64,000 bases of DNA. Origin: Flavipsychrobacter sp. (GTDB lineage Bacteria; Bacteroidota; Bacteroidia; Chitinophagales; Chitinophagaceae). Below the pieces are notes generated by a model that saw only the letters and a program-made list of their open reading frames with translations, had not been told where the DNA came from and made no database searches. The first letter of the stretch is position 1; every line of letters starts with the position of its first letter. Shown piece after piece: positions 1 through 64,000 of this stretch. Position numbers and translations under genes: made by a program. The stretch is taken from contig JAEUVZ010000008.1 in assembly GCA_016786665.1 (NCBI GenBank), positions 1 through 64,000 of the forward strand. Reading direction: 5' to 3'.

Positions 1-1093
1 CGCAGAGCACATAGCGCAATACATCCTGTTGCCCGGGGAAGTCTTTCAGGTACTCGTCTATCCATACCGCCCAGTTGCGGGAGGTAGATACCTTTTCCCC
101 TTCTATATTCAGGAACTCGTTGGCCGGTACATTTTCCGGCAGCACGAATTTGCCGTGCGCCTTCAGCATAGCCGGGAAGATGATGCAGTGGAAGACAATG
201 TTGTCTTTGCCTATAAAGTGTACCAGCTTGGTATCCTCCTGCTGCCAGTAGTCGGCCCACAGCGGGGTCAGTTCTTTGGTGGCGCTGATGTAGCCAATGG
301 GTGCATCGAACCATACATAGAGCACCTTGCCCTTTGCGTCTGCCAGCGGCACGGGTACGCCCCAGTTGCTGTCGCGCGTCATGGCGCGGGGTTGCAGGCC
401 GTTGTCCAGCCAGCTTTTGCATTGGCCGTACACGTTGGCTTTCCACTCGTCCTTCTTTCCCTCTACAATCCATTCCTTCAGGAAGTCTTCGTATTTATTG
501 AGCGGGAAGTACCAGTGCTTGGTGGTCTTTTTTACCGGTTTGGCATTGCTTAGTGCCGAGCGCGGGTTGATGAGCTGCTCGGGGGAGAGGGTGCTGCCGC
601 ACTTCTCGCACTGGTCGCCGTAAGCATTCTCGTTGCTGCACACGGGGCAGGTGCCCACTATATAGCGGTCGGCCAGGAAGACCTCTTTTTCTTCGTCGTA
701 ATATTGCTCGCTCTCGCGCTCTTCAAACAAACCATCGTCGTAAAGCTTTTTAAAGAAAGCCTGGGAGGTTTCGTGATGAGTAGCATTGGAGGTGCGGGAA
801 AAAATATCAAATGAAACGCCCATCTGCTCAAAGCTGTCTTTGATGATGGCGTTGTACTTATCTACTACCTGCTGCGGGGTAACGCCCTCCTTCATGGCGC
901 GTATGGTGATGGGCACTCCATGCTCATCGCTGCCGCAAACAAACTGTACATCTCTTTTCTGCGCGCGCAGGTAGCGCACGTATATATCGGAAGGCAGGTA
1001 GCAGCCGGCCAGGTGCCCTATGTGTACGGGCCCATTGGCGTAAGGAAGCGCCGCCGTTACTAAATACCGCTTAAAATCAACTTTCTGGCTCAT
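1..1093 (-). CDS. metG: Methionyl-tRNA synthetase (partial, C-terminal part outside the window)
   Basis: Class I aminoacyl-tRNA synthetase that charges tRNA-Met in the cytoplasm. About 364 N-terminal codons are visible from the ATG at 1093; the gene runs off the left edge. The N-terminus reads [20 protein letters not shown] and continues into the HIGH motif at residues 24-27. A zinc-binding knuckle [17 protein letters not shown] follows in the connective-peptide region. Near residue 331 the sequence KVSTSRNW occupies the place of the KMSKS loop, a substitution of the kind found in Bacteroidota enzymes. It is divergent from the histidine kinase gene that starts at 1264. Any C-terminal tRNA-binding domain cannot be assessed. 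Confidence 0.96.
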
Positions 1094-1263
1094 AAATCAG
1101 GCTGCAAGATACTTCACATAAAGGGATAAACTGACAGCGATACCTATAAATATGGAAAATGATTATTGTGTTAGCGGTTTGTGGTATGCTTGTTATGGTT
1201 GTATAATGAAATAATAGGTTTTTGCCCGTGCTAATAGGGGCAAGGCTGGTATTTTTAACCTGG

Positions 1264-3732
1264 ATGGCAGTGAATAATATAAGGAGACTGAGCAAAGGCA
1301 CACAGCTAAAAATAGTGGCGGCCTTTGTGCTTGGGTGCGCGGCTATTTTGCTCTCGGTGAGCGTAACGCGCCACTCCTTTGCAACAATAGCTACCACGGT
1401 AGACGAGCTTTCCCACCCGGACCCACAGGTGCGCCTGGTGAATAATATTCTGCGGCACGTGGTAGTGCTGGACCAGGCACAGCGGCAATTGGTTTTTGAC
1501 CCACGGTCATCACTCTCCAGGAAGGTAGTGCGGGAGACCGACACGCTGCAGGCACTGCTGAACGAACTACAGGAACTGAACGAGGGCGACGGGCGAAGAC
1601 TGGCACAGGTAGACTCTATGAAGCAACTGCTGAAGCTGAAGAATCGCATGTTTGCCGACTACATGCTGCTGCGCACCGACCTGGTGCAGAACGATACCAT
1701 GCTGCGCCAGATACAAACCTTGTCGGAGCGGATATACAACCCAAAGTATAATAAGGATACCAACGTAGTAACGAGTGCCCGAAAAATAACTACTACTATC
1801 GTAGCCAGCGATACGGCATCGGCGGAAGAGCAACGGGAAACTCTATGGAACCGCCTGTTTGGAAAACGAAAGCCTATGCCGCCCCGCAAGGTGCAGACCC
1901 TGATACAGGAAGAGCTGAACATAACCATAGATACCCTGGCCATGATAGCCAAAGACAGCACCGTGGAACGCATCAGCCAGGCGATAAGGGATGAAGTAGT
2001 TATCCGCATCAGTAAGCGCAACCGGCTGATAGAACGGCAACTGGATATGATAGACGCCGGTAACCAACTGGTGAACCGCCTGCTGGCGATACTGCGCCAG
2101 ATAGAAAGCGAGGAGACCCGGCGGCAGGAAGAGAAGAACAACCTGGCCGCTGACGTAATAGCGACCGATATGGATAAACTGGACAAACTGCTGGTGCTGT
2201 TCATTGCCGGGTCGGCGCTGCTGGGGTACCGGATATTTATAGACATAGTACGCAGCAACCGGTACCGCAGGGAACTACAGGTAGCCAAAGATGCGGCCGA
2301 GGAAGCGAGTGTAGCGAAGCAGCGTTTCCTTTCCAATATCAGCCACGAACTGAGGACACCATTGCAGACGATAGTGGGCGTATCGGAGCAGGCCACATTG
2401 CGGGGCGAAGCACGAACGGAGGAACTGAACGTATTGCACTACTCATCGCAGCACCTGCTGCAGATAGTGAACGAAGTGCTGGACTACAGCCAGATCGTCT
2501 CCGGGAAGTTTGCGCTGGAGGAGCGCCCTTTCCACCTGGGTGAACTGCTGAAGGAAGTATATGCGATGACAAAGATACTGGCGGACCGGAAAGGGCTGGA
2601 ACTGCTGCTGGAAACAGGTGAGGAAACGGATGGCTACTACCTGGGCGATGCGTTCCGCCTGCGGCAGGTATTGCTGAACCTGCTGGGCAACGCCGTGAAG
2701 TACACTGCTGAAGGAAACGTTACGCTCTCGGTATCGGGCAGCAGGCGGCGGGCCTCCGCCGCGTTCGTTTTTTCCGTGCGCGATACAGGGGTAGGGATAT
2801 CGGAAGCAGACATGGGCAGGATATTTGAGCAGTTCGGTCAGGCCCGGGAGCGCGGTGCTATGCAGGAGGGCACCGGGCTGGGCCTGAACATAGTGCAGGC
2901 GCTGGTGCGGGCGCAAAAGGGCACCATAGATGTGCAAAGCCAACCCGGCCAGGGGTCTGAGTTTATTGTCCGCCTGGTGTATCCATATGCTTCGGCGCCC
3001 GCCGTGGTGGCGCCCGGCGGTATAGCGCCCGCTGCCGTGGCCGGCGTAAAGGTGATGATAGTGGATGATGACGCGCTGATACGGGAGCTGTGCTCCGGCA
3101 TCATGAAGAAGTATGGGATACCACATGTATTGTACGCCTCACCGGAAGCGGTGCTGGAGGCGGGTGTGGCGAATGACATCACCACCGTGCTGATGGACAT
3201 ACGCCTGCCGGGCATGAGCGGAACCGAACTGATGCAGCGGCTGCGGGCATCCATGAGTGGCGCGCGCTTTGTGGCCCTGACAGCACAGGCCCTGCCGGGA
3301 GAACGTGAAGGGATACTGGAGGCGGGCTTTGACGACTTGCTGATGAAGCCCTTTATGGAACACGCACTCATCAGTACTATAATTGGGGACAATGCCCCCG
3401 ATGTACCCCCGCTGATAGGCGACCCCGGTATGCTGAACCTGGTGGCCGGAGACAACCCCGCCACACGCCAGCGCCTGCTGGATACATTCGTGAACGAAAC
3501 ACGTAAAGACCTGGATACATTGCAGGCATCACTTCGGGACAGTGACGATAACACCTCCGCCGACATACTGCACCGGCTGGCCGGCAGGCTGGGGCAGATG
3601 GGCGCTACTGAACCGGGGTTGGAAGCGCGCCGGCTGGAGCATATCTTCCGTACCGCCCCTGCAACCAATACCATCAGGGAAATAACCAGCGAATTTGCTC
3701 AAGACCTGGAGCGCCGGCTGACAACCGTATGA
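1264..3732 (+). CDS. Hybrid sensor histidine kinase with receiver and Hpt domains
   Basis: Membrane-bound hybrid kinase of 822 residues. An N-terminal membrane helix is followed by about 260 mostly helical residues and a second helix near residues 305-325, so the sensor part is probably outside the cytoplasm. The HisKA H-box SHELRTPLQ has the phosphorylatable His at about residue 361. The ATPase domain shows NLLGNAVKYT and GTGLGLNIV. A receiver domain follows (VDDD; acceptor Asp at about 645 in LMDIRLPG; KPF), then a C-terminal Hpt-like helical bundle with His at about 770 in ILHRLAG. This is a complete internal phosphorelay. I chose the ATG at 1264; a TTG at 1222 in frame would add 14 residues. 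The NtrC-type regulator at 4327 is the likely partner. Confidence 0.93.
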   Translation: MAVNNIRRLSKGTQLKIVAAFVLGCAAILLSVSVTRHSFATIATTVDELSHPDPQVRLVNNILRHVVVLDQAQRQLVFDPRSSLSRKVVRETDTLQALLNELQELNEGDGRRLAQVDSMKQLLKLKNRMFADYMLLRTDLVQNDTMLRQIQTLSERIYNPKYNKDTNVVTSARKITTTIVASDTASAEEQRETLWNRLFGKRKPMPPRKVQTLIQEELNITIDTLAMIAKDSTVERISQAIRDEVVIRISKRNRLIERQLDMIDAGNQLVNRLLAILRQIESEETRRQEEKNNLAADVIATDMDKLDKLLVLFIAGSALLGYRIFIDIVRSNRYRRELQVAKDAAEEASVAKQRFLSNISHELRTPLQTIVGVSEQATLRGEARTEELNVLHYSSQHLLQIVNEVLDYSQIVSGKFALEERPFHLGELLKEVYAMTKILADRKGLELLLETGEETDGYYLGDAFRLRQVLLNLLGNAVKYTAEGNVTLSVSGSRRRASAAFVFSVRDTGVGISEADMGRIFEQFGQARERGAMQEGTGLGLNIVQALVRAQKGTIDVQSQPGQGSEFIVRLVYPYASAPAVVAPGGIAPAAVAGVKVMIVDDDALIRELCSGIMKKYGIPHVLYASPEAVLEAGVANDITTVLMDIRLPGMSGTELMQRLRASMSGARFVALTAQALPGEREGILEAGFDDLLMKPFMEHALISTIIGDNAPDVPPLIGDPGMLNLVAGDNPATRQRLLDTFVNETRKDLDTLQASLRDSDDNTSADILHRLAGRLGQMGATEPGLEARRLEHIFRTAPATNTIREITSEFAQDLERRLTTV

Positions 3733-3926
3733 CACCTGTCGCAGTAAAACATTCCCACATCTTGTAGGGATATCCATACAACTATTTGTAGTATCTCGTT
3801 TCCTGTTCTGCAAAACGCACTGATGCGTAATGATTTATGAGATGGCGGCTTCCCGGCACACTATTGGCCTATGAAGGATAGAATTGTTTTACAGACCATT
3901 TATTAAATCTTTTAAAAAACAGGATT

Positions 3927-4229
3927 ATGAAGAAGATCATTGTTCCCGCATTGGCGCTGGTATTAACAGCCACTACTGTAAACGCGCAAACAGCTCCCGC
4001 TGCCGCAACCACACAGGCGCAGGCCAACCAGGATGAAAAAGTAAAAGTAGAAGTGAAAGACCTTCCCGGTGAAGTAATAAAGACCCTCTCTACCGACGAG
4101 TATAAGGGCTGGACAGCTACTGAAGCCTGGCATGTGACAGGCGAAGGAGAGCACTATGTGATAGACCTGGCGAAGGGAGAAGAAAAGCTGACCGTGAAGC
4201 TGAACAAAGAAGGTAAAAAGGTAGGATAG
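3927..4229 (+). CDS. Small secreted PepSY-like protein
   Basis: 100-residue protein with a clear signal peptide (MKKIIVPALALVLTATTVNA, cleavage near AQ) and an Ala/Gln/Thr-rich linker. The mature part has LPGEVIKTL, then EYKGWTATEAWHV, and ends in YVIDLAKGEEKLTVKLNKEG. This arrangement resembles the short PepSY-like or beta-lactamase-inhibitor-like periplasmic proteins of Bacteroidota; the family match is by eye. It lies between a sensor kinase and a response regulator on the same strand and is followed by an intrinsic terminator, so the three genes may be one signalling module. A role as signal-binding or stress-response protein is inference only. Confidence 0.75.
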   Translation: MKKIIVPALALVLTATTVNAQTAPAAATTQAQANQDEKVKVEVKDLPGEVIKTLSTDEYKGWTATEAWHVTGEGEHYVIDLAKGEEKLTVKLNKEGKKVG

Positions 4230-4266
4230 ATCATAACACTATCACCATACTTGCCAATTGGGATTG

Positions 4267-4293
4267 CCCGGCGTAAGCCGGGTTTTTCTTTTT
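4267..4293 (+). terminator. Intrinsic terminator after the small secreted protein gene
   Basis: Perfect 6-bp stem CCCGGC/GCCGGG with a GTAA tetraloop, followed by TTTTTCTTTTT. It separates the secreted-protein gene from the NtrC-type regulator. Confidence 0.88.
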
Positions 4294-4322
4294 GTCATTG
4301 CACGTGTTTTGCAGTAGTTTTA
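4291..4322 (+). promoter_or_regulatory. Predicted Bacteroidota promoter for the NtrC-type regulator
   Basis: TTTG at 4291-4294, a 20-bp spacer, then TAGTTTTA at 4315-4322, which matches TAnnTTTG except for the last base. The -7 box ends four bases before the ATG at 4327, so the transcript would have almost no leader. The -33 box overlaps the T-run of the preceding terminator. Confidence 0.5.
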
Positions 4323-4326
4323 TAGC

Positions 4327-5655
4327 ATGTCGCGCATCCTGATAGTTGAAGACGATAGTACGTTCTCGCAGATACTGGAAAATTTTCTTAAAAGACAAGG
4401 CTACGAAATATTTACCGCCGCAACGGTACGCGCCGCGCGGCAGATAATGGACAGCGAAGACCTGCACCTGCTGCTGCTGGACTACCGGCTGCCCGATGGG
4501 ACCGGTATAGACTTGCTGGATTACCAACGGGCGAGCGGAACGCCGCTGCCATCGGTAGTGATGACGAGCTTCCAGGATATAAAAACGGCGGTACGGTCGG
4601 TAAAGTCGGGGGCGCACGACTATATAGTAAAGCCGGTTCACCCGGATGAATTGCTGATGGTAGTGCGCGAACTGCTGAACACCGATGCGGGCGCCGCGCC
4701 GGCACCCGGCAAGAAGGCGGAGATGGTGACCGGCATCAGCATGGCGGCCAGGCAGGTTCGGGAGCATATAGAACTGGTAGGCCCCACGAATATGAGCGTG
4801 ATAGTAGAGGGCGAGAGCGGCACGGGAAAGGAACAGGTAGCCCGCACGATACATGACTTGAGCAAACGGGCGGGTGGCCCGTTTGTAGCGATAGACTGTG
4901 GCGCTATAGCGGCCGACCTGGCGTCGAGCGAACTCTTCGGGCACGTGAAGGGAGCCTTTACCGGCGCCTTGCTGAATAAGAAAGGCCAGTTTGAACTGGC
5001 GCATGGCGGAACCCTGTTCCTGGACGAAATAGGTAACCTGGGATATGAAGTGCAGGTGAAGCTGCTGCGCGCGCTGCAGGAACGGGAAGTGCAGCCACTG
5101 GGTTCCGGCAAAACGGTAAAGGTGGATGTGCGGGTGCTGGCGGCTACCAATGATGACCTGCTGACTTCGGTGCGCAAAGGAGCCTTCCGGGAAGACCTCT
5201 ATCACCGGCTGAACGAGTTTAAGATTAAGCTGCCCGCGCTCCGGCAGCGGGAAGATGATCTCAACTTGTTCATAGGCCACTTTATGGCACAATCGAATAA
5301 AGAACTAGGCAAAAATGTAGATGGCGTATCGCCGGAGGTGCTCGCTCTTTTTCGCCGGTACGACTGGCCCGGCAATCTCCGGGAACTAAAGAATGTAGTA
5401 AAGCGGGCGGTGCTCCTGGCGCAGGGCAGCCTGATAACGAAAGAGGACATACCCGCTGAAATGGTTTTCGAGATAGAGCAGGGGAGCGCGGTGCCACCTG
5501 CGAGCCTGAAAGAGAAGCAGGCCGGGAATGAGCGCGAACTGATAATGAAAGCGCTGGAAGACTCCCGGTACAATAAATCGAAAGCCGCCCGGCTGCTGAA
5601 CATAGACCGGACGACACTCTACTACAAGATGATGAAGTACAATATAGAAAAGTAG
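4327..5655 (+). CDS. Sigma-54-dependent response regulator, NtrC family
   Basis: 442-residue enhancer-binding regulator. Receiver domain at residues 1-120 with the acidic pair in VEDD and the phospho-acceptor Asp52 in LLLDYRLPDG. AAA+ domain at about 135-370 with Walker A GESGTGKE (162-169), the sigma-54 contact loop GAFTGA (209-214), LFLDEIGNL as Walker B and R-finger region RLNEFKIKLP. The C-terminus has a Fis-type helix-turn-helix (SKAARLLNIDRTTLYYKM). It should activate RpoN-dependent promoters when phosphorylated. The hybrid kinase 600 bp upstream is the natural partner, although its own receiver and Hpt imply a multi-step relay to this regulator. All key motifs are intact. Confidence 0.96.
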   Translation: MSRILIVEDDSTFSQILENFLKRQGYEIFTAATVRAARQIMDSEDLHLLLLDYRLPDGTGIDLLDYQRASGTPLPSVVMTSFQDIKTAVRSVKSGAHDYIVKPVHPDELLMVVRELLNTDAGAAPAPGKKAEMVTGISMAARQVREHIELVGPTNMSVIVEGESGTGKEQVARTIHDLSKRAGGPFVAIDCGAIAADLASSELFGHVKGAFTGALLNKKGQFELAHGGTLFLDEIGNLGYEVQVKLLRALQEREVQPLGSGKTVKVDVRVLAATNDDLLTSVRKGAFREDLYHRLNEFKIKLPALRQREDDLNLFIGHFMAQSNKELGKNVDGVSPEVLALFRRYDWPGNLRELKNVVKRAVLLAQGSLITKEDIPAEMVFEIEQGSAVPPASLKEKQAGNERELIMKALEDSRYNKSKAARLLNIDRTTLYYKMMKYNIEK

Positions 5656-5673
5656 CCGGCAGCGCGTTAGCCG

Positions 5674-7128
5674 TTAATACAAGCGGAGGCTGATGGGCGG
5701 AAGTGGTAGCTGCTTTCCGCTCCTGTCTTTCACTACAATATCCTCAATGAAAATGCGGTCGCCGCGGTGGGCGATGTGGCGCAATGCTTCTACTTTGGGC
5801 TGGTGGCTGAAGTATTTTCCTTTGCCTTGCACAGGGGTAATGTACTCGCGGCCGTTACGGCGCAGCAGGCTGATGCTGTAGCGGACGAAGGAGTAGTCCA
5901 TATCGAAGTCGTCGGTACGAAGCAGGGATATGCCTTCCGCATCCCGGAAAGCTCGCAGGCTGATGAGCCCGCTTTGCGTGTTGCCTATCGCCGGGCTGGG
6001 TGGTGGCAGTTCTTTCACGCGTAGTAGCCGGCTGGCTACTATGGAGGTAGTGCCCTCGCTGTTGGTTCCTTCTACATAGGCGTAGGTATCGCCGGCAGGT
6101 ACCGACTTGAAGAAGATATTAAAATGGCCATCGGATGTTTTGGTAACGGCGGCGCCTTTTACGTTTAGTGATAGCTTTTCTGCATCAAAGCCGGGAACAG
6201 ATACCGTGATGGGGTTCTCAACACCCACATAGCAGGTATTGGCATTGTTGAGCTGAAGGGAGATGCCCGGGGCCGCGACAAAATAGGAGAAGGAAAAAGG
6301 ATTTTTTTTGATTCTTCCATCGATATCTACAGATGCAGTACCGTTGATTGTGTTCATGCCCAGGGGAGATGCATCTCGTTTCCAAGTGGCAACGCCGTAC
6401 TCTGTTTTGTTGATGTTTCCTTTGTTGATGTGGATTGAGAGATCGATGGATTTGTTGTAGCCGACTAGCGCGATTGAACCTCTCACTTTTTGTCCGGGAA
6501 ATACAAATGGTATTTCCGGTATGGCGATGGCCGCATATTGGTCACCTGTCAAGCAGTATATAGGAGTACCTTCACTTATTAGTTTTCTTACAATGATATA
6601 CTCAGTAGCTGCAAGGTCGTGCAGTATGACATTCAGTGCCGTTACCAGACGAATAGGAGAGATAGATTGACGAATTAAAAGTGTATCTGTGCAATGCTGT
6701 GCGAGCCACTGAGGCAGCCGGAAGTACTGTTCTTGATAAATTGTGTCTATTGATGGCAGGTAATTACGAACCTGTTTGATAACACTATATGCAGTCTCTG
6801 TCAGTTGTTTTTGAATTATTGTTTTAGGAGGGGTGTTTTCTATGCCGGATTTGACCTTCCGGACATACTGTGCGAGGGAATCCGTCTTGTTCACAACAAG
6901 ATCAATACGTTCCTTGTAGGAGGTTTTATGAATGAAGTATTTTTGCACATTGCGCCCGTAGTCTTCTTGCAGTTTATGGCAGTGTGCCACCAGCGAGTCG
7001 GTATTTATGGCCAGGCAGGAGTTAAGTTCGGCGTATGGTAATACAAGTTTCCTGTCCCGGTTGATCCATAGCAGGGAATAGAGAATCAGGAACATAGAGA
7101 GCCTTGTAATGTTTATGCCGGAGCGCAC
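5674..7128 (-). CDS. GldM-like protein (orphan)
   Basis: 484-residue protein with one N-terminal hydrophobic segment (MFLILYSLLWI) and a large exported part. Residues 30-170 are mainly helical; then come beta-rich domains with FVFPGQKVRGSIALVGYN and ISLQLNNANTCYVGVENPI. The last 90 residues (RAFRDAEGISLLRTDDFD, VRYSISLLRRNGREY, GDRIFIEDIVVKDRSGK) match the pattern of the GldM C-terminal domain. GldM, with GldL, forms the proton-driven motor of the type IX secretion system and gliding machinery and spans the periplasm. Here there are no gldK, gldL or gldN genes alongside, and the N-terminal helix is divergent, so it is probably a paralogue rather than the motor subunit. The family call is by eye. 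Confidence 0.72.
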   Translation of the reverse strand: MRSGINITRLSMFLILYSLLWINRDRKLVLPYAELNSCLAINTDSLVAHCHKLQEDYGRNVQKYFIHKTSYKERIDLVVNKTDSLAQYVRKVKSGIENTPPKTIIQKQLTETAYSVIKQVRNYLPSIDTIYQEQYFRLPQWLAQHCTDTLLIRQSISPIRLVTALNVILHDLAATEYIIVRKLISEGTPIYCLTGDQYAAIAIPEIPFVFPGQKVRGSIALVGYNKSIDLSIHINKGNINKTEYGVATWKRDASPLGMNTINGTASVDIDGRIKKNPFSFSYFVAAPGISLQLNNANTCYVGVENPITVSVPGFDAEKLSLNVKGAAVTKTSDGHFNIFFKSVPAGDTYAYVEGTNSEGTTSIVASRLLRVKELPPPSPAIGNTQSGLISLRAFRDAEGISLLRTDDFDMDYSFVRYSISLLRRNGREYITPVQGKGKYFSHQPKVEALRHIAHRGDRIFIEDIVVKDRSGKQLPLPPISLRLY

Positions 7129-7156
7129 TTTGATGTTTCTCTCAAGATAACGCTAT

Positions 7157-7327
7157 ATGTTGGGATGTTGTATGTGTGCCTTCGGAAAAATTTGGTTGGT
7201 TCCGGGTATAGAAGTGGTGTACCTGCAGGGCTTTAATACTAGTGAACAAAAGCAAATCAAGGAAATTGTAACAGAACACGCAGATGATTTTAAACAAAAA
7301 TGGAATGAATACTTCAGCTGGTTTTGA
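7157..7327 (+). CDS. Short DUF4160-like protein, probably N-terminally truncated
   Basis: 56 codons from the ATG at 7157 (or 51 from the ATG at 7172). The visible part, KIWLVPGIEVVYLQGFN then IKEIVTEHADDFKQKWNEYF, matches the C-terminal half of DUF4160 proteins. The family's N-terminal strand with its aromatic and His-rich motif is absent: an in-frame TAA lies directly upstream, and the start of the divergent GldM-like gene is only 28 bp away. The stop overlaps the start region of the following DUF2442 gene, an arrangement in which these two small families often occur together and are suspected to act as a toxin-antitoxin-like pair. It may be a remnant. Confidence 0.55.
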   Translation: MLGCCMCAFGKIWLVPGIEVVYLQGFNTSEQKQIKEIVTEHADDFKQKWNEYFSWF

Positions 7328-7610
7328 TACTATAGAGCAGTTGATTTTTGATGAAAAGCTACGGATAGTAGATGTTGATTTTCATGTTGCTTCTGATGTG
7401 CTGGAAGTGGCGCTGAGTACAGATGCCGTATTGCAGTTCCCTTTGTCATCTTTTCGTTTATTGTTGGGAGCTGAAGAGCCGGACCTCAGGAATTATGAAA
7501 TCATTGCAGCCGGTACCGGTGTACACTGGCCTGCGCTGGATGAAGATCTGAGTCTGAAGGGGTTTCTGCAGGAGGCTCTTAAGCAAACCATTCGTACCGC
7601 CGCCGCGTAG
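7284..7610 (+). CDS. DUF2442 family protein
   Basis: 108 residues from the ATG at 7284; a second ATG at 7305 would give 101. The pattern LRIVDVDFHVASDVLEVALS, then LQFPLSSFRLLL, and finally GTGVHWPALDEDLSLKGFL is characteristic of DUF2442, small alpha/beta proteins often encoded immediately after DUF4160. It overlaps the preceding truncated DUF4160 frame by 44 bp. The molecular function is unknown; a toxin-antitoxin role has been suggested for such pairs but nothing in this sequence proves it. Confidence 0.8.
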   Translation: MILNKNGMNTSAGFDTIEQLIFDEKLRIVDVDFHVASDVLEVALSTDAVLQFPLSSFRLLLGAEEPDLRNYEIIAAGTGVHWPALDEDLSLKGFLQEALKQTIRTAAA

Positions 7611-7629
7611 CCAGGGCGCTCCCCCGCAG

Positions 7630-8400
7630 CTATTCCCATTCCTTTTCCAGCCACTCTTTTACTTTGTAGTCTGTCAGGTCGAATTTTACGGGGACTACGG
7701 AGGCGTATCCGTCTTTTAGTGCGTGCACGTCGGTGTCGGTGCCGTCGTCCATGTTCAGGAATTTCCCGGTCATCCAGTAGTAGTCTTTTCCGCGCGGGTC
7801 CAGGCGATGGTCAAATTCCTCTTCCCATTTGGCATATGCTTGCCGGCATATTTTCAGCCCCCGGAAATCTTCGGGTGTGGTGATGGGTATGTTCACATTC
7901 AGTAGTGTATGCGGCAGTAATTGGGCGGAGAGCATCCGTTGTGTTACGGTGCGGGCCACTTCTTTGGCTACGGTAAAGTCGGCGTTGTAGTTATAGTCCA
8001 GCGAGGAGAAACCTACGGATGGTATGCCCTCAATGGCGGCTTCCATAGCGGCGCTCATGGTACCGGAATAGATGACGTTGATAGAATTGTTGGCGCCGTG
8101 GTTAATGCCGCTCACGCAAATATCGGCCTTGCGGTGCAGTATTTTGTCTTTTGCCAGCTTTACACAGTCTACGGGTGTGCCGCTGCATTGCCAGGCTTCA
8201 ATGCCGTCAAAGATGTCGGCGCGGTACAGGCGCAGCGGGTGCCCTATGGTGATGGCGTGCCCCATACCCGACTGAGGGCTATCGGGCGCTACTACTATTA
8301 CCCGGCCCAGGTCTTTTACCGCTTCTACCAAAGCGCGGATACCCGGCGCTGCTATACCATCATCGTTGGTAACTAATATTACCGGCAATTCTTTCTGCAT
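7630..8400 (-). CDS. surE: 5'-nucleotidase SurE
   Basis: 256 residues. The N-terminus ILVTNDDGIAAPGIRALV contains the metal-binding Asp pair of SurE, followed by VVAPDSPQSGMGHAIT, VSGINHGANNSINVIYSGT and AMEAAIEGIPSVGFS, all hallmark segments. SurE is a metal-dependent phosphatase that dephosphorylates nucleoside monophosphates and short polyphosphates, with a role in stationary-phase survival. Length and motifs are normal. It lies 9 bp downstream of the ABC permease gene on the same strand and may be co-transcribed with it. Confidence 0.97.
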   Translation of the reverse strand: MQKELPVILVTNDDGIAAPGIRALVEAVKDLGRVIVVAPDSPQSGMGHAITIGHPLRLYRADIFDGIEAWQCSGTPVDCVKLAKDKILHRKADICVSGINHGANNSINVIYSGTMSAAMEAAIEGIPSVGFSSLDYNYNADFTVAKEVARTVTQRMLSAQLLPHTLLNVNIPITTPEDFRGLKICRQAYAKWEEEFDHRLDPRGKDYYWMTGKFLNMDDGTDTDVHALKDGYASVVPVKFDLTDYKVKEWLEKEWE

Positions 8401-8409
8401 GGGGCAAAT

Positions 8410-9198
8410 TTACCAATCCCCTTTCAGTAATTTCCATCTGCCCAGCAGGTAATAAAATGCTATATATGCCAGCGATGCCGCCAGGTAGGAGCTATCGGAG
8501 GGCATATGCTTGGGCAGGGCCTCTTTCGCCGCCGGCGGAAAGGGGAACATCAGCAGTCCGGCGCTGCTTTCCATGGGGGTGAAAAACCCGAAGTTGCCAT
8601 AGTTAGGATTCAGGGAAATGCCCCATAGTATATTTTCCAGCGGGTATGCATACAGGATAAAAATAACAATAGCCAGCCCGGTCCTTTTCAGGAAGAAGGA
8701 AAGAGTGAGTGCTACGCCACAATAGTTGAGCAACAGTATGAAGAGGTAGAACAGCTTTTCTATATGCGTGCCCGCATCGCTGAGTGATGACCCGTTGAGC
8801 AGCCCGAATATAATGCCCGTAGCAAAGGTGAACAGGGTGACCACCATGCCCAGCACCAGTACCAGTAGCCACTTGGCATGGAAGAACTGGCTTCGCTGCC
8901 AGCCATCTATCACATTTTGCCGGTTGGTGCGGTACTGGTATTCGTTGGTAGTGAGTATGATCACCATCAGGGCTATGAGCCCGGCGAACGCTTTGGTCCA
9001 GTAGGTGGTATTGAGCCACACGCCGGAGAAGGTATAGTCGCTGTTCAGTATATTAATCCCCTTTCCGCCCAGCGTCAGCGTTTCGGTTGCAATAAGAATG
9101 TTGAACAGCAGTATGAACCCCAGGAACAGGGACGTAAGCACCCATACTGTGCGGTAGCGTTTTATTTTGAGCCATTCTATGGCGAGTAGTGCCTTCAT
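8410..9198 (-). CDS. ABC transporter permease (ABC-2 type)
   Basis: 262-residue inner-membrane protein with about six predicted helices, including VWVLTSLFLGFILLFNILI, LVLVLGMVVTLFTFATGII and LFILLLNYCGVALTLSFFL. The start LLAIEWLKIKRYRTVWVL is typical of ABC-2 permeases partnered with a separate single-domain ATPase. The ATPase gene lies 50 bp upstream on the same strand. The substrate is not predictable; relatives export peptides, lipids or antibiotics, or modify the envelope. Confidence 0.85.
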   Translation of the reverse strand: MKALLAIEWLKIKRYRTVWVLTSLFLGFILLFNILIATETLTLGGKGINILNSDYTFSGVWLNTTYWTKAFAGLIALMVIILTTNEYQYRTNRQNVIDGWQRSQFFHAKWLLVLVLGMVVTLFTFATGIIFGLLNGSSLSDAGTHIEKLFYLFILLLNYCGVALTLSFFLKRTGLAIVIFILYAYPLENILWGISLNPNYGNFGFFTPMESSAGLLMFPFPPAAKEALPKHMPSDSSYLAASLAYIAFYYLLGRWKLLKGDW

Positions 9199-9248
9199 TG
9201 TTTTGTGTTTTTGGGTGTGTGCAACGGAGCCGTGTGCCGGCGGCGTGG

Positions 9249-10130
9249 TTAGTTGGTGAGTTCTATGAATTTGCTTTCAAGGCTTTTCTTTTTTAGCAGC
9301 AGGTGCGAGAGCGTTATGCCCCGGCTACTGCAGTATTCATTCACCTGCGCCGGAGTAGCCGTGCCGGTAATCTGCAGCAGGCCATTGGCCGATTTTATTT
9401 TTATTCCCGGCATAGAGGCTATTGCCGCTTGCAGGGCCTGCATGTCGGCCGCCTTTATTTCTATCTCATCTTCGGCGCTCAGCACTTCGTCTACCGGTCC
9501 GCTCACCAGCAGGTCGCCTCTTTTCAGTATCGCCACATGGGTGCATACTTTTTCTACCTCATCCAGCAGGTGGCTGGCCATGATGATGGTGATGCCTTCC
9601 GCGTTTAGCTGGCGTATCATCTCGCGTATCTCGGCAATGCCTACGGGGTCCAGGCCGTTGGTGGGCTCGTCCAGCACCAGCACGCTGGGGTTGCCCAGCA
9701 GGGCTCCTGCAATAGCCAGCCGCTGCTTCATCCCCAGCGAGTAGGTTTGGAACTTGCTGTGCTTGCGCTCCAGCAGGCCCAGCTTTCCCAGTACGCGGTC
9801 GCGGTCATTGGCACCACGCTTTTTGATAGCCGCCGATATAGCCAGATTATCGTAGCCCGACATGTAGTGATAAAAGTTGGGTGTTTCCAGCAGCGAGCCT
9901 ATCTGCCGCCGCGCCTCATCGGGTGGTAGTCCGCCCAGCCAGGAGTAGCTGCCGTTGTTGGCTTGCAATACATTGAGCAGTATAGCCAGCAAGGTGGTCT
10001 TGCCGCTGCCGTTGGGCCCCAGCACGCCAAATACAGAGCCGGCCGGTACATCGAACGACACGTTCTTCAACGCTTGTATGGAGCCATACGACTTGGAGAT
10101 GTTACTGATGGAAAGGATATTGTTGGCCAT
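9249..10130 (-). CDS. ABC transporter ATP-binding protein
   Basis: 293 residues with Walker A GPNGSGKTT near residue 40, Q-loop around LLETPNFYHYMSGYDNL, signature YSLGMKQRLAIA, Walker B VLVLDEPTNGLDP and the H-loop MASH. The C-terminal 80 residues form the extra alpha/beta region seen in ABC-2 exporter ATPases. It energises the permease encoded immediately downstream. The 130-bp region before the start codon is occupied by an array of 7-bp repeats that could affect its promoter. Confidence 0.95.
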   Translation of the reverse strand: MANNILSISNISKSYGSIQALKNVSFDVPAGSVFGVLGPNGSGKTTLLAILLNVLQANNGSYSWLGGLPPDEARRQIGSLLETPNFYHYMSGYDNLAISAAIKKRGANDRDRVLGKLGLLERKHSKFQTYSLGMKQRLAIAGALLGNPSVLVLDEPTNGLDPVGIAEIREMIRQLNAEGITIIMASHLLDEVEKVCTHVAILKRGDLLVSGPVDEVLSAEDEIEIKAADMQALQAAIASMPGIKIKSANGLLQITGTATPAQVNEYCSSRGITLSHLLLKKKSLESKFIELTN

Positions 10131-10132
10131 GG

Positions 10133-10255
10133 AGTTAGTAGATGAGTAGTTAGTAGATGAGTAGTTAGTAGTTAGTAGTTAGTAGAGAGTAATTAGTAAT
10201 TAGTAGTTAGTAGTTAGTAGTTAGTAGTTAGTAGAGAGTTGTTAGTCGTTAATAG
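10133..10255. repeat. 7-bp tandem repeat array (GTTAGTA)n
   Basis: About 120 bp made of GTTAGTA units, starting with two longer GTTAGTAGATGA variants and interrupted by GAGAGT and AATTAGT variants. It fills almost the whole gap between the dehydrogenase stop (10262) and the ABC ATPase start (10130), so on the minus strand it lies immediately upstream of the ATPase gene. The unit length is not a multiple of three and no reading frame runs through it. Confidence 0.93.
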
Positions 10256-10261
10256 AAAACA

Positions 10262-11083
10262 TTATTTTACGAAGAGGTCTTTCTGGAGTTTTGCACCCGG
10301 GGTTACGGCATATTGCTCCAGGTTGCTAATGCCCGCCTTTGTGAGTACCTCTTCGTCCAGGAAGGTGTTGCCGGTACATTCTTTCGCGGGCTGTCGGACA
10401 ATCCAGCTAACGCAATCGGCAATTATTTCGGGTTTGCGGCTTTTCTGTACCAGGGCGTCGCCACCCAGCAGGTTCTTCACCGCTGCCGTAGCTATGGTAG
10501 TGGCCGGCCACAGAGCGTTGGCGGCTATGCCCGCGCCTTTGAATTCGCCGGCCCAGCCCATTGCCATCATGCTCATGTTGAACTTGGTAATAGAGTAAGC
10601 TACGGAAAAGGCGAACCACTTGGGGTCCATATCCAGTGGAGGGGAGAGGGTAATAATATGTGGATTGGGTGCCTGCTTCAGGTAGGGTAGGCAGTGCTGT
10701 GTTACCAGGAAGGTGCCCCTTACGTTAATGTCGTGCATCAGGTCAAACCGTTTGGCTTCGGTCTGTTCGGTTTTGCCTAGGTATATCGCCGATGCATTAT
10801 TGATAACACCGTCTATACCGCCAAAGGCAGCTATGGTTTGCTGCACGGCGTTCTTTACCTGCTCTTCGTCGCGTATGTCGCATTGTACCGCCAGGGCCTT
10901 TCCTCCCGCTTCCACTACTTCTGCGGCGGTGGTGTGTATGGTGCCGCCCAGCCGCGGGTCTTCTGTTACTGACTTGGCCACTATGGCGATGTTGGCTCCC
11001 TCTTTAGCCAGTCCCAGCGCTATGGCTTTACCAATTCCCCGGCTGGCCCCGGTGATAAAAAACGTTTTTCCCTGCAACTGCAT
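10262..11083 (-). CDS. Short-chain dehydrogenase/reductase, HSDL2-like
   Basis: 273 residues of the SDR fold. The N-terminal nucleotide-binding motif is FITGASRGIGKAIALGLA, followed by an adenine-pocket region CDIRDEEQ, the NNAS strand motif and the catalytic Tyr-x3-Lys in AYSITKFNMS. The long insertion TEDPRLGGTIHTTAAEV and the segment LSPPLDMDPKWF are typical of the hydroxysteroid-dehydrogenase-like-2 branch, which lacks a known bacterial substrate. A soluble NAD(P)-dependent oxidoreductase, perhaps acting on lipid or acyl compounds; the substrate is inference. Confidence 0.9.
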   Translation of the reverse strand: MQLQGKTFFITGASRGIGKAIALGLAKEGANIAIVAKSVTEDPRLGGTIHTTAAEVVEAGGKALAVQCDIRDEEQVKNAVQQTIAAFGGIDGVINNASAIYLGKTEQTEAKRFDLMHDINVRGTFLVTQHCLPYLKQAPNPHIITLSPPLDMDPKWFAFSVAYSITKFNMSMMAMGWAGEFKGAGIAANALWPATTIATAAVKNLLGGDALVQKSRKPEIIADCVSWIVRQPAKECTGNTFLDEEVLTKAGISNLEQYAVTPGAKLQKDLFVK

Positions 11084-11126
11084 ATCTGTATATCGGTTAA
11101 TGAAATAAAAAGTTACACCTTTTTAT

Positions 11127-11609
11127 TTAACCATTCACCATAGCGAAGTGCATCGGGTCTTTCCGGCCTATCCAGTTCTGCCCGCAGAAGATACCATTAT
11201 TCACCATTACCTGTATCAATTCTTCGCTCCAGCGGCCTATGGAGCCATTGGGATTCTCCAGGCTGTTGAGGTCTATAGCGGCGCCCCAGGCGTGTACGGA
11301 AAGGATAGACCGGCTGCCCTTTATGTTGCGGAGCTTAAAGCAGCCGTCAAAAGTTCGTATCTCGTGGTACAGGTTGTAGAGTACCAGGTCTTTCATCGCG
11401 CTTTCCAGCATGGGCCGGAAGTGTTTGTGTATGAGTATCTCGCGCCTGGGGAACCATGGGAATCGTTCCCGGACGTCCCAGGTAGTAATCCATTTATTCT
11501 CCCAGCCAGGTTCCCGGGGGTCGCCGTAGCGGGTGTATAATAGTAGCTGTGCCGGCCCGGAGAACTCTATGGGGAGCTCTAGTTTGTTTTTCATCTTCTT
11601 ATTCTTCAT
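11127..11609 (-). CDS. M15-type peptidase-like protein (D-Ala-D-Ala carboxypeptidase/endolysin fold)
   Basis: 160 residues. The segment SVHAWGAAIDLNS holds the His and Asp zinc ligands of the peptidase M15 family and DPMHFAM supplies the last His, the M15C arrangement used by L-alanyl-D-glutamate and D,D-peptidases. No signal peptide or membrane segment is visible, which is more like phage endolysins or cytoplasmic peptidases than VanY. A second ATG five codons downstream is an equally possible start. There are no phage genes nearby, so it is probably a domesticated cell-wall peptidase. Confidence 0.78.
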   Translation of the reverse strand: MKNKKMKNKLELPIEFSGPAQLLLYTRYGDPREPGWENKWITTWDVRERFPWFPRREILIHKHFRPMLESAMKDLVLYNLYHEIRTFDGCFKLRNIKGSRSILSVHAWGAAIDLNSLENPNGSIGRWSEELIQVMVNNGIFCGQNWIGRKDPMHFAMVNG

Positions 11610-11664
11610 GTATAGATAGCTGGCATAATGATGGGTATAAAAGAATCGTTCCAGCCAACGAAAA

Positions 11665-11685
11665 GAGGCTGCACCAGGCAGCCTC
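11665..11685 (-). terminator. Intrinsic terminator after yceI
   Basis: 8-bp stem GAGGCTGC/GCAGCCTC with a 5-base loop; on the minus strand it is followed by TTTTC. It closes the marR-yceI operon. Confidence 0.75.
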
Positions 11686-11713
11686 CGTTATCGAAATTTC
11701 TGTTAATTTATAC

Positions 11714-12241
11714 TTATGCTTTGGTAAACTCTACGGTAGCTATCAGCTTCACGTCGTCGCCTACCACCAGGCCTCCGGCTTCGGTAACGGCGCTCCAGTG
11801 CAGGCCGTATTCTTTGCGGTTTATTTTGCCCTCTATGGTAAAGCCTACGCGGGTCATGCCCCAGGGGTCTACTACCAGGCCGCCATACTCTACATCCAGC
11901 ACTACGTCTTTGCTTTCGCCGCGGATGGTGAGCTTGCCATGCAGCTTGTATTCTTCATCGGAAACCTTTTCCAGGCGGGAGCCTTCAAAGGTTATCTGCG
12001 GGTGCGTTTCCGCGTCAAAGAAGTCGGCCGATTTCAGGTGGCCATCGCGTTGTTCATTCTTGGTGCTGATAGAATTTACATCGGCGGTAAAGTGAATTTT
12101 CGCTGTGGAGAAATCATCGCCTTCTGTTTCTACCGTAGCGGCAAACGACTCGAAGTGGCCGGTTACGTTGCTGATCATCATGTGCCGCACCTTAAACTGA
12201 ATCTCGGAGTGGGCGGTGTCTAAATTCCATGTAGTTGCCAT
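11714..12241 (-). CDS. YceI family protein
   Basis: 175 residues, start MATTWNLDTAHSEIQFKVRH, then VTGHFESFAA, FTADVNSIST and EGKINRKEYGL, the recurrent strands of the YceI lipocalin-like barrel that binds polyisoprenoid chains. There is no signal peptide, so this is the cytoplasmic form common in Bacteroidota rather than the periplasmic E. coli type. It is 12 bp downstream of the MarR regulator gene and almost certainly under its control. Confidence 0.94.
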   Translation of the reverse strand: MATTWNLDTAHSEIQFKVRHMMISNVTGHFESFAATVETEGDDFSTAKIHFTADVNSISTKNEQRDGHLKSADFFDAETHPQITFEGSRLEKVSDEEYKLHGKLTIRGESKDVVLDVEYGGLVVDPWGMTRVGFTIEGKINRKEYGLHWSAVTEAGGLVVGDDVKLIATVEFTKA

Positions 12242-12253
12242 AATTGCTTTATT

Positions 12254-12718
12254 TTATTTTTGGTTATCAGATGCACGTAGTTTTTCCAGCAGTTCGTTGA
12301 GCACGGCGGCTTCCTCGTTGGTGATGCCTATAATTTTCCGGCCAATATCTTCCATAATGGCGGAGGCCTCAGCCAACTGTTTGATACCCTTGTCGGTAAG
12401 TGATATCAGTGTTTCGCGCTTGTCTTCTTTAGATGTTGTCCTTTTTACCCATTTCTTGTCTACCAGCCGGTCGATAATGCGGGGTACGTTCGAACTTTTT
12501 TCTATCATGCGCGAGCCGATGTCTTTTACGCACATTTCTTCAGGGTGCTTTCCCTTTAGTATGCGCATTACGTTGAACTGCTCAGATGTTAAACCCAGTT
12601 CCTTCATGGAACTGCTGAAATTGGACTTCAGCCAGTAGGCCGTGTACATGATGTTAAGTGAGGCCTTGTGCCCCTCGTCCCTGAATTTGTTGCTTTTTAT
12701 GGCTTCTTCCAGTTTCAT
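12254..12718 (-). CDS. MarR family transcriptional regulator
   Basis: 154 residues with the MarR winged-helix core: LTSEQFNVMRILKGK, the recognition segment IEKSSNVPRIIDRLVDKK, and the wing TTSKEDKRETLISLTDKG. Such proteins are dimeric repressors released by small ligands or oxidants. It is the first gene of a two-gene operon with yceI. A perfect 12-bp palindrome overlapping its predicted promoter, eleven bases before the start codon, is a good candidate for autorepression. Confidence 0.94.
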   Translation of the reverse strand: MKLEEAIKSNKFRDEGHKASLNIMYTAYWLKSNFSSSMKELGLTSEQFNVMRILKGKHPEEMCVKDIGSRMIEKSSNVPRIIDRLVDKKWVKRTTSKEDKRETLISLTDKGIKQLAEASAIMEDIGRKIIGITNEEAAVLNELLEKLRASDNQK

Positions 12719-12722
12719 TGTG

Positions 12723-12741
12723 CAAATATATGTACGTACAT
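12723..12741 (-). promoter_or_regulatory. marR promoter -7 box and palindromic operator
   Basis: On the minus strand TATATTTG (12730-12723) matches the TAnnTTTG -7 box. The perfect palindrome ATGTACGTACAT (12730-12741) abuts it on the upstream side, where a bound dimer would block RNA polymerase. The -7 box ends four bases before the marR ATG at 12718, so the mRNA would be leaderless or nearly so. No clear -33 box. Confidence 0.65.
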
Positions 12742-12974
12742 GGAATGAGAAAATTATTTTCTCTTATGGCAATATAGCTTTATGGTTTAGAATATAAAAG
12801 TGAAATAACGAAAGTCAGTACCAGGCCCCTGACGACAAACTGATTTAAATCCTTCTATACATAGTTAAAAATATTATTTACCCACAAATGCCGTGCGTTT
12901 ACCCCATTTATGGGCAGGCCACTTATTAGATTTTGTTGCTTTGCACTTTACACCAAGCAGGCAATTGCATTATT

Positions 12975-15332
12975 ATGATACGGAAACTACACCTACACAA
13001 AGCAGCGCTGGCCATTATCGCCGCTGCCGCGTTTTCATCCACCGATGCACAATCACTGCCGGATCACTGGCAATTGATAGATGGCGGGAGGCAACTGGCC
13101 ATGGGTAAGCAGGGGCTCGGCGGCTTTTACGATTCAGCTACCATCAGGAATGTGTACCTGAACTTCTCCCAGGCCAACTACTGGCAGCAGATGCAGCAGA
13201 ATTACCAAAGCCATACCGAGATACCCGCCACTATGATTGTGGACAACGTAACCTACGACAGCGTGGGCGTACGCTTTAAAGGCAATACCTCGTATACCAA
13301 CCAACTGGTGCAGAACTCGCAGAAGAAATCGTTCGCTATCTCTACCGACTACGTACACGCATCGCAGGACATTATGGGCTATAATACGCTCAACTTCAAC
13401 AACGCCTTTGAGGACCGTTCGTTTCTCCGCGAGGTGTTTTACCTGCGGCAGATACAGCGGCACATACCGGTGGCGCAGGCCAACTTCGTGCACCTGTACA
13501 TAAATAATGGTGACTGGGGCATATACCCGAACGTGCAGCAACTGAACAAAGACTATTTGGAAGAGTGGTACCTGAGCAACGATGGGGCCCACTGGCGCGC
13601 CCACGTAACCGGGCAGATGGGCGGACAGTGGGGCGACGGCACCGCGGGCCTTAACTACCTGGGCACGAACGTGACCAGCTACCAGCAGCGATACACGCTG
13701 AAGTCGAGCGATGTGGCTAACCACTGGAACTACCTGGTGACACTGTGCGACAAACTGAACAACACTACCACCGCCAACCTGCCAACCATACTGCCTGATT
13801 ACCTGGATATAGACAGGACACTTTGGTTCCTGGCATCGGAGATAGCCTTCTCTGACGACGATAGTTATATATATAAGGGGAAGATGGACTACTACGTGTA
13901 CTACGAGCCGGAAACCGGGCGGATGGTACCGCACGAGTTTGACGGCAACTCCAGCTTCTACACGCAAGGGGTGAACTGGGGCCCCTTCTACCACGAAACA
14001 AATGTGAACTACCCGCTGCTGAACAAACTACTGGCGGTGCCCGAGTGGCGGCAGCGCTACCTGGCACATATGCGCACCATCATAACCGAAGAACTGGATA
14101 CCGCCGCCTGCAACGCTATGATCAATAACTACAAGCTGATGATAGACGGACTGGTTAATTCAGACCCTAAAAAACTGTATAGCTACAACGCCTTTGTGAA
14201 CGAGATGAACGTGCTGAAGAACTTTGTAGTGAATCACCGTAATGTACTGCTGGGCAATGCCGAGGTGCAGGAGACAGCGCCGTCTATACAAAACGCCCTT
14301 TATCACAACTCAGCTCAGCAGGCATGGGTAGTGCCGCAGCCGGGCGAAAACGCGCACATCACCAGCAAAGTATCTTCCACCAACGGTATCTACCAGGTGA
14401 AGCTGTACTACGCTACCGGGCTGGTGGGCAACTTTACCCCGGTGCTGATGTACGACGACGGGGCGCACAACGACAGCGCTTCCGGTGATAGTATTTATGG
14501 CGCTACTATCCCGGGGCAGAACGCAGGAACGTGGGTGCGCTTCTATATAGAAGCCGCTGCGGGCAACACGGCCCACTCCCTCAGCTACCTGCCCGTTGGC
14601 GCGGAGCATGATGTGTATGTATACAACGTGCCTCCGGCGGCCGCATCGGATACCTCCGTAGTGATCAACGAAGTGATGGCCAGCAACGTAGCCAGCTATA
14701 CCGACGATGCGGGTGAATTTGACGACTGGATAGAGCTGTATAACAAAACGAACGTACCGGTAAACATTGGCGGCTTTTACCTGACAGATAACTTCGCCAA
14801 CCTGGATAAGTGGCAGATACCCGCGGGTACTACCATACCCGCTAATGGCTACCTGATATTCTGGGCCGATGAAGACAGCTCGCAGGGTGCGAACCATACC
14901 AACTTTAAGCTGAGCGCATCGGCGGAATTCCTGTACCTGCTGAATGCGAACCAGGAACTGGCGGACAGCGTGAGCTGGGGGCAGCAAACGGCTGATATGG
15001 GATATGCACGCGTGCCGAACGGTACCGGCAACTTTGTGATACAAGCGCCTACCTTCGGCTTCAACAACCAGAATACAGCGGTGGAGCAGCTGGCTAACGG
15101 GGAGAACGAAGCTTCGTTATCGCTGTACCCCAACCCGGCGGCCACCACGGTAACCATACTGATACCCCATGTGGGCAAAGGGGAACAACTGGTAGTGACC
15201 AATGCCCTGGGCCAGGTGGTGTACCAGCAACCGGCGGCAATAAATAATACAATAGATATATCTGCATTAGGCAGCGGCATGTATGTAGTGAAGCATGGCC
15301 GCCATGCCATAAAGCTGCTGGTGCAGCATTGA
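12975..15332 (+). CDS. T9SS-exported CotH-like protein with lamin-tail domain
   Basis: 785 residues. An N-terminal signal peptide (residues 1-26) is followed by a CotH-type region: VGVRFKGNTSY, GYNTLNFNNAFEDRSFLRE, FVHLYINNGDWGIYPNVQ and HEFDGNSSFY. CotH proteins have an atypical kinase fold and phosphorylate spore-coat proteins in Bacillus; many others are uncharacterised. Residues ~555-720 form a lamin-tail domain (VINEVMASN, DWIELYNKT). The last 80 residues, SLYPNPAATTVTI to HAIKLLVQH, are a type A T9SS sorting domain, so the protein should be exported across the outer membrane. I chose the ATG at 12975 because it begins the signal peptide; an in-frame ATG 14 codons earlier does not. A terminator follows. 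Confidence 0.9.
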   Translation: MIRKLHLHKAALAIIAAAAFSSTDAQSLPDHWQLIDGGRQLAMGKQGLGGFYDSATIRNVYLNFSQANYWQQMQQNYQSHTEIPATMIVDNVTYDSVGVRFKGNTSYTNQLVQNSQKKSFAISTDYVHASQDIMGYNTLNFNNAFEDRSFLREVFYLRQIQRHIPVAQANFVHLYINNGDWGIYPNVQQLNKDYLEEWYLSNDGAHWRAHVTGQMGGQWGDGTAGLNYLGTNVTSYQQRYTLKSSDVANHWNYLVTLCDKLNNTTTANLPTILPDYLDIDRTLWFLASEIAFSDDDSYIYKGKMDYYVYYEPETGRMVPHEFDGNSSFYTQGVNWGPFYHETNVNYPLLNKLLAVPEWRQRYLAHMRTIITEELDTAACNAMINNYKLMIDGLVNSDPKKLYSYNAFVNEMNVLKNFVVNHRNVLLGNAEVQETAPSIQNALYHNSAQQAWVVPQPGENAHITSKVSSTNGIYQVKLYYATGLVGNFTPVLMYDDGAHNDSASGDSIYGATIPGQNAGTWVRFYIEAAAGNTAHSLSYLPVGAEHDVYVYNVPPAAASDTSVVINEVMASNVASYTDDAGEFDDWIELYNKTNVPVNIGGFYLTDNFANLDKWQIPAGTTIPANGYLIFWADEDSSQGANHTNFKLSASAEFLYLLNANQELADSVSWGQQTADMGYARVPNGTGNFVIQAPTFGFNNQNTAVEQLANGENEASLSLYPNPAATTVTILIPHVGKGEQLVVTNALGQVVYQQPAAINNTIDISALGSGMYVVKHGRHAIKLLVQH

Positions 15333-15370
15333 TAAACGATACTGAAGAGGGTAGTTTTGCAAAGTGAACG

Positions 15371-15400
15371 GCCGGGGCTATCAGCCCCGGTTTGTTTTTT
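15371..15400 (+). terminator. Intrinsic terminator after the CotH-like gene
   Basis: 8-bp stem CCGGGGCT/AGCCCCGG with a 3-base loop, followed by TTTGTTTTTT. It lies directly before the end of the convergent acetyltransferase gene. Confidence 0.9.
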
Positions 15401-15410
15401 AGCGCAACCC

Positions 15411-15845
15411 TTACCGTAGCTTTTTCAGGTAGTGGAAGCCCCGGCCTATAAAGCCCTCGCGGTAATAGAACCGGTGCGCGCTGAAGTTCTCTATGTAAGC
15501 ATCCAGCATCAGGGTACTGCACCCGTTGGCGCGGGCTTCGGCTTCCAGCCAATCAATAAACAACTTCCCCAACCCCCGGGAGCGGTGGCTTTCCGCTACC
15601 ACAAAGTTGTCGATTTCCAGGTATTTTCCGCAATACAGCTTGGCGCCTATCCAATAACCGGATACGCCCACGCAGGTATCGCCCTCGTAGGCGGCCACCT
15701 GGTAGTAGTTGTGCGGTACCATCTGCTGCAGCAGGCGGCTGTATTCATCGGCTGTGAGCGCGGGTGTAAGCATGGTAATAAGACTATAATAGGGGAGCAT
15801 ACCCGCTACCGTTGTCTCTTTCTGGAAACGTATGTGTGAATGCAT
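15411..15845 (-). CDS. GNAT family N-acetyltransferase
   Basis: 144 residues. The acetyl-CoA binding motif A is visible as IDNFVVAESHRSRGLGKLFI, with the Q/R-x-x-G-x-G/A signature SRGLGK, and motif B as LDAYIENFSAHRFYYREGF, with the Tyr-rich end typical of GNAT enzymes. The upstream part SGYWIGAKLYCGKYLEI forms the central strands. A cytoplasmic enzyme transferring an acetyl group to an amine; the acceptor cannot be predicted. It is convergent with the CotH-like gene and divergent from the siderophore receptor. Confidence 0.92.
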   Translation of the reverse strand: MHSHIRFQKETTVAGMLPYYSLITMLTPALTADEYSRLLQQMVPHNYYQVAAYEGDTCVGVSGYWIGAKLYCGKYLEIDNFVVAESHRSRGLGKLFIDWLEAEARANGCSTLMLDAYIENFSAHRFYYREGFIGRGFHYLKKLR

Positions 15846-15987
15846 GTTGTATTAATTGCCCGTTAATGGCCGAGAAATTACGACAAAAAATATTCCCGCT
15901 TATGAAAGCCTCATTTCCCGATTTGTGAAGTACCCGCGACAGCAAGCGTTCTAAATTGCGGCGCTAAATCAAAAAAATATCAGAACA

Positions 15988-18156
15988 ATGTTGCGGATTT
16001 TTACATCTATACTGTTGCTGGGTAGTACAGCCGCAGTAGCACAGACAGGCACGAAGCGGAACACAGTGAACTCAGCCGATACGCTGAGTGAAGTATTGAT
16101 ATCTACCAATGCAAAAAAATACACGGCGGGCAATACCTCAGAAAGTATGCGCCTGGCAACGCCTATACTGGAAACACCTCAGAACATACAAGTGGTGACA
16201 CAAGACATGCTGAAAGACCAGCAAGTGATAAGCATGAGCGATGGGCTGATACGCAATGTGAGTGGCCTGGTACGCATGGAGCACTGGGGGGATATGTACA
16301 CCAACATTACCGCGCGGGGTTCGCAGATACAAGCCTTTCGCAATGGCTTTAACGTAGTGAATTCTTACTGGGGGCCGCTTACCGAAGATATGAGCTTTGT
16401 GGAGCGCATAGAATTTGTAAAGGGCCCGGCCGGCTTTATGCTGGCCAGTGGCGACCCCAGCGGCCTCTACAACGTAGTGACCAAGAAGCCTACCGGCATC
16501 AATAAAGGAGAAGCCAGCTTTACCCTGGGTAGCTTCGACCTGTATCGCGGTACACTGGACCTGGACGGTAAGCTGAGCAAGAATGGACGGCTGCTCTACC
16601 GCCTGAACCTGGCGGCACAGAATAAGAAGTCGCACCGGGCCAATGAGTACAACAATCGCTATGTGATAGCGCCGGTACTGTCGTATCAACTGGACGACCG
16701 CACGAAACTGACGCTGGAATACAACTACCAGCTGGCTGATATGAGCAACGTAGGCTCGTTCTACATATTCTCCCCGCAAAACTTTGCGGTGTATCCTGTA
16801 GGGTTTACCACTCTGCCCGCCGGTACCGAGAATACCCGCATCAACGACCACGGGGTGTACCTGAACCTGCAGCACGAAATAAATGACGATTGGAAAATTA
16901 CCGGCCAGGTGAGCCGTTTTATGTATAACCAGCAGGGCGCTTCCATGTGGCCGAGCGTGGTAAATCCTGATGGCACCATGATACGCAACATAGGTATATG
17001 GGACGCGCAAAGCCGCATGAGCATGGCACAGGTATTTGTGAACGGTGAAGTAACTACGGGCCCGGTACGCCACCGCATACTGGCGGGTGTGGATATGGCC
17101 AACAAGAGCTATATAGCCGACTGGGGACAATCGCACGACCTGGACTCTGCCAGCGCGCCTTTCAATCCTTACGCACCCAACCTGGGCGCACCGGCTACGG
17201 GCTATCCTGATTTTGACCGTGAAACGCCATTGCGCGAGCGTGCGCAGGCATCAGGCGGACTGCAGGACCAGCGCTATACCGCGCTTTATGTACAAGATGA
17301 ACTGGGCTTTTTTGACGATGTGCTGCGCCTGACCCTGGCGGGCCGCTTTACCAGCCTAAGCCAGTTTTACTACATACCCGTTCCCGACAAGGCCAATCAC
17401 TTTACGCCACGTGTAGGGCTGAGCGCATCTATTGATAAGAGTACGGCGGTGTATGCCCTGTACGACCAGGCATTCATACCTCAAACCGGCATACTGGCCA
17501 ATGGCGGCAAAGTGCAGCCCGTGACTGGTAACAATATGGAAGTTGGCGTGAAGAAGGACTGGGATGGTGGCCGCTGGAATACCACACTGTCGGTGTACCG
17601 CATACTGAAGAACAATGAACTGACTGCAGATCCCTTCAGCGCACCTACATCGGGGCTGAGCGTAGAGATGGGCCAGAAGGTATCGGAAGGGGTAGAGTTT
17701 GATTTGCGCGGCACTATCGTGCGCGGACTGAACCTGACCGCGAACTATGCATACACCAACTCCCGTATACTGAAAGTGAGCGAGGGTGTTACCGCCTTTA
17801 AGGCAGGCGACGTAGTGCCAGGTTTCGCAAGGCATACGGCTAACCTGTGGCTGAACTATAAGGTGCAGCGCGGCCTGCTGAGCGGTTTCGGGATATCAGC
17901 AGGAGGAACCTTCCTGGGTGGCCGTGAAACCTACTGGGACCCATCGCCCGACCCTTCCAAGACCATAGAAGACTACCTGAAAATAGACGGTGGCCTCTTT
18001 TGGGAAGGCAATAAGCTGAGGGTAGCGGTGAATGTATTCAACGTGCTGAACCAATACCTCTACAGCGGCTCTTACTACGCATGGCTCTCGGCCTACAACT
18101 GGCAGACCGAAGCCCCACGTAACCTGCGTATGACCGTAAGCTACCGCTTTCAATAA
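15988..18156 (+). CDS. TonB-dependent siderophore receptor
   Basis: 722-residue outer-membrane receptor. A signal peptide (1-19) is followed by a TonB-box-like start DTLSEVLIST, the plug domain (PQNIQVVTQDMLKDQQ, ITARGSQIQAFRNGFN, RIEFVKGPAGFMLASGDP, GLYNVVTKKP) and a 22-strand-type barrel ending in VSYRFQ. The plug pattern is that of the FpvA/FhuE-like ferric-siderophore class. It lacks the N-terminal carboxypeptidase-like domain of many Bacteroidota SusC-type receptors. The next gene starts within its stop codon (TAATG), so both are translationally coupled and probably act together in iron uptake. No clear Fur box is visible. Confidence 0.95.
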   Translation: MLRIFTSILLLGSTAAVAQTGTKRNTVNSADTLSEVLISTNAKKYTAGNTSESMRLATPILETPQNIQVVTQDMLKDQQVISMSDGLIRNVSGLVRMEHWGDMYTNITARGSQIQAFRNGFNVVNSYWGPLTEDMSFVERIEFVKGPAGFMLASGDPSGLYNVVTKKPTGINKGEASFTLGSFDLYRGTLDLDGKLSKNGRLLYRLNLAAQNKKSHRANEYNNRYVIAPVLSYQLDDRTKLTLEYNYQLADMSNVGSFYIFSPQNFAVYPVGFTTLPAGTENTRINDHGVYLNLQHEINDDWKITGQVSRFMYNQQGASMWPSVVNPDGTMIRNIGIWDAQSRMSMAQVFVNGEVTTGPVRHRILAGVDMANKSYIADWGQSHDLDSASAPFNPYAPNLGAPATGYPDFDRETPLRERAQASGGLQDQRYTALYVQDELGFFDDVLRLTLAGRFTSLSQFYYIPVPDKANHFTPRVGLSASIDKSTAVYALYDQAFIPQTGILANGGKVQPVTGNNMEVGVKKDWDGGRWNTTLSVYRILKNNELTADPFSAPTSGLSVEMGQKVSEGVEFDLRGTIVRGLNLTANYAYTNSRILKVSEGVTAFKAGDVVPGFARHTANLWLNYKVQRGLLSGFGISAGGTFLGGRETYWDPSPDPSKTIEDYLKIDGGLFWEGNKLRVAVNVFNVLNQYLYSGSYYAWLSAYNWQTEAPRNLRMTVSYRFQ

Positions 18157-19298
18157 TGACCAGGAAACTGATAGGAAAGATACACCTCTGGCTCGGACTC
18201 TCGTCCGGGCTGGTGGTTTTTATCATAGCCATTACCGGCTGCCTGTATGCCTTCCAGGATGAGATAAAGAACCTGGTGCAGGGTTATCGCTTTGTAAGCG
18301 CGAGCGAGCAGCCCTTTCTGCCACCCTCTCAACTGAAGGCGATAGGCGAGCAATCCCTTCCGGGCAAGCAGGTGCATGCGGTGCTGTACCAGGGCCGAAC
18401 CGATGCCGCAAGGGTTATCTTCTACAGCGATACGGCGCAGTATTACTACATAGTATACGCCAATCCGTACACCGGGGAGGTGCTGAAGGTGCGCAACGAG
18501 AACGCCGACTTTTTCCGTTTTGTGCTGGACGGCCACTTTTATTTATGGTTGCCCGCCAACATAGGAAAGCCCGTGATAGCTTCAGCTACGTTGATATTCC
18601 TGGTGATGGTGGTGAGTGGCATAGTGCTGTGGTGGCCGCGGAACAAGGCGGGGCGAAAGCAGCGGTTTCGTTTTCAGTGGAAGGAAACCACACGTTGGAA
18701 ACGGAAGAACTACGACCTGCACAACATACTTGGTTTTTACATTGCCACGCTGGCGCTCGTATTTGCGGTCACCGGCCTGGTATGGGGGTTTCAGTGGTTT
18801 GAAAAAGGCTACTACGCGCTCCTTTCAGGAGGGGAGAAGATGGTGGCTTTTGAAGAGGCGCATTCTAAGGTACCCGCCGGTATTACCGGGCAATCGCCTG
18901 CAATGGACCGCATCTGGAGCCGGTTTAGCAACGACATGCCAGCCAATGGCAGTATAGAGATACACGCACCGGAAGATGCCACCTCTGTAATAGAGGTGAG
19001 CGTTAACCCAGACAAAGGCACCTATTGGAAAACAGATTATCGCTACTTTGACCAGTATACGCTGGAAGAGCTGGAGGTAGCGCACATATGGGGACGATTT
19101 AAGAATGCCTCTGCTTCCGCCCGGCTGATGCGCATGAACTACGATCTGCATGTAGGCGCGGTACTGGGCCTGCCGGGTAAGATACTTGCTTTCTTCGCCA
19201 GTCTTGTTATAGCTTCGCTACCCGTTACCGGTACACTGGTGTGGTGGGGGAGGAAAAAGAAGAAGGTGGCGGGTAAACCTAAAAAAGAGTATAGTTGA
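18156..19298 (+). CDS. PepSY-associated membrane protein, probable siderophore reductase
   Basis: 380 residues with four membrane helices: near residues 15-35 (GLVVFIIAITGCLYAF), 145-165 (LIFLVMVVSGIVLWW), 195-217 (GFYIATLALVFAVTGLVWG) and 345-368. A PepSY-type periplasmic region lies between the first two. Conserved His residues occur at helix borders (IHLWLGL, DLHNILGFY, NYDLHVGA), consistent with haem or metal binding in the PepSY_TM family, whose members such as FpvG help to release iron from siderophores. The one-base overlap with the receptor stop codon supports that role. Its 3' end overlaps the convergent barrel pseudogene by 20 bp. Confidence 0.9.
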   Translation: MTRKLIGKIHLWLGLSSGLVVFIIAITGCLYAFQDEIKNLVQGYRFVSASEQPFLPPSQLKAIGEQSLPGKQVHAVLYQGRTDAARVIFYSDTAQYYYIVYANPYTGEVLKVRNENADFFRFVLDGHFYLWLPANIGKPVIASATLIFLVMVVSGIVLWWPRNKAGRKQRFRFQWKETTRWKRKNYDLHNILGFYIATLALVFAVTGLVWGFQWFEKGYYALLSGGEKMVAFEEAHSKVPAGITGQSPAMDRIWSRFSNDMPANGSIEIHAPEDATSVIEVSVNPDKGTYWKTDYRYFDQYTLEELEVAHIWGRFKNASASARLMRMNYDLHVGAVLGLPGKILAFFASLVIASLPVTGTLVWWGRKKKKVAGKPKKEYS

Positions 19299-19941
19299 CA
19301 CCGATGGTTACCGGAGTACTGTAATAGTGGTTGTAATAATCCAATTTTATGTCATAACCGACGATGTAATTTCCCGTTACTTCCACATTGGCGGACACGC
19401 GTTTTGTGATTCTATAATTACATCCCACAAGCGCGCTTAGCTGAAACGTTTTCGTTTTCGACCTTCCATAATAGACATCGGTGTTTACATCAGCTCGTTC
19501 GTTCATCGGTTTGTCAATATAGAACCTTCCCTGTCCCACAGCACCACCTGCATACGGCTGAAGTTTGCCTTTGCCGAATTTCTTTGTTGCATAGAATTGA
19601 ATCGTTATAGCCCTTTCAGCCAATACATAGGTATCGTATCCGGTGAAGGGATAATGCCAGGGCTCAAAAAAAGTTTTGGCAGGATTTGTCCTGCTGTCAA
19701 TACTGTATGAGAAGCGGCTGAAGCTAGCCAGGGCACCGAACTCAATGTTCTTCTGAGCCATCCCGATTCTTAACATCCCGACCGGGTTCACCTGTGCCTT
19801 GGTTTAGAAGATTTTCTCATAACCTACATTTTTTTGCCAGCTGCGTGTGATTGCAGCGCCGCCGTTTATACCGACTATAAGTTTTTGTGCATTTGCCGCT
19901 GTTGCAGATAGTAGAGCGGCAGACAGGATAAAATATTTCAT
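19279..19941 (-). pseudogene. Outer-membrane beta-barrel protein interrupted by an in-frame stop
   Basis: Reading from the ATG at 19941 gives a signal peptide (MKYFILSAALLSATAANAQK), the first strand LIVGINGGAAITRSWQKN and then a TAA stop at codon 46 (19806-19804). The same frame continues without any other stop for 174 codons: VNPVGMLRIGMAQKNIEFG, FGKGKLQPYAGGAVGQGRF, SALVGCNYRITKRVSANVE, ending PVTIGVNYTLF. Alternating strands, the glycine pattern and the terminal Phe fit a small 8-strand opacity-type barrel of about 220 residues. The frame is preserved on both sides, so this is a single nonsense change (or a sequencing error) rather than a decayed gene. The downstream part lacks its own signal peptide and would not be exported alone. 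Confidence 0.85.
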
Positions 19942-19987
19942 AGGTTTTATTTTTTAGGTCTGGTAAAGATAAAACTCTCGTAAATAA

Positions 19988-20019
19988 GAACGCCCCCAAC
20001 TTTATAGTTGGGGGCGTTC
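19988..20019 (-). terminator. Hairpin terminator after the PorP/SprF-like gene
   Basis: 13-bp perfect stem GAACGCCCCCAAC/GTTGGGGGCGTTC with a 6-base loop. On the minus strand it is followed by TTATTTA. It lies between the PorP-like stop and the barrel pseudogene start. Confidence 0.82.
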
Positions 20020-20044
20020 TCTATAAAATATCTATTAGTTCGTC

Positions 20045-21082
20045 TTAGAACTTAGGACAGCTTACGTTAGGACGTATACCCCTTTCGCGCTTGTTGATGC
20101 AGCCATTGAAGATGAGGGATACTTCGTAAGCACCCATACCTTTAGTAGCGGGAGCAAAGCTGGATATGTTCACATCATAGCTGATACCCAGTTGCATCTT
20201 AGACCACTCGAAGGCGATGTAAGGAGCAATGGCGTCGTTCAGGCGATACCAGGCACCCAGGTAGAAGATAGTGTTCTTCTGGAACTCTTCATCGTGGCCC
20301 GGGTTCAAGATGAAACCGATAGCGGCGCCAGCAACCAGTTCGGTAGCTTTAGCTTGTTGCTGATAAAGGGCAGAAGCGTAAAGTACGGAGTTTTCGTTCA
20401 GGTCGAAAGAGCCACCCAGGTAACCCGTGTAGCGGGAGTGGATGCGGTTATTGCTGTTCAGGAACGTTTCTACCGGCTGAGTAAGGTGGTAGTAAGAGAA
20501 GCCCATGTAAGCAGTAGCGTTGTCCGAAACGCGGCCGCTATACATGATACCTGCGTTGAAGTCAGGATAGTTTACGTCGGCGTTGCTCAGGTTTTCTGTA
20601 GTCATGAAGGAGGCGTAACCCGTGCTGGGGTCGTACTGGTCTTCAAACTGCAGTTTGGTGAAGTCTATGTTCTTCTGCACCAGTTGACCCTGGAAGCCGA
20701 GAGAGATAGTGTGTTTTTTGTCCTGGCCGAATGCTTTGTGGTAAGCGGCGGAGAGGCCTACAGTAATGTTCTGGAGGCTACCGAGGCCAGACTTATCGTA
20801 TAACACGAGCAGGCCCAGGCCTACGGCATCTCCTTCGGGGAGTTTGCCTTTCAGCGTAGCCATGTCGTAAGATAATGTTCCTGAAGTGTACGGATTAGCA
20901 GAAACAGAGCCCCACTGCTGGCGGTAGTTGGCTGCCAGGCGAAGGTCGCACTGCGTAAGGCCCGTAAGTGCAGGGTTCAGGGTCATAGGCGATGCAAAAT
21001 ATTGAGTGAAGTGGACGTCCTGGGCGAAAGCAGTACCGCTCATCATCATCGCCGCACCTACCCCTAGTAATATTTTCTTCAT
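20045..21082 (-). CDS. PorP/SprF family type IX secretion membrane protein
   Basis: 345 residues with a signal peptide (MKKILLGVGAAMMMSGTAFA). The mature start QDVHFTQYFASPMTLNPALT is the signature of the PorP/SprF family; it is followed by NYRQQWGSV and a barrel of about 14 strands, and the protein ends in RPNVSCPKF as many homologues do. Family members sit in the outer membrane, where some help secrete or anchor T9SS substrates such as SprB. It is not next to other T9SS or adhesin genes, so its partner substrate is unknown. A strong hairpin follows. Confidence 0.93.
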   Translation of the reverse strand: MKKILLGVGAAMMMSGTAFAQDVHFTQYFASPMTLNPALTGLTQCDLRLAANYRQQWGSVSANPYTSGTLSYDMATLKGKLPEGDAVGLGLLVLYDKSGLGSLQNITVGLSAAYHKAFGQDKKHTISLGFQGQLVQKNIDFTKLQFEDQYDPSTGYASFMTTENLSNADVNYPDFNAGIMYSGRVSDNATAYMGFSYYHLTQPVETFLNSNNRIHSRYTGYLGGSFDLNENSVLYASALYQQQAKATELVAGAAIGFILNPGHDEEFQKNTIFYLGAWYRLNDAIAPYIAFEWSKMQLGISYDVNISSFAPATKGMGAYEVSLIFNGCINKRERGIRPNVSCPKF

Positions 21083-21180
21083 CTGTATTATTTTGTTAAT
21101 GTTTTAGATATTTTATTGGAAGCAAAATAAACCAATTATTCCTATTTTACAAGACATTATAAAGTTTTCTTTAGGTTGGG

Positions 21181-21831
21181 TCACGATTGAAGTTTTGCGC
21201 CGTAAGAAAGGTCGCCTGCATCGCCCAGCCCGGGTACTATGTATCCCCTTGCGGTCAGTTCGTCATCTATCGCTCCCGCCCATATGTTCGCCTCCGGGAA
21301 GCGCCGTTTCAATAGTTCTATCCCCACCGTGCAGGCGATGGCGGAAACCACGTGCAGCTGCGAGGGTTTCCCTTCGGCGGTGAGTGCCTCTATGGCCAGT
21401 ACCAGCGAGGAGCCCGTTGCCAGCATGGGGTCGGCAATTATCAGGGGCCTGCCTTCCACATCGGGGGAGGTAACATAGTGCTGTTCTATCTCAAACGTGC
21501 CGTCGCGGTGGTGCTTGCGGTAAGCCGCCACGAAGGCGTTATCGGCCAGGTCAAAGTAGTTGAGCAGGCCCTGGTGCAGGGGTACGCCCGCCCTCAGTAT
21601 GGTGGCCAGTACCGGCTGGCGTTCCAGTACCGGGCAGATGGCCTCGCCCATGGGCGTAGGTATCACCTCGGTACGGTAGGGCAGCAGCTTGCTGATCTCG
21701 TAAGCGGCTATTTCGCCGATACGCTCCATATTACGACGAAAACGCATGCGGTCACCCTGGATGTTCACATCCCTGATTTCCCGTATCCAGGTACTGAGTA
21801 CCGAAGAAGAACTGCTTAAATCTACGACCAT
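21181..21831 (-). CDS. upp: Uracil phosphoribosyltransferase
   Basis: 216 residues from the ATG at 21831; an upstream in-frame start would add 21 residues without family similarity. It converts uracil and PRPP to UMP in pyrimidine salvage. The PRPP-binding loop DPMLATGSSLVLAIEAL, the uracil-binding C-terminal segment GYIVPGLGDAGDLSYG and RAGVPLHQGLLNYF are all present. It stands alone, divergent from the uppS operon. Confidence 0.95.
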   Translation of the reverse strand: MVVDLSSSSSVLSTWIREIRDVNIQGDRMRFRRNMERIGEIAAYEISKLLPYRTEVIPTPMGEAICPVLERQPVLATILRAGVPLHQGLLNYFDLADNAFVAAYRKHHRDGTFEIEQHYVTSPDVEGRPLIIADPMLATGSSLVLAIEALTAEGKPSQLHVVSAIACTVGIELLKRRFPEANIWAGAIDDELTARGYIVPGLGDAGDLSYGAKLQS

Positions 21832-21992
21832 ACTATAGAATGAGACCCGAAGGTAAGCCAAAGCTCGCGAACGGCTAAACCCTGTTTTCCACAAAGGTTA
21901 TATCTCATTTTTTGTTTTTATAATTAAGGGCGTTAAAGTAGCGTTAAACTAATATGACGGTAATTGAATAAAGGTACTACCAGCTATTTTTG

Positions 21993-22000
21993 TACCTTTG
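21993..22000 (+). promoter_or_regulatory. Promoter -7 box for the uppS-bamA-skp operon
   Basis: TACCTTTG matches the Bacteroidota -7 consensus TAnnTTTG and lies 40 bp before the uppS ATG. No -33 TTTG is seen at the ideal distance; TTG at 21964-21966 is too far. Confidence 0.5.
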
Positions 22001-22040
22001 CACACCTTTTTTATCAGAGTAGCGTTTTTGTTTGTTTAGT

Positions 22041-22802
22041 ATGGAGTTTTCTCAATCCATTGACCGTGACAGGCTGCCCCGGCACATAGCTATTATTATG
22101 GATGGCAACGGGCGCTGGGCCAAAGAGCGTGGGGAGGACCGTGTATACGGCCACCACGAAGGAGTGCTGAGCGTGCGCGAGATTGTGAACGGCTGCGCGG
22201 AACTGGGCATATCTTACCTGACGCTATACGCTTTCTCTACCGAGAACTGGAACCGCCCCGCGGCCGAGGTGAACGCACTGATGGAGCTGCTGGTGACCAC
22301 CATACGCAAAGAGATAGAAGAGCTGAAAAAGAACAACGTGCGCCTGCACATAATAGGCGACTTCGACAGCCTGCCCGATGTGTGCCGCAACGAACTGAAC
22401 GAAGCCAAAGAAATAACCGCTGATAATACCGGCCTCAACCTGGTATTGGCGCTCAGCTACAGCTCCCGCTGGGAGATGCTGCAGGCATCGCGCCGCATAG
22501 CGGAAGATGTAAAGAGCGGCAAGCTGATGCCGGAACAAATAGACGATGAGCTGTTTCATCAATACCTGAATACCGCACCTTTTCCTGATCCGGAGCTGAT
22601 GATACGTACGAGTGGAGAGTACAGGATAAGCAACTTTTTATTGTACCAACTGGCCTATGCAGAGCTGTATTTTACGCCTGTACACTGGCCGGAATTCCGC
22701 AAACAACATTTACACGAAGCCTTACTGAACTACCAGCAGCGCGAGCGCCGCTTTGGAAAAACCAGTGAGCAAATTCAAACGAACTCACACCAGCATGTAT
22801 AA
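22041..22802 (+). CDS. uppS: Isoprenyl transferase (undecaprenyl diphosphate synthase)
   Basis: 253-residue cis-prenyltransferase that makes the C55 carrier lipid for peptidoglycan and O-antigen. The diphosphate-binding N-terminal motif HIAIIMDGNGRWAKERG, the substrate region LTLYAFSTENWNRP, and the C-terminal RTSGEYRISNFLLYQLAYAE are intact. The ATG at 22041 fits the family; a TTG at 22032 in frame is less likely. The bamA ATG lies inside the last codons (8-bp overlap), so the two are translationally coupled. It is the first gene of an envelope operon. Confidence 0.97.
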   Translation: MEFSQSIDRDRLPRHIAIIMDGNGRWAKERGEDRVYGHHEGVLSVREIVNGCAELGISYLTLYAFSTENWNRPAAEVNALMELLVTTIRKEIEELKKNNVRLHIIGDFDSLPDVCRNELNEAKEITADNTGLNLVLALSYSSRWEMLQASRRIAEDVKSGKLMPEQIDDELFHQYLNTAPFPDPELMIRTSGEYRISNFLLYQLAYAELYFTPVHWPEFRKQHLHEALLNYQQRERRFGKTSEQIQTNSHQHV

Positions 22803-25425
22803 TACCTTCCTGCGTTACTCCTTATTTTTCTGCTGCCTGTTCTTCTCAGCTTTTACTGCGACGGCACAGCTATCAGGAGGCAATACGCCACAAGGCCCTG
22901 TTCAAAAAACATACGAGATAGGAGGTATCACGGTAGTCGGCACACAGTATGTGGATGCGGATATCCTTACCGCTGTATCGAGCCTGAATGTAGGCGATAA
23001 AATAAAGCTTCCCCACGACGAGAGCATTGCCCGCGCCATACGCATACTGTGGAAGCAGGAACTGTTCTCCAATGTGGCGATACAGGTAGAGCGCATAGTG
23101 GGCGACAAGGTGTTTCTGCAGATAGTGGTGGAAGAACGCCCCCGCCTTTCCAAATTCAACTTCCGGGGTATAAAGAAGAGCGAGGCCGAAGACCTGAAAG
23201 ATAAAGTAGCGCTGGTATCGCAAAAGGTAGTGACCGATGCGATAAAGCAGGATGCGGTGGTGCGCATCCGCAACTACTACGCCGATAAGGGATATGGCAA
23301 CGTGAACATCACCGTGCGCGAGCGGAAGGATACCCTGATGCAGAACGCCGTGATACTGAACTTTGACATAATAAAAGGTACCAAGACCAAGATAAACCAG
23401 GTAAATATTTACGGCAACGAGAATGCCACGGATATGCGCCTGAAGCGTACGTTGAAATCCACCAAGGAAATGGCGCGGGTGAGCCTGGAGCGTGCGGACG
23501 AGAGCAACATAGGAGGCATGGAGAAACGTTCGTTCGGCAAGTACCTGGCCAAAGGGCACTTCCTTTCTATATCTAAAACACTGGAAGCGCTGGACCCTTA
23601 TTTCCGGTACAACTTCTTCAGCTCCTCTAAGTTCAACGCGGTAAAGTTTGATACTGATAAAGAAGCGCTGGTAGACTATTACAATACACTGGGCTTCCGC
23701 GATGCGGCCATAGAAAAAGATACCGTGTACACTACCGACATAGGCCATATTAATATAGACATCCACGTGCGGGAAGGCCGCAAGTATTACTTTGGTGATA
23801 TGGAGTGGAGGGGTAACACCAAATACTCCAGCGAGCGCCTGACACAGCTGCTGGGCATCAAAAAAGGGGACGTGTATAACCTGCAACTGCTGGAGACCCG
23901 CATAGGCCGGCAAATGAGTCCCGATGGCGGTGTAGACGTGAGCAGCCTGTATATGGATGACGGATACCTGTTTTTCAGCATAGACCCGATAGAATCGTCT
24001 ATTGAAGGAGATACCATCAACTTTGAGCTGCGCGTAACCGAAGGGCCGCAGGCTACTATTAAGAACGTAACTATTACGGGCAACGACAAAACCAATGAGC
24101 ACGTTATCCGCAGGGAACTAAGGACGCTGCCCGGCGACAAGTTCAGCCGCGAGGCGCTTATCCGCTCGCAGCGTGAAATAGCCAACCTCAACTTCTTTGA
24201 CCAGGAGAAGATAGGTATACAGCCCAAGCCCAACCCGCAGGATGGTACCGTAGATATTGAATACTCGCTGGTAGAGCGCTCCAGCGACCAGTTGCAGCTT
24301 TCCGCCGGTTTTGGTGGTGGTGTGCGCTTCTATGGTAACATAGGGGTATCGTTCAGCAACTTCTCTATGCGCAATATTTTCCGTCCTAAGTACTGGGACC
24401 CACTGCCGGTAGGTGATGGGCAGAAGTTCTCCGTGAACTACCAGTCGAACGGTGCGTACTTTAACTCGTTCAGCACTTCCTTCACCGAGCCGTGGCTGGG
24501 TGGCAAGAAGCCGAACGCCCTTACTACCAGCTTTATCTACAGCCGCTACTCCGGTGTAACCGCTCCGCTACCCGCCAACTCATCGTTCCTGCGTATGGCC
24601 GGTGGTGGTGTGTCGCTGAGCCGCCGCCTCAAGTGGCCCGATGATAACTTCATCTTTACCTATGGTGTTAACTACAACAACTACCGCCTGAAAGAGTACG
24701 CCCTTGTAGACGACTTCCGCAACGGCTATAGTAACAACCTATTCCTGAAACTGGTATTGGCGCGCGTGTCAGTAAACTCGCCGCTGTATCCTACATCGGG
24801 TTCTAACATCAACTTCACATTCCAGGTGACACCCCCGTTCAGTTCGTTCAGTGGCCGCGACTACTCTAACGAAACGAGCAGCGAAAAGTATAAGTGGATA
24901 GAGTATCACAAATACCGCTTCACGGCCGACTGGTACCAGACGATAGCCGGCAAGCTGGTATTTAAGCTGAGCACCAAGTATGGCTTCCTGGGATATTACA
25001 ACTCTACCATCGGTTTCTCTCCGTTCGAGCGCTTCCAGTTGGGTGGCGATGGCCTTTCGGGTTATTCGTTCTTCATAGGCCGCGATATCATTTCGCAGCG
25101 CGGTTACCGCGTGTATGCGCAGAACGCTACCATATTTAACAAATATTCCGCGGAACTGCGTTATCCATTATCGCTCAACCCGTCGTCTACTATATTCGCA
25201 CTGGCGTTTGTGGATGCGGCCAACGCGTGGGGTAGCTTTAAGGAGTACAATCCGTTCAAGCTGAACCGCGATGCGGGTGTGGGTATTAGGGTATTTTTAC
25301 CAATGTTTGGCTTGCTGGGTCTTGACTATGGCATAGGCTTTGATAAATATAATCAGGCGGCCGGCCTCACAAGGATGAAGAACCTGGGAACCTTCACCTT
25401 TATGCTGGGCTTTGAGCCGGATTGA
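22795..25425 (+). CDS. bamA: Outer membrane protein assembly factor BamA
   Basis: 876 residues from the ATG at 22795, with a signal peptide (residues 1-25). Five POTRA domains cover about residues 35-455 (for example GGITVVGTQYVDADIL, KFNFRGIKKSEAEDL, VREGRKYYFGDMEWRG, IKNVTITGNDKTNEHVI), followed by the 16-strand barrel with SAGFGGGVRFYGNIG and the loop-6 VRGF/Y-type motif represented by LSGYSFFIGRD. It catalyses insertion of beta-barrel proteins into the outer membrane. It overlaps uppS by 8 bp and is followed 37 bp later by two Skp-like chaperone genes. Confidence 0.96.
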   Translation: MYNTFLRYSLFFCCLFFSAFTATAQLSGGNTPQGPVQKTYEIGGITVVGTQYVDADILTAVSSLNVGDKIKLPHDESIARAIRILWKQELFSNVAIQVERIVGDKVFLQIVVEERPRLSKFNFRGIKKSEAEDLKDKVALVSQKVVTDAIKQDAVVRIRNYYADKGYGNVNITVRERKDTLMQNAVILNFDIIKGTKTKINQVNIYGNENATDMRLKRTLKSTKEMARVSLERADESNIGGMEKRSFGKYLAKGHFLSISKTLEALDPYFRYNFFSSSKFNAVKFDTDKEALVDYYNTLGFRDAAIEKDTVYTTDIGHINIDIHVREGRKYYFGDMEWRGNTKYSSERLTQLLGIKKGDVYNLQLLETRIGRQMSPDGGVDVSSLYMDDGYLFFSIDPIESSIEGDTINFELRVTEGPQATIKNVTITGNDKTNEHVIRRELRTLPGDKFSREALIRSQREIANLNFFDQEKIGIQPKPNPQDGTVDIEYSLVERSSDQLQLSAGFGGGVRFYGNIGVSFSNFSMRNIFRPKYWDPLPVGDGQKFSVNYQSNGAYFNSFSTSFTEPWLGGKKPNALTTSFIYSRYSGVTAPLPANSSFLRMAGGGVSLSRRLKWPDDNFIFTYGVNYNNYRLKEYALVDDFRNGYSNNLFLKLVLARVSVNSPLYPTSGSNINFTFQVTPPFSSFSGRDYSNETSSEKYKWIEYHKYRFTADWYQTIAGKLVFKLSTKYGFLGYYNSTIGFSPFERFQLGGDGLSGYSFFIGRDIISQRGYRVYAQNATIFNKYSAELRYPLSLNPSSTIFALAFVDAANAWGSFKEYNPFKLNRDAGVGIRVFLPMFGLLGLDYGIGFDKYNQAAGLTRMKNLGTFTFMLGFEPD

Positions 25426-25462
25426 TGCAATTGTATAGTACATTCTAAACCTGATGATAAAA

Positions 25463-25984
25463 ATGAAAAAGATACTGTTCGGACTTTTCCTGGCTATGTC
25501 TGTATCGCTCACCGGTTGGGCGCAGACCCAGAAGTATTGTGTGATAGACTCCAAATACATACTGGATAAGATGGTAGAGTACCGCGATGCCCAAACCAAA
25601 CTGGACCAATACTCCAAAGGCTGGCAAACCGAAATAGACAACCGCATGCAGGAGGTAGACAGGCTGTATAAGTCGTACCAGGCGGAGCGCGCCATGCTCT
25701 CCGACGATATGCGCAAGAAACGGGAGGAAGAAATAGTAGCGAAGGAAAAAGAAGCCAAAGACCTGCAGAAGAAATACTTCGGCTACGAAGGCGAGCTTTT
25801 TCGCAAGCGCCAGGACCTGGTGAAACCGATACAAGACAAAGTGTACAACGCCGTTCAGAAAATGGCCGCTAATAAATCGTATGACGTGGTGCTGGATAAG
25901 GCGGGTGGTGTAACACTCTTCTATGCCGACCCGAAGCTGGACAAGAGTGAGGATGTCTTAAAAATACTTGGAATAAACAAATAA
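25463..25984 (+). CDS. OmpH/Skp-family periplasmic chaperone, copy 1
   Basis: 173 residues from the ATG at 25463; an ATG three codons upstream (25454) is also possible. Signal peptide, then YCVIDSKYILDKMVEYRDAQ, a long charged coiled-coil region about residues 45-110 rich in Lys/Glu (MRKKREEEIVAKEKEAKDL) and a C-terminal core YDVVLDKAGGVTLFYADP. Skp trimers hold unfolded outer-membrane proteins in the periplasm and deliver them to BamA, which is encoded directly upstream. It is paralogous to the next gene. Confidence 0.9.
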   Translation: MKKILFGLFLAMSVSLTGWAQTQKYCVIDSKYILDKMVEYRDAQTKLDQYSKGWQTEIDNRMQEVDRLYKSYQAERAMLSDDMRKKREEEIVAKEKEAKDLQKKYFGYEGELFRKRQDLVKPIQDKVYNAVQKMAANKSYDVVLDKAGGVTLFYADPKLDKSEDVLKILGINK

Positions 25985-26028
25985 TGGTTCTTAATTTGCA
26001 CAACTTATTAAAATAGTAAATAATCGTA

Positions 26029-26535
26029 ATGAAGAAGATAATATTGCTTGTTGTTTGTGGCCTGTTGGTAGGTAATGTAGCGTTCAGCCAGATGAAGCTG
26101 GGATATATTAATTCGGCCGAGCTGCTGAACATAATGCCCGACGTGAAGAAGGCAAACGCCGATATAGAGGCGTACCAAAAGAGCTTTGTAGACCAGCTAC
26201 AGCAGCTGCAGAAGGAAGGTAACGACAAAGTGCAGGCATACCAGGCTGCGGAAAAAACTATGACCGATGCCGTGAAGGAAGCCCGTCAGCAGGAGATAAT
26301 GGACATAGAAAACCGCCTGCAGACCTTGCAGAAAAGCGCTGAAGAGAAAATAGTAAAGAAGCGTGAAGAACTCTATGGCCCCATACTGGAAAAAGTACAG
26401 AAGGCGATAGAAGATGTAGCAAAGGAAAAAGGCTACGACTATGTATTTGAAAGGGGCACAGGCCAGGGCGTACTGTTTGCCAAAGAGAGCTATAATATTA
26501 TGGCCGACGTAAAAACAAAGTTGGGCGTGAAGTAG
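26029..26535 (+). CDS. OmpH/Skp-family periplasmic chaperone, copy 2
   Basis: 168 residues. Signal peptide MKKIILLVVCGLLVGNVAFS, mature start QMKLGYINSAELLNIMPDVK, a coiled coil (MDIENRLQTLQKSAEEKIVK) and the closing core GYDYVFERGTGQGVLFAKE. Same family and layout as the preceding gene, 44 bp away, and followed by a strong terminator that ends the uppS operon. Two tandem skp genes after bamA are common in Bacteroidota; whether the two form mixed trimers is unknown. Confidence 0.92.
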   Translation: MKKIILLVVCGLLVGNVAFSQMKLGYINSAELLNIMPDVKKANADIEAYQKSFVDQLQQLQKEGNDKVQAYQAAEKTMTDAVKEARQQEIMDIENRLQTLQKSAEEKIVKKREELYGPILEKVQKAIEDVAKEKGYDYVFERGTGQGVLFAKESYNIMADVKTKLGVK

Positions 26536-26556
26536 AAGCGCCCCAAGAATATAGTA

Positions 26557-26590
26557 CAAGGCCCCGCATGTTGCGGGGCCTTGTTGTTTA
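26557..26590 (+). terminator. Intrinsic terminator of the uppS-bamA-skp operon
   Basis: 11-bp stem CAAGGCCCCGC/GCGGGGCCTTG with a 5-base loop, followed by TTGTTTA. It lies against the end of the convergent DUF1684 gene and could serve both directions. Confidence 0.88.
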
Positions 26591-27217
26591 TTACCACTTC
26601 CCTTCGCGCAGGTGCTGGCGGGTTTCTTCGCTCAGCATAAAGTTCTTTTCGCCGGCTTCCAGTGAAATGTCCAGGGAGTTTTCGCGGGGTGGAATAGGGC
26701 AGGAGTAGCCTTCTTTGTAAGCGCAGTAGGGGTTGTAGCATTTGTTGAAGTCTAGCTCTATTTTGCCGTTTTTGATGTCGGATATGCTCAGGTCCAGGTA
26801 TCGGCCGCCACCATAGGTAGTGGTAGTATTGGTATTGTCGGTAAAGGGCACGAATAGCAGGTCTTTATACTGCTCCGATTTTTCCCAGTTTACATTGCGG
26901 TAGGCGTGCAGTTCCAGGGCTTTACCGTTCAACTTGAATTTCAGCACTGCATATTCTTTATATTCCTTTTGCACCTTGGGGTTGTGTGTGGGTATCTTGA
27001 AAGAGGAGGCGTTGGGGGTGAGTACCACTTTTGCCGTTACCCGGTAGGTTTCGTCCGGTTGGTAGAAGGCGAGGAACCCTGTATCGGCAGCGGAGAGCGG
27101 GGAATTCTTATCGGTGGTGAATTCTTCCTTGTAATGGCGGCGGTGCTCGTGTATCGCCGCGTCATATTTTTTGTCGGCCTGGTGGGCCAGGAAGAGCAGA
27201 TAGAGGAATAACTTCAT
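26591..27217 (-). CDS. DUF1684 family protein
   Basis: 208 residues with a short hydrophobic N-terminus (KLFLYLLFLA). The conserved DUF1684 pattern is present: FLAFYQPDETYRVTAKV, KEYAVLKFKLNGKALELHAY, DLLFVPFTDNTN, YGGGRYLDL, DFNKCYNPYCAY and CPIPPRENSLDISLEAGEK. The Asn-Pro-x-Cys-Ala-Tyr and Cys-Pro-x-Pro-Pro segments suggest a metal or active site, but the family's function is not established. It is last in a three-gene unit, 6 bp after the membrane protein gene. Confidence 0.92.
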   Translation of the reverse strand: MKLFLYLLFLAHQADKKYDAAIHEHRRHYKEEFTTDKNSPLSAADTGFLAFYQPDETYRVTAKVVLTPNASSFKIPTHNPKVQKEYKEYAVLKFKLNGKALELHAYRNVNWEKSEQYKDLLFVPFTDNTNTTTTYGGGRYLDLSISDIKNGKIELDFNKCYNPYCAYKEGYSCPIPPRENSLDISLEAGEKNFMLSEETRQHLREGKW

Positions 27218-27223
27218 GACATT

Positions 27224-28462
27224 CTATTTATTGGAGGTGAAAGTAGCAGGTAACTTAATTTCAGACAGTGCCAACCCTATTACCAGCAGCGCGGAGGGAT
27301 AAAGCTGTACCACCAGCCGGTCGAAAGATGTGGCCAGGTGCCATTGCAGATTCCGGGGTGTAATAAGGTATACGAACAAGTAGCACGCGAATATGCCTGC
27401 GAGCAGGTAGAAGTTCCGGCTGAGGTTTTTTTGTACCAGTATGCTGTAGCCCAGGTAAACCATCGTGAGCAGCTTCAGCATAGAGAATATATTGTCAAAG
27501 CTTCCCTTCATAAACGAGACAATCAATTTGTACCGCTCCTTATCAGTAATAAGGGAGGTAATGCCGGTGTTGCCTCCGGTTTCGTACACTGCGGCTATGT
27601 CATTGGCCGGAGCAAATCCCAGCCGGAAGACGCCAAGAGCCAGCACAAAAGGAAGCGCCCCGCCTATCGTGTAGCGTAGATGGTTCTTGGAGAGGAATGT
27701 TTTGAAGTAGAACAACCCGAACAGGGCGCAGGTAAAGATGCCCTCGTTCTTTACCCAAAGTGCCGCTCCCAGGCTGGCGCTGCACAGCAGCAGCCATACC
27801 CGGTTGCCCGACTGCCTGAACTGGTTGATGCACAGTATTGCCGACAGTATGTAGAAAGAGAGCAGGGTATCGGCGTATTGGTTAAGCCCGCAGTTGAGGT
27901 AGTAGGGATGCACAACCAGCAGTAGCAGCAACAGGGTAGCCACACCCAGGTGTCGTTTACTTACCTCCAGGAATATCATAACGGGAATGGCCACCGTGGC
28001 GAATAGCGAAATGCCAAGCGGTGCCATCAGTGTTTCATTGCCCAGCAGCCGCCAGAAGAACGAGGTAGCGCCGTAATAGCCCATGGGGTAGTCGGGGTGG
28101 GCGTCTGCTCCGCCGTACCACAGCAACTGCCGCCAGTGGGCGGGGTCAGCCAGGAATTTGGAGGCGAAGTTCCAGTTTCCTACTGCGTCTGTATCGCCGT
28201 GTTTGCGTACCAGCAGCACGCAGGCCGCGGTAAGGAGTGCTATGCCACCACCCAGCACGTAGAAAGCGGGCCTGCTGATAGTTCCGGTGGTTTCGTTCCG
28301 GGTATGGCGCACGATATACCTAAAGGATAATACCCCAGCTGCGGCCATTAATACCGCCAATAGGTATATAGGTATATGCAGCAGCAGCGAGAAGAAGTTC
28401 CCGATACTCAGCAGGCTGATGAAAAGCCCGAGCCATATAAGGTGCAGCGTGCTTTTGTTCAT
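27224..28462 (-). CDS. Polytopic membrane protein, probable GT-C-type glycosyltransferase
   Basis: 412 residues from the ATG at 28462, with about ten membrane helices. The first extracytoplasmic loop, HGDTDAVGNWNFASKFL then GADAHPDYPMGYYGATSF, has acidic residues placed as in polyprenyl-phosphate-dependent GT-C enzymes (family 39-like). That points to sugar transfer from a lipid carrier outside the membrane, but the assignment rests on topology and this loop only. Its ATG overlaps the TGA of the preceding gene (ATGA), so the two are coupled. A longer upstream start would overlap that gene more and is rejected. Confidence 0.7.
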   Translation of the reverse strand: MNKSTLHLIWLGLFISLLSIGNFFSLLLHIPIYLLAVLMAAAGVLSFRYIVRHTRNETTGTISRPAFYVLGGGIALLTAACVLLVRKHGDTDAVGNWNFASKFLADPAHWRQLLWYGGADAHPDYPMGYYGATSFFWRLLGNETLMAPLGISLFATVAIPVMIFLEVSKRHLGVATLLLLLLVVHPYYLNCGLNQYADTLLSFYILSAILCINQFRQSGNRVWLLLCSASLGAALWVKNEGIFTCALFGLFYFKTFLSKNHLRYTIGGALPFVLALGVFRLGFAPANDIAAVYETGGNTGITSLITDKERYKLIVSFMKGSFDNIFSMLKLLTMVYLGYSILVQKNLSRNFYLLAGIFACYLFVYLITPRNLQWHLATSFDRLVVQLYPSALLVIGLALSEIKLPATFTSNK

Positions 28463-28848
28463 TTCAGTTTCTGTTTTATAGCTACGTAGTGATAGATAGA
28501 GTCGTGGTATTCCCAAATTATCTGCGCGCCTTCCGCTATGTATTGCGGTGCGGCGTCGGCCTCATTGCGAAACAGCAGCAGCGCCGTGTCCGACAATGTG
28601 TTCTTTTCCATCACTACTGGGGAGAGTATATAGCGGGCTATCAGGTAGGTTTCCCAGCCATTCAGGCTGTCAAGCGGTAAGCCCAGGTATTGCAGGCGGC
28701 TATCCGGCGGCAGTTGTTTTTTTAGGGTGGATAGGCTTTGCTCCATGTAGTCTACATGATCCCTCGTGCGGCCGCTCTTTATATAATAGAGGGCAAGTAC
28801 CGCACCGAATGCTGACGTAAGAAGAATATTGACCCATTTGCTACTCAT
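28459..28848 (-). CDS. Small single-pass membrane protein, unrecognised
   Basis: 129 residues: an N-terminal membrane anchor (VNILLTSAFGAVLALYYI) and a soluble part with YLGLPLDSLNGWETYLIARY, LSDTALLLFRNEADAAPQYI and a terminal IKQKLK. I do not recognise a family. The LFRNE-type strand pattern and the coupling to a glycosyltransferase-like membrane protein through an ATGA overlap suggest an accessory factor, which is inference. It is the first gene of the unit that also contains DUF1684. Confidence 0.65.
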   Translation of the reverse strand: MSSKWVNILLTSAFGAVLALYYIKSGRTRDHVDYMEQSLSTLKKQLPPDSRLQYLGLPLDSLNGWETYLIARYILSPVVMEKNTLSDTALLLFRNEADAAPQYIAEGAQIIWEYHDSIYHYVAIKQKLK

Positions 28849-28885
28849 ACTGGTGGGAAAGATACAATGAATATACGGAGTAAAT

Positions 28886-28911
28886 AAACGCCCTGCTGGT
28901 GCAGGGCGTTT
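28886..28911 (-). terminator. Intrinsic terminator after lysS
   Basis: 11-bp perfect stem AAACGCCCTGC/GCAGGGCGTTT with a 4-base loop, followed on the minus strand by ATTTA. Six bases from the lysS stop codon. Confidence 0.88.
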
Positions 28912-28916
28912 GTAAG

Positions 28917-30437
28917 TTATTCAGCAGTTTTTTCAGGCCTCATTTGCGGGAAGAGCAATACATCCTGTATCGAAACATTCCCGGTAAGGAGCATCGCCAG
29001 GCGCTCTATGCCAAAGCCAATGCCCGCGGTGGGGGGCATACCATATTCCAGCGCCCGCAGGAAATCGTAGTCTATATACATCGCCTCTTCATCGCCACGC
29101 TCCATCAGTTTTACCTGGTCTTCAAAGCGTTCCCGCTGGTCTATCGGGTCGTTCAGCTCGCTATAGGCGTTCGCTATTTCTTTACCGTTTATAATCAGCT
29201 CAAAGCGCTCTACCAGGCCCGGTTTGTCGCGGTGCTTTTTGGTGAGGGGGCTCATTTCTATCGGGTAGTCTATAATAAAGGTGGGCTGCACGTAGTGTTT
29301 CTCGCACTTGCCGCCAAATATTTCGTCTATCAGCTTTCCCTTGCCCATGGAGGCATCGGTTTCTATGCGCAGTTGCTTGCACACCTCGCGCAGGCCGTTT
29401 TCGTCCATCCCCGAGATGTCAAAGCCCGTGTGTTCCTTTATCGCGTCGTAGATGCTCACGCGGCGGTAGGGAGCTTTAAAGTCTATCGCTACGCCATCTA
29501 CCTGGGTTACGCTGGTGCCATTGGTAGCTATAGCGGTTTTTTCCAGCATTTCCTCGGTGGTCTCCATCATCCATATATAGTCCTTATATGCGGTATAGAA
29601 CTCCAGGATAGTAAACTCGGGGTTGTGCGTGCGGTCCATACCCTCGTTGCGGAAGTTGCGGCTGAACTCATACACCCAGTCGAAGCCGCCTACTATCAGG
29701 CGCTTCAGGTAGAGTTCGTTGGCTATGCGCAGGTACAGGGGGATATCCAGCGCGTTGTGGTGCGTTGCAAAGGGTCGCGCGATAGCGCCGCCGGGAATGC
29801 TTTGCAGCACGGGGGTATCTACTTCCAGTGCGCCGCGCTCGTTCAGGAACGTGCGGATGGCGTTCTTCATTTTGGTTATTTTGATGAACGTATCGCGCAC
29901 ACCGGGGTTCACAATAAGGTCGGCATAGCGCTGGCGGTATTTGAATTCCAGGTCGGTAACGGCGTCAAACACCTCGCCGTCTTTCTCCTTTACCACCGGC
30001 AGGGGGCGCAGGGCTTTGGTCAGTATCTGGAACGACTCTACGTGTATGGAGGTTTCACCGGTCTTGGTGATGAACACAAAACCTTTAATGCCTATGATGT
30101 CGCCAATGTCCAGCAGTTTTTTCCATACGGTGTTGTACAGGGTCTTATCTTCTCCCGGGCATATGTCGTCGCGTTTTATGTACACTTGTATGCGGCCGGT
30201 GCTGTCTTGCAGCACTGCGAAGTTGGCCTTGCCCATATCGCGCACGCTCATGATGCGCCCGGCGAAGGATACGTTTTTAAATGCTTCCTGTTTTTCCTCA
30301 GTGAACTCTTCCTTTATCTGTTTGGCAGTATGTGTTATTTCAAATAAAGGGGCGGGGTATGGGTCTATGCCCAGCGCTTCCAGCTCTTTCAGCTTCCCGC
30401 GGCGTACTTCTTCCTGTTCACTAAGTGTTGTTAACAT
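28917..30437 (-). CDS. lysS: Lysyl-tRNA synthetase, class II
   Basis: 506 residues. The N-terminal OB-fold anticodon-binding domain shows [20 protein letters not shown]. Class II motif 2 is [20 protein letters not shown] and motif 3 is [12 protein letters not shown], with the lysine pocket region [16 protein letters not shown] between. It charges tRNA-Lys in the cytoplasm. Length and all motifs are as expected. A TATTTTTG -7 box lies 35 bp upstream and a strong terminator directly downstream, so it appears to be a single-gene transcript. Confidence 0.97.
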
Positions 30438-30471
30438 TACGATGTTTTGTATTTAAAAAATGGAATGTGTG

Positions 30472-30479
30472 CAAAAATA
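30472..30479 (-). promoter_or_regulatory. lysS promoter -7 box
   Basis: On the minus strand TATTTTTG fits TAnnTTTG, 35 bp before the lysS ATG. No matching -33 TTTG at 19-21 bp. Confidence 0.4.
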
Positions 30480-30520
30480 GTGATAAGTTAGTTTAGGCGG
30501 GTATTTTTAATACACGATGG

Positions 30521-31486
30521 TTACAGGCTGATGCGGAAGAGTTTTCCCGCTTCGCCGCATACCAGGAGGCTGCCATCGGGGGAGCGGGCAATGCTGTTGA
30601 GGCCCACCTCGGTCAGCTTGTTGTAGGGTGTCCAGTTTTGCCCGCCATCGGTGGTGCGAATGATAAGGCCTTTTTCGCCTACAGCCCAGCCATTATTGAG
30701 GTCGGTAAAGAGGATGTCCTGCAGGTGGTATTTAGGAATGGTAATGCTGTTCCCGTTCCGCAGGCGTTGCCAGCTGGTGCCTGCATCGCTGGAGTGGAAT
30801 ACGCTGCCGGCGTAGCCGCACACCCATACATCGCTGGTGCCTACGCAGGTCATCGCCAGGAAGTTGTCGTTCTTTATGTCCAGGTACTCCCAGGTATCGC
30901 CGGCGTCGTATGTTTTCAGCACTACGCCATAGCCGCAGGCGTAGCCCACCTGGGGTGTTATCATTGCCACATCATTCAGGCCAAAGTCGAAGGCGTGGGT
31001 CTTTAGTACATTCAGCTGCGAGTCAACGATCACTATTTTCCCGGTGCGCTGGCCGTCGCGGCTCACCATTACCAGGCGATCGTCACCTGCAAAGGCCATT
31101 CCTACGTGAAATTCCCAGTTGCCTATTTCCCGGTAGGTCCAGCTTTGCGCCACATCGCGGGAAAAGAGCATTTTACCATCAAAGGCCGCGGCGTATATAG
31201 CGCCTGTAGGCGATACTTCCAGCTCGTAGAGCCCTTTCTGCACTTCATCATACGCACGGGCGCTCCAGGTACGCCCTCCGTCGGTAGAAGCCAGCATTTC
31301 CGCTTTCAGGAAGCGCTCGCCACCGGCTACCAGGCAGAGTGTATCGTTTACGAATTTTATTTTGTTGAGGCGGGAGGTGGTATTGGTTTCCACCACTTCT
31401 ATTTTGTCGAAGTGGCGGCGCTGTTTGGTGCAGGCGGCCAGCCCGGGTAATAGTAGTAACAGTAATAAGTATTTCAGGTTTCGCAT
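30521..31486 (-). CDS. Ycf48/BNR-repeat lipoprotein
   Basis: 321 residues from the ATG at 31486; an ATG five codons upstream (31501) is an alternative. A lipoprotein signal ends LLLPGLAAC, so it is lipid-anchored in the envelope. The mature part is a beta-propeller with four Asp-box motifs: STDGGRTW, TYDAGDTW, SSDAGTSW and TTDGGQNW, the pattern of Ycf48-like photosystem-assembly factors and sialidase-like propellers. Bacteroidota have many such lipoproteins without known function. It lies about 50 bp downstream of the DUF58 gene and may be the last gene of that operon. Confidence 0.88.
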   Translation of the reverse strand: MRNLKYLLLLLLLPGLAACTKQRRHFDKIEVVETNTTSRLNKIKFVNDTLCLVAGGERFLKAEMLASTDGGRTWSARAYDEVQKGLYELEVSPTGAIYAAAFDGKMLFSRDVAQSWTYREIGNWEFHVGMAFAGDDRLVMVSRDGQRTGKIVIVDSQLNVLKTHAFDFGLNDVAMITPQVGYACGYGVVLKTYDAGDTWEYLDIKNDNFLAMTCVGTSDVWVCGYAGSVFHSSDAGTSWQRLRNGNSITIPKYHLQDILFTDLNNGWAVGEKGLIIRTTDGGQNWTPYNKLTEVGLNSIARSPDGSLLVCGEAGKLFRISL

Positions 31487-31535
31487 CTGCCTCATAAACA
31501 TTTCGGCCTGAAATTTACAGAATATATGGGAGTGT

Positions 31536-32873
31536 CTATATCATTTGCTTTGCTTTCAGCTCCAGATATTTATTTATTACGTCCAGGGTAAGGCCGGCCG
31601 GGGTGGTGAGGATGGAGAGGATGCCGTGCCTTCTCAGCTCGCGTACTATCTGTTTCTTCTCGTAGTCGAAGCGGTCGGCAATGGTTTTTATGTATATGCC
31701 CTCGGTGGTATCGGGTTGGTTTTCCTGTAGTTCTTTCAGCAGCGTATTGCGGAAGAAGATAACACATACCAGGTGGCGGGCGGCCATCTGGCGCAGGTAC
31801 GGAAGCTGCCGCTCCAGCGAGGAATAGGTTTCAAAGTTGGTGAACAGCAGTATGCAGCTACGCTGGTTTATTTTCCGTGTAGTGGTCACCAGCAGGTTGG
31901 CATAGTCACTTTCTTTAAAATCGGTTTGTTGTTTGTAGAGTGCTTCCAGCAGGTGGTTTATCTGTCCGTTCTTGCGCTCTGCGGGCACTATATCGGTGCT
32001 GTTGTGCGAGAAGGTGATGAGCCCGGCCTTATCGTGCTTCAGCAGGGTTACATTCAGCAGTGCCAGGGTGGCGTTGATGGAGTAGTCCAGCAGGGTCATG
32101 CCATCAAAGGGCATTTTCATGGCCCTGCCTTTGTCTATAATGGCGTAAATCTGTTGCTGGCGGGCATCGGTAAAGGTGTTCACCATCAGGTTGCCACGGC
32201 GGGCGGTCGCTTTCCAGTTAATGGTGCGCACATCATCGCCCTGCACGTAGTCTTTAATCTTTTCAAACTCCAGGCTGTGGCCCAGGCGGCGTATCTTCCG
32301 GGAGCCGGTAAGGTTGCTGCCGCTGATGGCCATTAGCTGGTATTGCTTCAGTTGCAGGTACGATGGGTAGGTTTTTACCATCATGGGCTCGCAGGCCACT
32401 ATCCTGCGCTGCACCAGGCGGATGGGTGACTTGATAAAGCACAACACATTGCCGAAGATATATTCGCCCCGCTCTACCGGTCTTATCTTGTACCCGAACG
32501 CTACCTTAACGTTAATGGGCAGTTTCATCCGGTGGTAGAAGTCGCGGTTTTGCAGTTGTACCGGTTGCTCTTCCACCACACCGGCGTACACCGTAAACGG
32601 AAAGGTACTGAGGAAGGAAAACTTTACATCATTTTCATCCCCCAGGCTCAGGCGCGGGGCTACAATGCGGGTAACCTTTATCGCCCCTTTCACCACGAAG
32701 AGCAGCGTATAGTCGGCCAGGGTAAGCGCCCACAGTACGGCGCAGGCCAGCAGGGCCACCTGCAGCAGGGGCTGCCAAAAGAAGGACGTAAAGAACAGCA
32801 CTATTACTGCCGTTATCAGCACGTACCACTCCCGGGTAAGGTATAGATTACGTATGTATCCTTTGCTGTTCAA
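31536..32873 (-). CDS. DUF58 domain membrane protein
   Basis: 445 residues. Two membrane helices near the N-terminus (LITAVIVLFFTSFFWQPLL, ACAVLWALTLADYTLLFVV) precede a beta-rich segment and the DUF58 core, with the hallmark YVQGDDVRTINWKATARRG. The C-terminal part, IYAIIDKGRAMKM and LLFTNFETYSSLERQLPYL, resembles a von Willebrand A-like fold. DUF58 proteins are encoded with MoxR ATPases and are thought to be their partners. Here it is 33 bp downstream of moxR in the same operon. Confidence 0.94.
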   Translation of the reverse strand: MNSKGYIRNLYLTREWYVLITAVIVLFFTSFFWQPLLQVALLACAVLWALTLADYTLLFVVKGAIKVTRIVAPRLSLGDENDVKFSFLSTFPFTVYAGVVEEQPVQLQNRDFYHRMKLPINVKVAFGYKIRPVERGEYIFGNVLCFIKSPIRLVQRRIVACEPMMVKTYPSYLQLKQYQLMAISGSNLTGSRKIRRLGHSLEFEKIKDYVQGDDVRTINWKATARRGNLMVNTFTDARQQQIYAIIDKGRAMKMPFDGMTLLDYSINATLALLNVTLLKHDKAGLITFSHNSTDIVPAERKNGQINHLLEALYKQQTDFKESDYANLLVTTTRKINQRSCILLFTNFETYSSLERQLPYLRQMAARHLVCVIFFRNTLLKELQENQPDTTEGIYIKTIADRFDYEKKQIVRELRRHGILSILTTPAGLTLDVINKYLELKAKQMI

Positions 32874-32906
32874 TGATGGTGTTTTCTGTTTTGGTAGGTG
32901 GTGTTA

Positions 32907-33890
32907 TTACCTGGGTATTTCCATTCGTGCGATGATCTCTTTCAGCACATCATCGGTCGTTAGTCCTTCCATTTCCTTTTCCGGGGTCAGGTTTACCCGG
33001 TGGCGGAGTACGGGCAGCGCCGCATAGGTAATGTCTTCGGGTATCACAAAGTTGCGGCCGCGCAGCACACCTATGGCCTTCGCCATCTGCAGCAGCGCCA
33101 GGCTGGCCCGGGGCGATGCGCCCAGGTACAGGCTGCGGTCGTTACGCGTTTCGTGAGTGATGCGGGCGATGAACTCCACCAGCTTTTTTTCTACATGTAT
33201 CTGGCGCACCATCTGGCGGGCGTTGTGCAGTATATCGGGTGTGATAACGGCCTGCGCCGCGTTCAGTAGTTCGGCTATACCATGCTCTCCCTGGCGTTCC
33301 AGTATCCGCACTTCTTCCTCCAGGGTGGGGTAGCCCACTACTATCTTCATCATAAAGCGGTCCAGTTGCGCTTCCGGCAGGCGGTAAGTGCCTTCGTGCT
33401 CTATCGGGTTCTGCGTGGCTATCACCATAAAGGGAGGCTGCATTTTGTAGCTGTGCCCGTCTACCGTTACCTGCCGCTCTTCCATTACTTCAAAAAGGGC
33501 CGCCTGGGTTTTGGCAGGAGCGCGGTTTATCTCGTCTATCAGCACCATGTTGCTGAAGACCGGGCCTGGCTTAAACTGGAATGCGGCCGTCTGCGGGTTA
33601 AACACGCTGGTGCCTATTACATCGCTCGGCATCAGGTCGGGCGTAAACTGTATGCGGGAGAAATGCGTGTTTATCAGCCGTGCCAGCAACTTGGCGGTCA
33701 GGGTCTTGGCTACACCCGGCACGCCTTCTATCAGCACATGGCCATCGGCCAGCAGCCCCGCCATCAGCAGCTCTATCATGTTGTGCTGGCCTACTACCAC
33801 TTCCTGTATCTTGTCCTGCACCCGCTCTACCAGTTCGGTAAGCGGGTGGGTGGCCGGTTCCTGTTGCGGTATGTTCTCTGTAGTGTCCAT
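32907..33890 (-). CDS. MoxR-family AAA+ ATPase
   Basis: 327 residues. Walker A GVPGVAKTLTAKLLA near residue 60, Walker B LIDEINRAPAKTQAALFEVM, sensor 1 ATQNPIEHEGTYRLPEAQLD and the sensor 2 region GASPRASLALLQMAKA. MoxR ATPases act as chaperones that help to mature metal- or complex-containing enzymes, but in most DUF58-containing operons the target is unknown. Its ATG overlaps the stop of the DUF4350 gene by one base (TAATG), so synthesis of the two is coupled. Confidence 0.96.
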   Translation of the reverse strand: MDTTENIPQQEPATHPLTELVERVQDKIQEVVVGQHNMIELLMAGLLADGHVLIEGVPGVAKTLTAKLLARLINTHFSRIQFTPDLMPSDVIGTSVFNPQTAAFQFKPGPVFSNMVLIDEINRAPAKTQAALFEVMEERQVTVDGHSYKMQPPFMVIATQNPIEHEGTYRLPEAQLDRFMMKIVVGYPTLEEEVRILERQGEHGIAELLNAAQAVITPDILHNARQMVRQIHVEKKLVEFIARITHETRNDRSLYLGASPRASLALLQMAKAIGVLRGRNFVIPEDITYAALPVLRHRVNLTPEKEMEGLTTDDVLKEIIARMEIPR

Positions 33891-35266
33891 TATCGTGTTT
33901 TATAAAAGCGTTGAATAGTAGTGTTGAGGTGATAAAGATAAGCTTCGTCTATTACGGTGTTGCCCACTTTTACTTCTCCTATCATTTCCAGCAGGTTAGT
34001 GATCACTTCCATCGGCAGCCCCGATTTCGCGGTTAGCTGATGGGCAAATGTATTGTCCAGCTGGTTGGTATTCAGGTAGTAGTTTTGCCGCACCCATTCC
34101 AGGAAGTGCTGCACCATTTTTTCAGCCAGGTTGTGGTGGTTACTCTTATTGTAATACAGGCGGCCTACGGTTTCGGCAAAGGTAACGGAGGTGTTCACCA
34201 GTGGTTTTACCACGGCTATGGGGCGTTGCCTGCGCTTCAGCTCCAGCAGCACGTAGAGCGCCAGCGCCAGTATGGAGAGCCACAGCGCCCAGCGGGTTCC
34301 CGGGTGCTGCCAGAGTATCCCCAGGTCGGAGTGCTCACTACGCCGTATGTAGTAGCTGTTCCAGTACACGGTGGTGATGTCGTCGGGCACCATGTTCCAT
34401 ATCTGTTCCAGGTAGCGGATGTTGTCGTTTTGCAGCAGGAAGTAGTTGCTGGTTACCAGCGGGGCGCTGTGTACTATGATGTTGCCGTTCCCGATGGAAA
34501 AGCGCACCATGTTCGGTTTCGTGCCCGTGTAGCCCAGCAGTTCAAAGCGTATTTCTTCTTTTTCCGTTTCTTCCTCCGCTGCTTCCGTATTGTCATACGA
34601 TTCCTCGTAGGTGACGATGGTGTCCGGGGGCGTTTCTTCGCTTTCCTGCGCCGATGCGCCTGGTGCCGCTGTTGGCGCCTGGGGCGCTTCGGCGGTATCG
34701 GCATCCCACTGAAGCCGCAGGGAATCAAGGGCTATTGCCGACCGCACATTGCGGCCCTGGTAGCCGTATTTTTTGGAGCTGTCCGGCTCCAGGCTCAGGG
34801 TAGCCAGGTTCTCCCTGCCGGTAAGGTATTGGTTGAGGAATGAAAACTCATCCGCCTCGGGATGCAGCTTGTAGAAGCCAAACTTATTTTTCAGCCGCTC
34901 ATCTATGGAGCGGCCAAACAACACTACCTCGTTGCCGGCGCGCACAAATTGCAGCAGGGTATTGAATTCCGGCTCGGAGAGTTTAAAATCCAGCCCATCC
35001 AGTATCAGCAGTGTCCGGCCACCGGAGTAAATCATGTTTTCGTCAATGCCCGTGTAGCGGAACGAGGAGGAGAGCGTACTGATAGTGGTCCCCGGGAAAA
35101 AATGTTTCAGGCTGGTAAAGGCCAGGTGCGCGCCGTAGGGGTTCACTTTGTCGTCGTGAGCCAGTGTGGGGTTCCAGTTAATGCGTGGTTCTTCCTCCTG
35201 CTCCCGGCACCCGGATAGCAGTGCCATGGCGGTGGCCAGCAGGTAAGTAGCTATACGCGTTCTCAT
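33890..35266 (-). CDS. DUF4350 domain protein
   Basis: 458 residues with a lipobox-like N-terminus (LLATAMALLSGCREQE). The first 160 residues, with NPYGAHLAFTSLKHFFPG, LLILDGLDFKLSEPEFNTLL and FVRAGNEVVLFGRSI, fit DUF4350. An acidic linker (about 190-225, EESYDNTEAAEEETEKEE) follows, then a membrane helix (ALWLSILALALYVLLELKRR) and a soluble tail with a helical ending. It lies between DUF4129 and MoxR genes with overlaps at both ends, as is common in Bacteroidota. Function unknown; probably a membrane component of the MoxR-DUF58 system. Confidence 0.85.
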   Translation of the reverse strand: MRTRIATYLLATAMALLSGCREQEEEPRINWNPTLAHDDKVNPYGAHLAFTSLKHFFPGTTISTLSSSFRYTGIDENMIYSGGRTLLILDGLDFKLSEPEFNTLLQFVRAGNEVVLFGRSIDERLKNKFGFYKLHPEADEFSFLNQYLTGRENLATLSLEPDSSKKYGYQGRNVRSAIALDSLRLQWDADTAEAPQAPTAAPGASAQESEETPPDTIVTYEESYDNTEAAEEETEKEEIRFELLGYTGTKPNMVRFSIGNGNIIVHSAPLVTSNYFLLQNDNIRYLEQIWNMVPDDITTVYWNSYYIRRSEHSDLGILWQHPGTRWALWLSILALALYVLLELKRRQRPIAVVKPLVNTSVTFAETVGRLYYNKSNHHNLAEKMVQHFLEWVRQNYYLNTNQLDNTFAHQLTAKSGLPMEVITNLLEMIGEVKVGNTVIDEAYLYHLNTTIQRFYKTR

Positions 35267-35991
35267 CGGCTCACCAGTTGTTTCAGGGTGAACAATTCCT
35301 GCATATGCAGCGCATGCATTTCCGCGCTTACGGGGAAGTTGCCATACCAGGCGTACTCATATTGACGGGTCAGTTTCCGGAACGTTTGTTTGTACGGTGT
35401 ATCGGCCAGCTCGCCCGCATACTGAAAATTGGTTTTGTCGCTGCGGTATCGGATGAGTTCCGCCTCCTGCAGCACCTGCAGCAGCAGCAGGTAGCTGTAC
35501 CGTATGGAAAGGCGCAGGTCGCCGGCTTGCTCCGCTTTTCGCAGCAGCTGCTCCCAGTTGCTGTCGGTAATGTCTTCTATATCCTGGTGGCCTTGTTCTT
35601 GCTCGTGCTTGGGGCTCTTCTTCCCGAATATAGCCGAGCGGTCGCCTATCACTATCCGGTACACTGCGTATAGTATGGCTGTTATCAGCAGCCCCCATAT
35701 CAGTACCTGCCCCAGGGTGCCGTTCACAAATTCCATCAGCGCCATCCAGAACTCCGGGGAAGAAGACTCCTTAGGAGGGGCGGGTGGGGTTACTTTGGTA
35801 AACTCCAGCGAGTCGCGGTAGTAATAAGCGGGGTCGTTGGTCAGTTCCTGCCATTCGGGCGCGGTTATGTTGCGCGGCTCGCGTGCGGGCGTTTCGCTTT
35901 CTTCCTCCCCGGTGGCGGCCAGCACACAGCCTGCCGGCCATGCCCCCAGCAGGAGGACGGCTACCAGGTATCTAAGCAATAGCTTCCTCAT
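35263..35991 (-). CDS. DUF4129 domain protein
   Basis: 242 residues: signal sequence or first helix (YLVAVLLLGAWPAGCVLA), an exported loop of about 75 residues, a membrane helix (VLIWGLLITAILYAVYRIVI), and a cytoplasmic DUF4129 region with WEQLLRKAEQAGDLRLSIRY, YLLLLQVLQEAELI and YEYAWYGNFPV. It overlaps the DUF4350 gene by 4 bp (ATGA) and the SpoIIM gene by 20 bp. The family is found with MoxR/DUF58; no enzymatic activity is known. Confidence 0.88.
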   Translation of the reverse strand: MRKLLLRYLVAVLLLGAWPAGCVLAATGEEESETPAREPRNITAPEWQELTNDPAYYYRDSLEFTKVTPPAPPKESSSPEFWMALMEFVNGTLGQVLIWGLLITAILYAVYRIVIGDRSAIFGKKSPKHEQEQGHQDIEDITDSNWEQLLRKAEQAGDLRLSIRYSYLLLLQVLQEAELIRYRSDKTNFQYAGELADTPYKQTFRKLTRQYEYAWYGNFPVSAEMHALHMQELFTLKQLVSR

Positions 35992-36928
35992 GTACGCGGC
36001 GACTGACTTTTATAGGGTAATACACAAAATACCACAGTATGAACCAAAGCGAGCCCGATAGTATCAGCACGCTCATCCATACCGGCATACCCGTGTGGCG
36101 GGTTACGTAGCTCTCAAAGAAGGCGGCTACTATAAATACCGGCACCAGGCACAGCATTATCTTCATTGCATCAAAGGCGGCCCTGCGGAACGATTGCAGG
36201 CGGGTATAGGTCTTGGGGAACAGGATAGAGTTGCCCAGCACCAGGCCTGCCGCACCGGCTATCACCAGTGCCGATATCTCCAGCGTACCGTGTATGAATA
36301 CTACCAGTATAGACTGCACGCCCAGGCCGTGGTGGAAGAACATCTGCTCAAACACGCCCAGCATCATCGCATTCCGGAACAGGTAGTATAAGGTGCCTAC
36401 CGATACCATCAGCCCCGAGGCGAACAGCATCAGCGATACGAATATGTTGTTGAACGCAATGCGCACGAACATATACAGTTGTCCGCTGTCTTTATACACG
36501 GCAAAGGGGTCGCCGCGCGCTATGTTGCGTTCGGTCATGTCTACATATTCATCGCCAAGCACGCCGCGCACGAAGTCCTGGTCTTGCCAGGCCGAGAAAA
36601 TGCCGATGCCCATAAATGCCAGGAAGAACAGGAGCGCGAACAGGAAGGTGCGGTGGTGCCTGCGGATGGACAAGGGAAGCTCCCGGGCGAAGAACAGGCG
36701 GAATTTGCTGCTTTTTTCTTTTTTATTCCGGTAGATGGATAAGTAGATGGCCGAGGCCAGGCTGTTGATGAACTTTACCGTATTGCTGAAGGGGTAGTAG
36801 GTTTTGGCATAGGCCAGGTCGTCTACCAGGTAGGTGAACCGTTTGGCCACTTCGTCAGGGTCTTCGGTCGGTTTTTCGTAACTCTTCCAGCGTTCTATGT
36901 TCTGTTTTATAAACTGCCCTTCACGCAT
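35972..36928 (-). CDS. SpoIIM (DUF95) family membrane protein
   Basis: 318 residues from the ATG at 36928 (MREGQFIKQNIERW), which matches the usual family start; 25 upstream codons in the same frame look non-coding. The soluble N-terminal domain is followed by five to six membrane helices (FLFALLFFLAFMGIGIFSAW, IFVSLMLFASGLMVSVGTLY, HGTLEISALVIAGAAGLVLG). The segment FIHGTLEISALVIAGAAGL is the signature of the SpoIIM/DUF95 family. It is first in the MoxR-DUF58 operon and divergent from the RDD gene. A sporulation role does not apply here; the family is widespread outside spore formers. Confidence 0.9.
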   Translation of the reverse strand: MREGQFIKQNIERWKSYEKPTEDPDEVAKRFTYLVDDLAYAKTYYPFSNTVKFINSLASAIYLSIYRNKKEKSSKFRLFFARELPLSIRRHHRTFLFALLFFLAFMGIGIFSAWQDQDFVRGVLGDEYVDMTERNIARGDPFAVYKDSGQLYMFVRIAFNNIFVSLMLFASGLMVSVGTLYYLFRNAMMLGVFEQMFFHHGLGVQSILVVFIHGTLEISALVIAGAAGLVLGNSILFPKTYTRLQSFRRAAFDAMKIMLCLVPVFIVAAFFESYVTRHTGMPVWMSVLILSGSLWFILWYFVYYPIKVSRRVHEEAIA

Positions 36929-37065
36929 CTGCTTGTCCGGATATAAAGGTTGAAGGTACAATTTAGCACATTTGGGAAAATAGCCCGTGGTTTTCGCCGC
37001 CATTATTAATAATTCGCGGTTTTCATCCTATTTTCACAGAGAGATCACAGCAGCCTTATCCCAAG

Positions 37066-37857
37066 ATGAGCATTATTACCATCAGTACCCCCTTCAATAT
37101 AGACCTCACCTTCCGGGCGGCCCCTTTTCACCGGCGCGTATCCGCGTGGTTTATCGATTTCGCCATACTCTGCACGTTCAATTACCTGCTGATGCGGTTC
37201 GTTATTTCGCCGGTAGACGATTATTACGGCGCGGGGCGGGAGACAGCCATTATACTATATATACTGCTGGCGGCTACACCCTCGTTCCTCTACCACCTGC
37301 TCATGGAGCAGTTCCTGAATGGGCAGAGCCTCGGCAAGCGCGCCATGAAGATGAAGGTAATATCGCTGGATGCGCAGGAGCCTACTTTTGGGCAATACAT
37401 GCTGCGGTGGGTGCTGGGCCTGGGCAACTACGTGCTATTCTCCATGCCCTTCGTCATGCTGTATTCGCCGTTCTCGATTATTTTCCTGCTGATATTCTAC
37501 CTGCCCGATGTGCTTTCCATTGCGCTTACCTCGCGCGGGCTGCGCCTGGGCGACCTGGCCGCCGGCACCGTACTGATAGACACCCGGCACGAAGCCGCCC
37601 TGGGGGATACCATCTACCTGGAAATAGAGGAAGACAACTATGTACCCGTCTTCCCCGAAGTAATGAAGCTCACCGACCGCGACATCAACGGCATCCGCAA
37701 CCTGCTGGATGTACGCAAGCGCAACCGCGACTCCGACGCGTACATGGCCCAGATAGCCTACCGCATCCGCGAAGTCCTCCAGATACAAACCAACCTCCTG
37801 CCCGAAGAACTCCTCCGCCAGCTATTGAAGGATTATAACCATATTACGAGGAAGTAA
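37066..37857 (+). CDS. RDD family membrane protein
   Basis: 263 residues. The RDD core is seen as FHRRVSAWFIDFAILCTFNY (Arg and Asp in the first helix), EQFLNGQSLGKRAMKMKVIS and LRLGDLAAGTVLID (Asp). Three or four helices are followed by a cytoplasmic C-terminal helical tail of about 80 residues. RDD proteins are putative transporters or membrane regulators. It is divergent from the SpoIIM gene (137 bp between start codons), and the pair RDD/SpoIIM regularly accompanies MoxR-DUF58 operons in Bacteroidota. Confidence 0.92.
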   Translation: MSIITISTPFNIDLTFRAAPFHRRVSAWFIDFAILCTFNYLLMRFVISPVDDYYGAGRETAIILYILLAATPSFLYHLLMEQFLNGQSLGKRAMKMKVISLDAQEPTFGQYMLRWVLGLGNYVLFSMPFVMLYSPFSIIFLLIFYLPDVLSIALTSRGLRLGDLAAGTVLIDTRHEAALGDTIYLEIEEDNYVPVFPEVMKLTDRDINGIRNLLDVRKRNRDSDAYMAQIAYRIREVLQIQTNLLPEELLRQLLKDYNHITRK

Positions 37858-37872
37858 AAAGGTATTGTAAAG

Positions 37873-37903
37873 TTGTCTATTTGTAAAGTTTGTTTTACAT
37901 TTG
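37873..37903 (+). promoter_or_regulatory. Predicted promoter for the membrane protein/Xre pair
   Basis: TTG at 37873-37875, 20-bp spacer, then TACATTTG at 37896-37903, an exact TAnnTTTG match. Start of transcription would be about 10 bp before the ATG at 37920. A second match, TAAATTTG at 37910-37917, ends two bases before that ATG. Confidence 0.6.
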
Positions 37904-37919
37904 GTAAAATAAATTTGAT

Positions 37920-38357
37920 ATGAAGACGCTTTTGTTTCCTCGCTGGTGCCGTACAGTCGGCCTTGTATTGTTTCCTATCTTCTACCTGGGTTTCCTTTTC
38001 GAAGTCAATTTCGATTTTCTAAGTATCCCGCATTTAAAGGAAGATGAGTCTTTCGCTTTTACTGATTTTAATTGGTCAAATGAGATTCAATTAGCCGGTA
38101 TGCTGTTGAGTCTTTTCATGATTGCCTTCTCAAAGTTGAAAATAGAAGATGAATGGATCAGTCACCTGCGTCTCCGTTCGCTAAACCTTAGTATGTATAT
38201 CAATTACGTATTGTTGCTAATAGGGGTGTTCACTATCAACAGCATTGAGTTTCTCATGTTCCTGGCCTACGATGTCTATGCATTGCCTATATTGTACATC
38301 GTCATTTTCAACATCCAGCTCTATATTATTCCACGGTTTAAAAAAGGCCTGGTATGA
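37920..38357 (+). CDS. Small polytopic membrane protein, unrecognised
   Basis: 145 residues with four predicted helices: VGLVLFPIFYLGFLF, IQLAGMLLSLFMIAF, LNLSMYINYVLLLIGVFTI and LYIVIFNIQLYIIPRF. It ends four bases inside the following Xre-type regulator gene (ATGA overlap). Small membrane proteins coupled to a short Xre regulator form a recurrent pair in Firmicutes and Bacteroidota, but I do not know a function. AT content is somewhat higher than in the neighbouring operon. Confidence 0.75.
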   Translation: MKTLLFPRWCRTVGLVLFPIFYLGFLFEVNFDFLSIPHLKEDESFAFTDFNWSNEIQLAGMLLSLFMIAFSKLKIEDEWISHLRLRSLNLSMYINYVLLLIGVFTINSIEFLMFLAYDVYALPILYIVIFNIQLYIIPRFKKGLV

Positions 38358-38554
38358 AGAATACGATAAAAGTAGAACGGGCGAAGCTGAACATCACCCA
38401 GGCAGAGCTGGCGGAAAGAGTTTCGGTTTCGCGGCAAACGATTAATACCATTGAGGCGGGGAAGTACGTGCCCTCTACGGTGCTGGCGCTAAAGATAGCC
38501 GCTGTATTCGGGGCCTCCGTCAACGAGGTATTTGAACTGGAAGAAGGAGATTAA
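38354..38554 (+). CDS. Short Xre-family helix-turn-helix regulator
   Basis: 66 residues consisting only of a Cro/CI-type HTH: VERAKLNITQAELAERVSVS, RQTINTIEAGKYVPS and TVLALKIAAVFGASVNEVFE. This compact form, with the -NEVFELEE ending, is the YozG-like type encoded together with small membrane proteins. The ATGA overlap with the upstream gene indicates coupled translation. Probably a DNA-binding regulator of its own operon or of a membrane stress response; targets unknown. Confidence 0.93.
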   Translation: MKNTIKVERAKLNITQAELAERVSVSRQTINTIEAGKYVPSTVLALKIAAVFGASVNEVFELEEGD

Positions 38555-38559
38555 ACCCC

Positions 38560-38937
38560 TTACCCCTTGCTCATAGAGCACTGAAACTCTTTGGCGTCCA
38601 TAAAGAGTATCTTGTAGTTCCAGCGCTGGTTGGGGAACTGTAGCTGCAGGGTATCGCTGCTTACCCGCCAGGTGCCGTTGCGGGCGGGCTTTGGCCGGGT
38701 TTCTTTATTCACCACTTCTTTAAAGGTGCCATCGGGGCTGAAGTAAAGGGCTATCTCTTTCACGTCCTTGGGGCCTTCTATGGTTTTGAAGTGGAACACT
38801 TCGCGTTTGTCCTTGTCGTATATCGTGTTGCTGTATTGCCAGTACTTGTTCACCACCAGTTTCTGGATGGCGGCGCTCTGCGCCAGGCAGGAAACAGACA
38901 ACAGGCAGGCCAGCAACAGCGAGGCGAAATATCTCAT
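38560..38937 (-). CDS. Small secreted lipocalin-like protein
   Basis: 125 residues with a signal peptide ending SVSCLAQS; the Cys there could also be a lipobox, although the position is not ideal. The mature part, KYWQYSNTIYDKDKREVFHF, then ALYFSPDGTFKEV, NGTWRVSSDTLQLQFP and NYKILFMDAKEF, has the short repeated strands and NGTW motif of lipocalin-like domains common in Bacteroidota. Function unknown. It is convergent with the Xre gene and divergent from the T9SS cargo gene. Confidence 0.75.
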   Translation of the reverse strand: MRYFASLLLACLLSVSCLAQSAAIQKLVVNKYWQYSNTIYDKDKREVFHFKTIEGPKDVKEIALYFSPDGTFKEVVNKETRPKPARNGTWRVSSDTLQLQFPNQRWNYKILFMDAKEFQCSMSKG

Positions 38938-39073
38938 AACTCAAATGTAAGTGAATAAGCCCAATAGCGGGGATTAATACAGATAATCAACATTTGTGCC
39001 AACCAATTTATAATATTGCATGTCAATAGGATATGAAATTCATTATTAACCATTGCTTAATCACCACCTGCTT

Positions 39074-39868
39074 ATGAAGAAGATATACCTTTGCGTTACA
39101 CTCCTGTTAGCGGCGGCCGTCTCTTTTGCACAGTCCACCGCCTGGCTGGCTCCCGATAGCGCGTTCAATGTTGTGAAGCCCGGTGCCGGGCCCAACCCCG
39201 CCTGGAACATTACCAACCCCATGGTACACACCGGGTCGGGCTTCAGCACTACACCGGTTAGCTCCGGCTATATGAACAACGTAAGTGATTACCTTTATTT
39301 CCGCGATTTTGGTATTTCCGTACCTACCGGGGCCACCATCACCGGGGTAGAGGTCATTGCCTCCCGCGGCGGTTGCAACAGCGGCTCCTATTACCGCGAT
39401 ACCATATCGCTGGCCCACAATGGCGCGGCCATCGGCAACTATGTGGAAGACTCCACCAATGGTTCAACCGCTATTGATACACTCGGCGCCCCCAACAATA
39501 CCTGGGGAACGCTGCTTACCCCCGCCATAGTGAACGATCCGCAGTTTGGCGTGTTCTTTAGCTTCCAGTCGTTCGGCATCTGTACCTTTGGCGTGTTCGA
39601 TTGCCGGGTGAAGGTACACTACCAGCTCACCACGGGCATTACCGGCCTGGCCGAATCCCGCAGCCTGCGGGTTTACCCCAACCCCGCTTCGTCGGCAATA
39701 GTGGTAATATCAGCGCCCGGCAACTATACCATTACCGACCTGGTGGGCAGGGAAGCGCTCCGCGGAACGGTAACCGGGAATGAAGCGTCTATCGATCTTT
39801 CGCCCCTTGCCCCCGGCCTCTACCTGCTGCGCTCGGGCAGCGAAGTGGTGAAGTTCGTGAAGGAATAA
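39074..39868 (+). CDS. Secreted protein with T9SS type A sorting domain
   Basis: 264 residues from the ATG at 39074 (signal peptide KKIYLCVTLLLAAAVSFA). The mature part is a single beta-sandwich-like domain of about 170 residues with a pair YYRDTISLAHNGAAIGNYVE and DPQFGVFFSFQSFG. The last 75 residues, from SLRVYPNPASSAIVVISAPG to GLYLLRSGSEVVKFVKE, are a type A T9SS C-terminal domain. It should be released or attached at the cell surface. The central domain is not one I can name. A bidirectional terminator follows. Confidence 0.88.
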   Translation: MKKIYLCVTLLLAAAVSFAQSTAWLAPDSAFNVVKPGAGPNPAWNITNPMVHTGSGFSTTPVSSGYMNNVSDYLYFRDFGISVPTGATITGVEVIASRGGCNSGSYYRDTISLAHNGAAIGNYVEDSTNGSTAIDTLGAPNNTWGTLLTPAIVNDPQFGVFFSFQSFGICTFGVFDCRVKVHYQLTTGITGLAESRSLRVYPNPASSAIVVISAPGNYTITDLVGREALRGTVTGNEASIDLSPLAPGLYLLRSGSEVVKFVKE

Positions 39869-39890
39869 AACGCATAATGAAGTAATACAT

Positions 39891-39921
39891 AAGGGCCGGC
39901 GATTTTCTTTCGCCGGCCCTT
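39891..39921. terminator. Bidirectional hairpin terminator
   Basis: 12-bp perfect stem AAGGGCCGGCGA/TCGCCGGCCCTT with a 7-base loop between convergent genes (T9SS cargo protein and serine hydrolase). Confidence 0.88.
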
Positions 39922-39923
39922 TG

Positions 39924-41024
39924 TCAGTTACGTTCTGCCAGTTGCTCAAAGAGGTTGGGCCAGGGCATCGCGCTTTCTTTCTTGCCCAGCCGCACTATCA
40001 CCATTTTCTTTTCCGGGTGCACATATATGTACTGCCCCAGTATGCCGATAGCGGAATAGCTCTTGCCCGGCTGTATGGTCCACCATTGGTACGAGTAAGC
40101 GCCATCATTTACGCTGTCGTAGTTCATAGAGCGGCGCACCCAGGCTTCCGGCACCAGCTGGCGGTTGTTCCACTTACCCATGTTCAGGTACAGCCTGCCA
40201 AACTTGGCAAAGTCACGGGCCCGGGCGTTCAGGCAGCAGAAGCCTTTGGGTGTTCCGTTTTTCCGGTCCAGGCTCCAGCTGGCATCATATTCCATCCCCA
40301 TTGGCAGCCACAATTTTTCCTCCAGGTATTGGTACAGCGGCTTCCCGGTAGCATTTTCCACCGCCATCCCCAGCAGTTGCGTGTTCAGGCTGATGTACTC
40401 AAATTCTTCCCCGGGGTTTCGCTTCACCTTTAGCCGGGTGATGTACTTTTTCAGGTTACGGCCGTAGTAATATTTAGCCACGTCGCCAAAGGGGTTGAAG
40501 TATCCCTCGTTGAAGTATATGCCGGAGCGCATATCCAGCAGGTGCTCTATGGTCACGTTGCCGAATTTGGCCTTGTCCAGTTCCGGTATGTAGTGGGTCA
40601 CAGGGTCGTTCACGCTTTTTATAAAGCCCTCCTGGATGGCGATGCCTACCAGCGCCGATACATACGATTTGGCCGCCGAGAACGATGCCACTATGCTTTC
40701 CTGCTCATAGCCATTATCGTAATGCTCATACAGCAGGCTGTCGTTCCGGATGATGAGGAACGCGACCGTTTTGGTCTTGTCCAGCATTTCTTCAAAGCCC
40801 GCGTCGCTTTTGTTTATCTTAATGCTTTTGGGCAGTTGCACAGCCCCCGGGCTGGCACCCGTGTGGAAAACAAACGGTTCAGCAGGCTTGGCCACCGGCC
40901 CCGCCGGGAACTTCTTATGGTCGTTGATACCCGCGAAGTTGTAAATAACGAACCGCCCTACATGACAGGAAGAAAACAGCAGTGCCAGGGCAGGCAGCAA
41001 GAGTGCTTTTATTTTCATGGCCAT
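39924..41024 (-). CDS. Serine hydrolase of the class C beta-lactamase family (lipoprotein)
   Basis: 366 residues with a lipoprotein signal (LLLPALALLFSSC). The catalytic Ser-x-x-Lys is SAAK in VASFSAAKSYVSAL. The second motif is Tyr-Ile-Ser in EEFEYISLNTQLLG, the YxS variant of YxN, and HLLDMRSGI precedes it. The fold is that of penicillin-binding esterases and class C beta-lactamases. The lipid anchor and variant motif suggest an envelope esterase or peptidase rather than a true beta-lactamase. It is a single gene, convergent with the T9SS cargo gene. Confidence 0.9.
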   Translation of the reverse strand: MAMKIKALLLPALALLFSSCHVGRFVIYNFAGINDHKKFPAGPVAKPAEPFVFHTGASPGAVQLPKSIKINKSDAGFEEMLDKTKTVAFLIIRNDSLLYEHYDNGYEQESIVASFSAAKSYVSALVGIAIQEGFIKSVNDPVTHYIPELDKAKFGNVTIEHLLDMRSGIYFNEGYFNPFGDVAKYYYGRNLKKYITRLKVKRNPGEEFEYISLNTQLLGMAVENATGKPLYQYLEEKLWLPMGMEYDASWSLDRKNGTPKGFCCLNARARDFAKFGRLYLNMGKWNNRQLVPEAWVRRSMNYDSVNDGAYSYQWWTIQPGKSYSAIGILGQYIYVHPEKKMVIVRLGKKESAMPWPNLFEQLAERN

Positions 41025-41068
41025 GAAGATACGGAAACTGCCGCGCCCATGTTGCGGCGGTTTATTCG

Positions 41069-41530
41069 CTACCAGGCTCCAGTTTCGGCGTTATACGTCA
41101 GTTCCGCATGGGCGGTTATGGTCAGCCGGTTCCAGGCGTTAATGGCAACTATGGCCATTACCAGTTCGGTGTACTGTTCTTCACCCAGCAAGTCTGCCGC
41201 TTGTTGGTAGGTGTCGTCCTGCACGCCGCCGTTGGCTATCAGCGTCATTTCTTCCGTCAGTTGCAGCGCGGCGCGTTCTTCCTGGCTGTACAGGTTGGTT
41301 TCCTTCCAGGCGTTCAGCAGGTAGATGCGCTTTTCGGTCTCTCCTAGTTTGCGCGCGTCTTGTGTATGCATGTCTATGCAGTAAGCGCAGCCGTTTATCT
41401 GCGAGGCGCGTATTTTTACCAGCTCTTTCAGCTTTTTGTCCAGGGTGCCCTGGGCCAGGTAGCCGCCTATCATCATTAGCCCTTTTATAGCTTCGGGCTT
41501 TGTCCGGGCAATGTTTATTCTCTTTGTCAT
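41069..41530 (-). CDS. Carboxymuconolactone decarboxylase-like protein (AhpD fold)
   Basis: 153 residues. The redox motif Cys-x-x-Cys is in INGCAYCIDMHTQDARKLGE, followed by the conserved EKRIYLLNAWKETNLYSQEE and LTEEMTLIA, a pattern of AhpD-like alkylhydroperoxidase-related proteins. Cytoplasmic, probably acting in peroxide or thiol redox reactions. It is the gene next to a Crp/Fnr-type regulator on the same strand (87 bp apart), a pairing seen in Bacteroidota. Confidence 0.92.
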   Translation of the reverse strand: MTKRINIARTKPEAIKGLMMIGGYLAQGTLDKKLKELVKIRASQINGCAYCIDMHTQDARKLGETEKRIYLLNAWKETNLYSQEERAALQLTEEMTLIANGGVQDDTYQQAADLLGEEQYTELVMAIVAINAWNRLTITAHAELTYNAETGAW

Positions 41531-41617
41531 ACTAAAAGTGTTTAGTGATTTTTTTGATACTGCAAACCTACGCCCGCCGCCACGGTAAAATCTTAAACCA
41601 GTTTAAGAAATGAGAAC

Positions 41618-42184
41618 TCAGCGTTTTTTGCGCAGCTCGCTCAGGTATTCCGGGGTCAGCCCAAGGTATGAGGCCAGCATGTATTGAGGTATGCGCTGCA
41701 CGAAGCCGGGGAACATGCTGCTGAACTGGCGATAGGCTTCTTCGCGGTTCAGGTTATGAAAGAAGAACACGCGCATTTGTGCGGCCGCGTAAGCCTTTTG
41801 CAGTATCAGCCGGAAATACCGTTCCATTTGGGGCAGCGCTCTGGTTAGCGCGTCTTGCTTGTCGTGGGCAATAGCATATACCTCGCTTGCTTCCACCGCC
41901 TGTATGCTGAAGGTGGCCGGCTGTTGACGGTCGTAACTCGTATAGTCCGACAGCCACCAGTTTTCCAGGGCGAATTGGGTTATTTGTTCGGTGCCTTTCT
42001 CGTTTATGTAGTACATCCGCAGGCAGCCCTTGCCTACGAAAAGCATCTCCTTGCATATATCCCCCTCGCGCAGCAGCATTTCTTTCTTCTTTACTTCCAG
42101 CGGGCGCACATATCTCATGAGCGTTTCCGCCTCCTCATCGCTGAGCGAAACGAACTTCCGGATATGTGCCAGCAATACCTGCAT
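41618..42184 (-). CDS. Crp/Fnr family transcriptional regulator
   Basis: 188 residues: an N-terminal cyclic-nucleotide-binding-type beta-roll (LLREGDICKEMLFVGKGCLR, QITQFALENWW) and a C-terminal winged helix with YLGLTPEYLSELRKK. The full recognition helix is short and degenerate, as usual for this Bacteroidota subgroup. There are no Fnr-type cysteine clusters. It probably controls the adjacent AhpD-like gene. A small palindrome ACAAATGCCTTTGT lies 13-26 bp before its start codon. Confidence 0.9.
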   Translation of the reverse strand: MQVLLAHIRKFVSLSDEEAETLMRYVRPLEVKKKEMLLREGDICKEMLFVGKGCLRMYYINEKGTEQITQFALENWWLSDYTSYDRQQPATFSIQAVEASEVYAIAHDKQDALTRALPQMERYFRLILQKAYAAAQMRVFFFHNLNREEAYRQFSSMFPGFVQRIPQYMLASYLGLTPEYLSELRKKR

Positions 42185-42195
42185 GATAGCGAAGA

Positions 42196-42209
42196 TACAA
42201 ATGCCTTTG
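42196..42209. promoter_or_regulatory. Candidate operator before the Crp/Fnr gene
   Basis: Inverted repeat ACAAA-N4-TTTGT, inside a longer imperfect palindrome GATAC...GTATC (42194-42215), 12 bp upstream of the regulator's start codon. Confidence 0.35.
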
Positions 42210-42221
42210 TGTATATCTTAT

Positions 42222-42253
42222 TTTGACCTGCCTCCAACGGTGTCGTACCTTTG
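42222..42253 (+). promoter_or_regulatory. Strong predicted promoter reading into a gene-free region
   Basis: TTTG at 42222-42225, a 20-bp spacer and TACCTTTG at 42246-42253: a full match to the Bacteroidota promoter consensus. It faces right, away from the Crp/Fnr gene, and no convincing open reading frame follows until 42808. Confidence 0.6.
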
Positions 42254-42323
42254 TATGTGACCGGAAGTCGTTGGTACCGGTGTGCCAGTTCTTAGCAAAC
42301 GCAGAAAGTGTTCCCTCCCTTTT

Positions 42324-42440
42324 CGAATTTACTTTACTGGAGGTTGGATTTACTTTACTGGAACTTATATTCACCTTCATGCACGTAAAATTTACCTATA
42401 ATTCACCTCGGATTCACCCTGCTGGAAGCTGGATTTACCT
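42324..42440. repeat. Degenerate phased tandem repeat ending in ATTYAC
   Basis: Successive units end in ATTTAC or ATTCAC, with lengths 21, 21, 21, 11, 11 and 21 bases (for example TTTACTGGAGGTTGGATTTAC and CTCGGATTCAC). The lengths equal one or two turns of the DNA helix. The stretch has no convincing gene. The rest of the 620-bp gap between 42185 and 42807 holds the promoter above and nothing else I can identify. Confidence 0.75.
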
Positions 42441-42807
42441 TTGAAACTTTAGAACCCGCGCCGGGCTTGTGTTCCAGGGAAATTGGTGGTAAAAAATGGA
42501 AGTTTGCGATTGCCATATCATGAATAAGATAACGGTGGCCTTTATGGGGTGTGCTACAGTTCCGGGCTATGTATGAATGCGAAGCCTGCGGTAGAATAGC
42601 GATCCAAATGAGGGGCTAAAACGAATATAAATTCTTTAATCCTGGGACCAATGATGGAAAAGGAATATTAAAGGAGGCTAAGTAATATCTCGTCTTCCTA
42701 ACCGCTCGTTAACCCGCTGCAAACCCCTCGTTAACCCCCGCGCAAAATTTCCCACAGGCACGAGGGTTACCGATATTTGATGAACACAAACCAAAAACAC
42801 CAACCAA

Positions 42808-43023
42808 ATGACTAAGAAAAAACGCCGCGAAATGAGATGGACGCTCACGCTGTCCGTGATGATAGCTGCCGTTCCTCTTTCGGTAGCCTTCCTGGGCAAC
42901 ATGAAAAAGTCGCTTCCCTCCCTTCCTGAATCATTCCACCTTACCGGCAGCAAGCCCGCGCCCAAAGCGCCGCCAGCCACGCAGCCGGGCAAGATATTAC
43001 CGGTACTGGCTACCTCCAGATAG
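42808..43023 (+). CDS. Small single-pass or secreted protein, unrecognised
   Basis: 71 residues: a charged start (MTKKKRREMR), one hydrophobic segment (WTLTLSVMIAAVPLSVAFLG), a short linker and a Pro/Ala-rich tail (GSKPAPKAPPATQPGKILPV). It is followed directly by a strong terminator, which supports it being expressed. No family recognised; a membrane-anchored small protein is the simplest reading. It could be the only product of the promoter at 42222. Confidence 0.5.
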   Translation: MTKKKRREMRWTLTLSVMIAAVPLSVAFLGNMKKSLPSLPESFHLTGSKPAPKAPPATQPGKILPVLATSR

Positions 43024-43024
43024 T

Positions 43025-43060
43025 ATAATGGCTGCGCATCGCGCAGCCATTATTGTTTCC
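43025..43060. terminator. Hairpin terminator between the small ORF and rlmD
   Basis: 13-bp perfect stem ATAATGGCTGCGC/GCGCAGCCATTAT with a 3-base loop, followed by TGTTTCC. It serves the 71-residue gene and possibly the convergent rlmD. Confidence 0.8.
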
Positions 43061-43073
43061 GTATCTGCTATTA

Positions 43074-44489
43074 TTAGCGCAGTTCCAGCAGCGCCACATT
43101 TTCTATATGGTGTGTATGCGGGAACATATCTACCGGCTGCAGGCGGGTTACTTTGTAGGCCTCGTCCAGCAGTTGCAGGTCGCGCGCCTGTGTGGCGGGG
43201 TTGCAGCTCACATACACTACCTTTGGTGCCCGCATTTTCAGTAGCTGCTGCACTAGTTTTTCGTGCATCCCTGCCCGTGGCGGGTCGGTAATGATGACAT
43301 CGGGCTTGCCGTGTGCGGCAAAGAATTCATCGGTGCAAATAGCCGATACGTCTCCGGCGTAGAAGGTGCAGTTTTCCAGCCCGTTCATGGAGGCGTTTTC
43401 CTTCGCGTCCTTTATCGCATCCTCTATCATCTCTATGCCTATTATCTTCCCTGCCTTCTTAGAGCAGAAGATGCCGATGCTGCCCGTGCCGCAATACAGG
43501 TCGTACAGCACTTCGTTACCCGTCAGGCCGGCAAACTCGCGTGTAATGCGGTAGAGCGCTTCGGCCTGGTAGGTATTGGTCTGGAAGAACGACTTCGGCG
43601 ATATCTTATAGCGGAAGTCTTCCAGGGTTTCTTCTATATAGGGCTTCCCATGGTAGCAAATCACGTCCAGGTCGTGGATGCTGTCGTTCATCTTGGGGTT
43701 GATGGTATAGTGCAGCGATGTGATGCCGGGTATGGTCGCCTTCAGGTGTTCCAGTATGCCTACACGGTTCTGTTCGTCTTCGTGGTGCATCACCAGGTTA
43801 ATGAGTATCTCGCCGGTGCGGGCTATGCGCAGTATCACATTACGCAGCCAGCCATATTGCTTGCGGTAGTCGTAGTAGGGTAGTTGGTGCTTTTCGGTGT
43901 ACTCGCGCAGGGAGCTGAGCAGCAGGTTGGTAGGCTCCTGCTGCAGGTAGCAGGTATGTATGGGCACTACTTTGTCGAACAGGCCGGGCGCGTGGAAGCC
44001 CAGCGCCGGCTCCGGCAGGAACGTTTCGCCTTCCGCCGCTTTTATCTCTTCATTGGTGCGGTAGCGCTGCGTACTGAAGGTAAACTCCAGTTTGTTCCGG
44101 TAGTAGCGTTCCACCGGGCTGCCCACTATTGGCTGCAGCGGCGGAAAAGCTACCTGGCCTATGCGTTGCAGTTGGTCGTGTACCTGCTGCTGCTTGTATT
44201 CCAGTTGTTTGGTATACGGCAGCATTTGCCACTTGCAGCCACCGCATACGCCAAAGTGCTGGCAGAAGGGAGTTACCCGGTCGGGCGAGGGGCTCACCAG
44301 TTCCGTCACCTTTCCTTCCGCCCAGTTCTTTTTCGATTTGGTGATGCGCACATTCACCACATCGCCGGGCACGGCGTTTTCTACAAAAAGGGCCTTCCCG
44401 TCTTCCAGTTGGCCAATACTTTTTCCCTCAGCCGCATAAGCATTTATCGTAATGTTGAAAGCGGGGAGTTTCTTCTTGCGTTTTGACAA
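43074..44489 (-). CDS. rlmD: 23S rRNA (uracil-5-)-methyltransferase RlmD/RumA
   Basis: 471 residues if started at the TTG at 44489, giving a start SKRKKKLPAFN like homologues; a GTG at 44552 in frame adds 21 residues, but a promoter -7 box (44527-44520) lies inside that extension. N-terminal TRAM domain (ITINAYAAEGKSIG), iron-sulfur cysteines in FCQHFGVCGGCKW, SAM-binding VLYDLYCGTGSIGIF, DPPRAG and the catalytic Cys in VVYVSCNPATQARD. It methylates a uridine of 23S rRNA. Confidence 0.92.
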   Translation of the reverse strand: MSKRKKKLPAFNITINAYAAEGKSIGQLEDGKALFVENAVPGDVVNVRITKSKKNWAEGKVTELVSPSPDRVTPFCQHFGVCGGCKWQMLPYTKQLEYKQQQVHDQLQRIGQVAFPPLQPIVGSPVERYYRNKLEFTFSTQRYRTNEEIKAAEGETFLPEPALGFHAPGLFDKVVPIHTCYLQQEPTNLLLSSLREYTEKHQLPYYDYRKQYGWLRNVILRIARTGEILINLVMHHEDEQNRVGILEHLKATIPGITSLHYTINPKMNDSIHDLDVICYHGKPYIEETLEDFRYKISPKSFFQTNTYQAEALYRITREFAGLTGNEVLYDLYCGTGSIGIFCSKKAGKIIGIEMIEDAIKDAKENASMNGLENCTFYAGDVSAICTDEFFAAHGKPDVIITDPPRAGMHEKLVQQLLKMRAPKVVYVSCNPATQARDLQLLDEAYKVTRLQPVDMFPHTHHIENVALLELR

Positions 44490-44519
44490 AATTTTGTTAA
44501 TAATTATATTATGAAAAGG

Positions 44520-44527
44520 CAAAAATA
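44520..44527 (-). promoter_or_regulatory. rlmD promoter -7 box
   Basis: On the minus strand TATTTTTG matches TAnnTTTG, 31 bp before the chosen TTG start. It supports the shorter reading frame for rlmD. No good -33 box. Confidence 0.4.
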
Positions 44528-44538
44528 CAGTGATTACG

Positions 44539-44570
44539 TTGGGTTTCACCACTTCGATACTGTAAATTTG
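44539..44570 (+). promoter_or_regulatory. Predicted promoter for the TlpA-like gene
   Basis: TTG at 44539-44541, 21-bp spacer, TAAATTTG at 44563-44570 (exact TAnnTTTG). It lies 78 bp before the ATG at 44648 and partly overlaps the divergent rlmD promoter region. Confidence 0.6.
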
Positions 44571-44647
44571 TGAACTTCCGCCAACATCGGCAGCTTTGTT
44601 GCTGTCTACTAGTGCGAAATCAAAATTTAATTCTCTATTAGTTATTT

Positions 44648-46099
44648 ATGAAGCGAATTACACTATTGGCCTCGCTGTTGCTCGCAGGGTTGGCACAAAA
44701 CGTTTTTGCGAAGGACGGATACAAAATCCAGCTTAAGTACACTGATGTCACCGACTCTATGGTGTACCTGGCGCACTACTATGGAAAGCCCCTTCCCACC
44801 ATTTACAAGGCCGACTCCGCCAAGCTGGATAAGAACGGCGTAGCTACCTTTGAAAGCAAAGAGAAGTTTACCGGAGGTATCTACATGATGCTGCTGTCGG
44901 ACAAGAAAACGTATTTCGAGTTCCTGCTTGATAACGGAGACGAAATGACCATCACCGCCACGCAGAGCAAGCTGCCTGATGGGCTTAAGTTCAAAAACTC
45001 CGCGGAGAACGAGCGCTTCCAGGAATATGTAAAGTTCCTGAAAGACTTCGGCGGCAAGCAGAAAGAAACCCAGGACCGACTGGCTACCGCCAAGACCGCA
45101 GATGATACCGCCAGCATACGCAAACTGCTGGTAGAGGGCTCCAAAAAGCTGATTGGCTACCGCCGCGACTATGTGGCGAAGCATCCTAATACGCTGCTCT
45201 CTTCCATATTCAATTCGCTGGAGGTGCCGCAGGTGCCGGAAGGAAAGCACTACCAGGCCGATGGCAAAACCGAAGATTCATCATTCGCTTACAATTACTA
45301 CAAGGGCCACTACTGGGATTATTTCAACTTCCAGGACGACCGCCTTATTTACACCCCGGTGTATGATGCCAAGCTGGATGAGTATTTCTCTAAGCTGGTG
45401 CTGCCGCTGATAGACAGCGTAGAGCACGAGGCAGATAAATTGCTGGCGAAAGCTGATGGCACCAAGGATATGTTTAAGTACACCCTGTGGTGGATAACGC
45501 ACTGGGTAGAAAGCAGCAAGATAATGGGCATGGACGAAGTGTTCGTGTACCTGGTGGAGAACTACTATATGAAGGGCAAGGCTACCTGGCTGGAAAACGA
45601 GCAGCTGCAAAAGTACATAGAGCAGGCGCAGAAGATAGCCCCTAACGTGATAGGCAACGTAGCCGCTGATGTAAAGATGCAGGATACTAACGGCAAGGAC
45701 GTAAGCCTGTATGGCGTTAAGTCTAAATACACCCTGCTGGTGTTCTGGTCTCCTGAGTGCGGGCACTGCCTGCACGAGGTGCCGCGCATCGACTCGCTCT
45801 ACCGCGCGGAACTGAAGAAGAGGGGAGTGAAGATTTTTGGCGTAAGGGTAGAAGGCGACGAGAAGAAGTGGAAAGACGTGATAAAGAAAGAAAAGCTGGA
45901 TGACTGGATACACGCATGGGACCCCGAATACAAATCAAATTTCCGTTCCAAGTATAATGTTTACAGCACGCCTGTGATATATTTGCTGGATGAAAAGAAG
46001 ATCATCCGTGGCAAGAAGCTGGACCACAGCACTATTCTGCAGGTGATTGAGAACCTGGAGAAGAAAGAAAAGGTGACCAATAACACGAAGAGTAAATAA
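44648..46099 (+). CDS. TlpA-like thioredoxin protein with DUF4369 and DUF5106 regions
   Basis: 483 residues. Signal peptide (1-20), a DUF4369-type beta domain (residues 25-110, IQLKYTDVTDSMVYLAHYYG), a helical DUF5106-like part (115-330) and a C-terminal thioredoxin fold with the catalytic Cys371-Gly-His-Cys374 in FWSPECGHCLHEVP and the cis-Pro in VYSTPVIYLL. Such proteins are periplasmic or lipid-anchored disulfide reductases in Bacteroidota. It is 27 bp upstream of the parvulin gene, so both may serve folding of exported proteins. Confidence 0.93.
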   Translation: MKRITLLASLLLAGLAQNVFAKDGYKIQLKYTDVTDSMVYLAHYYGKPLPTIYKADSAKLDKNGVATFESKEKFTGGIYMMLLSDKKTYFEFLLDNGDEMTITATQSKLPDGLKFKNSAENERFQEYVKFLKDFGGKQKETQDRLATAKTADDTASIRKLLVEGSKKLIGYRRDYVAKHPNTLLSSIFNSLEVPQVPEGKHYQADGKTEDSSFAYNYYKGHYWDYFNFQDDRLIYTPVYDAKLDEYFSKLVLPLIDSVEHEADKLLAKADGTKDMFKYTLWWITHWVESSKIMGMDEVFVYLVENYYMKGKATWLENEQLQKYIEQAQKIAPNVIGNVAADVKMQDTNGKDVSLYGVKSKYTLLVFWSPECGHCLHEVPRIDSLYRAELKKRGVKIFGVRVEGDEKKWKDVIKKEKLDDWIHAWDPEYKSNFRSKYNVYSTPVIYLLDEKKIIRGKKLDHSTILQVIENLEKKEKVTNNTKSK

Positions 46100-46126
46100 A
46101 GCTAAAATCAAAAACGAGTAAAGAAA

Positions 46127-48088
46127 ATGCGAAAGTTGGCCTTAACCTGCCTCACAGCAGGATTCCTTTCCTTGACCGTATCTGCACAGACCCTTTTTAC
46201 CTATGGCGGAAAGCCCGTGAGTAAAGAGGAGTTCCTAAGAGTCTATCAGAAAAACGCGCTGAACAAACAACCGGACTTCAGTGAGAACGCACTGAAAGAG
46301 TACCTGGACCTCTATTCCCTGTTCCGCATGAAGGTGTCGGAAGCGGAACAGCAGAAACTGGATACACTGGTAAATATTCAATCGGAACTGAACAACTACC
46401 GGAAGCAGCTGGCGAAGAACTACCTCACCGATGAGGAAGTGACCAACAAAATGATACGCGAGGCGTACGACCGCATGAAGGAAGAGATTCATGTAGCGCA
46501 CATCCTCATTATGTCGCCCATGGGCTCCGATACTGCCATTGCCTACGCTAAGATAGACAGCATCTACAAAGCGGTGACCAAGGGCGGCGCCGACTTTGGC
46601 GCTATGGCAAAGCAGTACACCGAAGACAAAGGTTCTAAAGACAATGGTGGCGATGTGGGTTTCATTAACGCGCTGCAAACGGTGTACCCTTTTGAGAATG
46701 CCATATATGCTACCCCGGTAGGTAAAGTTTCCGCACCCTTCCGCTCACAGTTTGGCTATCACCTGGTAAAGGTGATAGAGAAGCGCCCGTCCCGCGGTGA
46801 GGTGAAAGTAGCGCAGATAATGGTGAATACCCCCAAGTCGAAAGGCGAAGAAGGTGTTGCCGCCGCTCAGAAGCGCATCGACAGCGTGAAGGCGGAGCTG
46901 AAGAAGGGAGTTCCCTTTGAGCAACTGGTAAAAAAGTACTCTGACGATAAGTTTACCGTGAACGAAGGTGGGGTAATGCCACAGTTCGGCGCGGGTAAAA
47001 TGGTGCCTTCGTTTGAGAATGCGGCGTTTGGTCTCAAAAAGCCGGGCGATATATCAGAGCCGGTTAAGACCGACTTTGGTTACCATATCATTAAGCTCAT
47101 AGAGAAGCATCCGCTGAAACCATTCGATAGCATTCAGCCGGTTATTAAGCGCAAGGTAGAGAACGACTCCCGCGCGCAGACCGCTAAGGAGCTGTACTTT
47201 GAAAAAGTGCGTGCCAAGAATGGCTTTAAAGAAAACAAGGAAGCGATGGAAGAGGTGATCTCCGCCCTTTCTAAGTTGCCCGATACGGGTAAAGCAGCCA
47301 ATACCTTTAAAGCGGCTGATTACAAGAACATGAACAAACCGGTGTTCACGCTGGCGGGTAAAAATTACCTGCAGAGCGATTTCATTCAGTTTGCCGAAAA
47401 CTTCACCCGTGGCCGCCTCAATGGACCCCGCCGTGCGGTAGTAGGTGACGTGTATAAGAACTACATCAGCACCGTAGTGAACGACCTGGAAGAGCACAAC
47501 CTAGTAGAGAACAACAAGGACTTCAAAAACCTGATGGACGAATACCGTGCCGGTATCATGCTGTTTGAGCTGATGGACCGTAACGTATGGAGCAAAGCGT
47601 CTAAAGACTCAGCAGGGCTGAAGGCGTTCTACAATGGCCGTAAGGAGCGATACATGTGGGAGCCAGGTTTTACCGGGGCCGTATATAAGTTCAAAGACGA
47701 AAATACCATGAAAGAAGGCCTGGAGCTGCTGAAAGACAAGAGCCTGAAAGAAGAAGACTTTGCCAAGAAGATGAATACGGAAAAGTCTTCCGATGCGGTA
47801 ACTATTCAGCGCGGCCACTTTGAGTTCCGCACCTTTAAAGACGTGCAGCGCAATGCAATGACGAAAGGCAAAGTAACCAATGGTGTACTAACCAGCGATG
47901 GCAAGTACACAGTGGTACGCGTAGACGACCTGTTTGACCAGCCCACGCCCAAAACCCTGGAGGAAGCCCGTGGATATGTAGTGGCCGAGTACCAGGACCA
48001 CCTGGAAAAAGAGTGGAATGAACAGATGCGCAAGAAATACCCGCTGAAAGTAGAAGATGGTGTATTTAAGAGTATGGTAAAGAAGTAA
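46127..48088 (+). CDS. Peptidylprolyl isomerase with two parvulin domains (SurA-like)
   Basis: 653 residues with a signal peptide. Two tandem parvulin (rotamase) domains: the first from about 121 (IHVAHILIMSP ... GGDVGFINALQTVYPFENA), the second from about 226 (VKVAQIMVNTP ... GGVMPQFGAGKMVPSFENA), each with the closing FGYHLVKV or FGYHIIKL strand. The remaining 300 residues are helical. This layout matches periplasmic SurA/PpiC-type chaperones needed for outer-membrane protein biogenesis. It is co-directional with the TlpA-like gene and ends at a strong terminator. Confidence 0.93.
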   Translation: MRKLALTCLTAGFLSLTVSAQTLFTYGGKPVSKEEFLRVYQKNALNKQPDFSENALKEYLDLYSLFRMKVSEAEQQKLDTLVNIQSELNNYRKQLAKNYLTDEEVTNKMIREAYDRMKEEIHVAHILIMSPMGSDTAIAYAKIDSIYKAVTKGGADFGAMAKQYTEDKGSKDNGGDVGFINALQTVYPFENAIYATPVGKVSAPFRSQFGYHLVKVIEKRPSRGEVKVAQIMVNTPKSKGEEGVAAAQKRIDSVKAELKKGVPFEQLVKKYSDDKFTVNEGGVMPQFGAGKMVPSFENAAFGLKKPGDISEPVKTDFGYHIIKLIEKHPLKPFDSIQPVIKRKVENDSRAQTAKELYFEKVRAKNGFKENKEAMEEVISALSKLPDTGKAANTFKAADYKNMNKPVFTLAGKNYLQSDFIQFAENFTRGRLNGPRRAVVGDVYKNYISTVVNDLEEHNLVENNKDFKNLMDEYRAGIMLFELMDRNVWSKASKDSAGLKAFYNGRKERYMWEPGFTGAVYKFKDENTMKEGLELLKDKSLKEEDFAKKMNTEKSSDAVTIQRGHFEFRTFKDVQRNAMTKGKVTNGVLTSDGKYTVVRVDDLFDQPTPKTLEEARGYVVAEYQDHLEKEWNEQMRKKYPLKVEDGVFKSMVKK

Positions 48089-48162
48089 CTACACTATGGC
48101 CGGTTCTCCGTTTTAGAAACGCGGACAAGTAGTTGAACAATAAGATTGATAGAACGAAATAG

Positions 48163-48201
48163 CAGCGCGCCCTCCACTAATGGAGGGCGCGCTGTTTTAT
48201 T
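48163..48201 (+). terminator. Intrinsic terminator after the parvulin gene
   Basis: 14-bp perfect stem CAGCGCGCCCTCCA/TGGAGGGCGCGCTG, loop CTAA, followed by TTTTATT. Confidence 0.93.
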
Positions 48202-48244
48202 GGGTAGTGCAGGCTGCCTGTTATTGTGGTAGTACGCAAAAGAA

Positions 48245-48270
48245 TAGCCCCCCAACATGTTGGGGGGCTA
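48245..48270 (-). terminator. Intrinsic terminator of the rplKAJL operon
   Basis: Perfect 26-bp palindrome with half TAGCCCCCCAACA, flanked by T-runs on the minus strand (TTTTTT before, ATTCTTTT after). It lies 26 bp beyond the rplL stop codon and faces the parvulin terminator. Confidence 0.9.
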
Positions 48271-48296
48271 AAAAAACTATCAGTTTTAGAAACTAA

Positions 48297-48671
48297 TTAA
48301 GCGATTTCAACTTCAGCACCAGCTTCAGTCAGCTTAGCTTTCAGGTCTTCAGCTTCAGCTTTGCTTACGCCTTCTTTTACTGCTTTAGGAGCACCGTCTA
48401 CCAGGTCTTTAGCCTCTTTCAGGCCCAGGCCGGTCAGGTCTTTTACTACTTTCACTACGTTCAGCTTAGAAGCGCCAGCGCTCTTCAGGATAACGTCGAA
48501 AGCAGTTTTCTCAGCAGCAGCGGCAGCGCCACCGCCATCACCACTGCTTACTACTACTGCAGCAGCAGCTGGTTCTATACCATAATCAGCTTTCAGTACG
48601 TCAGCTAATTCTTGTACGTCTTTTACGGTTAAGCTAACCAGTTGTTCCGCTAATGCTTTAATGTCTGCCAT
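48297..48671 (-). CDS. rplL: Ribosomal protein L7/L12
   Basis: 124 residues from the ATG at 48671 ([20 protein letters not shown]). N-terminal dimerisation domain, Ala/Gly hinge (residues 38-58) and C-terminal factor-binding domain with [20 protein letters not shown] and [18 protein letters not shown]. It forms the flexible stalk that recruits translation GTPases. Last gene of the operon; followed by a terminator rather than rpoB. Confidence 0.97.
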
Positions 48672-48758
48672 TGTATAATGTTTTAATAATGTTTTTAAAA
48701 AATTGGTTTTTATAATAAAGCTTGGAAGCCGTTTTAGTTTGCAGTTCTCAGGTCTCAA

Positions 48759-48838
48759 TTAGCAGTTGCTATTGTTTCCTTTCACTGCTGTTTTGGTTTT
48801 TAGCTACAAACTGGCAAGTGCCAGCTGTAAACTGCTAA
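48759..48838 (-). promoter_or_regulatory. Structured rplJ-rplL intercistronic region
   Basis: A 9-bp perfect inverted repeat TTAGCAGTT (48759-48767) / AACTGCTAA (48830-48838) encloses a second hairpin CTGGC-AAGT-GCCAG (48811-48824). The spacer between rplJ and rplL is 179 nt, unusually long for this operon. Possible processing or attenuation signal. Confidence 0.45.
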
Positions 48839-48850
48839 CCGGTTACTGCA

Positions 48851-49468
48851 CTACTCTGCTGCGGGCGTTTCACCTTCAGCAGCGGGAGCGTCAGCGGCGG
48901 GTGCCTCTGTAGCTGGTGCTTCAGGTGCAGCTTCTGCTGCGGGTGCCTCAGTAGTTTCTTCTGCTTTAGCGGTAGGGCCATTCTCATGATAGTTGAGGAG
49001 GGCCGCCAGCACGCGCTTAGCAGGAGATTGGAGCAAGCCAATAACTTCGCCAATGAGCTCGTTCTTGGTCTTTATCTTCGTCAGGTTCGCCAGTTGAGCG
49101 TCTCCTACAAAGATGTCTCCGTTAATAAATGCAGCCTTCAGTACCGGCCTTTCTCCGTTGTTCGCCTTGCGGAATGAACTCAGGATAACGGCTGGTTCCT
49201 TTGGGTTGTCGCTAAACATCAGTGCGGTCACGTTGTTCAGCGATTCGTATACACCGCTGTATTTTTCGCCGTCCAGTTGTTCCAGCGCTTTTTTAATCAG
49301 GGTGTTTTTAGCCACCTTCATTTCCACTTGCTTATCAAAGCAGTGCCTACGTAAGGTGCTCACTTGTTCCGCGTTCAATGACTCGGTATCTGTTATATAG
49401 AAGTTGCTGTATTGAGAGAATTTCTCTTTCAGTACTTCTACAGCTTCTCTTTTTTGAGCAGGTGTCAT
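48851..49468 (-). CDS. rplJ: Ribosomal protein L10 with C-terminal Ala/Glu/Pro tail
   Basis: 205 residues from the ATG at 49468 (MTPAQKREAVEVLKEKFSQY). The rRNA-binding N-terminal domain (EVKVAKNTLIKKAL) and the L7/L12-binding helix are present up to LAALLNYHENG at about 167. After that comes a tail of about 38 residues of repeated Ala-Pro-Ala-Ala-Glu type (TEAPAAEAAPEAPATEAPAA), which standard L10 proteins of about 165-175 residues lack. L10 anchors the L7/L12 stalk and autoregulates its operon in many bacteria. Confidence 0.95.
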   Translation of the reverse strand: MTPAQKREAVEVLKEKFSQYSNFYITDTESLNAEQVSTLRRHCFDKQVEMKVAKNTLIKKALEQLDGEKYSGVYESLNNVTALMFSDNPKEPAVILSSFRKANNGERPVLKAAFINGDIFVGDAQLANLTKIKTKNELIGEVIGLLQSPAKRVLAALLNYHENGPTAKAEETTEAPAAEAAPEAPATEAPAADAPAAEGETPAAE

Positions 49469-49554
49469 TTTTTTTAATTTTTTTTGTCCGCAGCGGCAGA
49501 CGTGATTGATTTGTTTCAATTCATCCCTTCCGCTATCCTGCGGAAGAAACATAA

Positions 49555-50244
49555 TTACATGATGCCTTTGGTTTCTACAACAACACCAGGGCTCATGGTA
49601 GAGGCCATGCTGATGCCTTTCAGGTAGATACCCTTTGCAGTAGAAGGCTTCATACGTACCAGCGTGTTTATCAGCTCCTGCGCATTTTCAGCAATCTTTT
49701 CAGGAGAGAAGGAAACACGGCCGATGGAAGCATGTATGATACCTGCTTTATCTACCTTAAAGGCTATTTTACCACCTTTTACATCGGTAACCGCGGCGGC
49801 CACGTCGTTGGTAACAGTGCCCGTCTTAGGGTTAGGCATCAGGTTACGAGGACCCAGCACCTTACCCAGGCGTCCGATCTTAGGCATTACAGAAGGGGTA
49901 GCGATGATTACATCTACATCGGTCCAGCCGCCATCTATCTTTTGTACAAATTCATCGAGGCCCACATAGTCAGCGCCGGCTGCTTTTGCTTCGGCTTCTT
50001 TATCAGGAGTACAAAGCACCAATACGCGCTTTGTTTTACCCGTACCGTGAGGCAGGCTCACGGTGCCGCGCAGTGCCTGATCCGCCTTCTTAGGGTCTAC
50101 ACCCAGGCGGATGTGCACGTCTACAGAACTGTCGAACTTAGTGCAGTTCAGTTCTTTTACCAGGGCAGAAGCTTCAGCCAGGGTATATGCTTTATTTTTA
50201 TCGAGTTTGGCTTCTGCAGCCTTTCTTTTTTTAGTAATTGCCAT
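49555..50244 (-). CDS. rplA: Ribosomal protein L1
   Basis: 229 residues. L1 motifs: [72 protein letters not shown] and [20 protein letters not shown]. It binds 23S rRNA at the L1 stalk and, in many bacteria, its own mRNA. Start [13 protein letters not shown] is normal. Second gene in the operon, with 66 bp from rplK. Confidence 0.97.
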
Positions 50245-50310
50245 TGTTGCAGGTTTTGCAGTTCAATTAAACATTTTATGCTTCCGCTCCCATGATGGAG
50301 CGGACCGGGT

Positions 50311-50751
50311 TTACGCCCACGGAGCGTTGCCTTCCACTGTCAGGCCCATGCTACGTGCCGTGCCCGCTACCATTTTCATGGCGCTTTCTATGGTGAAGCA
50401 GTTAAGATCAGCCATTTTATCTTTGGCGATCTCTTCTACCTGGCCCCAGGTTACCTTACCCACCTTCTGGCGGTTAGATTCCTTAGAACCCTTCGTGATC
50501 TTAGACGCATCCATCAGCTGCACAGCGGCAGGAGGGGTCTTGATAACGAAGTCGAAAGACTTGTCAGCATATACGGTGAGGACTACGGGAAGAACTTTTC
50601 CCATTTTGTCTTGAGTCCGGGCATTGAACTGCTTGCAGAACTCCATGATGTTGACACCCTTAGAACCCAGTGCAGGGCCTATCGGAGGTGCCGGATTGGC
50701 TTGGCCGCCTTTTACTTGCAGCTTTACGTAGCCAGTGATTTCTTTAGCCAT
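50311..50751 (-). CDS. rplK: Ribosomal protein L11
   Basis: 146 residues with the signature [20 protein letters not shown] and [20 protein letters not shown], plus the C-terminal rRNA-binding domain ending [12 protein letters not shown]. It forms the GTPase-associated centre. First gene of the operon, with its own promoter 99 bp upstream. secE and nusG, the usual upstream neighbours, are absent here. Confidence 0.97.
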
Positions 50752-50849
50752 TTAAATTTGACTTTTTTGGTGTTAACGAATACTTACCAGTGGTAAGGGA
50801 TTCTCCCAAATGCAACCTTAAAATAAGAGCAATATTGAGAATTGGAGTG

Positions 50850-50880
50850 CAAAGGTAAGAAATGTAATAATATGGGCAAA
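50850..50880 (-). promoter_or_regulatory. Promoter of the rplKAJL operon
   Basis: On the minus strand TTTG (50880-50877), a 19-bp spacer and TACCTTTG (50857-50850): a full Bacteroidota promoter match, with a leader of about 90 nt before rplK. It shows that the operon starts here. Confidence 0.72.
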
Positions 50881-50939
50881 AATAATTTTTGAGGGCGGGA
50901 TGTATGCGTTTTTTTGTTTTGTAAGGCTCGTGCCATTAA

Positions 50940-51062
50940 TTCTTGTCACCCTGAGCGGTAGCCGAAGGGTTGCTGAGGGAGGAGATTTCAACCGAAGGAG
51001 CGAACCATAAGCCAAGGGCTACTACTCAATGGTTCGACTCCGCTCACCATGAAGGGGTGGGC
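50940..51062. repeat. REP-like intergenic element
   Basis: About 120 bp beginning CTTGTCACCCTGAGCG and ending CGCTCACCATGAAGGGGTGG, so the two ends are roughly inverted. Inside are CGAACCAT (51001-51008) and ATGGTTCG (51029-51036), an 8-bp inverted repeat. This 'GTCACCCTGAGCG' type of intergenic palindrome is familiar as a dispersed repeat in many genomes. Only one copy occurs in the window. The rest of the 360-bp gap between rplK and the permease holds the operon promoter. Confidence 0.55.
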
Positions 51063-51112
51063 TATTGTATCCTTACTGTTTTTTTGCCATTCTTTTTCCG
51101 ATATTTAAGGGC

Positions 51113-51883
51113 ATGGAGTATGTGATTATTTGCCTGGTAGCGTTGTTGGGTTCCGCCCTTACGTTTTTTTCCGGCTTCGGGCTCGCCACGCTGCTGGTGC
51201 CGGTGTTCGCCGTATTTTTCCCTATTGACGTTGCCATAGGGCTTACCGCCATCGTCCATTTTCTGAATAACCTGTTCAAGCTGCTCCTGGTAGGCCGCAA
51301 TGCCGACCGTGGGGTGGCGCTGCGCTTTGGGCTGCCTGCGCTGTTGGCTGCATTTGCCGGCGCGTGGGTGCTTACCCTGCTCACCGGCATGCAGCCGCTG
51401 CATGAGTACGAGCTGTGGGACAGGCATGCCGCTATCACTCCGGTGAAGCTCACCGTGGCGGTGCTGCTGGCCGCCTTCGCACTTATAGACCTGGTGCCGA
51501 GCCTTTCAGCCATCAGCTTTTCCCGCCGGTACCTGCCCGTTGGGGGCTTGCTGAGTGGTTTTTTTGGCGGCCTTTCCGGTAACCAGGGGGCGCTGCGTTC
51601 CGCATTCCTTATCCGTATAGGGCTTTCCAAAGAGGCGTTCATCGCTACCGGGGTAGTAATAGCCGTTATGGTAGACGTGGCCCGGCTGTCCGTTTATTCC
51701 CAAAAGATATTTGCCGGCAGCAGTTCAGATATTCCGCTGGTGGCGGCCGCTACATTGTCGGCGTTTGCCGGCGCCTATTGGGGTAATAAGCTGCTGAAAA
51801 AAGTGACCATCAGCGCACTCCAGGTAATGGTGGGTGTATTATTGCTGGTCTTTGCCCTTATGCTGGGGGCGGGTGTTATATGA
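51113..51883 (+). CDS. TSUP family (TauE/SafE) permease
   Basis: 256 residues from the ATG at 51113 (MEYVIICLVALLGSALTFFS), with about eight membrane helices. The two half-repeats of the TauE/SafE family show as SGFGLATLLVPVFAVFFPID and GFFGGLSGNQGALRSAFLIR. TSUP proteins export or import sulfite, sulfoacetate, thiosulfate or related anions across the inner membrane. Substrate not predictable from context; it is alone, divergent from rplK. Confidence 0.92.
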   Translation: MEYVIICLVALLGSALTFFSGFGLATLLVPVFAVFFPIDVAIGLTAIVHFLNNLFKLLLVGRNADRGVALRFGLPALLAAFAGAWVLTLLTGMQPLHEYELWDRHAAITPVKLTVAVLLAAFALIDLVPSLSAISFSRRYLPVGGLLSGFFGGLSGNQGALRSAFLIRIGLSKEAFIATGVVIAVMVDVARLSVYSQKIFAGSSSDIPLVAAATLSAFAGAYWGNKLLKKVTISALQVMVGVLLLVFALMLGAGVI

Positions 51884-51932
51884 TTTTTTTCAAGTTTCTT
51901 TTTTTCTTAGATTTACAAGACAAAATAGCCAT

Positions 51933-52598
51933 ATGAAGAAACTGTTCCTTGCCTTATTCTGTTGCCTCTCAGCATCAGCTGTATTTGCTCAAAGTTTCAT
52001 TACTCAGAAAGACACCGCCTATGCTACGGTTATGGGCACGGCTTCGGTGTACAATAAGATCACCAACATTACATCATCGGACGTGACGATTGAATGGAAG
52101 GTGATAGATCATGATTTTCCTGCCGACTGGTCGGGTTCAGCGCAGTTTGCTGTTTGTGACTATGCTGCCTGTAATTCGGACGCGCTAGGTATTCTCAATG
52201 GCAACCCCTATACCCCGGTATATCCCGCGGGTGTGCTCGGCGATTTTCATTTACTGCTTGACCTTACAGGTACTTCTTATGGTTCTCATTACCTGGTCGT
52301 AGAGCTAAAAGAGGGTGCGAACCAAACCAAGAACATCGTGTTCGTTATTTCGCGCTATGCGTTGTCTGTTGCGGAAGCGACGGAACCCTCCGTTGTATCC
52401 ATCAATCCCAACCCGGCTTCGGGTGTCGTTAGGTTGCAAGGTGCTTTGTCTGCTTCTTTGTTTAACATTCAGGGCAGGAAAGTAGCAGAAACTACAAATG
52501 GTACCTTCGATGTTTCCGGCCTGGCAGCGGGCCTTTATATAGTAGAGAGTACCGTTGGCGGTCGGATAGTTCGGTCGCGGTTAAATGTGCTGCGATAG
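51933..52598 (+). CDS. Small secreted protein with T9SS type A sorting domain
   Basis: 221 residues from the ATG at 51933 (signal peptide KKLFLALFCCLSASAVFA). The mature domain of about 120 residues (VYNKITNITSSDVTIEWKVI, FAVCDYAACN, GDFHLLLDLTGTSYGSHYLV) looks like an Ig-like beta-sandwich with a Cys pair that may form a disulfide. The end, VVSINPNPASGVVRLQG to GLAAGLYIVESTVGGRIVR, is a T9SS type A sorting domain. A cell-surface or secreted protein of unknown role. A longer upstream in-frame start would overlap the TSUP gene and is rejected. Confidence 0.88.
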   Translation: MKKLFLALFCCLSASAVFAQSFITQKDTAYATVMGTASVYNKITNITSSDVTIEWKVIDHDFPADWSGSAQFAVCDYAACNSDALGILNGNPYTPVYPAGVLGDFHLLLDLTGTSYGSHYLVVELKEGANQTKNIVFVISRYALSVAEATEPSVVSINPNPASGVVRLQGALSASLFNIQGRKVAETTNGTFDVSGLAAGLYIVESTVGGRIVRSRLNVLR

Positions 52599-52725
52599 GC
52601 CCGCGTTTAGCGCACAGACTTTTCGGAAGCCATCGTTAGCTAAGTGGTTAGCTGCAATATCCATGCGTTATCTACTATTTGGCTATTCCCATTATGCACA
52701 GGCAGGGCAGGTAGCTCTATGCCAT

Positions 52726-53823
52726 CTACTGCGTAGCTCGGGTGATGATTTTTTCTGTCAGTAAGTCTTCTACGTTTAGTTCTGCGGGGGCTTTAGGCGT
52801 CTCTGCAAAGGTGAATCCCTTTTGTGGTTGGCGCAGCAGGCGTATCAGCACGGTACTGGTGAGCAGCAGCAGGCTACCACCCAGTATCATAGCCACCTCC
52901 GCGCTTAGCAGCGAGTGGTAGGCCCTGAAGGTGATAACGGCCACCGCCAGGAAGATAACCCCCGTGCGGATGAGTACTATGTTTTTTCTCCGCACCCCCG
53001 CCAGTATATACACAGCCGGCACCGCCAGGGTCCAGGCCCAGTAGAAGGCACGGGTAAGGGTATTGCCCGCGGTTACCAGCGGAGCGTCGCCTATCAGCTC
53101 GTTGGAAAACACGTCCACTGTATACACGTTGCCGGAAAGGTACAGCAGTACCAGGGCGGTAAGCGCAATACCCCGGAGCACAAAATCATACACGGGCCTG
53201 CTGGCGGCTGCCAGCAGGCGGGTACACCAGGTGTATATTGCCCAGCAGAGCAGCATGGCCGCGGGGAACAGTGCTGCTGTCGGTAAGAACAGGTGCAGCA
53301 AGAACAGTACGAACACCACCCCCGATAGCACCGCAAACGCGGCGGCCATAGCATCGGCAAAGCGGTAGGCCAGGTAGCTGCAATACATCACCGAAAGGCC
53401 GGAAGCCAGCAGGTCGCCCGCAGCGCTGTGGGCGTTGAACCCGCTGCGCACCCCCGATACAAAGAGTATCATAGTGAAGAACAGCAGCACGTTGTCCACG
53501 CCGGAGTTGTAATGCCGCTTGGTGTTTACAATAAGTTCCAGCGCGCCATAGCAAAGCAAAGCGTAAAAGATGAGGAAGCCCGCTATGGAATCGAAATCAA
53601 AGCCCGACAGCAACCCCAGCAGTGCAATGCCGAATACGGTTATTACCACCGTAAGCAGGCCCATGCCTATGCGTATGAATATATTGGGCGTGTACAGGCC
53701 AGTACCCGTGCCGTTGTACAGGGTTTTGTATTGCTCTGCCGACAGGTAGCCCTCGGCGTAGGCATCGGTATATTGGCCTCGCGCATAAAGTAATCGGAGC
53801 CATTCTTTGTTATAGGCTATCAT
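52726..53823 (-). CDS. Multi-pass membrane protein, DUF2157-like partner
   Basis: 365 residues. A short cytoplasmic N-terminus with GYLSAEQYKTLYN is followed by about ten predicted helices (IRIGMGLLTVVITVFGIALL, AAAFAVLSGVVFVLFLLHLF, IALTALVLLYLSGNVYTVDV) and a polar C-terminal tail ending NVEDLLTEKIITRATQ. Its start overlaps the end of the next gene by 14 bp, so they are translationally coupled. The layout resembles DUF2157 proteins but the soluble domain is reduced. Function unknown. Confidence 0.75.
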   Translation of the reverse strand: MIAYNKEWLRLLYARGQYTDAYAEGYLSAEQYKTLYNGTGTGLYTPNIFIRIGMGLLTVVITVFGIALLGLLSGFDFDSIAGFLIFYALLCYGALELIVNTKRHYNSGVDNVLLFFTMILFVSGVRSGFNAHSAAGDLLASGLSVMYCSYLAYRFADAMAAAFAVLSGVVFVLFLLHLFLPTAALFPAAMLLCWAIYTWCTRLLAAASRPVYDFVLRGIALTALVLLYLSGNVYTVDVFSNELIGDAPLVTAGNTLTRAFYWAWTLAVPAVYILAGVRRKNIVLIRTGVIFLAVAVITFRAYHSLLSAEVAMILGGSLLLLTSTVLIRLLRQPQKGFTFAETPKAPAELNVEDLLTEKIITRATQ

Positions 53824-54799
53824 GGGCTTTCAGTTTTTTGTTCATGTTCACCAGGAAAACCACCAGCCCGGTGGCCGATGCAATAAAGTACAGCAACACC
53901 AGGTACAACCCGCCGCGCCCGTTGAGGATGCCGCCGGTATCGAACACCAGGCGCACAAATACGGTGCTGATGGCGATGTAGAAGTACAGCACGGCTACCA
54001 GCAGAAAGTAGAACGAAGCGTTCCGGCGTGCGTTAACAAATACATAGCCGGCAAAAAGGGATACGAACAGCGCCCAGGCCAGGTACCAATGCGTATACCA
54101 GAACATGCCCGAGAGCAGCGATAGGAACATGATGTGTATTCCGAAATTCCGGTAAGAGAACGAGAAGTGCGCTTTTATATCTTTCCGCTCTGAGAAGTAG
54201 GAGAGCGCCAGCAGTAAGGTGGCCATGAGCAGGCCGCTGTATATCAGTGGCTCCGAATCAAATACGCTGATACGCGATAGCTCCAGCAAGTTGACCGTAA
54301 TGCCCATCCAGGCACCCAGGTTCACGATGGCGAGGCTTAACACGCCCAGGTGATCGAAGTAGTAGGCAAAGAAAGCCAGCAACACCAGTGGTACGAAGCT
54401 GGCCAGGCCCCACTGCGTTCCGAACAACTGGTACTTGAACTGTACGTAGCCTACAAATACCAGCAGCGTGAGGCAGCCCAGCAGCAGTATATAATCGAAC
54501 CATACATTGGGCGATTCCACCTTCTGAAAAGAAGGTTTGTTGGCTTTACGAAAGCAGTAAGCAAGGCAGGTGCTGGTAATAGCGGCTACAAACAGCACTA
54601 TCGACAGGTGGCCAATGGTGTCTATATGTTCGTAGATGAGGATACCCAGGCCGGTGCTGAGCAGCAGCACGCCGAAGTAGAGCAGTATGAGCAGCTCCCG
54701 GCGCACGGATAGGGGGCGGGCGTCGCTTTTCATCCGTTCCACGGTTCCGGTATCTAGCACGCCCTTGTCGGCAAGGCCCTCAAAAAATTTGATGTCCAT
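53810..54799 (-). CDS. DUF2157-like membrane protein
   Basis: 329 residues. An N-terminal helical segment (FEGLADKGVLDTGTVERMKS) precedes about nine membrane helices (ELLILLYFGVLLLSTGLGIL, WFDYILLLGCLTLLVFVGYV, LVLLYFIASATGLVVFLVNM). A short cytoplasmic domain followed by LLYFG-type helices is the DUF2157 pattern. It precedes and overlaps a second protein of similar design, so the two probably form a heteromeric membrane complex, which is inference. Confidence 0.78.
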   Translation of the reverse strand: MDIKFFEGLADKGVLDTGTVERMKSDARPLSVRRELLILLYFGVLLLSTGLGILIYEHIDTIGHLSIVLFVAAITSTCLAYCFRKANKPSFQKVESPNVWFDYILLLGCLTLLVFVGYVQFKYQLFGTQWGLASFVPLVLLAFFAYYFDHLGVLSLAIVNLGAWMGITVNLLELSRISVFDSEPLIYSGLLMATLLLALSYFSERKDIKAHFSFSYRNFGIHIMFLSLLSGMFWYTHWYLAWALFVSLFAGYVFVNARRNASFYFLLVAVLYFYIAISTVFVRLVFDTGGILNGRGGLYLVLLYFIASATGLVVFLVNMNKKLKAHDSL

Positions 54800-54843
54800 G
54801 TTGCATTTCTATGAACCCGAAAAGTACTATTATTTTTCTGGAA

Positions 54844-56454
54844 CTATCGGGGGGTGCCCGTTGGTGCCTGGCGATGGTCTCCGGCGTACCGGTAAACCCG
54901 GATACCATAAACAGGGCTGGTATGTATGAGCAGGTAGGCGCTTAGCTGCCTGGCGAATTCGGGGTATAATGGATCTGCGGTCGTTTGTTCGTTTATTCCC
55001 CAGAGTATGATGTAGTTTATGGGCTCGTGGTGTTGGTGGTAATATGCTATAGGGGCCTTTAAGGGTTCTTCCTCCAGCCCGGTACCGGCTGCCAGGTGCA
55101 CGAACGGGTTTTTAGCCGCGAGCCAGTTAAGCGGGAAGTAACCGGTAGCCGCCTCGTAGTTGTCCAGTAAAATCAGTTGCTTGTTTTGGTTGATGCGCTC
55201 CGCTATATGAGAAAACAGTAGTGTGCCACGGTTAATAAGCTCACCCTGTGGTGAGTAGAGGTAAGGTTGAAAGTTGAGCGGCAATACCACGGAGCGGCTT
55301 GGGATACGGGTGCCGGCTTCCTGCATTTCCTTGTGAAAAATCTCTATGTGGCTGAAGGAACTTATCTTGCCCGCTACAAACGCAAGGGAAAAGAATACCC
55401 CACACGCACCTACTGCCAGCCGCAGATACCGGCCCATAGCTGCGTAGCCTGTTACCAGCAGTGAAAATACATAGACGAGCGCTTCCAGGCGCGTGTGTAT
55501 GTAGGAGCCGCCCAGCAGCGAACTGCCGCAGAGGAAATAAGCGCTCAGCAGCAGGGCCAGCATTGCCAGGGGTAGCGCTACGGTGTGGCGCGGCTTGCGG
55601 ATAAAGAAAGAGATAAGGGCCAGCGCCAGCATTGCCTGCAGCACAAAAGACATCTTCATGGATAATACGGTATCCATATGGCTGAGGCCGAACAGCGAGC
55701 GAAGATTGTTCAGGTTGCTGAGCAGCGTGCCGGTGGCGGGTGCGGCTACAGGCTCCCCTTTGGGGCTGTGCAATATATAGTATGCGGTAAGGACAAGCAT
55801 AGGCGAAGCCGCCAGCGTCAGCGAGCCCAGCTTGCGGAGTATATCCCGCCGCTGCAATAGGGTCCACAAGCCACAGAGCGCCAGCAACACAAAGCACCCC
55901 ACGAGGTGCATGAAAAATAGCAGCGTGCCGCCCAGCGCCATGATGAACAAGTTCCTGCCACGGAGCGCTTCCTTATGGCCCATGTACCAGGCCGCCAGAC
56001 CCAGCCCCATGCCTATGCTGGCCATGTAGTTGTAAAAACCCATGAGCAGCGCTGCCTGCCACAAAAAAGGAAATATCCAGAGGGATAGCAGGCTCCGGTG
56101 TTCCGCCAGGCGATGCAGCAACGCCCGGAACCCGACGGCGAATGCCAACAGGCACAGGCTGATAAGTATTTTTTCGGCTACAGCGCCGCTTACCATGTGC
56201 AGCGCACCCACCAGGAAGGCGTGGCTGAACCAGTTAGGCTCAGGGCTTGTGTTCAATTCGTAGTACTGGGTGTAGAACGCTCCCTTGCCATGCAGCAGAT
56301 CGTAAAGAATGCCCGCATTGTACACATGACATGGACCGTCTGCCGTCAGGAAGCCCGGGTATAGCCATACGGGTAACAGCGCCACCACGCAGAGCAGGCC
56401 AAAGAGCCGGGGCTCCCATTGTATGTTCCTGTCGGCAGGCTTCATCCGTTGCAA
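54844..56454 (-). CDS. Polytopic membrane protein, GT-C-like
   Basis: 536 residues with about ten to eleven membrane helices in the first 360 residues and a soluble C-terminal domain of about 160 residues. The first long extracytoplasmic loop (YPGFLTADGPCHVYNAGILY) carries an Asp close to the membrane, as in GT-C glycosyltransferases, and LNTSPEPNWFSHAFLVGAL follows. Apart from topology and this loop I see no decisive motif, so a lipid-linked sugar transferase is only a working idea. An ATG three codons downstream is an alternative start. Confidence 0.6.
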   Translation of the reverse strand: MQRMKPADRNIQWEPRLFGLLCVVALLPVWLYPGFLTADGPCHVYNAGILYDLLHGKGAFYTQYYELNTSPEPNWFSHAFLVGALHMVSGAVAEKILISLCLLAFAVGFRALLHRLAEHRSLLSLWIFPFLWQAALLMGFYNYMASIGMGLGLAAWYMGHKEALRGRNLFIMALGGTLLFFMHLVGCFVLLALCGLWTLLQRRDILRKLGSLTLAASPMLVLTAYYILHSPKGEPVAAPATGTLLSNLNNLRSLFGLSHMDTVLSMKMSFVLQAMLALALISFFIRKPRHTVALPLAMLALLLSAYFLCGSSLLGGSYIHTRLEALVYVFSLLVTGYAAMGRYLRLAVGACGVFFSLAFVAGKISSFSHIEIFHKEMQEAGTRIPSRSVVLPLNFQPYLYSPQGELINRGTLLFSHIAERINQNKQLILLDNYEAATGYFPLNWLAAKNPFVHLAAGTGLEEEPLKAPIAYYHQHHEPINYIILWGINEQTTADPLYPEFARQLSAYLLIHTSPVYGIRVYRYAGDHRQAPTGTPR

Positions 56455-56606
56455 AGATGTGAAAATCGACGATAGGATACTATCCCATATATCCTGGGGG
56501 CAGGAGGTGGAGGTTGCGGATAGTGGTGAACACCGTCTTTTAACATACCCTCAACTTTTACCATATTATCTTTACCTGCAACAACAAACAACAAAACAAG
56601 CAGGGT

Positions 56607-57314
56607 ATGAGAAAGGTAGTACAGGCAGCTATGCTGTGTGGGATAATGTTATCATGTACCGTAGTTGCTACGGCGCAACGCAAGCCCAACGGCCCCGTGA
56701 AGATTCCGGCACCCAGGGATATTAACTACAAGAACAACTACAATAAGTATGTAACAGATGAGAGCAAGTTCAACAAGGCTTATCTCATAAACGCCATGCA
56801 CGTTACCCAGATGACGCAGCTAAACCCTACCATACGGGTGTACAACGCGATAGACGACAAGGGTAAGCGGCTGGTGGTGTACGTGCCGGTCAACAGCCTG
56901 CTTTTCGATTTGTGGGGCGATAAGCTTTACGCACAGAACATTACCGGTAAGGAAGGGGAAACAGATATGCCACCGGGTGAGGCTCCGGAGCCGGTATATC
57001 CTATAACATCAGACGATGCGCAGCGCTACATCTGGAACTATATAGGGAACAAGAAGATGGATGACATTAACTCGTTCGTGGTAAACATGCATACTCTGTA
57101 CCTGTATGTTAACCGGAAGAACAGCAGCGAATACATACGCTACTACCATGCAATGGACGACCATGGCCAGCGCTACCTGGTATGCTATGGGGTAGACCAG
57201 GAAGGTAAAGACATGAAAGATGTGCAATACCTGCTGGACCGCACCAGCCTGTGTACCAAAACGTGCGAGGGATATGAAATGCCCGCCCGCAAAACGGGGC
57301 TGGCCCGCCAATAG
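56607..57314 (+). CDS. Secreted two-repeat protein of an unrecognised family, member A
   Basis: 235 residues with a signal peptide (1-23). Two copies of one motif lie about 101 residues apart: IRVYNAIDDKGKRLVVYVPV (76-95) and IRYYHAMDDHGQRYLVCYGV (177-196), each preceded by an aromatic/Asn-rich helix-like stretch (YKNNYNKYV; RYIWNYIGN). The C-terminus has SLCTKTCEGYEMP. The second member of the family is at 59325, beyond the TPR membrane protein. There is no T9SS sorting domain or lipobox, so it is probably periplasmic or secreted. Not a family I know. Confidence 0.8.
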   Translation: MRKVVQAAMLCGIMLSCTVVATAQRKPNGPVKIPAPRDINYKNNYNKYVTDESKFNKAYLINAMHVTQMTQLNPTIRVYNAIDDKGKRLVVYVPVNSLLFDLWGDKLYAQNITGKEGETDMPPGEAPEPVYPITSDDAQRYIWNYIGNKKMDDINSFVVNMHTLYLYVNRKNSSEYIRYYHAMDDHGQRYLVCYGVDQEGKDMKDVQYLLDRTSLCTKTCEGYEMPARKTGLARQ

Positions 57315-57345
57315 CCTTTATAGAGGAATGAAAAATAAAGAACGC

Positions 57346-57373
57346 AAGCGGCGGCCCGGTGAGGCCGCCGCTT
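57346..57373. terminator. Hairpin terminator between convergent genes
   Basis: 11-bp perfect stem AAGCGGCGGCC/GGCCGCCGCTT with a 6-base loop, three bases beyond the stop of the TPR protein and 32 bp after the secreted protein A gene. Confidence 0.7.
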
Positions 57374-57376
57374 CAT

Positions 57377-59224
57377 TTAAGTGCCTGTTGGTGGTGCCGG
57401 CGTGGGTGCCGGGGGCGTGGGCTTTTCTTCCTGTGTTTTTTCTTTGTCGTGGGTGGGGGCTTTTTTACCGAAGAGCCCGCCCAGCCATTTACGGATGCTG
57501 AGCCGCGACGGGTCTATCATACGGTGATGTACCAGGTAGTGTATCACTTTTTCTTCCATCCAGTGGTGCAGTGGCAATAGCACGGCAATGAGCATTATCT
57601 TGAAAATCATGAACTTCCAGGGCTCGCCGTGGGTAAAGTGGTGAATCTTATGGTCGGCCAGCATAATGATGAACTCGAACAGGAAGATAAAGGAGAAAAA
57701 GCCCAGCGCTTTTATCACCACCTTCGGCATTTTCAGCGAGCCCAGCATAGCCAGTATGATGAAGGTGATAACAATGAGTATGCTCAGTCCCATATACTGT
57801 ATGTTGTGCCGGCGTTCGGTTGCTTGCTGTTCGCGTTCGGCCATCAGTTCGCGTTCACGGGCTTCGCTTTCCACCTCCAGCTTCAGCAGCTCTTCTTCCT
57901 GGTGCGCCATTTCGGCTTCGTGGTTATACTGCAGGTTCAGCTTGGCGTAGCGGTAGGCTTCTTCGGTTTTACCCTGGGCATAGGCCAGCGAGTCCAGCGC
58001 GTGCGATAGCTCGGTGAGGTAGGGTATGTACTGCGCCTTCTCGGCATAGTTGAAAGCTGTCACCAGTTTCTGCTGAGCTTCCTTTATGTTACCTCTGCGG
58101 GAAAGAAATTCTCCATAGCGTTTGTAGAAGTTGCTGGTGTAGATATCTCCTTTGGCTGTGGTTTTCAGGTTCTCCTCTGCCAGCATGTAATAGTATTCCG
58201 ATGAGTCGAGGCGGCCATGCGCCTCGCAGATAAACGCCTTCAGGCGGAAGTACAGGTTAGGGTTACTCTGTTCTATTTCATGCAGCGCATCCGGGTATTG
58301 CCGGGTGTATAGGTCGGCCAGTTCATCCAGCAGGTTATGGTTGATGAGGTAGGTGCGGTAAATGGAGAGGGTTCGGTCGGCGAGTTTCTTGTATTCGTGT
58401 CTATCGGAATAATCAAGTATTTCTCTGGTGAGTTTTTGCGCTTGTTTTTTCTCGTTGTTGTCGAATTGATAGGTGATCAGGTTTATGTTTAGCTTTACCA
58501 GTTGGAGCGAGTCCATCTCAGTAGACTGGAATAAAATGCTTCTTTGCTCGGCGACATATTCCTTGGCTTTCTCTCTATTATCAATTAAGTAATAGAATGA
58601 AGCTAGGTTTTGATAAGCCAGGTAAACGAGCTTCTTATTTTCTAATTGCCTGGACAAGTGTAGTGCATCTGTGTGCTTTTTAAATGCCTCAATTTTCTTA
58701 TTGTTCTTTTCCAGGCAATAGCCCATTAGTAGCATTGCCTTTACTGTTAGTTCTTGGTCGTTGCATTGGCTTGCATAGTAAAACGCCTGGCTAGCTGACT
58801 CCAAAGCCTGCCGTATATTGTAGTTAAACAAATGGTTTTTAGCTTCGGCCTGGTAGAAAAATGAATGCCATTTATTATCGTTCCGTTTACGGCTCAGTTC
58901 ACCCAGTTTCCTGACATACTCGGATGTTGAAACGGTGAAGTATTCCTCCTCTTTATCAAAGTACCAGTTGTATAGCTTTATTACTAGGCTATCCTGTACT
59001 CGTATATGAATATCTTCCAATGCAAGGTCCAGTACGCTATCTCGTTGGTCTAGGTGATTTTGTAAATCGTACTCGTCAGCTATGCGAATAAAAAGCTCAG
59101 ATTTTTCTGATGCGTTTTTCGATTTGTGTATTTTCTCCCATAGCGCATCGGTAGCGGTAGTTTGCGCTAACAGTCCAGTTGTATATACTAGTATTATTAA
59201 GAATGTGATAATTCGCGCAAGCAT
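57377..59224 (-). CDS. TPR protein with C-terminal membrane region
   Basis: 615 residues. Signal peptide (1-21), then about 400 residues of helix-turn-helix TPR-like repeats (for example YAEKAQYIPYLTELSHALDS and AQGKTEEAYRYAKLNLQYN), a coiled coil rich in Glu/Arg (VESEARERELMAEREQQA), three membrane helices (MGLSILIVITFIILAMLGSL, ALGFFSFIFLFEFIIMLA, FMIFKIMLIAVLLPLHHWME) and a Pro/Thr-rich tail. The layout is that of Bacteroidota TPR sensor proteins, but there is no kinase or DNA-binding domain after the helices; instead the helices and tail close the protein. It lies between the two unrecognised secreted proteins. Confidence 0.82.
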   Translation of the reverse strand: MLARIITFLIILVYTTGLLAQTTATDALWEKIHKSKNASEKSELFIRIADEYDLQNHLDQRDSVLDLALEDIHIRVQDSLVIKLYNWYFDKEEEYFTVSTSEYVRKLGELSRKRNDNKWHSFFYQAEAKNHLFNYNIRQALESASQAFYYASQCNDQELTVKAMLLMGYCLEKNNKKIEAFKKHTDALHLSRQLENKKLVYLAYQNLASFYYLIDNREKAKEYVAEQRSILFQSTEMDSLQLVKLNINLITYQFDNNEKKQAQKLTREILDYSDRHEYKKLADRTLSIYRTYLINHNLLDELADLYTRQYPDALHEIEQSNPNLYFRLKAFICEAHGRLDSSEYYYMLAEENLKTTAKGDIYTSNFYKRYGEFLSRRGNIKEAQQKLVTAFNYAEKAQYIPYLTELSHALDSLAYAQGKTEEAYRYAKLNLQYNHEAEMAHQEEELLKLEVESEARERELMAEREQQATERRHNIQYMGLSILIVITFIILAMLGSLKMPKVVIKALGFFSFIFLFEFIIMLADHKIHHFTHGEPWKFMIFKIMLIAVLLPLHHWMEEKVIHYLVHHRMIDPSRLSIRKWLGGLFGKKAPTHDKEKTQEEKPTPPAPTPAPPTGT

Positions 59225-59324
59225 TATCGAAAATTTAATTTTTGGATAAAATAGGTAAAAAAATTAGAAATGTGTGTTATATTGACATTCTTTAAATTTT
59301 AAACTCATTAAAATGCTCATAATT

Positions 59325-59966
59325 ATGAATAAGCTATTCTTTTGCTTCGTTGTGTCGCTTGGGTTAAGCTCGACTATTTACGGTCAGGCACTTCCTACCC
59401 CGAAGACGCCCGCGCAGATGCCTAAGGCTACGGCAATAAGCTACATTAATAATTACCAGAATACTATTAATAATTTCTTTGCCTATGGTTACCTACTAGA
59501 TATCGCTAAGGCAAAATCCATCAGCCCTACGGCAGTCAGGATATATAATGGGCGGATGAACAATTCACAAACGGTGCTGATGGTTCCGCTTAACTCAACT
59601 TATAAAGTGAACACAGGAGGTACCAACTATATGCAAAGTGATGCTTCTCTGTGTCCTAAAGTTTGTGATATAGCAGGTACCAGCGAGGCCTCGCAAGTGC
59701 CTGGTGGACAAGTCAGCAGTATGGTCAATTCCTGCATCGACTGCCGCGAGTACGAATCCGCCAATGCTGTGGTAGTGCATACGCCCACACTCACCAACCT
59801 GCAGAACGCTGGATTCACCCGGGTGCGTATCTACAATGGCATGGATGGCAGCGGCAAGCGCTATGTAGTGTATGTACCTATAGATGAGCGCGGGCAAGAG
59901 GTAGCTACCGATAATATGTTTGTGGGGGATAATACCTGTGTGCTCACCAACTGCAAGTATCCGTAA
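59325..59966 (+). CDS. Secreted two-repeat protein of an unrecognised family, member B
   Basis: 213 residues from the ATG at 59325, with a signal peptide (1-20). Repeats: VRIYNGRMNNSQTVLMVPL (71-89) and VRIYNGMDGSGKRYVVYVPI (167-186), 96 residues apart and related to those in the protein at 56607. Each repeat here is followed by a Cys pair (SLCPKVCD at 108-115; NTCVLTNC at 203-210), and member A has the same SLCxKxC after its second repeat. No membrane anchor or sorting domain. It is divergent from the TPR gene (100 bp between starts) and followed by a terminator. Confidence 0.8.
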   Translation: MNKLFFCFVVSLGLSSTIYGQALPTPKTPAQMPKATAISYINNYQNTINNFFAYGYLLDIAKAKSISPTAVRIYNGRMNNSQTVLMVPLNSTYKVNTGGTNYMQSDASLCPKVCDIAGTSEASQVPGGQVSSMVNSCIDCREYESANAVVVHTPTLTNLQNAGFTRVRIYNGMDGSGKRYVVYVPIDERGQEVATDNMFVGDNTCVLTNCKYP

Positions 59967-59993
59967 CGGTAACGTAGCCCGCTAACTTTTTAT

Positions 59994-60027
59994 AAAAGCA
60001 CTTCGCCGCTGCGGGGTGCTTTTTTCT
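59994..60027 (+). terminator. Intrinsic terminator before holB
   Basis: Stem AAAAGCAC/GTGCTTTT with a 14-base inner part that can pair further, followed by TTTTTTC. Confidence 0.8.
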
Positions 60028-60035
60028 TATTTTTG
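60028..60035 (+). promoter_or_regulatory. holB promoter -7 box
   Basis: TATTTTTG, an exact TAnnTTTG match, ends four bases before the holB ATG. A start site five to seven bases downstream would coincide with the ATG. No clear -33 box, because the preceding terminator hairpin occupies that position. Confidence 0.45.
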
Positions 60036-60039
60036 ACAC

Positions 60040-61173
60040 ATGTTATTCAGCAATGTAGTAGGGCAGCGGGCGGCTAAGGAAGGCCTGTTGAAGATGTGGC
60101 ACTCCAATCATTTTCCGCACGCGCTGCTGCTGGCTGGGCCGGAAGGTACCGGTGGCCTGGCGCTGGGGCTCGCACTGGTACAGTATGTATTTTGCGAGAA
60201 CAGGCAGGAGGCCGATAGCTGTGGTGAGTGCGCCGGCTGCCGGAAAGTAAGCCGGATGGAGCATGCCGATCTGCACCTGAGTTTCCCCTCCATATCGCCC
60301 AAGCCGGGTACCAAGGCCATGAGCCGCTACTACCTGCAGGACTTTCGCGAGTTCGTATCGCAAACGCCTTATGGCACCACTTACGACTGGCTGCAATTCA
60401 TTAACGCAGAGAACAAGCAAGGCAATATCACCGCCGAGGAGTGCCGGGAGATAATAGAAACGCTCAACCTGAAATCGTACGAAGGCGGCAAGAAGGTGCA
60501 GCTCATCTGGCGGCCTGAGTACCTGGGTAAAGAGGGTAATATATTGCTGAAGCTGATAGAAGAACCTCCCGCCGATACGCTGCTGATATTGATAGCGGAA
60601 AGTACGGAAGACATACTGCCCACCATACTATCGCGCACCCAAATGGTACGGCTGGCGCCCATTAACCCCGCTGATATTGCAGACGGGCTGCGGGAGCGGC
60701 ACCTGGCGGAGGCGCGCAAGGCCGCGCAGGTGGCCCACCTGGCCAATGGCAGCTTTACCGAAGCGCTGAGGCTCATCCGCCACGCGGAAAATGACCTCTT
60801 CCCGGAAGTGCGCCAACTGTTCAATATACTGTTTACCAATAATGGGTTGGCGATAGCTAAATTCTCGGAGGAATGGTCGAAGGCCGGCAGGGAACAGCAG
60901 AAAAACTTTCTGCACTATGTGATACAGCTGCTGGAGCAGGCCATCCGTGCCCGCTTTATACCCGGCGGAGAGATAGCGTTGCCCAAAGAAGAAGCGGAGT
61001 TTGCGCAGAAGCTGGCGGGCATGCAGGTAGGCCACGAGCAACTGGCCCGGATGGAGGAGGCCATAACCGATACTATCTATTATATAGAAAGAAACGCCCA
61101 TTCAAAGACCCAGCTGCACGCCATGTGTGTGCGCTTGCAGTACATTATCAGGAATAAAGAGTTAACTTTGTAG
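60040..61173 (+). CDS. holB: DNA polymerase III delta' subunit
   Basis: 377 residues of the clamp-loader AAA+ family. The P-loop region reads GPEGTGGLALGLAL; the invariant Lys is replaced, as expected for delta'. The zinc-binding Cys residues lie in CENRQEADSCGECAGCRKV, and the SRC-type motif appears as TILSRTQMVRL. With delta and tau it opens the beta clamp. Start MLFSNVVGQRAAKEGL matches homologues. It is followed by ricT on the same strand, a neighbour relationship also present in Bacillus (holB-yaaT). Confidence 0.93.
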   Translation: MLFSNVVGQRAAKEGLLKMWHSNHFPHALLLAGPEGTGGLALGLALVQYVFCENRQEADSCGECAGCRKVSRMEHADLHLSFPSISPKPGTKAMSRYYLQDFREFVSQTPYGTTYDWLQFINAENKQGNITAEECREIIETLNLKSYEGGKKVQLIWRPEYLGKEGNILLKLIEEPPADTLLILIAESTEDILPTILSRTQMVRLAPINPADIADGLRERHLAEARKAAQVAHLANGSFTEALRLIRHAENDLFPEVRQLFNILFTNNGLAIAKFSEEWSKAGREQQKNFLHYVIQLLEQAIRARFIPGGEIALPKEEAEFAQKLAGMQVGHEQLARMEEAITDTIYYIERNAHSKTQLHAMCVRLQYIIRNKELTL

Positions 61174-61317
61174 ATTATTTACTATTTTCAACAAAATAGC
61201 AGGGATACAACGAAATAGTGCCGAGTGATATATAAATAATGTAAAAGGAGTTCTTTACAATAAAGTTTTTTACAGATAGAGCAGTTGTATTGCCTGCATC
61301 AACATAAATATATATAA

Positions 61318-62856
61318 ATGGGATGTGGCAATTGCGGGTCTGGCGCTAGTGGAAAGCCAAATGGTTGCAAGAGTAACGGAGGATGTAGTACCGGCGGATG
61401 CAACCGCATGAATGTTTTCGATTGGCTAAGCGCATTACCCTTGCACGACAGTGCAAAACCGTACCCGGTAATAGAAGTGACGTTCAACAAAGGAAGCAGG
61501 AAGGACTTTTACCGTAATAATACCAACCACATACTGGAAAAGGGCGATTGGATAGCCCTGGAAGGTGTTAGTGGTTTTGACATAGGACAAGTTAGCCTCA
61601 CCGGCGAACTGGTAAAGCTCCAGATGAAAAAGTATGGGGTAGAAGACCAGCCATCGCTGAAACGTGTGTTGCGCCCTGCAACCGAGGAGGACATAGCTGT
61701 CTTTAACGAAAACAAAGCACGGGAAGCAGAAATGCTCATCCGCTCGCGCGCCATGGCCAAGCAGTACAACCTGGACATGAAGCTGTGCGAAGTGGAGATA
61801 CAGGCCGATGGAAAGAAGGCAACCTTCTTCTACACAGCCGATAGCCGGGTAGACTTCCGGGAGCTGATTAAAGGCTATGCGGGAGAATTTAAAGTAAAGG
61901 TGGAGATGCGCCAGATAGGTGCCCGCCAGGAGAGTGGCAAAGTGGGTGGTATCGGCTCGTGTGGCCGGGAGCTCTGCTGCTCTACGTGGCTGACCGATTT
62001 TAAATCGGTAAACACGACTGCGGCACGCTACCAGAACCTCTCTATTAACCAGACCAAATTATCGGGCCAGTGCGGGCGGCTGAAGTGTTGCCTGAACTAT
62101 GAGCTGGATACTTATATGGACGCGCTGCGGGTGTTCCCCGATAGTGCTGAGCACCTGGAAACGGTGAAAGGAAAGGCATACCTGCAGAAAAAGGATATAT
62201 TCCGGAACCTGATGTGGTACTCGTACCCCGACAGCAGCAAGCAGTACCCCATGACCATAGTACGGGTAAAGGAGATACTGGCGATGAACAAGCAGGGCCA
62301 GAAGGCCGATGAACTGCAACCGGTGGAACTGGAGCTGAGCAGCAGCAAGGCAGGTGCCAAGGTGGTAGACATGGGCTTTGTGAATGATGTGGGCCAGATA
62401 AGCCTGAAAGCCCTGGAAAAGAACAGCCGCAAGAAAAAGGGTGGCTCTAAAGGCGGTGGCCAGCAGAAGCCCGGCCAGCAGGCGCGTGGTGGCGGCAATC
62501 AGCCCAAACAAGGTGGTGGACAGCGGCCGCAACGCGACCAGCAGGCGAAGCAGGGTGGTGGCCAGCGGCAACAGGAACCCAAACAGGGTGGCGACCAGCA
62601 ACAACGCCCGCAAAGGGAACAGCAACCGAAACAAGGTGGAGAGCAACAGCGTCCGCAACGGGAGCGACAGCCCAAGCAGGGTGGGGAACAACAGCAACGC
62701 CCGCAGGGTAACAGGCCCCAACGCCCCCAAAGAGACCAGCAACTGCACCAGCGCCCGAAACACGGCGGTGGCACCAGCCAGCAAGGCGATGGCGGCGAAC
62801 AGCAAAGGCCCAGCGCCAACAGGCCGAATAACAGGCGGCCGAAGGAGAATCAGTAG
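61318..62856 (+). CDS. ricT: PSP1 domain protein, RicT-like, with Gln/Gly/Pro/Arg repeat tail
   Basis: 512 residues. A Cys/Gly-rich N-terminus (MGCGNCGSG ... CSTGGCN) precedes the PSP1 domain (about 45-290) with its two cysteine motifs GSCGRELCCSTWLTD and GQCGRLKCCLNYELD, the iron-sulfur ligands of RicT. In Bacillus RicT works with RicA and RicF on RNase Y-dependent mRNA processing; in Bacteroidota the role is less clear. The last 125 residues are low-complexity repeats of PKQGGGQ / QQRPQREQQ type, basic and unstructured, suggesting RNA binding. holB lies just upstream. Confidence 0.9.
   Translation: MGCGNCGSGASGKPNGCKSNGGCSTGGCNRMNVFDWLSALPLHDSAKPYPVIEVTFNKGSRKDFYRNNTNHILEKGDWIALEGVSGFDIGQVSLTGELVKLQMKKYGVEDQPSLKRVLRPATEEDIAVFNENKAREAEMLIRSRAMAKQYNLDMKLCEVEIQADGKKATFFYTADSRVDFRELIKGYAGEFKVKVEMRQIGARQESGKVGGIGSCGRELCCSTWLTDFKSVNTTAARYQNLSINQTKLSGQCGRLKCCLNYELDTYMDALRVFPDSAEHLETVKGKAYLQKKDIFRNLMWYSYPDSSKQYPMTIVRVKEILAMNKQGQKADELQPVELELSSSKAGAKVVDMGFVNDVGQISLKALEKNSRKKKGGSKGGGQQKPGQQARGGGNQPKQGGGQRPQRDQQAKQGGGQRQQEPKQGGDQQQRPQREQQPKQGGEQQRPQRERQPKQGGEQQQRPQGNRPQRPQRDQQLHQRPKHGGGTSQQGDGGEQQRPSANRPNNRRPKENQ
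62460..62800 (+). repeat. In-frame degenerate repeat in the ricT 3' end
   Basis: Repeats of about 48-51 bp encoding QQRPQRE(Q/R)QPKQGGE-type units, with more degenerate copies on both sides. All are in frame. Confidence 0.85.
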
Positions 62857-62867
62857 AGCCAGCTATA

Positions 62868-62885
62868 CTGCCTGCCGGCAGGCAG
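62868..62885. repeat. 18-bp perfect palindrome
   Basis: CTGCCTGCCGGCAGGCAG, 12 bp after the ricT stop, with no T-run. Possibly a REP-like element. The gap from 62857 to 63206 also holds two terminators and a small unexplained structured stretch. Confidence 0.6.
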
Positions 62886-62947
62886 GAATTAGCGCAATTC
62901 GACAATTAACCAGGACTGATAATATACAGCCGGATAGGATAAACTAA

Positions 62948-62982
62948 AAAGGACTGAATCAAAAATTCAGTCCTTTTGTGTG
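62948..62982 (+). terminator. Intrinsic terminator after ricT
   Basis: 13-bp perfect stem AAAAGGACTGAAT/ATTCAGTCCTTTT, loop CAAAA, ending in the stem's own TTTT followed by GTGT. Confidence 0.85.
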
Positions 62983-63102
62983 TGGTATTCTAGGCTCATT
63001 TGGTTGGATTGGCGAAGGAATGGAATTCCATAGATTCATTGGGGGCGGGGAATCTATCACAGGCTAGCGCAAAGAAGTTTTTAATCTTATGATGATAAAA
63101 AT

Positions 63103-63130
63103 GAAAAGGTCACCGAACGGTGACCTTTTC
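63103..63130 (-). terminator. Intrinsic terminator after recQ
   Basis: 13-bp perfect stem GAAAAGGTCACCG/CGGTGACCTTTTC with a 2-base loop; on the minus strand it is followed by ATTTTTATC. Confidence 0.8.
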
Positions 63131-63206
63131 ATTGCAGTTTTATTTAAGATTCTATTTACCAGTAGCCTTGGTTAATCAGCCCTGATCCTGGTTCAGAATC
63201 GCGGTT

Positions 63207-64000
63207 CTAGTTACCATACTCACTTAAAAACTTAATGCGCATCATCTGCAGGTGTTCGATGCTTACGTTGTTGTCTTTAAATTCCTCGTAGGCGCTTTCC
63301 AGGTTATCATCCTGGCTGCTGCGGAAGTAGTCGAAGATGTCTTCCTGTTCGTCTTCGTCCAGTTCCTGCTCCAGGCAGTAGTCCAGGTTCAGCCTGGTGC
63401 CGCTGGCTACTATCGTTTCCATTTCCACCAGCAGGTCCTGCAGGCTGAGCCCTTTGTTCTTGGCAATGGTTTCCAAAGGAATCTTTTTATCAATGTTCTG
63501 TATAATGAACACCTTCATGCCGCTTTTGTTCACCACGCTCTTCATTACAAAGTCGTCGGGCTTTACCACATCGTTCTCTTCCACATACTTGGCTATCAGC
63601 TCCACAAACTTCTTACCGTAGCGTATCGCCTTACCCTTGCTTACCCCTTGTATCTTTTCCAGTTCTTCCAGGGTAGTGGGGTAGTTGATAGACATGTCTT
63701 CCAGCGAGTTCTCCAGGAAGATGACGAAAGGCGGCAGGTTCTTTTCCTTTGCTACCTGGCGGCGAAGGTCCTTCAGCATGTCGAAAAGGACAGGGTCGGC
63801 GGTAGCCGCTCCACCGGAGCCCGCGCTTACTTCCTCGTCGTCGCCGTTGGCGTCTTCGTAGTTGTGGTTCATAGCCACATATATGAGGTGTGGCTTCTTC
63901 AGGAACTTGTGCCCCTTCTCGGTTATCTTCAGCAGGCCATACTCTTCTATGTCTTTGCGCACCATACCTTCCAGCATCATCTGGCGTATCAGCGAATTCC
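63207..64000 (-). CDS. recQ: ATP-dependent DNA helicase RecQ (partial, C-terminal part)
   Basis: About 264 C-terminal codons are visible; the frame continues past the right edge (IRQMMLEGMVRKDIEEYGLL reads on from upstream codons), so the helicase core lies outside. The winged-helix RQC end ITEKGHKFLKKPHLIYVA is followed by an acidic linker and an HRDC domain (DLRRQVAKEKNLPPFVIFLE, TTLEELEKIQGVSKGKAIRY). The last 100 residues form the extra C-terminal helical region seen in Bacteroidota RecQ (a helix-turn-helix of LETIAKNKGLSLQDLLVEME type). RecQ acts in recombination and fork repair. Confidence 0.92.
   Translation of the reverse strand, partial: NSLIRQMMLEGMVRKDIEEYGLLKITEKGHKFLKKPHLIYVAMNHNYEDANGDDEEVSAGSGGAATADPVLFDMLKDLRRQVAKEKNLPPFVIFLENSLEDMSINYPTTLEELEKIQGVSKGKAIRYGKKFVELIAKYVEENDVVKPDDFVMKSVVNKSGMKVFIIQNIDKKIPLETIAKNKGLSLQDLLVEMETIVASGTRLNLDYCLEQELDEDEQEDIFDYFRSSQDDNLESAYEEFKDNNVSIEHLQMMRIKFLSEYGN

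Follow-up and report, generated by a model that had tools for sequence, protein, structure and literature searches.

Two apparently exported proteins carrying tandem copies of an unnamed Bacteroidota domain are probable partners of a TPR membrane protein in Flavipsychrobacter sp.

In the window, which is the whole analysed stretch of 64,000 nucleotides from Flavipsychrobacter sp., two proteins, A and B, flank a gene for a TPR membrane protein. Both are doubled versions of a domain found mostly beside membrane signalling genes, and they are therefore probably exported partners of the TPR protein. The assignment of A and B to this unnamed Bacteroidota domain family is firm. As to their role, we lean towards periplasmic sensory partners or protein ligands of a TPR signalling membrane protein. 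The features concerned are as follows.

56607..57314, + strand: protein A, 235 aa; signal peptide MRKVVQAAMLCGIMLSCTVVATAQ and two domain copies
56703..56945, + strand: A domain copy 1; profile match, 23.6 bits with the outgroup-only HMM
57003..57269, + strand: A domain copy 2, including the SLCTKTC pair at 57246-57266; profile match, 52.3 bits with the outgroup-only HMM
57377..59224, - strand: TPR membrane protein, 615 aa; signal peptide, TPR region, coiled coil and conserved three-helix C-terminal domain
57527..57805, - strand: three-helix membrane domain (NIQY ... FLFEFI ... HGEPW ... PLHHWME); invariant columns in a 13-member alignment
59225..59312, no strand: divergent intergenic region between the TPR gene and B, 88 bp; head-to-head layout kept in all close TPR relatives
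59313..59966, + strand: protein B, 217 aa; signal peptide and two domain copies; divergent to the TPR gene
59418..59666, + strand: B domain copy 1, including SLCPKVC at 59646-59666; profile match, 30.2 bits with the outgroup-only HMM
59697..59963, + strand: B domain copy 2, including CIDC at 59733-59744 and C209/C214 at 59937-59954; profile match, 40.3 bits with the outgroup-only HMM

The start of B is more likely at 59325 (MNK, as in the B homologues) than at 59313. A preliminary description of this DNA had presented A and B as related proteins, each with a signal peptide; they were indeed homologous over their whole length (26% identity, E 2e-13, BLASTP), and both N-termini looked export-like by eye and by hydrophobicity. 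It had also given each protein two copies of an R-x-Y motif, 96-101 residues apart. The spacing was confirmed, with motifs at residues 77 and 178 of A (101 apart) and 76 and 172 of B (96 apart), but the full motif is exact only in the first repeat of A and the second repeat of B, the other two being degenerate. The SLCxKxC pair noted behind one repeat per protein corresponds to SLCTKTC (A residues 214-220) and SLCPKVC (B residues 112-118), and the further Cys pair noted after the last repeat of B is C209/C214. Additionally, B has CIDC at residues 141-144, which was absent from that account. The open reading frames were arranged as described, with A and B on either side of a 615-residue TPR protein that has three C-terminal membrane helices and no output domain.

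Each repeat corresponds to a domain of roughly 90 residues that is encountered mostly in one-domain proteins across Bacteroidota. An HMM built from sequences outside the window's genus only scored A at 76.9 bits and B at 69.7 bits and recovered both repeats in each, whereas the best of 400 shuffled copies reached 5.3 bits; the repeats are therefore not a product of chance. With a profile of 14 repeat units, matches came from 31 of the 98 family genomes, and with a broader one from 49 of the 295 genomes of the class. Most matches outside the genus were one-domain proteins of about 95-170 residues. A domain restricted to the genus, where alone BLAST saw relatives, was rejected once the domain profile was searched, and one weak match in the window's own genome (G000:C22, E 0.016) was dropped as chance-like. 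A, B and the domain matched no known family in Pfam, NCBIfam or PHROGs at meaningful scores and had no match among PDB sequences, and no member of a 79-domain alignment had a credible Pfam or NCBIfam match. No description of the domain or of the cassette presented below was found in open-access papers. Of the "unrecognised two-repeat family" first proposed, the absence of a name in Pfam and NCBIfam stands, but the repeat itself, once searched across Bacteroidota, turned out to define a widespread, phylum-wide and mainly one-domain family. Many one-domain members (L142-L160), without signal peptide, share the start MSFxGNEG and the end CPPxCGxxNxLNS; these ends could matter for processing or binding.

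The AlphaFold2 model of B (pLDDT 80, pTM 0.75) comprised two b-a-b-a-b-b-b units, and Foldseek returned no match with E <0.001. In VIA-align, sliding clamps came out on top at Z 6.9 and 3.4 Å over 116 residues, within the chance/no-relative range. With Z <8 and a Foldseek E of at best 0.026, the resemblance to sliding clamps was not taken as a relationship. A single-domain model was weak (pTM 0.56) and had no fold match.

A CxxxC pair, usually CPxxC, follows the beta hairpin in 39 of the 64 domains outside the genus and in one repeat each of A and B; it is thus common but not universal in the family. Many of the domains bearing it sit in proteins without a signal peptide, and about 40% of the outgroup domains are without it, so that the disulfide suggested in the preliminary description is unlikely as a general role of the pair. 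In individual proteins the pairs may still form disulfides or bind metal, as suggested there. The Cys pairs and the tandem doubling would suit ligand capture, and A and B might be antagonists or decoys whose tandem exported domains take up a small ligand, perhaps via the Cys pairs, ahead of the TPR sensor; the TPR protein also has relatives without A/B partners. However, no ligand pocket and no solved-fold match were found, and CxxxC is missing from that sizeable fraction of domains, and we hold such a role to be very improbable.

A single clade (95/89) in the domain tree held the first repeat of A together with those of the B proteins of the genus, which places the doubling before the split between A and B. 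For L175, the two domains grouped together elsewhere (99/100), so doubling took place more than once; the doubled members of L122/L123 and L135 were likewise placed outside the genus's group. L175 (genome G113), a two-domain member without signal peptide that has a large histidine kinase and a single-domain response regulator in its vicinity, represents an independent doubling. Between the window's genome (G000) and G001, identity was 71% for A, 48% for B and 54% for the TPR protein, and for A the pN of 0.18 against a pS of 0.74 indicates purifying selection.

Members of the family are usually the first gene of a four-gene signalling cassette (52 of 69 members in the fetched loci), in the order small domain protein, 5-7-TM protein, HisKA_3 histidine kinase (HK) and LuxR-type response regulator (RR). 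Among 65 member loci, the TM gene was directly downstream (next gene, same strand, within 200 bp) in 41, TM-HK in 37 and TM-HK-RR in 34, counts that are approximate because neighbouring genes were called mechanically. The cassette genes often overlap in an operon-like manner. The TM protein has about 210 residues, 5-7 TM and no credible Pfam name, and the example kinases and regulators that were scanned matched HisKA_3/HATPase_c and Response_reg/GerE. The cassette kinases are short proteins in which a single N-terminal membrane helix is present and no sensory domain is recognised, which leaves the small protein and the TM protein as the obvious candidates for sensing.

In a reverse test starting from the TM gene at 57 loci (relatives and a phylum-wide sample), a member was upstream in 48 and a histidine kinase downstream in 52; because member-linked loci supplied the TM profile, this sample is not fully independent. 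Several of the nine misses had an upstream protein resembling a more divergent member. The TM gene was found in 61 of the 296 genomes of the phylum-wide sample, about a fifth, with up to 8 copies per genome. One such cassette is present in the window's own genome (L241, G000:C7, about 61.7 kb); it consists of a 173-aa lipoprotein-like member, the TM protein, a HisKA_3 histidine kinase and a LuxR-type response regulator. The TM-HK-RR cassette is apparently undescribed. Neither TM, HK nor RR gene lies directly downstream in the A/B neighbourhood, where the neighbour is the TPR gene.

The TPR protein of the window had no Pfam match, and TPR_12 was matched by 12 of its 13 aligned relatives. It had no HisKA/HATPase match and no output domain, and no regulator is adjacent. 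The 13-member alignment showed invariant FEFI, GEP and P-HH--E positions in the C-terminal three-helix part, which, judged by this conservation, is a conserved domain and not just an anchor. The domain is common to many shorter TPR proteins, with dozens to >100 first-look candidates in some genomes, which suggests a large unnamed family of three-helix TPR proteins. Two distant relatives (L055 in G023 and L056 in G031) adjoin gldD-, gldE-, ssb- and mutY-like genes and a cysteine-rich small protein. In NCBIfam, the sole match of the A, B and TPR set was that of the TPR protein to FimS (NF053520; E 0.0023, 16.3 bits against a cut-off of 600). The signal-peptide-like N-terminus and the helix count, judged from sequence appearance, agree with a periplasmic TPR region, and we would place this region of the window protein in the periplasm. 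In the FimS kinase, the periplasmic TPR region has been mapped as the sensing part (PMC11053733).

The preliminary description had proposed looking for homologues beside the TPR gene. A head-to-head member-TPR pair was found in 7 of 7 close loci (G000-G004, L051 and L140), in five flanking contexts, namely the window, G001, G002-G004, L051 and L140. In each of the five genomes of the genus (G000-G004), a member gene and the gene of a close TPR relative lie head to head, and in G000 and G001 protein A is also present, at the 3' end of the TPR gene. L051 is a second TPR paralogue of G004, 40% identical, with a divergent two-domain member beside it, and at L140 (G307, from another family) the TPR protein shares 35% identity with that of the window over 591 aa, the gene divergent to it encoding a one-domain member. 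The distant TPR relatives L052-L057 (22-29% identity) had no adjacent member, and the TPR protein can therefore work without one. Additionally, G148 and G192 each have two tandem exported members divergent to a TPR-TM protein with a class III cyclase domain at its end (PF00211, E about 1e-61). At L074/L176 (G107), a lipoprotein member directly follows a PSP1-domain-like gene; in the window, B is two genes from a PSP1 gene (61318-62856), possibly a coincidence with G107.

The genes could be together by descent or joint transfer and not act together, as might be argued from seven close loci only, six of them from one genus. Set against this, the pair was kept in five flanking contexts, one of them at a paralogous locus and one in another family, and the theme recurs with the TPR cyclase, which makes a shared neighbourhood without shared function quite improbable in our judgement.

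The export pattern followed the genomic setting. By a heuristic hydrophobicity rule, all TPR-linked members (7/7) and all TPR-cyclase-linked members (4/4) were exported, against 11 of the 52 cassette-linked ones, and A and B also look exported; these export calls, like the topology calls, rest on hydrophobicity and signal-peptide appearance. Since most cassette-linked relatives are without a signal peptide, the family is not always extracytoplasmic. The TPR-linked members, from the genus and one other family, were mostly doubled as well as exported. This pattern agrees with a periplasmic TPR region, as in FimS (PMC11053733).

The role first proposed for A and B, as exported partners or ligands of the TPR protein, fits the conserved TPR linkage (7/7) and the export; direct A/B-TPR binding, the direction of control and the signalling outcome are what we infer. 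In the mechanism that we envisage, a doubled, signal-peptide-bearing version of the domain would work in this genus with a TPR membrane protein instead of a TM-HK-RR cassette. B, head to head with the TPR gene, and its duplicate A would bind the periplasmic TPR region, and this binding would determine which state the conserved three-helix membrane domain adopts, making A and B sensory subunits or protein ligands. The three-helix domain, with its FEFI, GEP and P-HH--E positions, would be the likely transmitter.

TPR proteins often act as scaffolds or chaperones. A and B might accordingly be surface or matrix proteins with a role in binding, adhesion or structure, and the TPR protein their export or assembly helper, not a signal receiver. 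The export of all TPR-linked members and the gliding- or secretion-flavoured surroundings of the distant TPR/three-helix relatives in G023 and G031 speak for such a helper. However, relatives of A and B are tied to histidine kinases, response regulators and cyclases and not to export machinery, and the Pfam search found no adhesion, binding or sorting domain, the C-terminal sorting domain of type IX secretion cargo included, so we rate the helper role as unlikely.

A broader possibility, which we put forward as speculative and rather unlikely, is that the small domain protein serves as a protein signal, or as an obligate sensory subunit, in an undescribed Bacteroidota system that spans the phylum, with a 5-7-TM receptor and a sensor-less kinase relay, and that this genus re-used a doubled, exported form as the ligand of a TPR receptor. 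If true, such an arrangement would amount to cell-surface or cell-cell signalling by means of a protein. With these results, a family that is common among Bacteroidota and nameless in Pfam and NCBIfam gains a place and a role open to testing, and a conserved sensory cassette of four genes comes to light, present in about a fifth of the phylum-wide genome sample. The TPR pairing of the window offers a simple system for testing direct binding, as partner and TPR region are expected in one compartment.

Four known systems invite comparison. DNA sliding clamps (PCNA, UL42, gp45) resemble the B model in overall arrangement, through duplicated alpha/beta units only, whereas B has about 8-12% identity to them at Z <8 and is exported. 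FimS-type TPR sensor kinases of Bacteroidota (NF053520; PMC11053733) share an N-terminal signal or TM segment, a TPR region expected to be periplasmic and then membrane helices; the window's TPR protein, in contrast, falls far below the 600-bit cut-off, has no kinase domain and has three conserved C-terminal membrane helices instead. Two-component cassettes of HisKA_3 (PF07730/PF02518) and LuxR-type regulators (PF00072/PF00196) have one-domain relatives of A and B as first gene, including L241, whereas A and B have two domains each, are exported and adjoin a kinase-less TPR protein, with no adjacent HK or RR. The TPR-TM-class III adenylate/guanylate cyclase (PF13424 and PF00211) of G148 and G192 carries a catalytic domain for output and shows no close sequence relationship to the window's TPR protein (E 0.049), but it is divergent to two exported members, which is the layout of the window.
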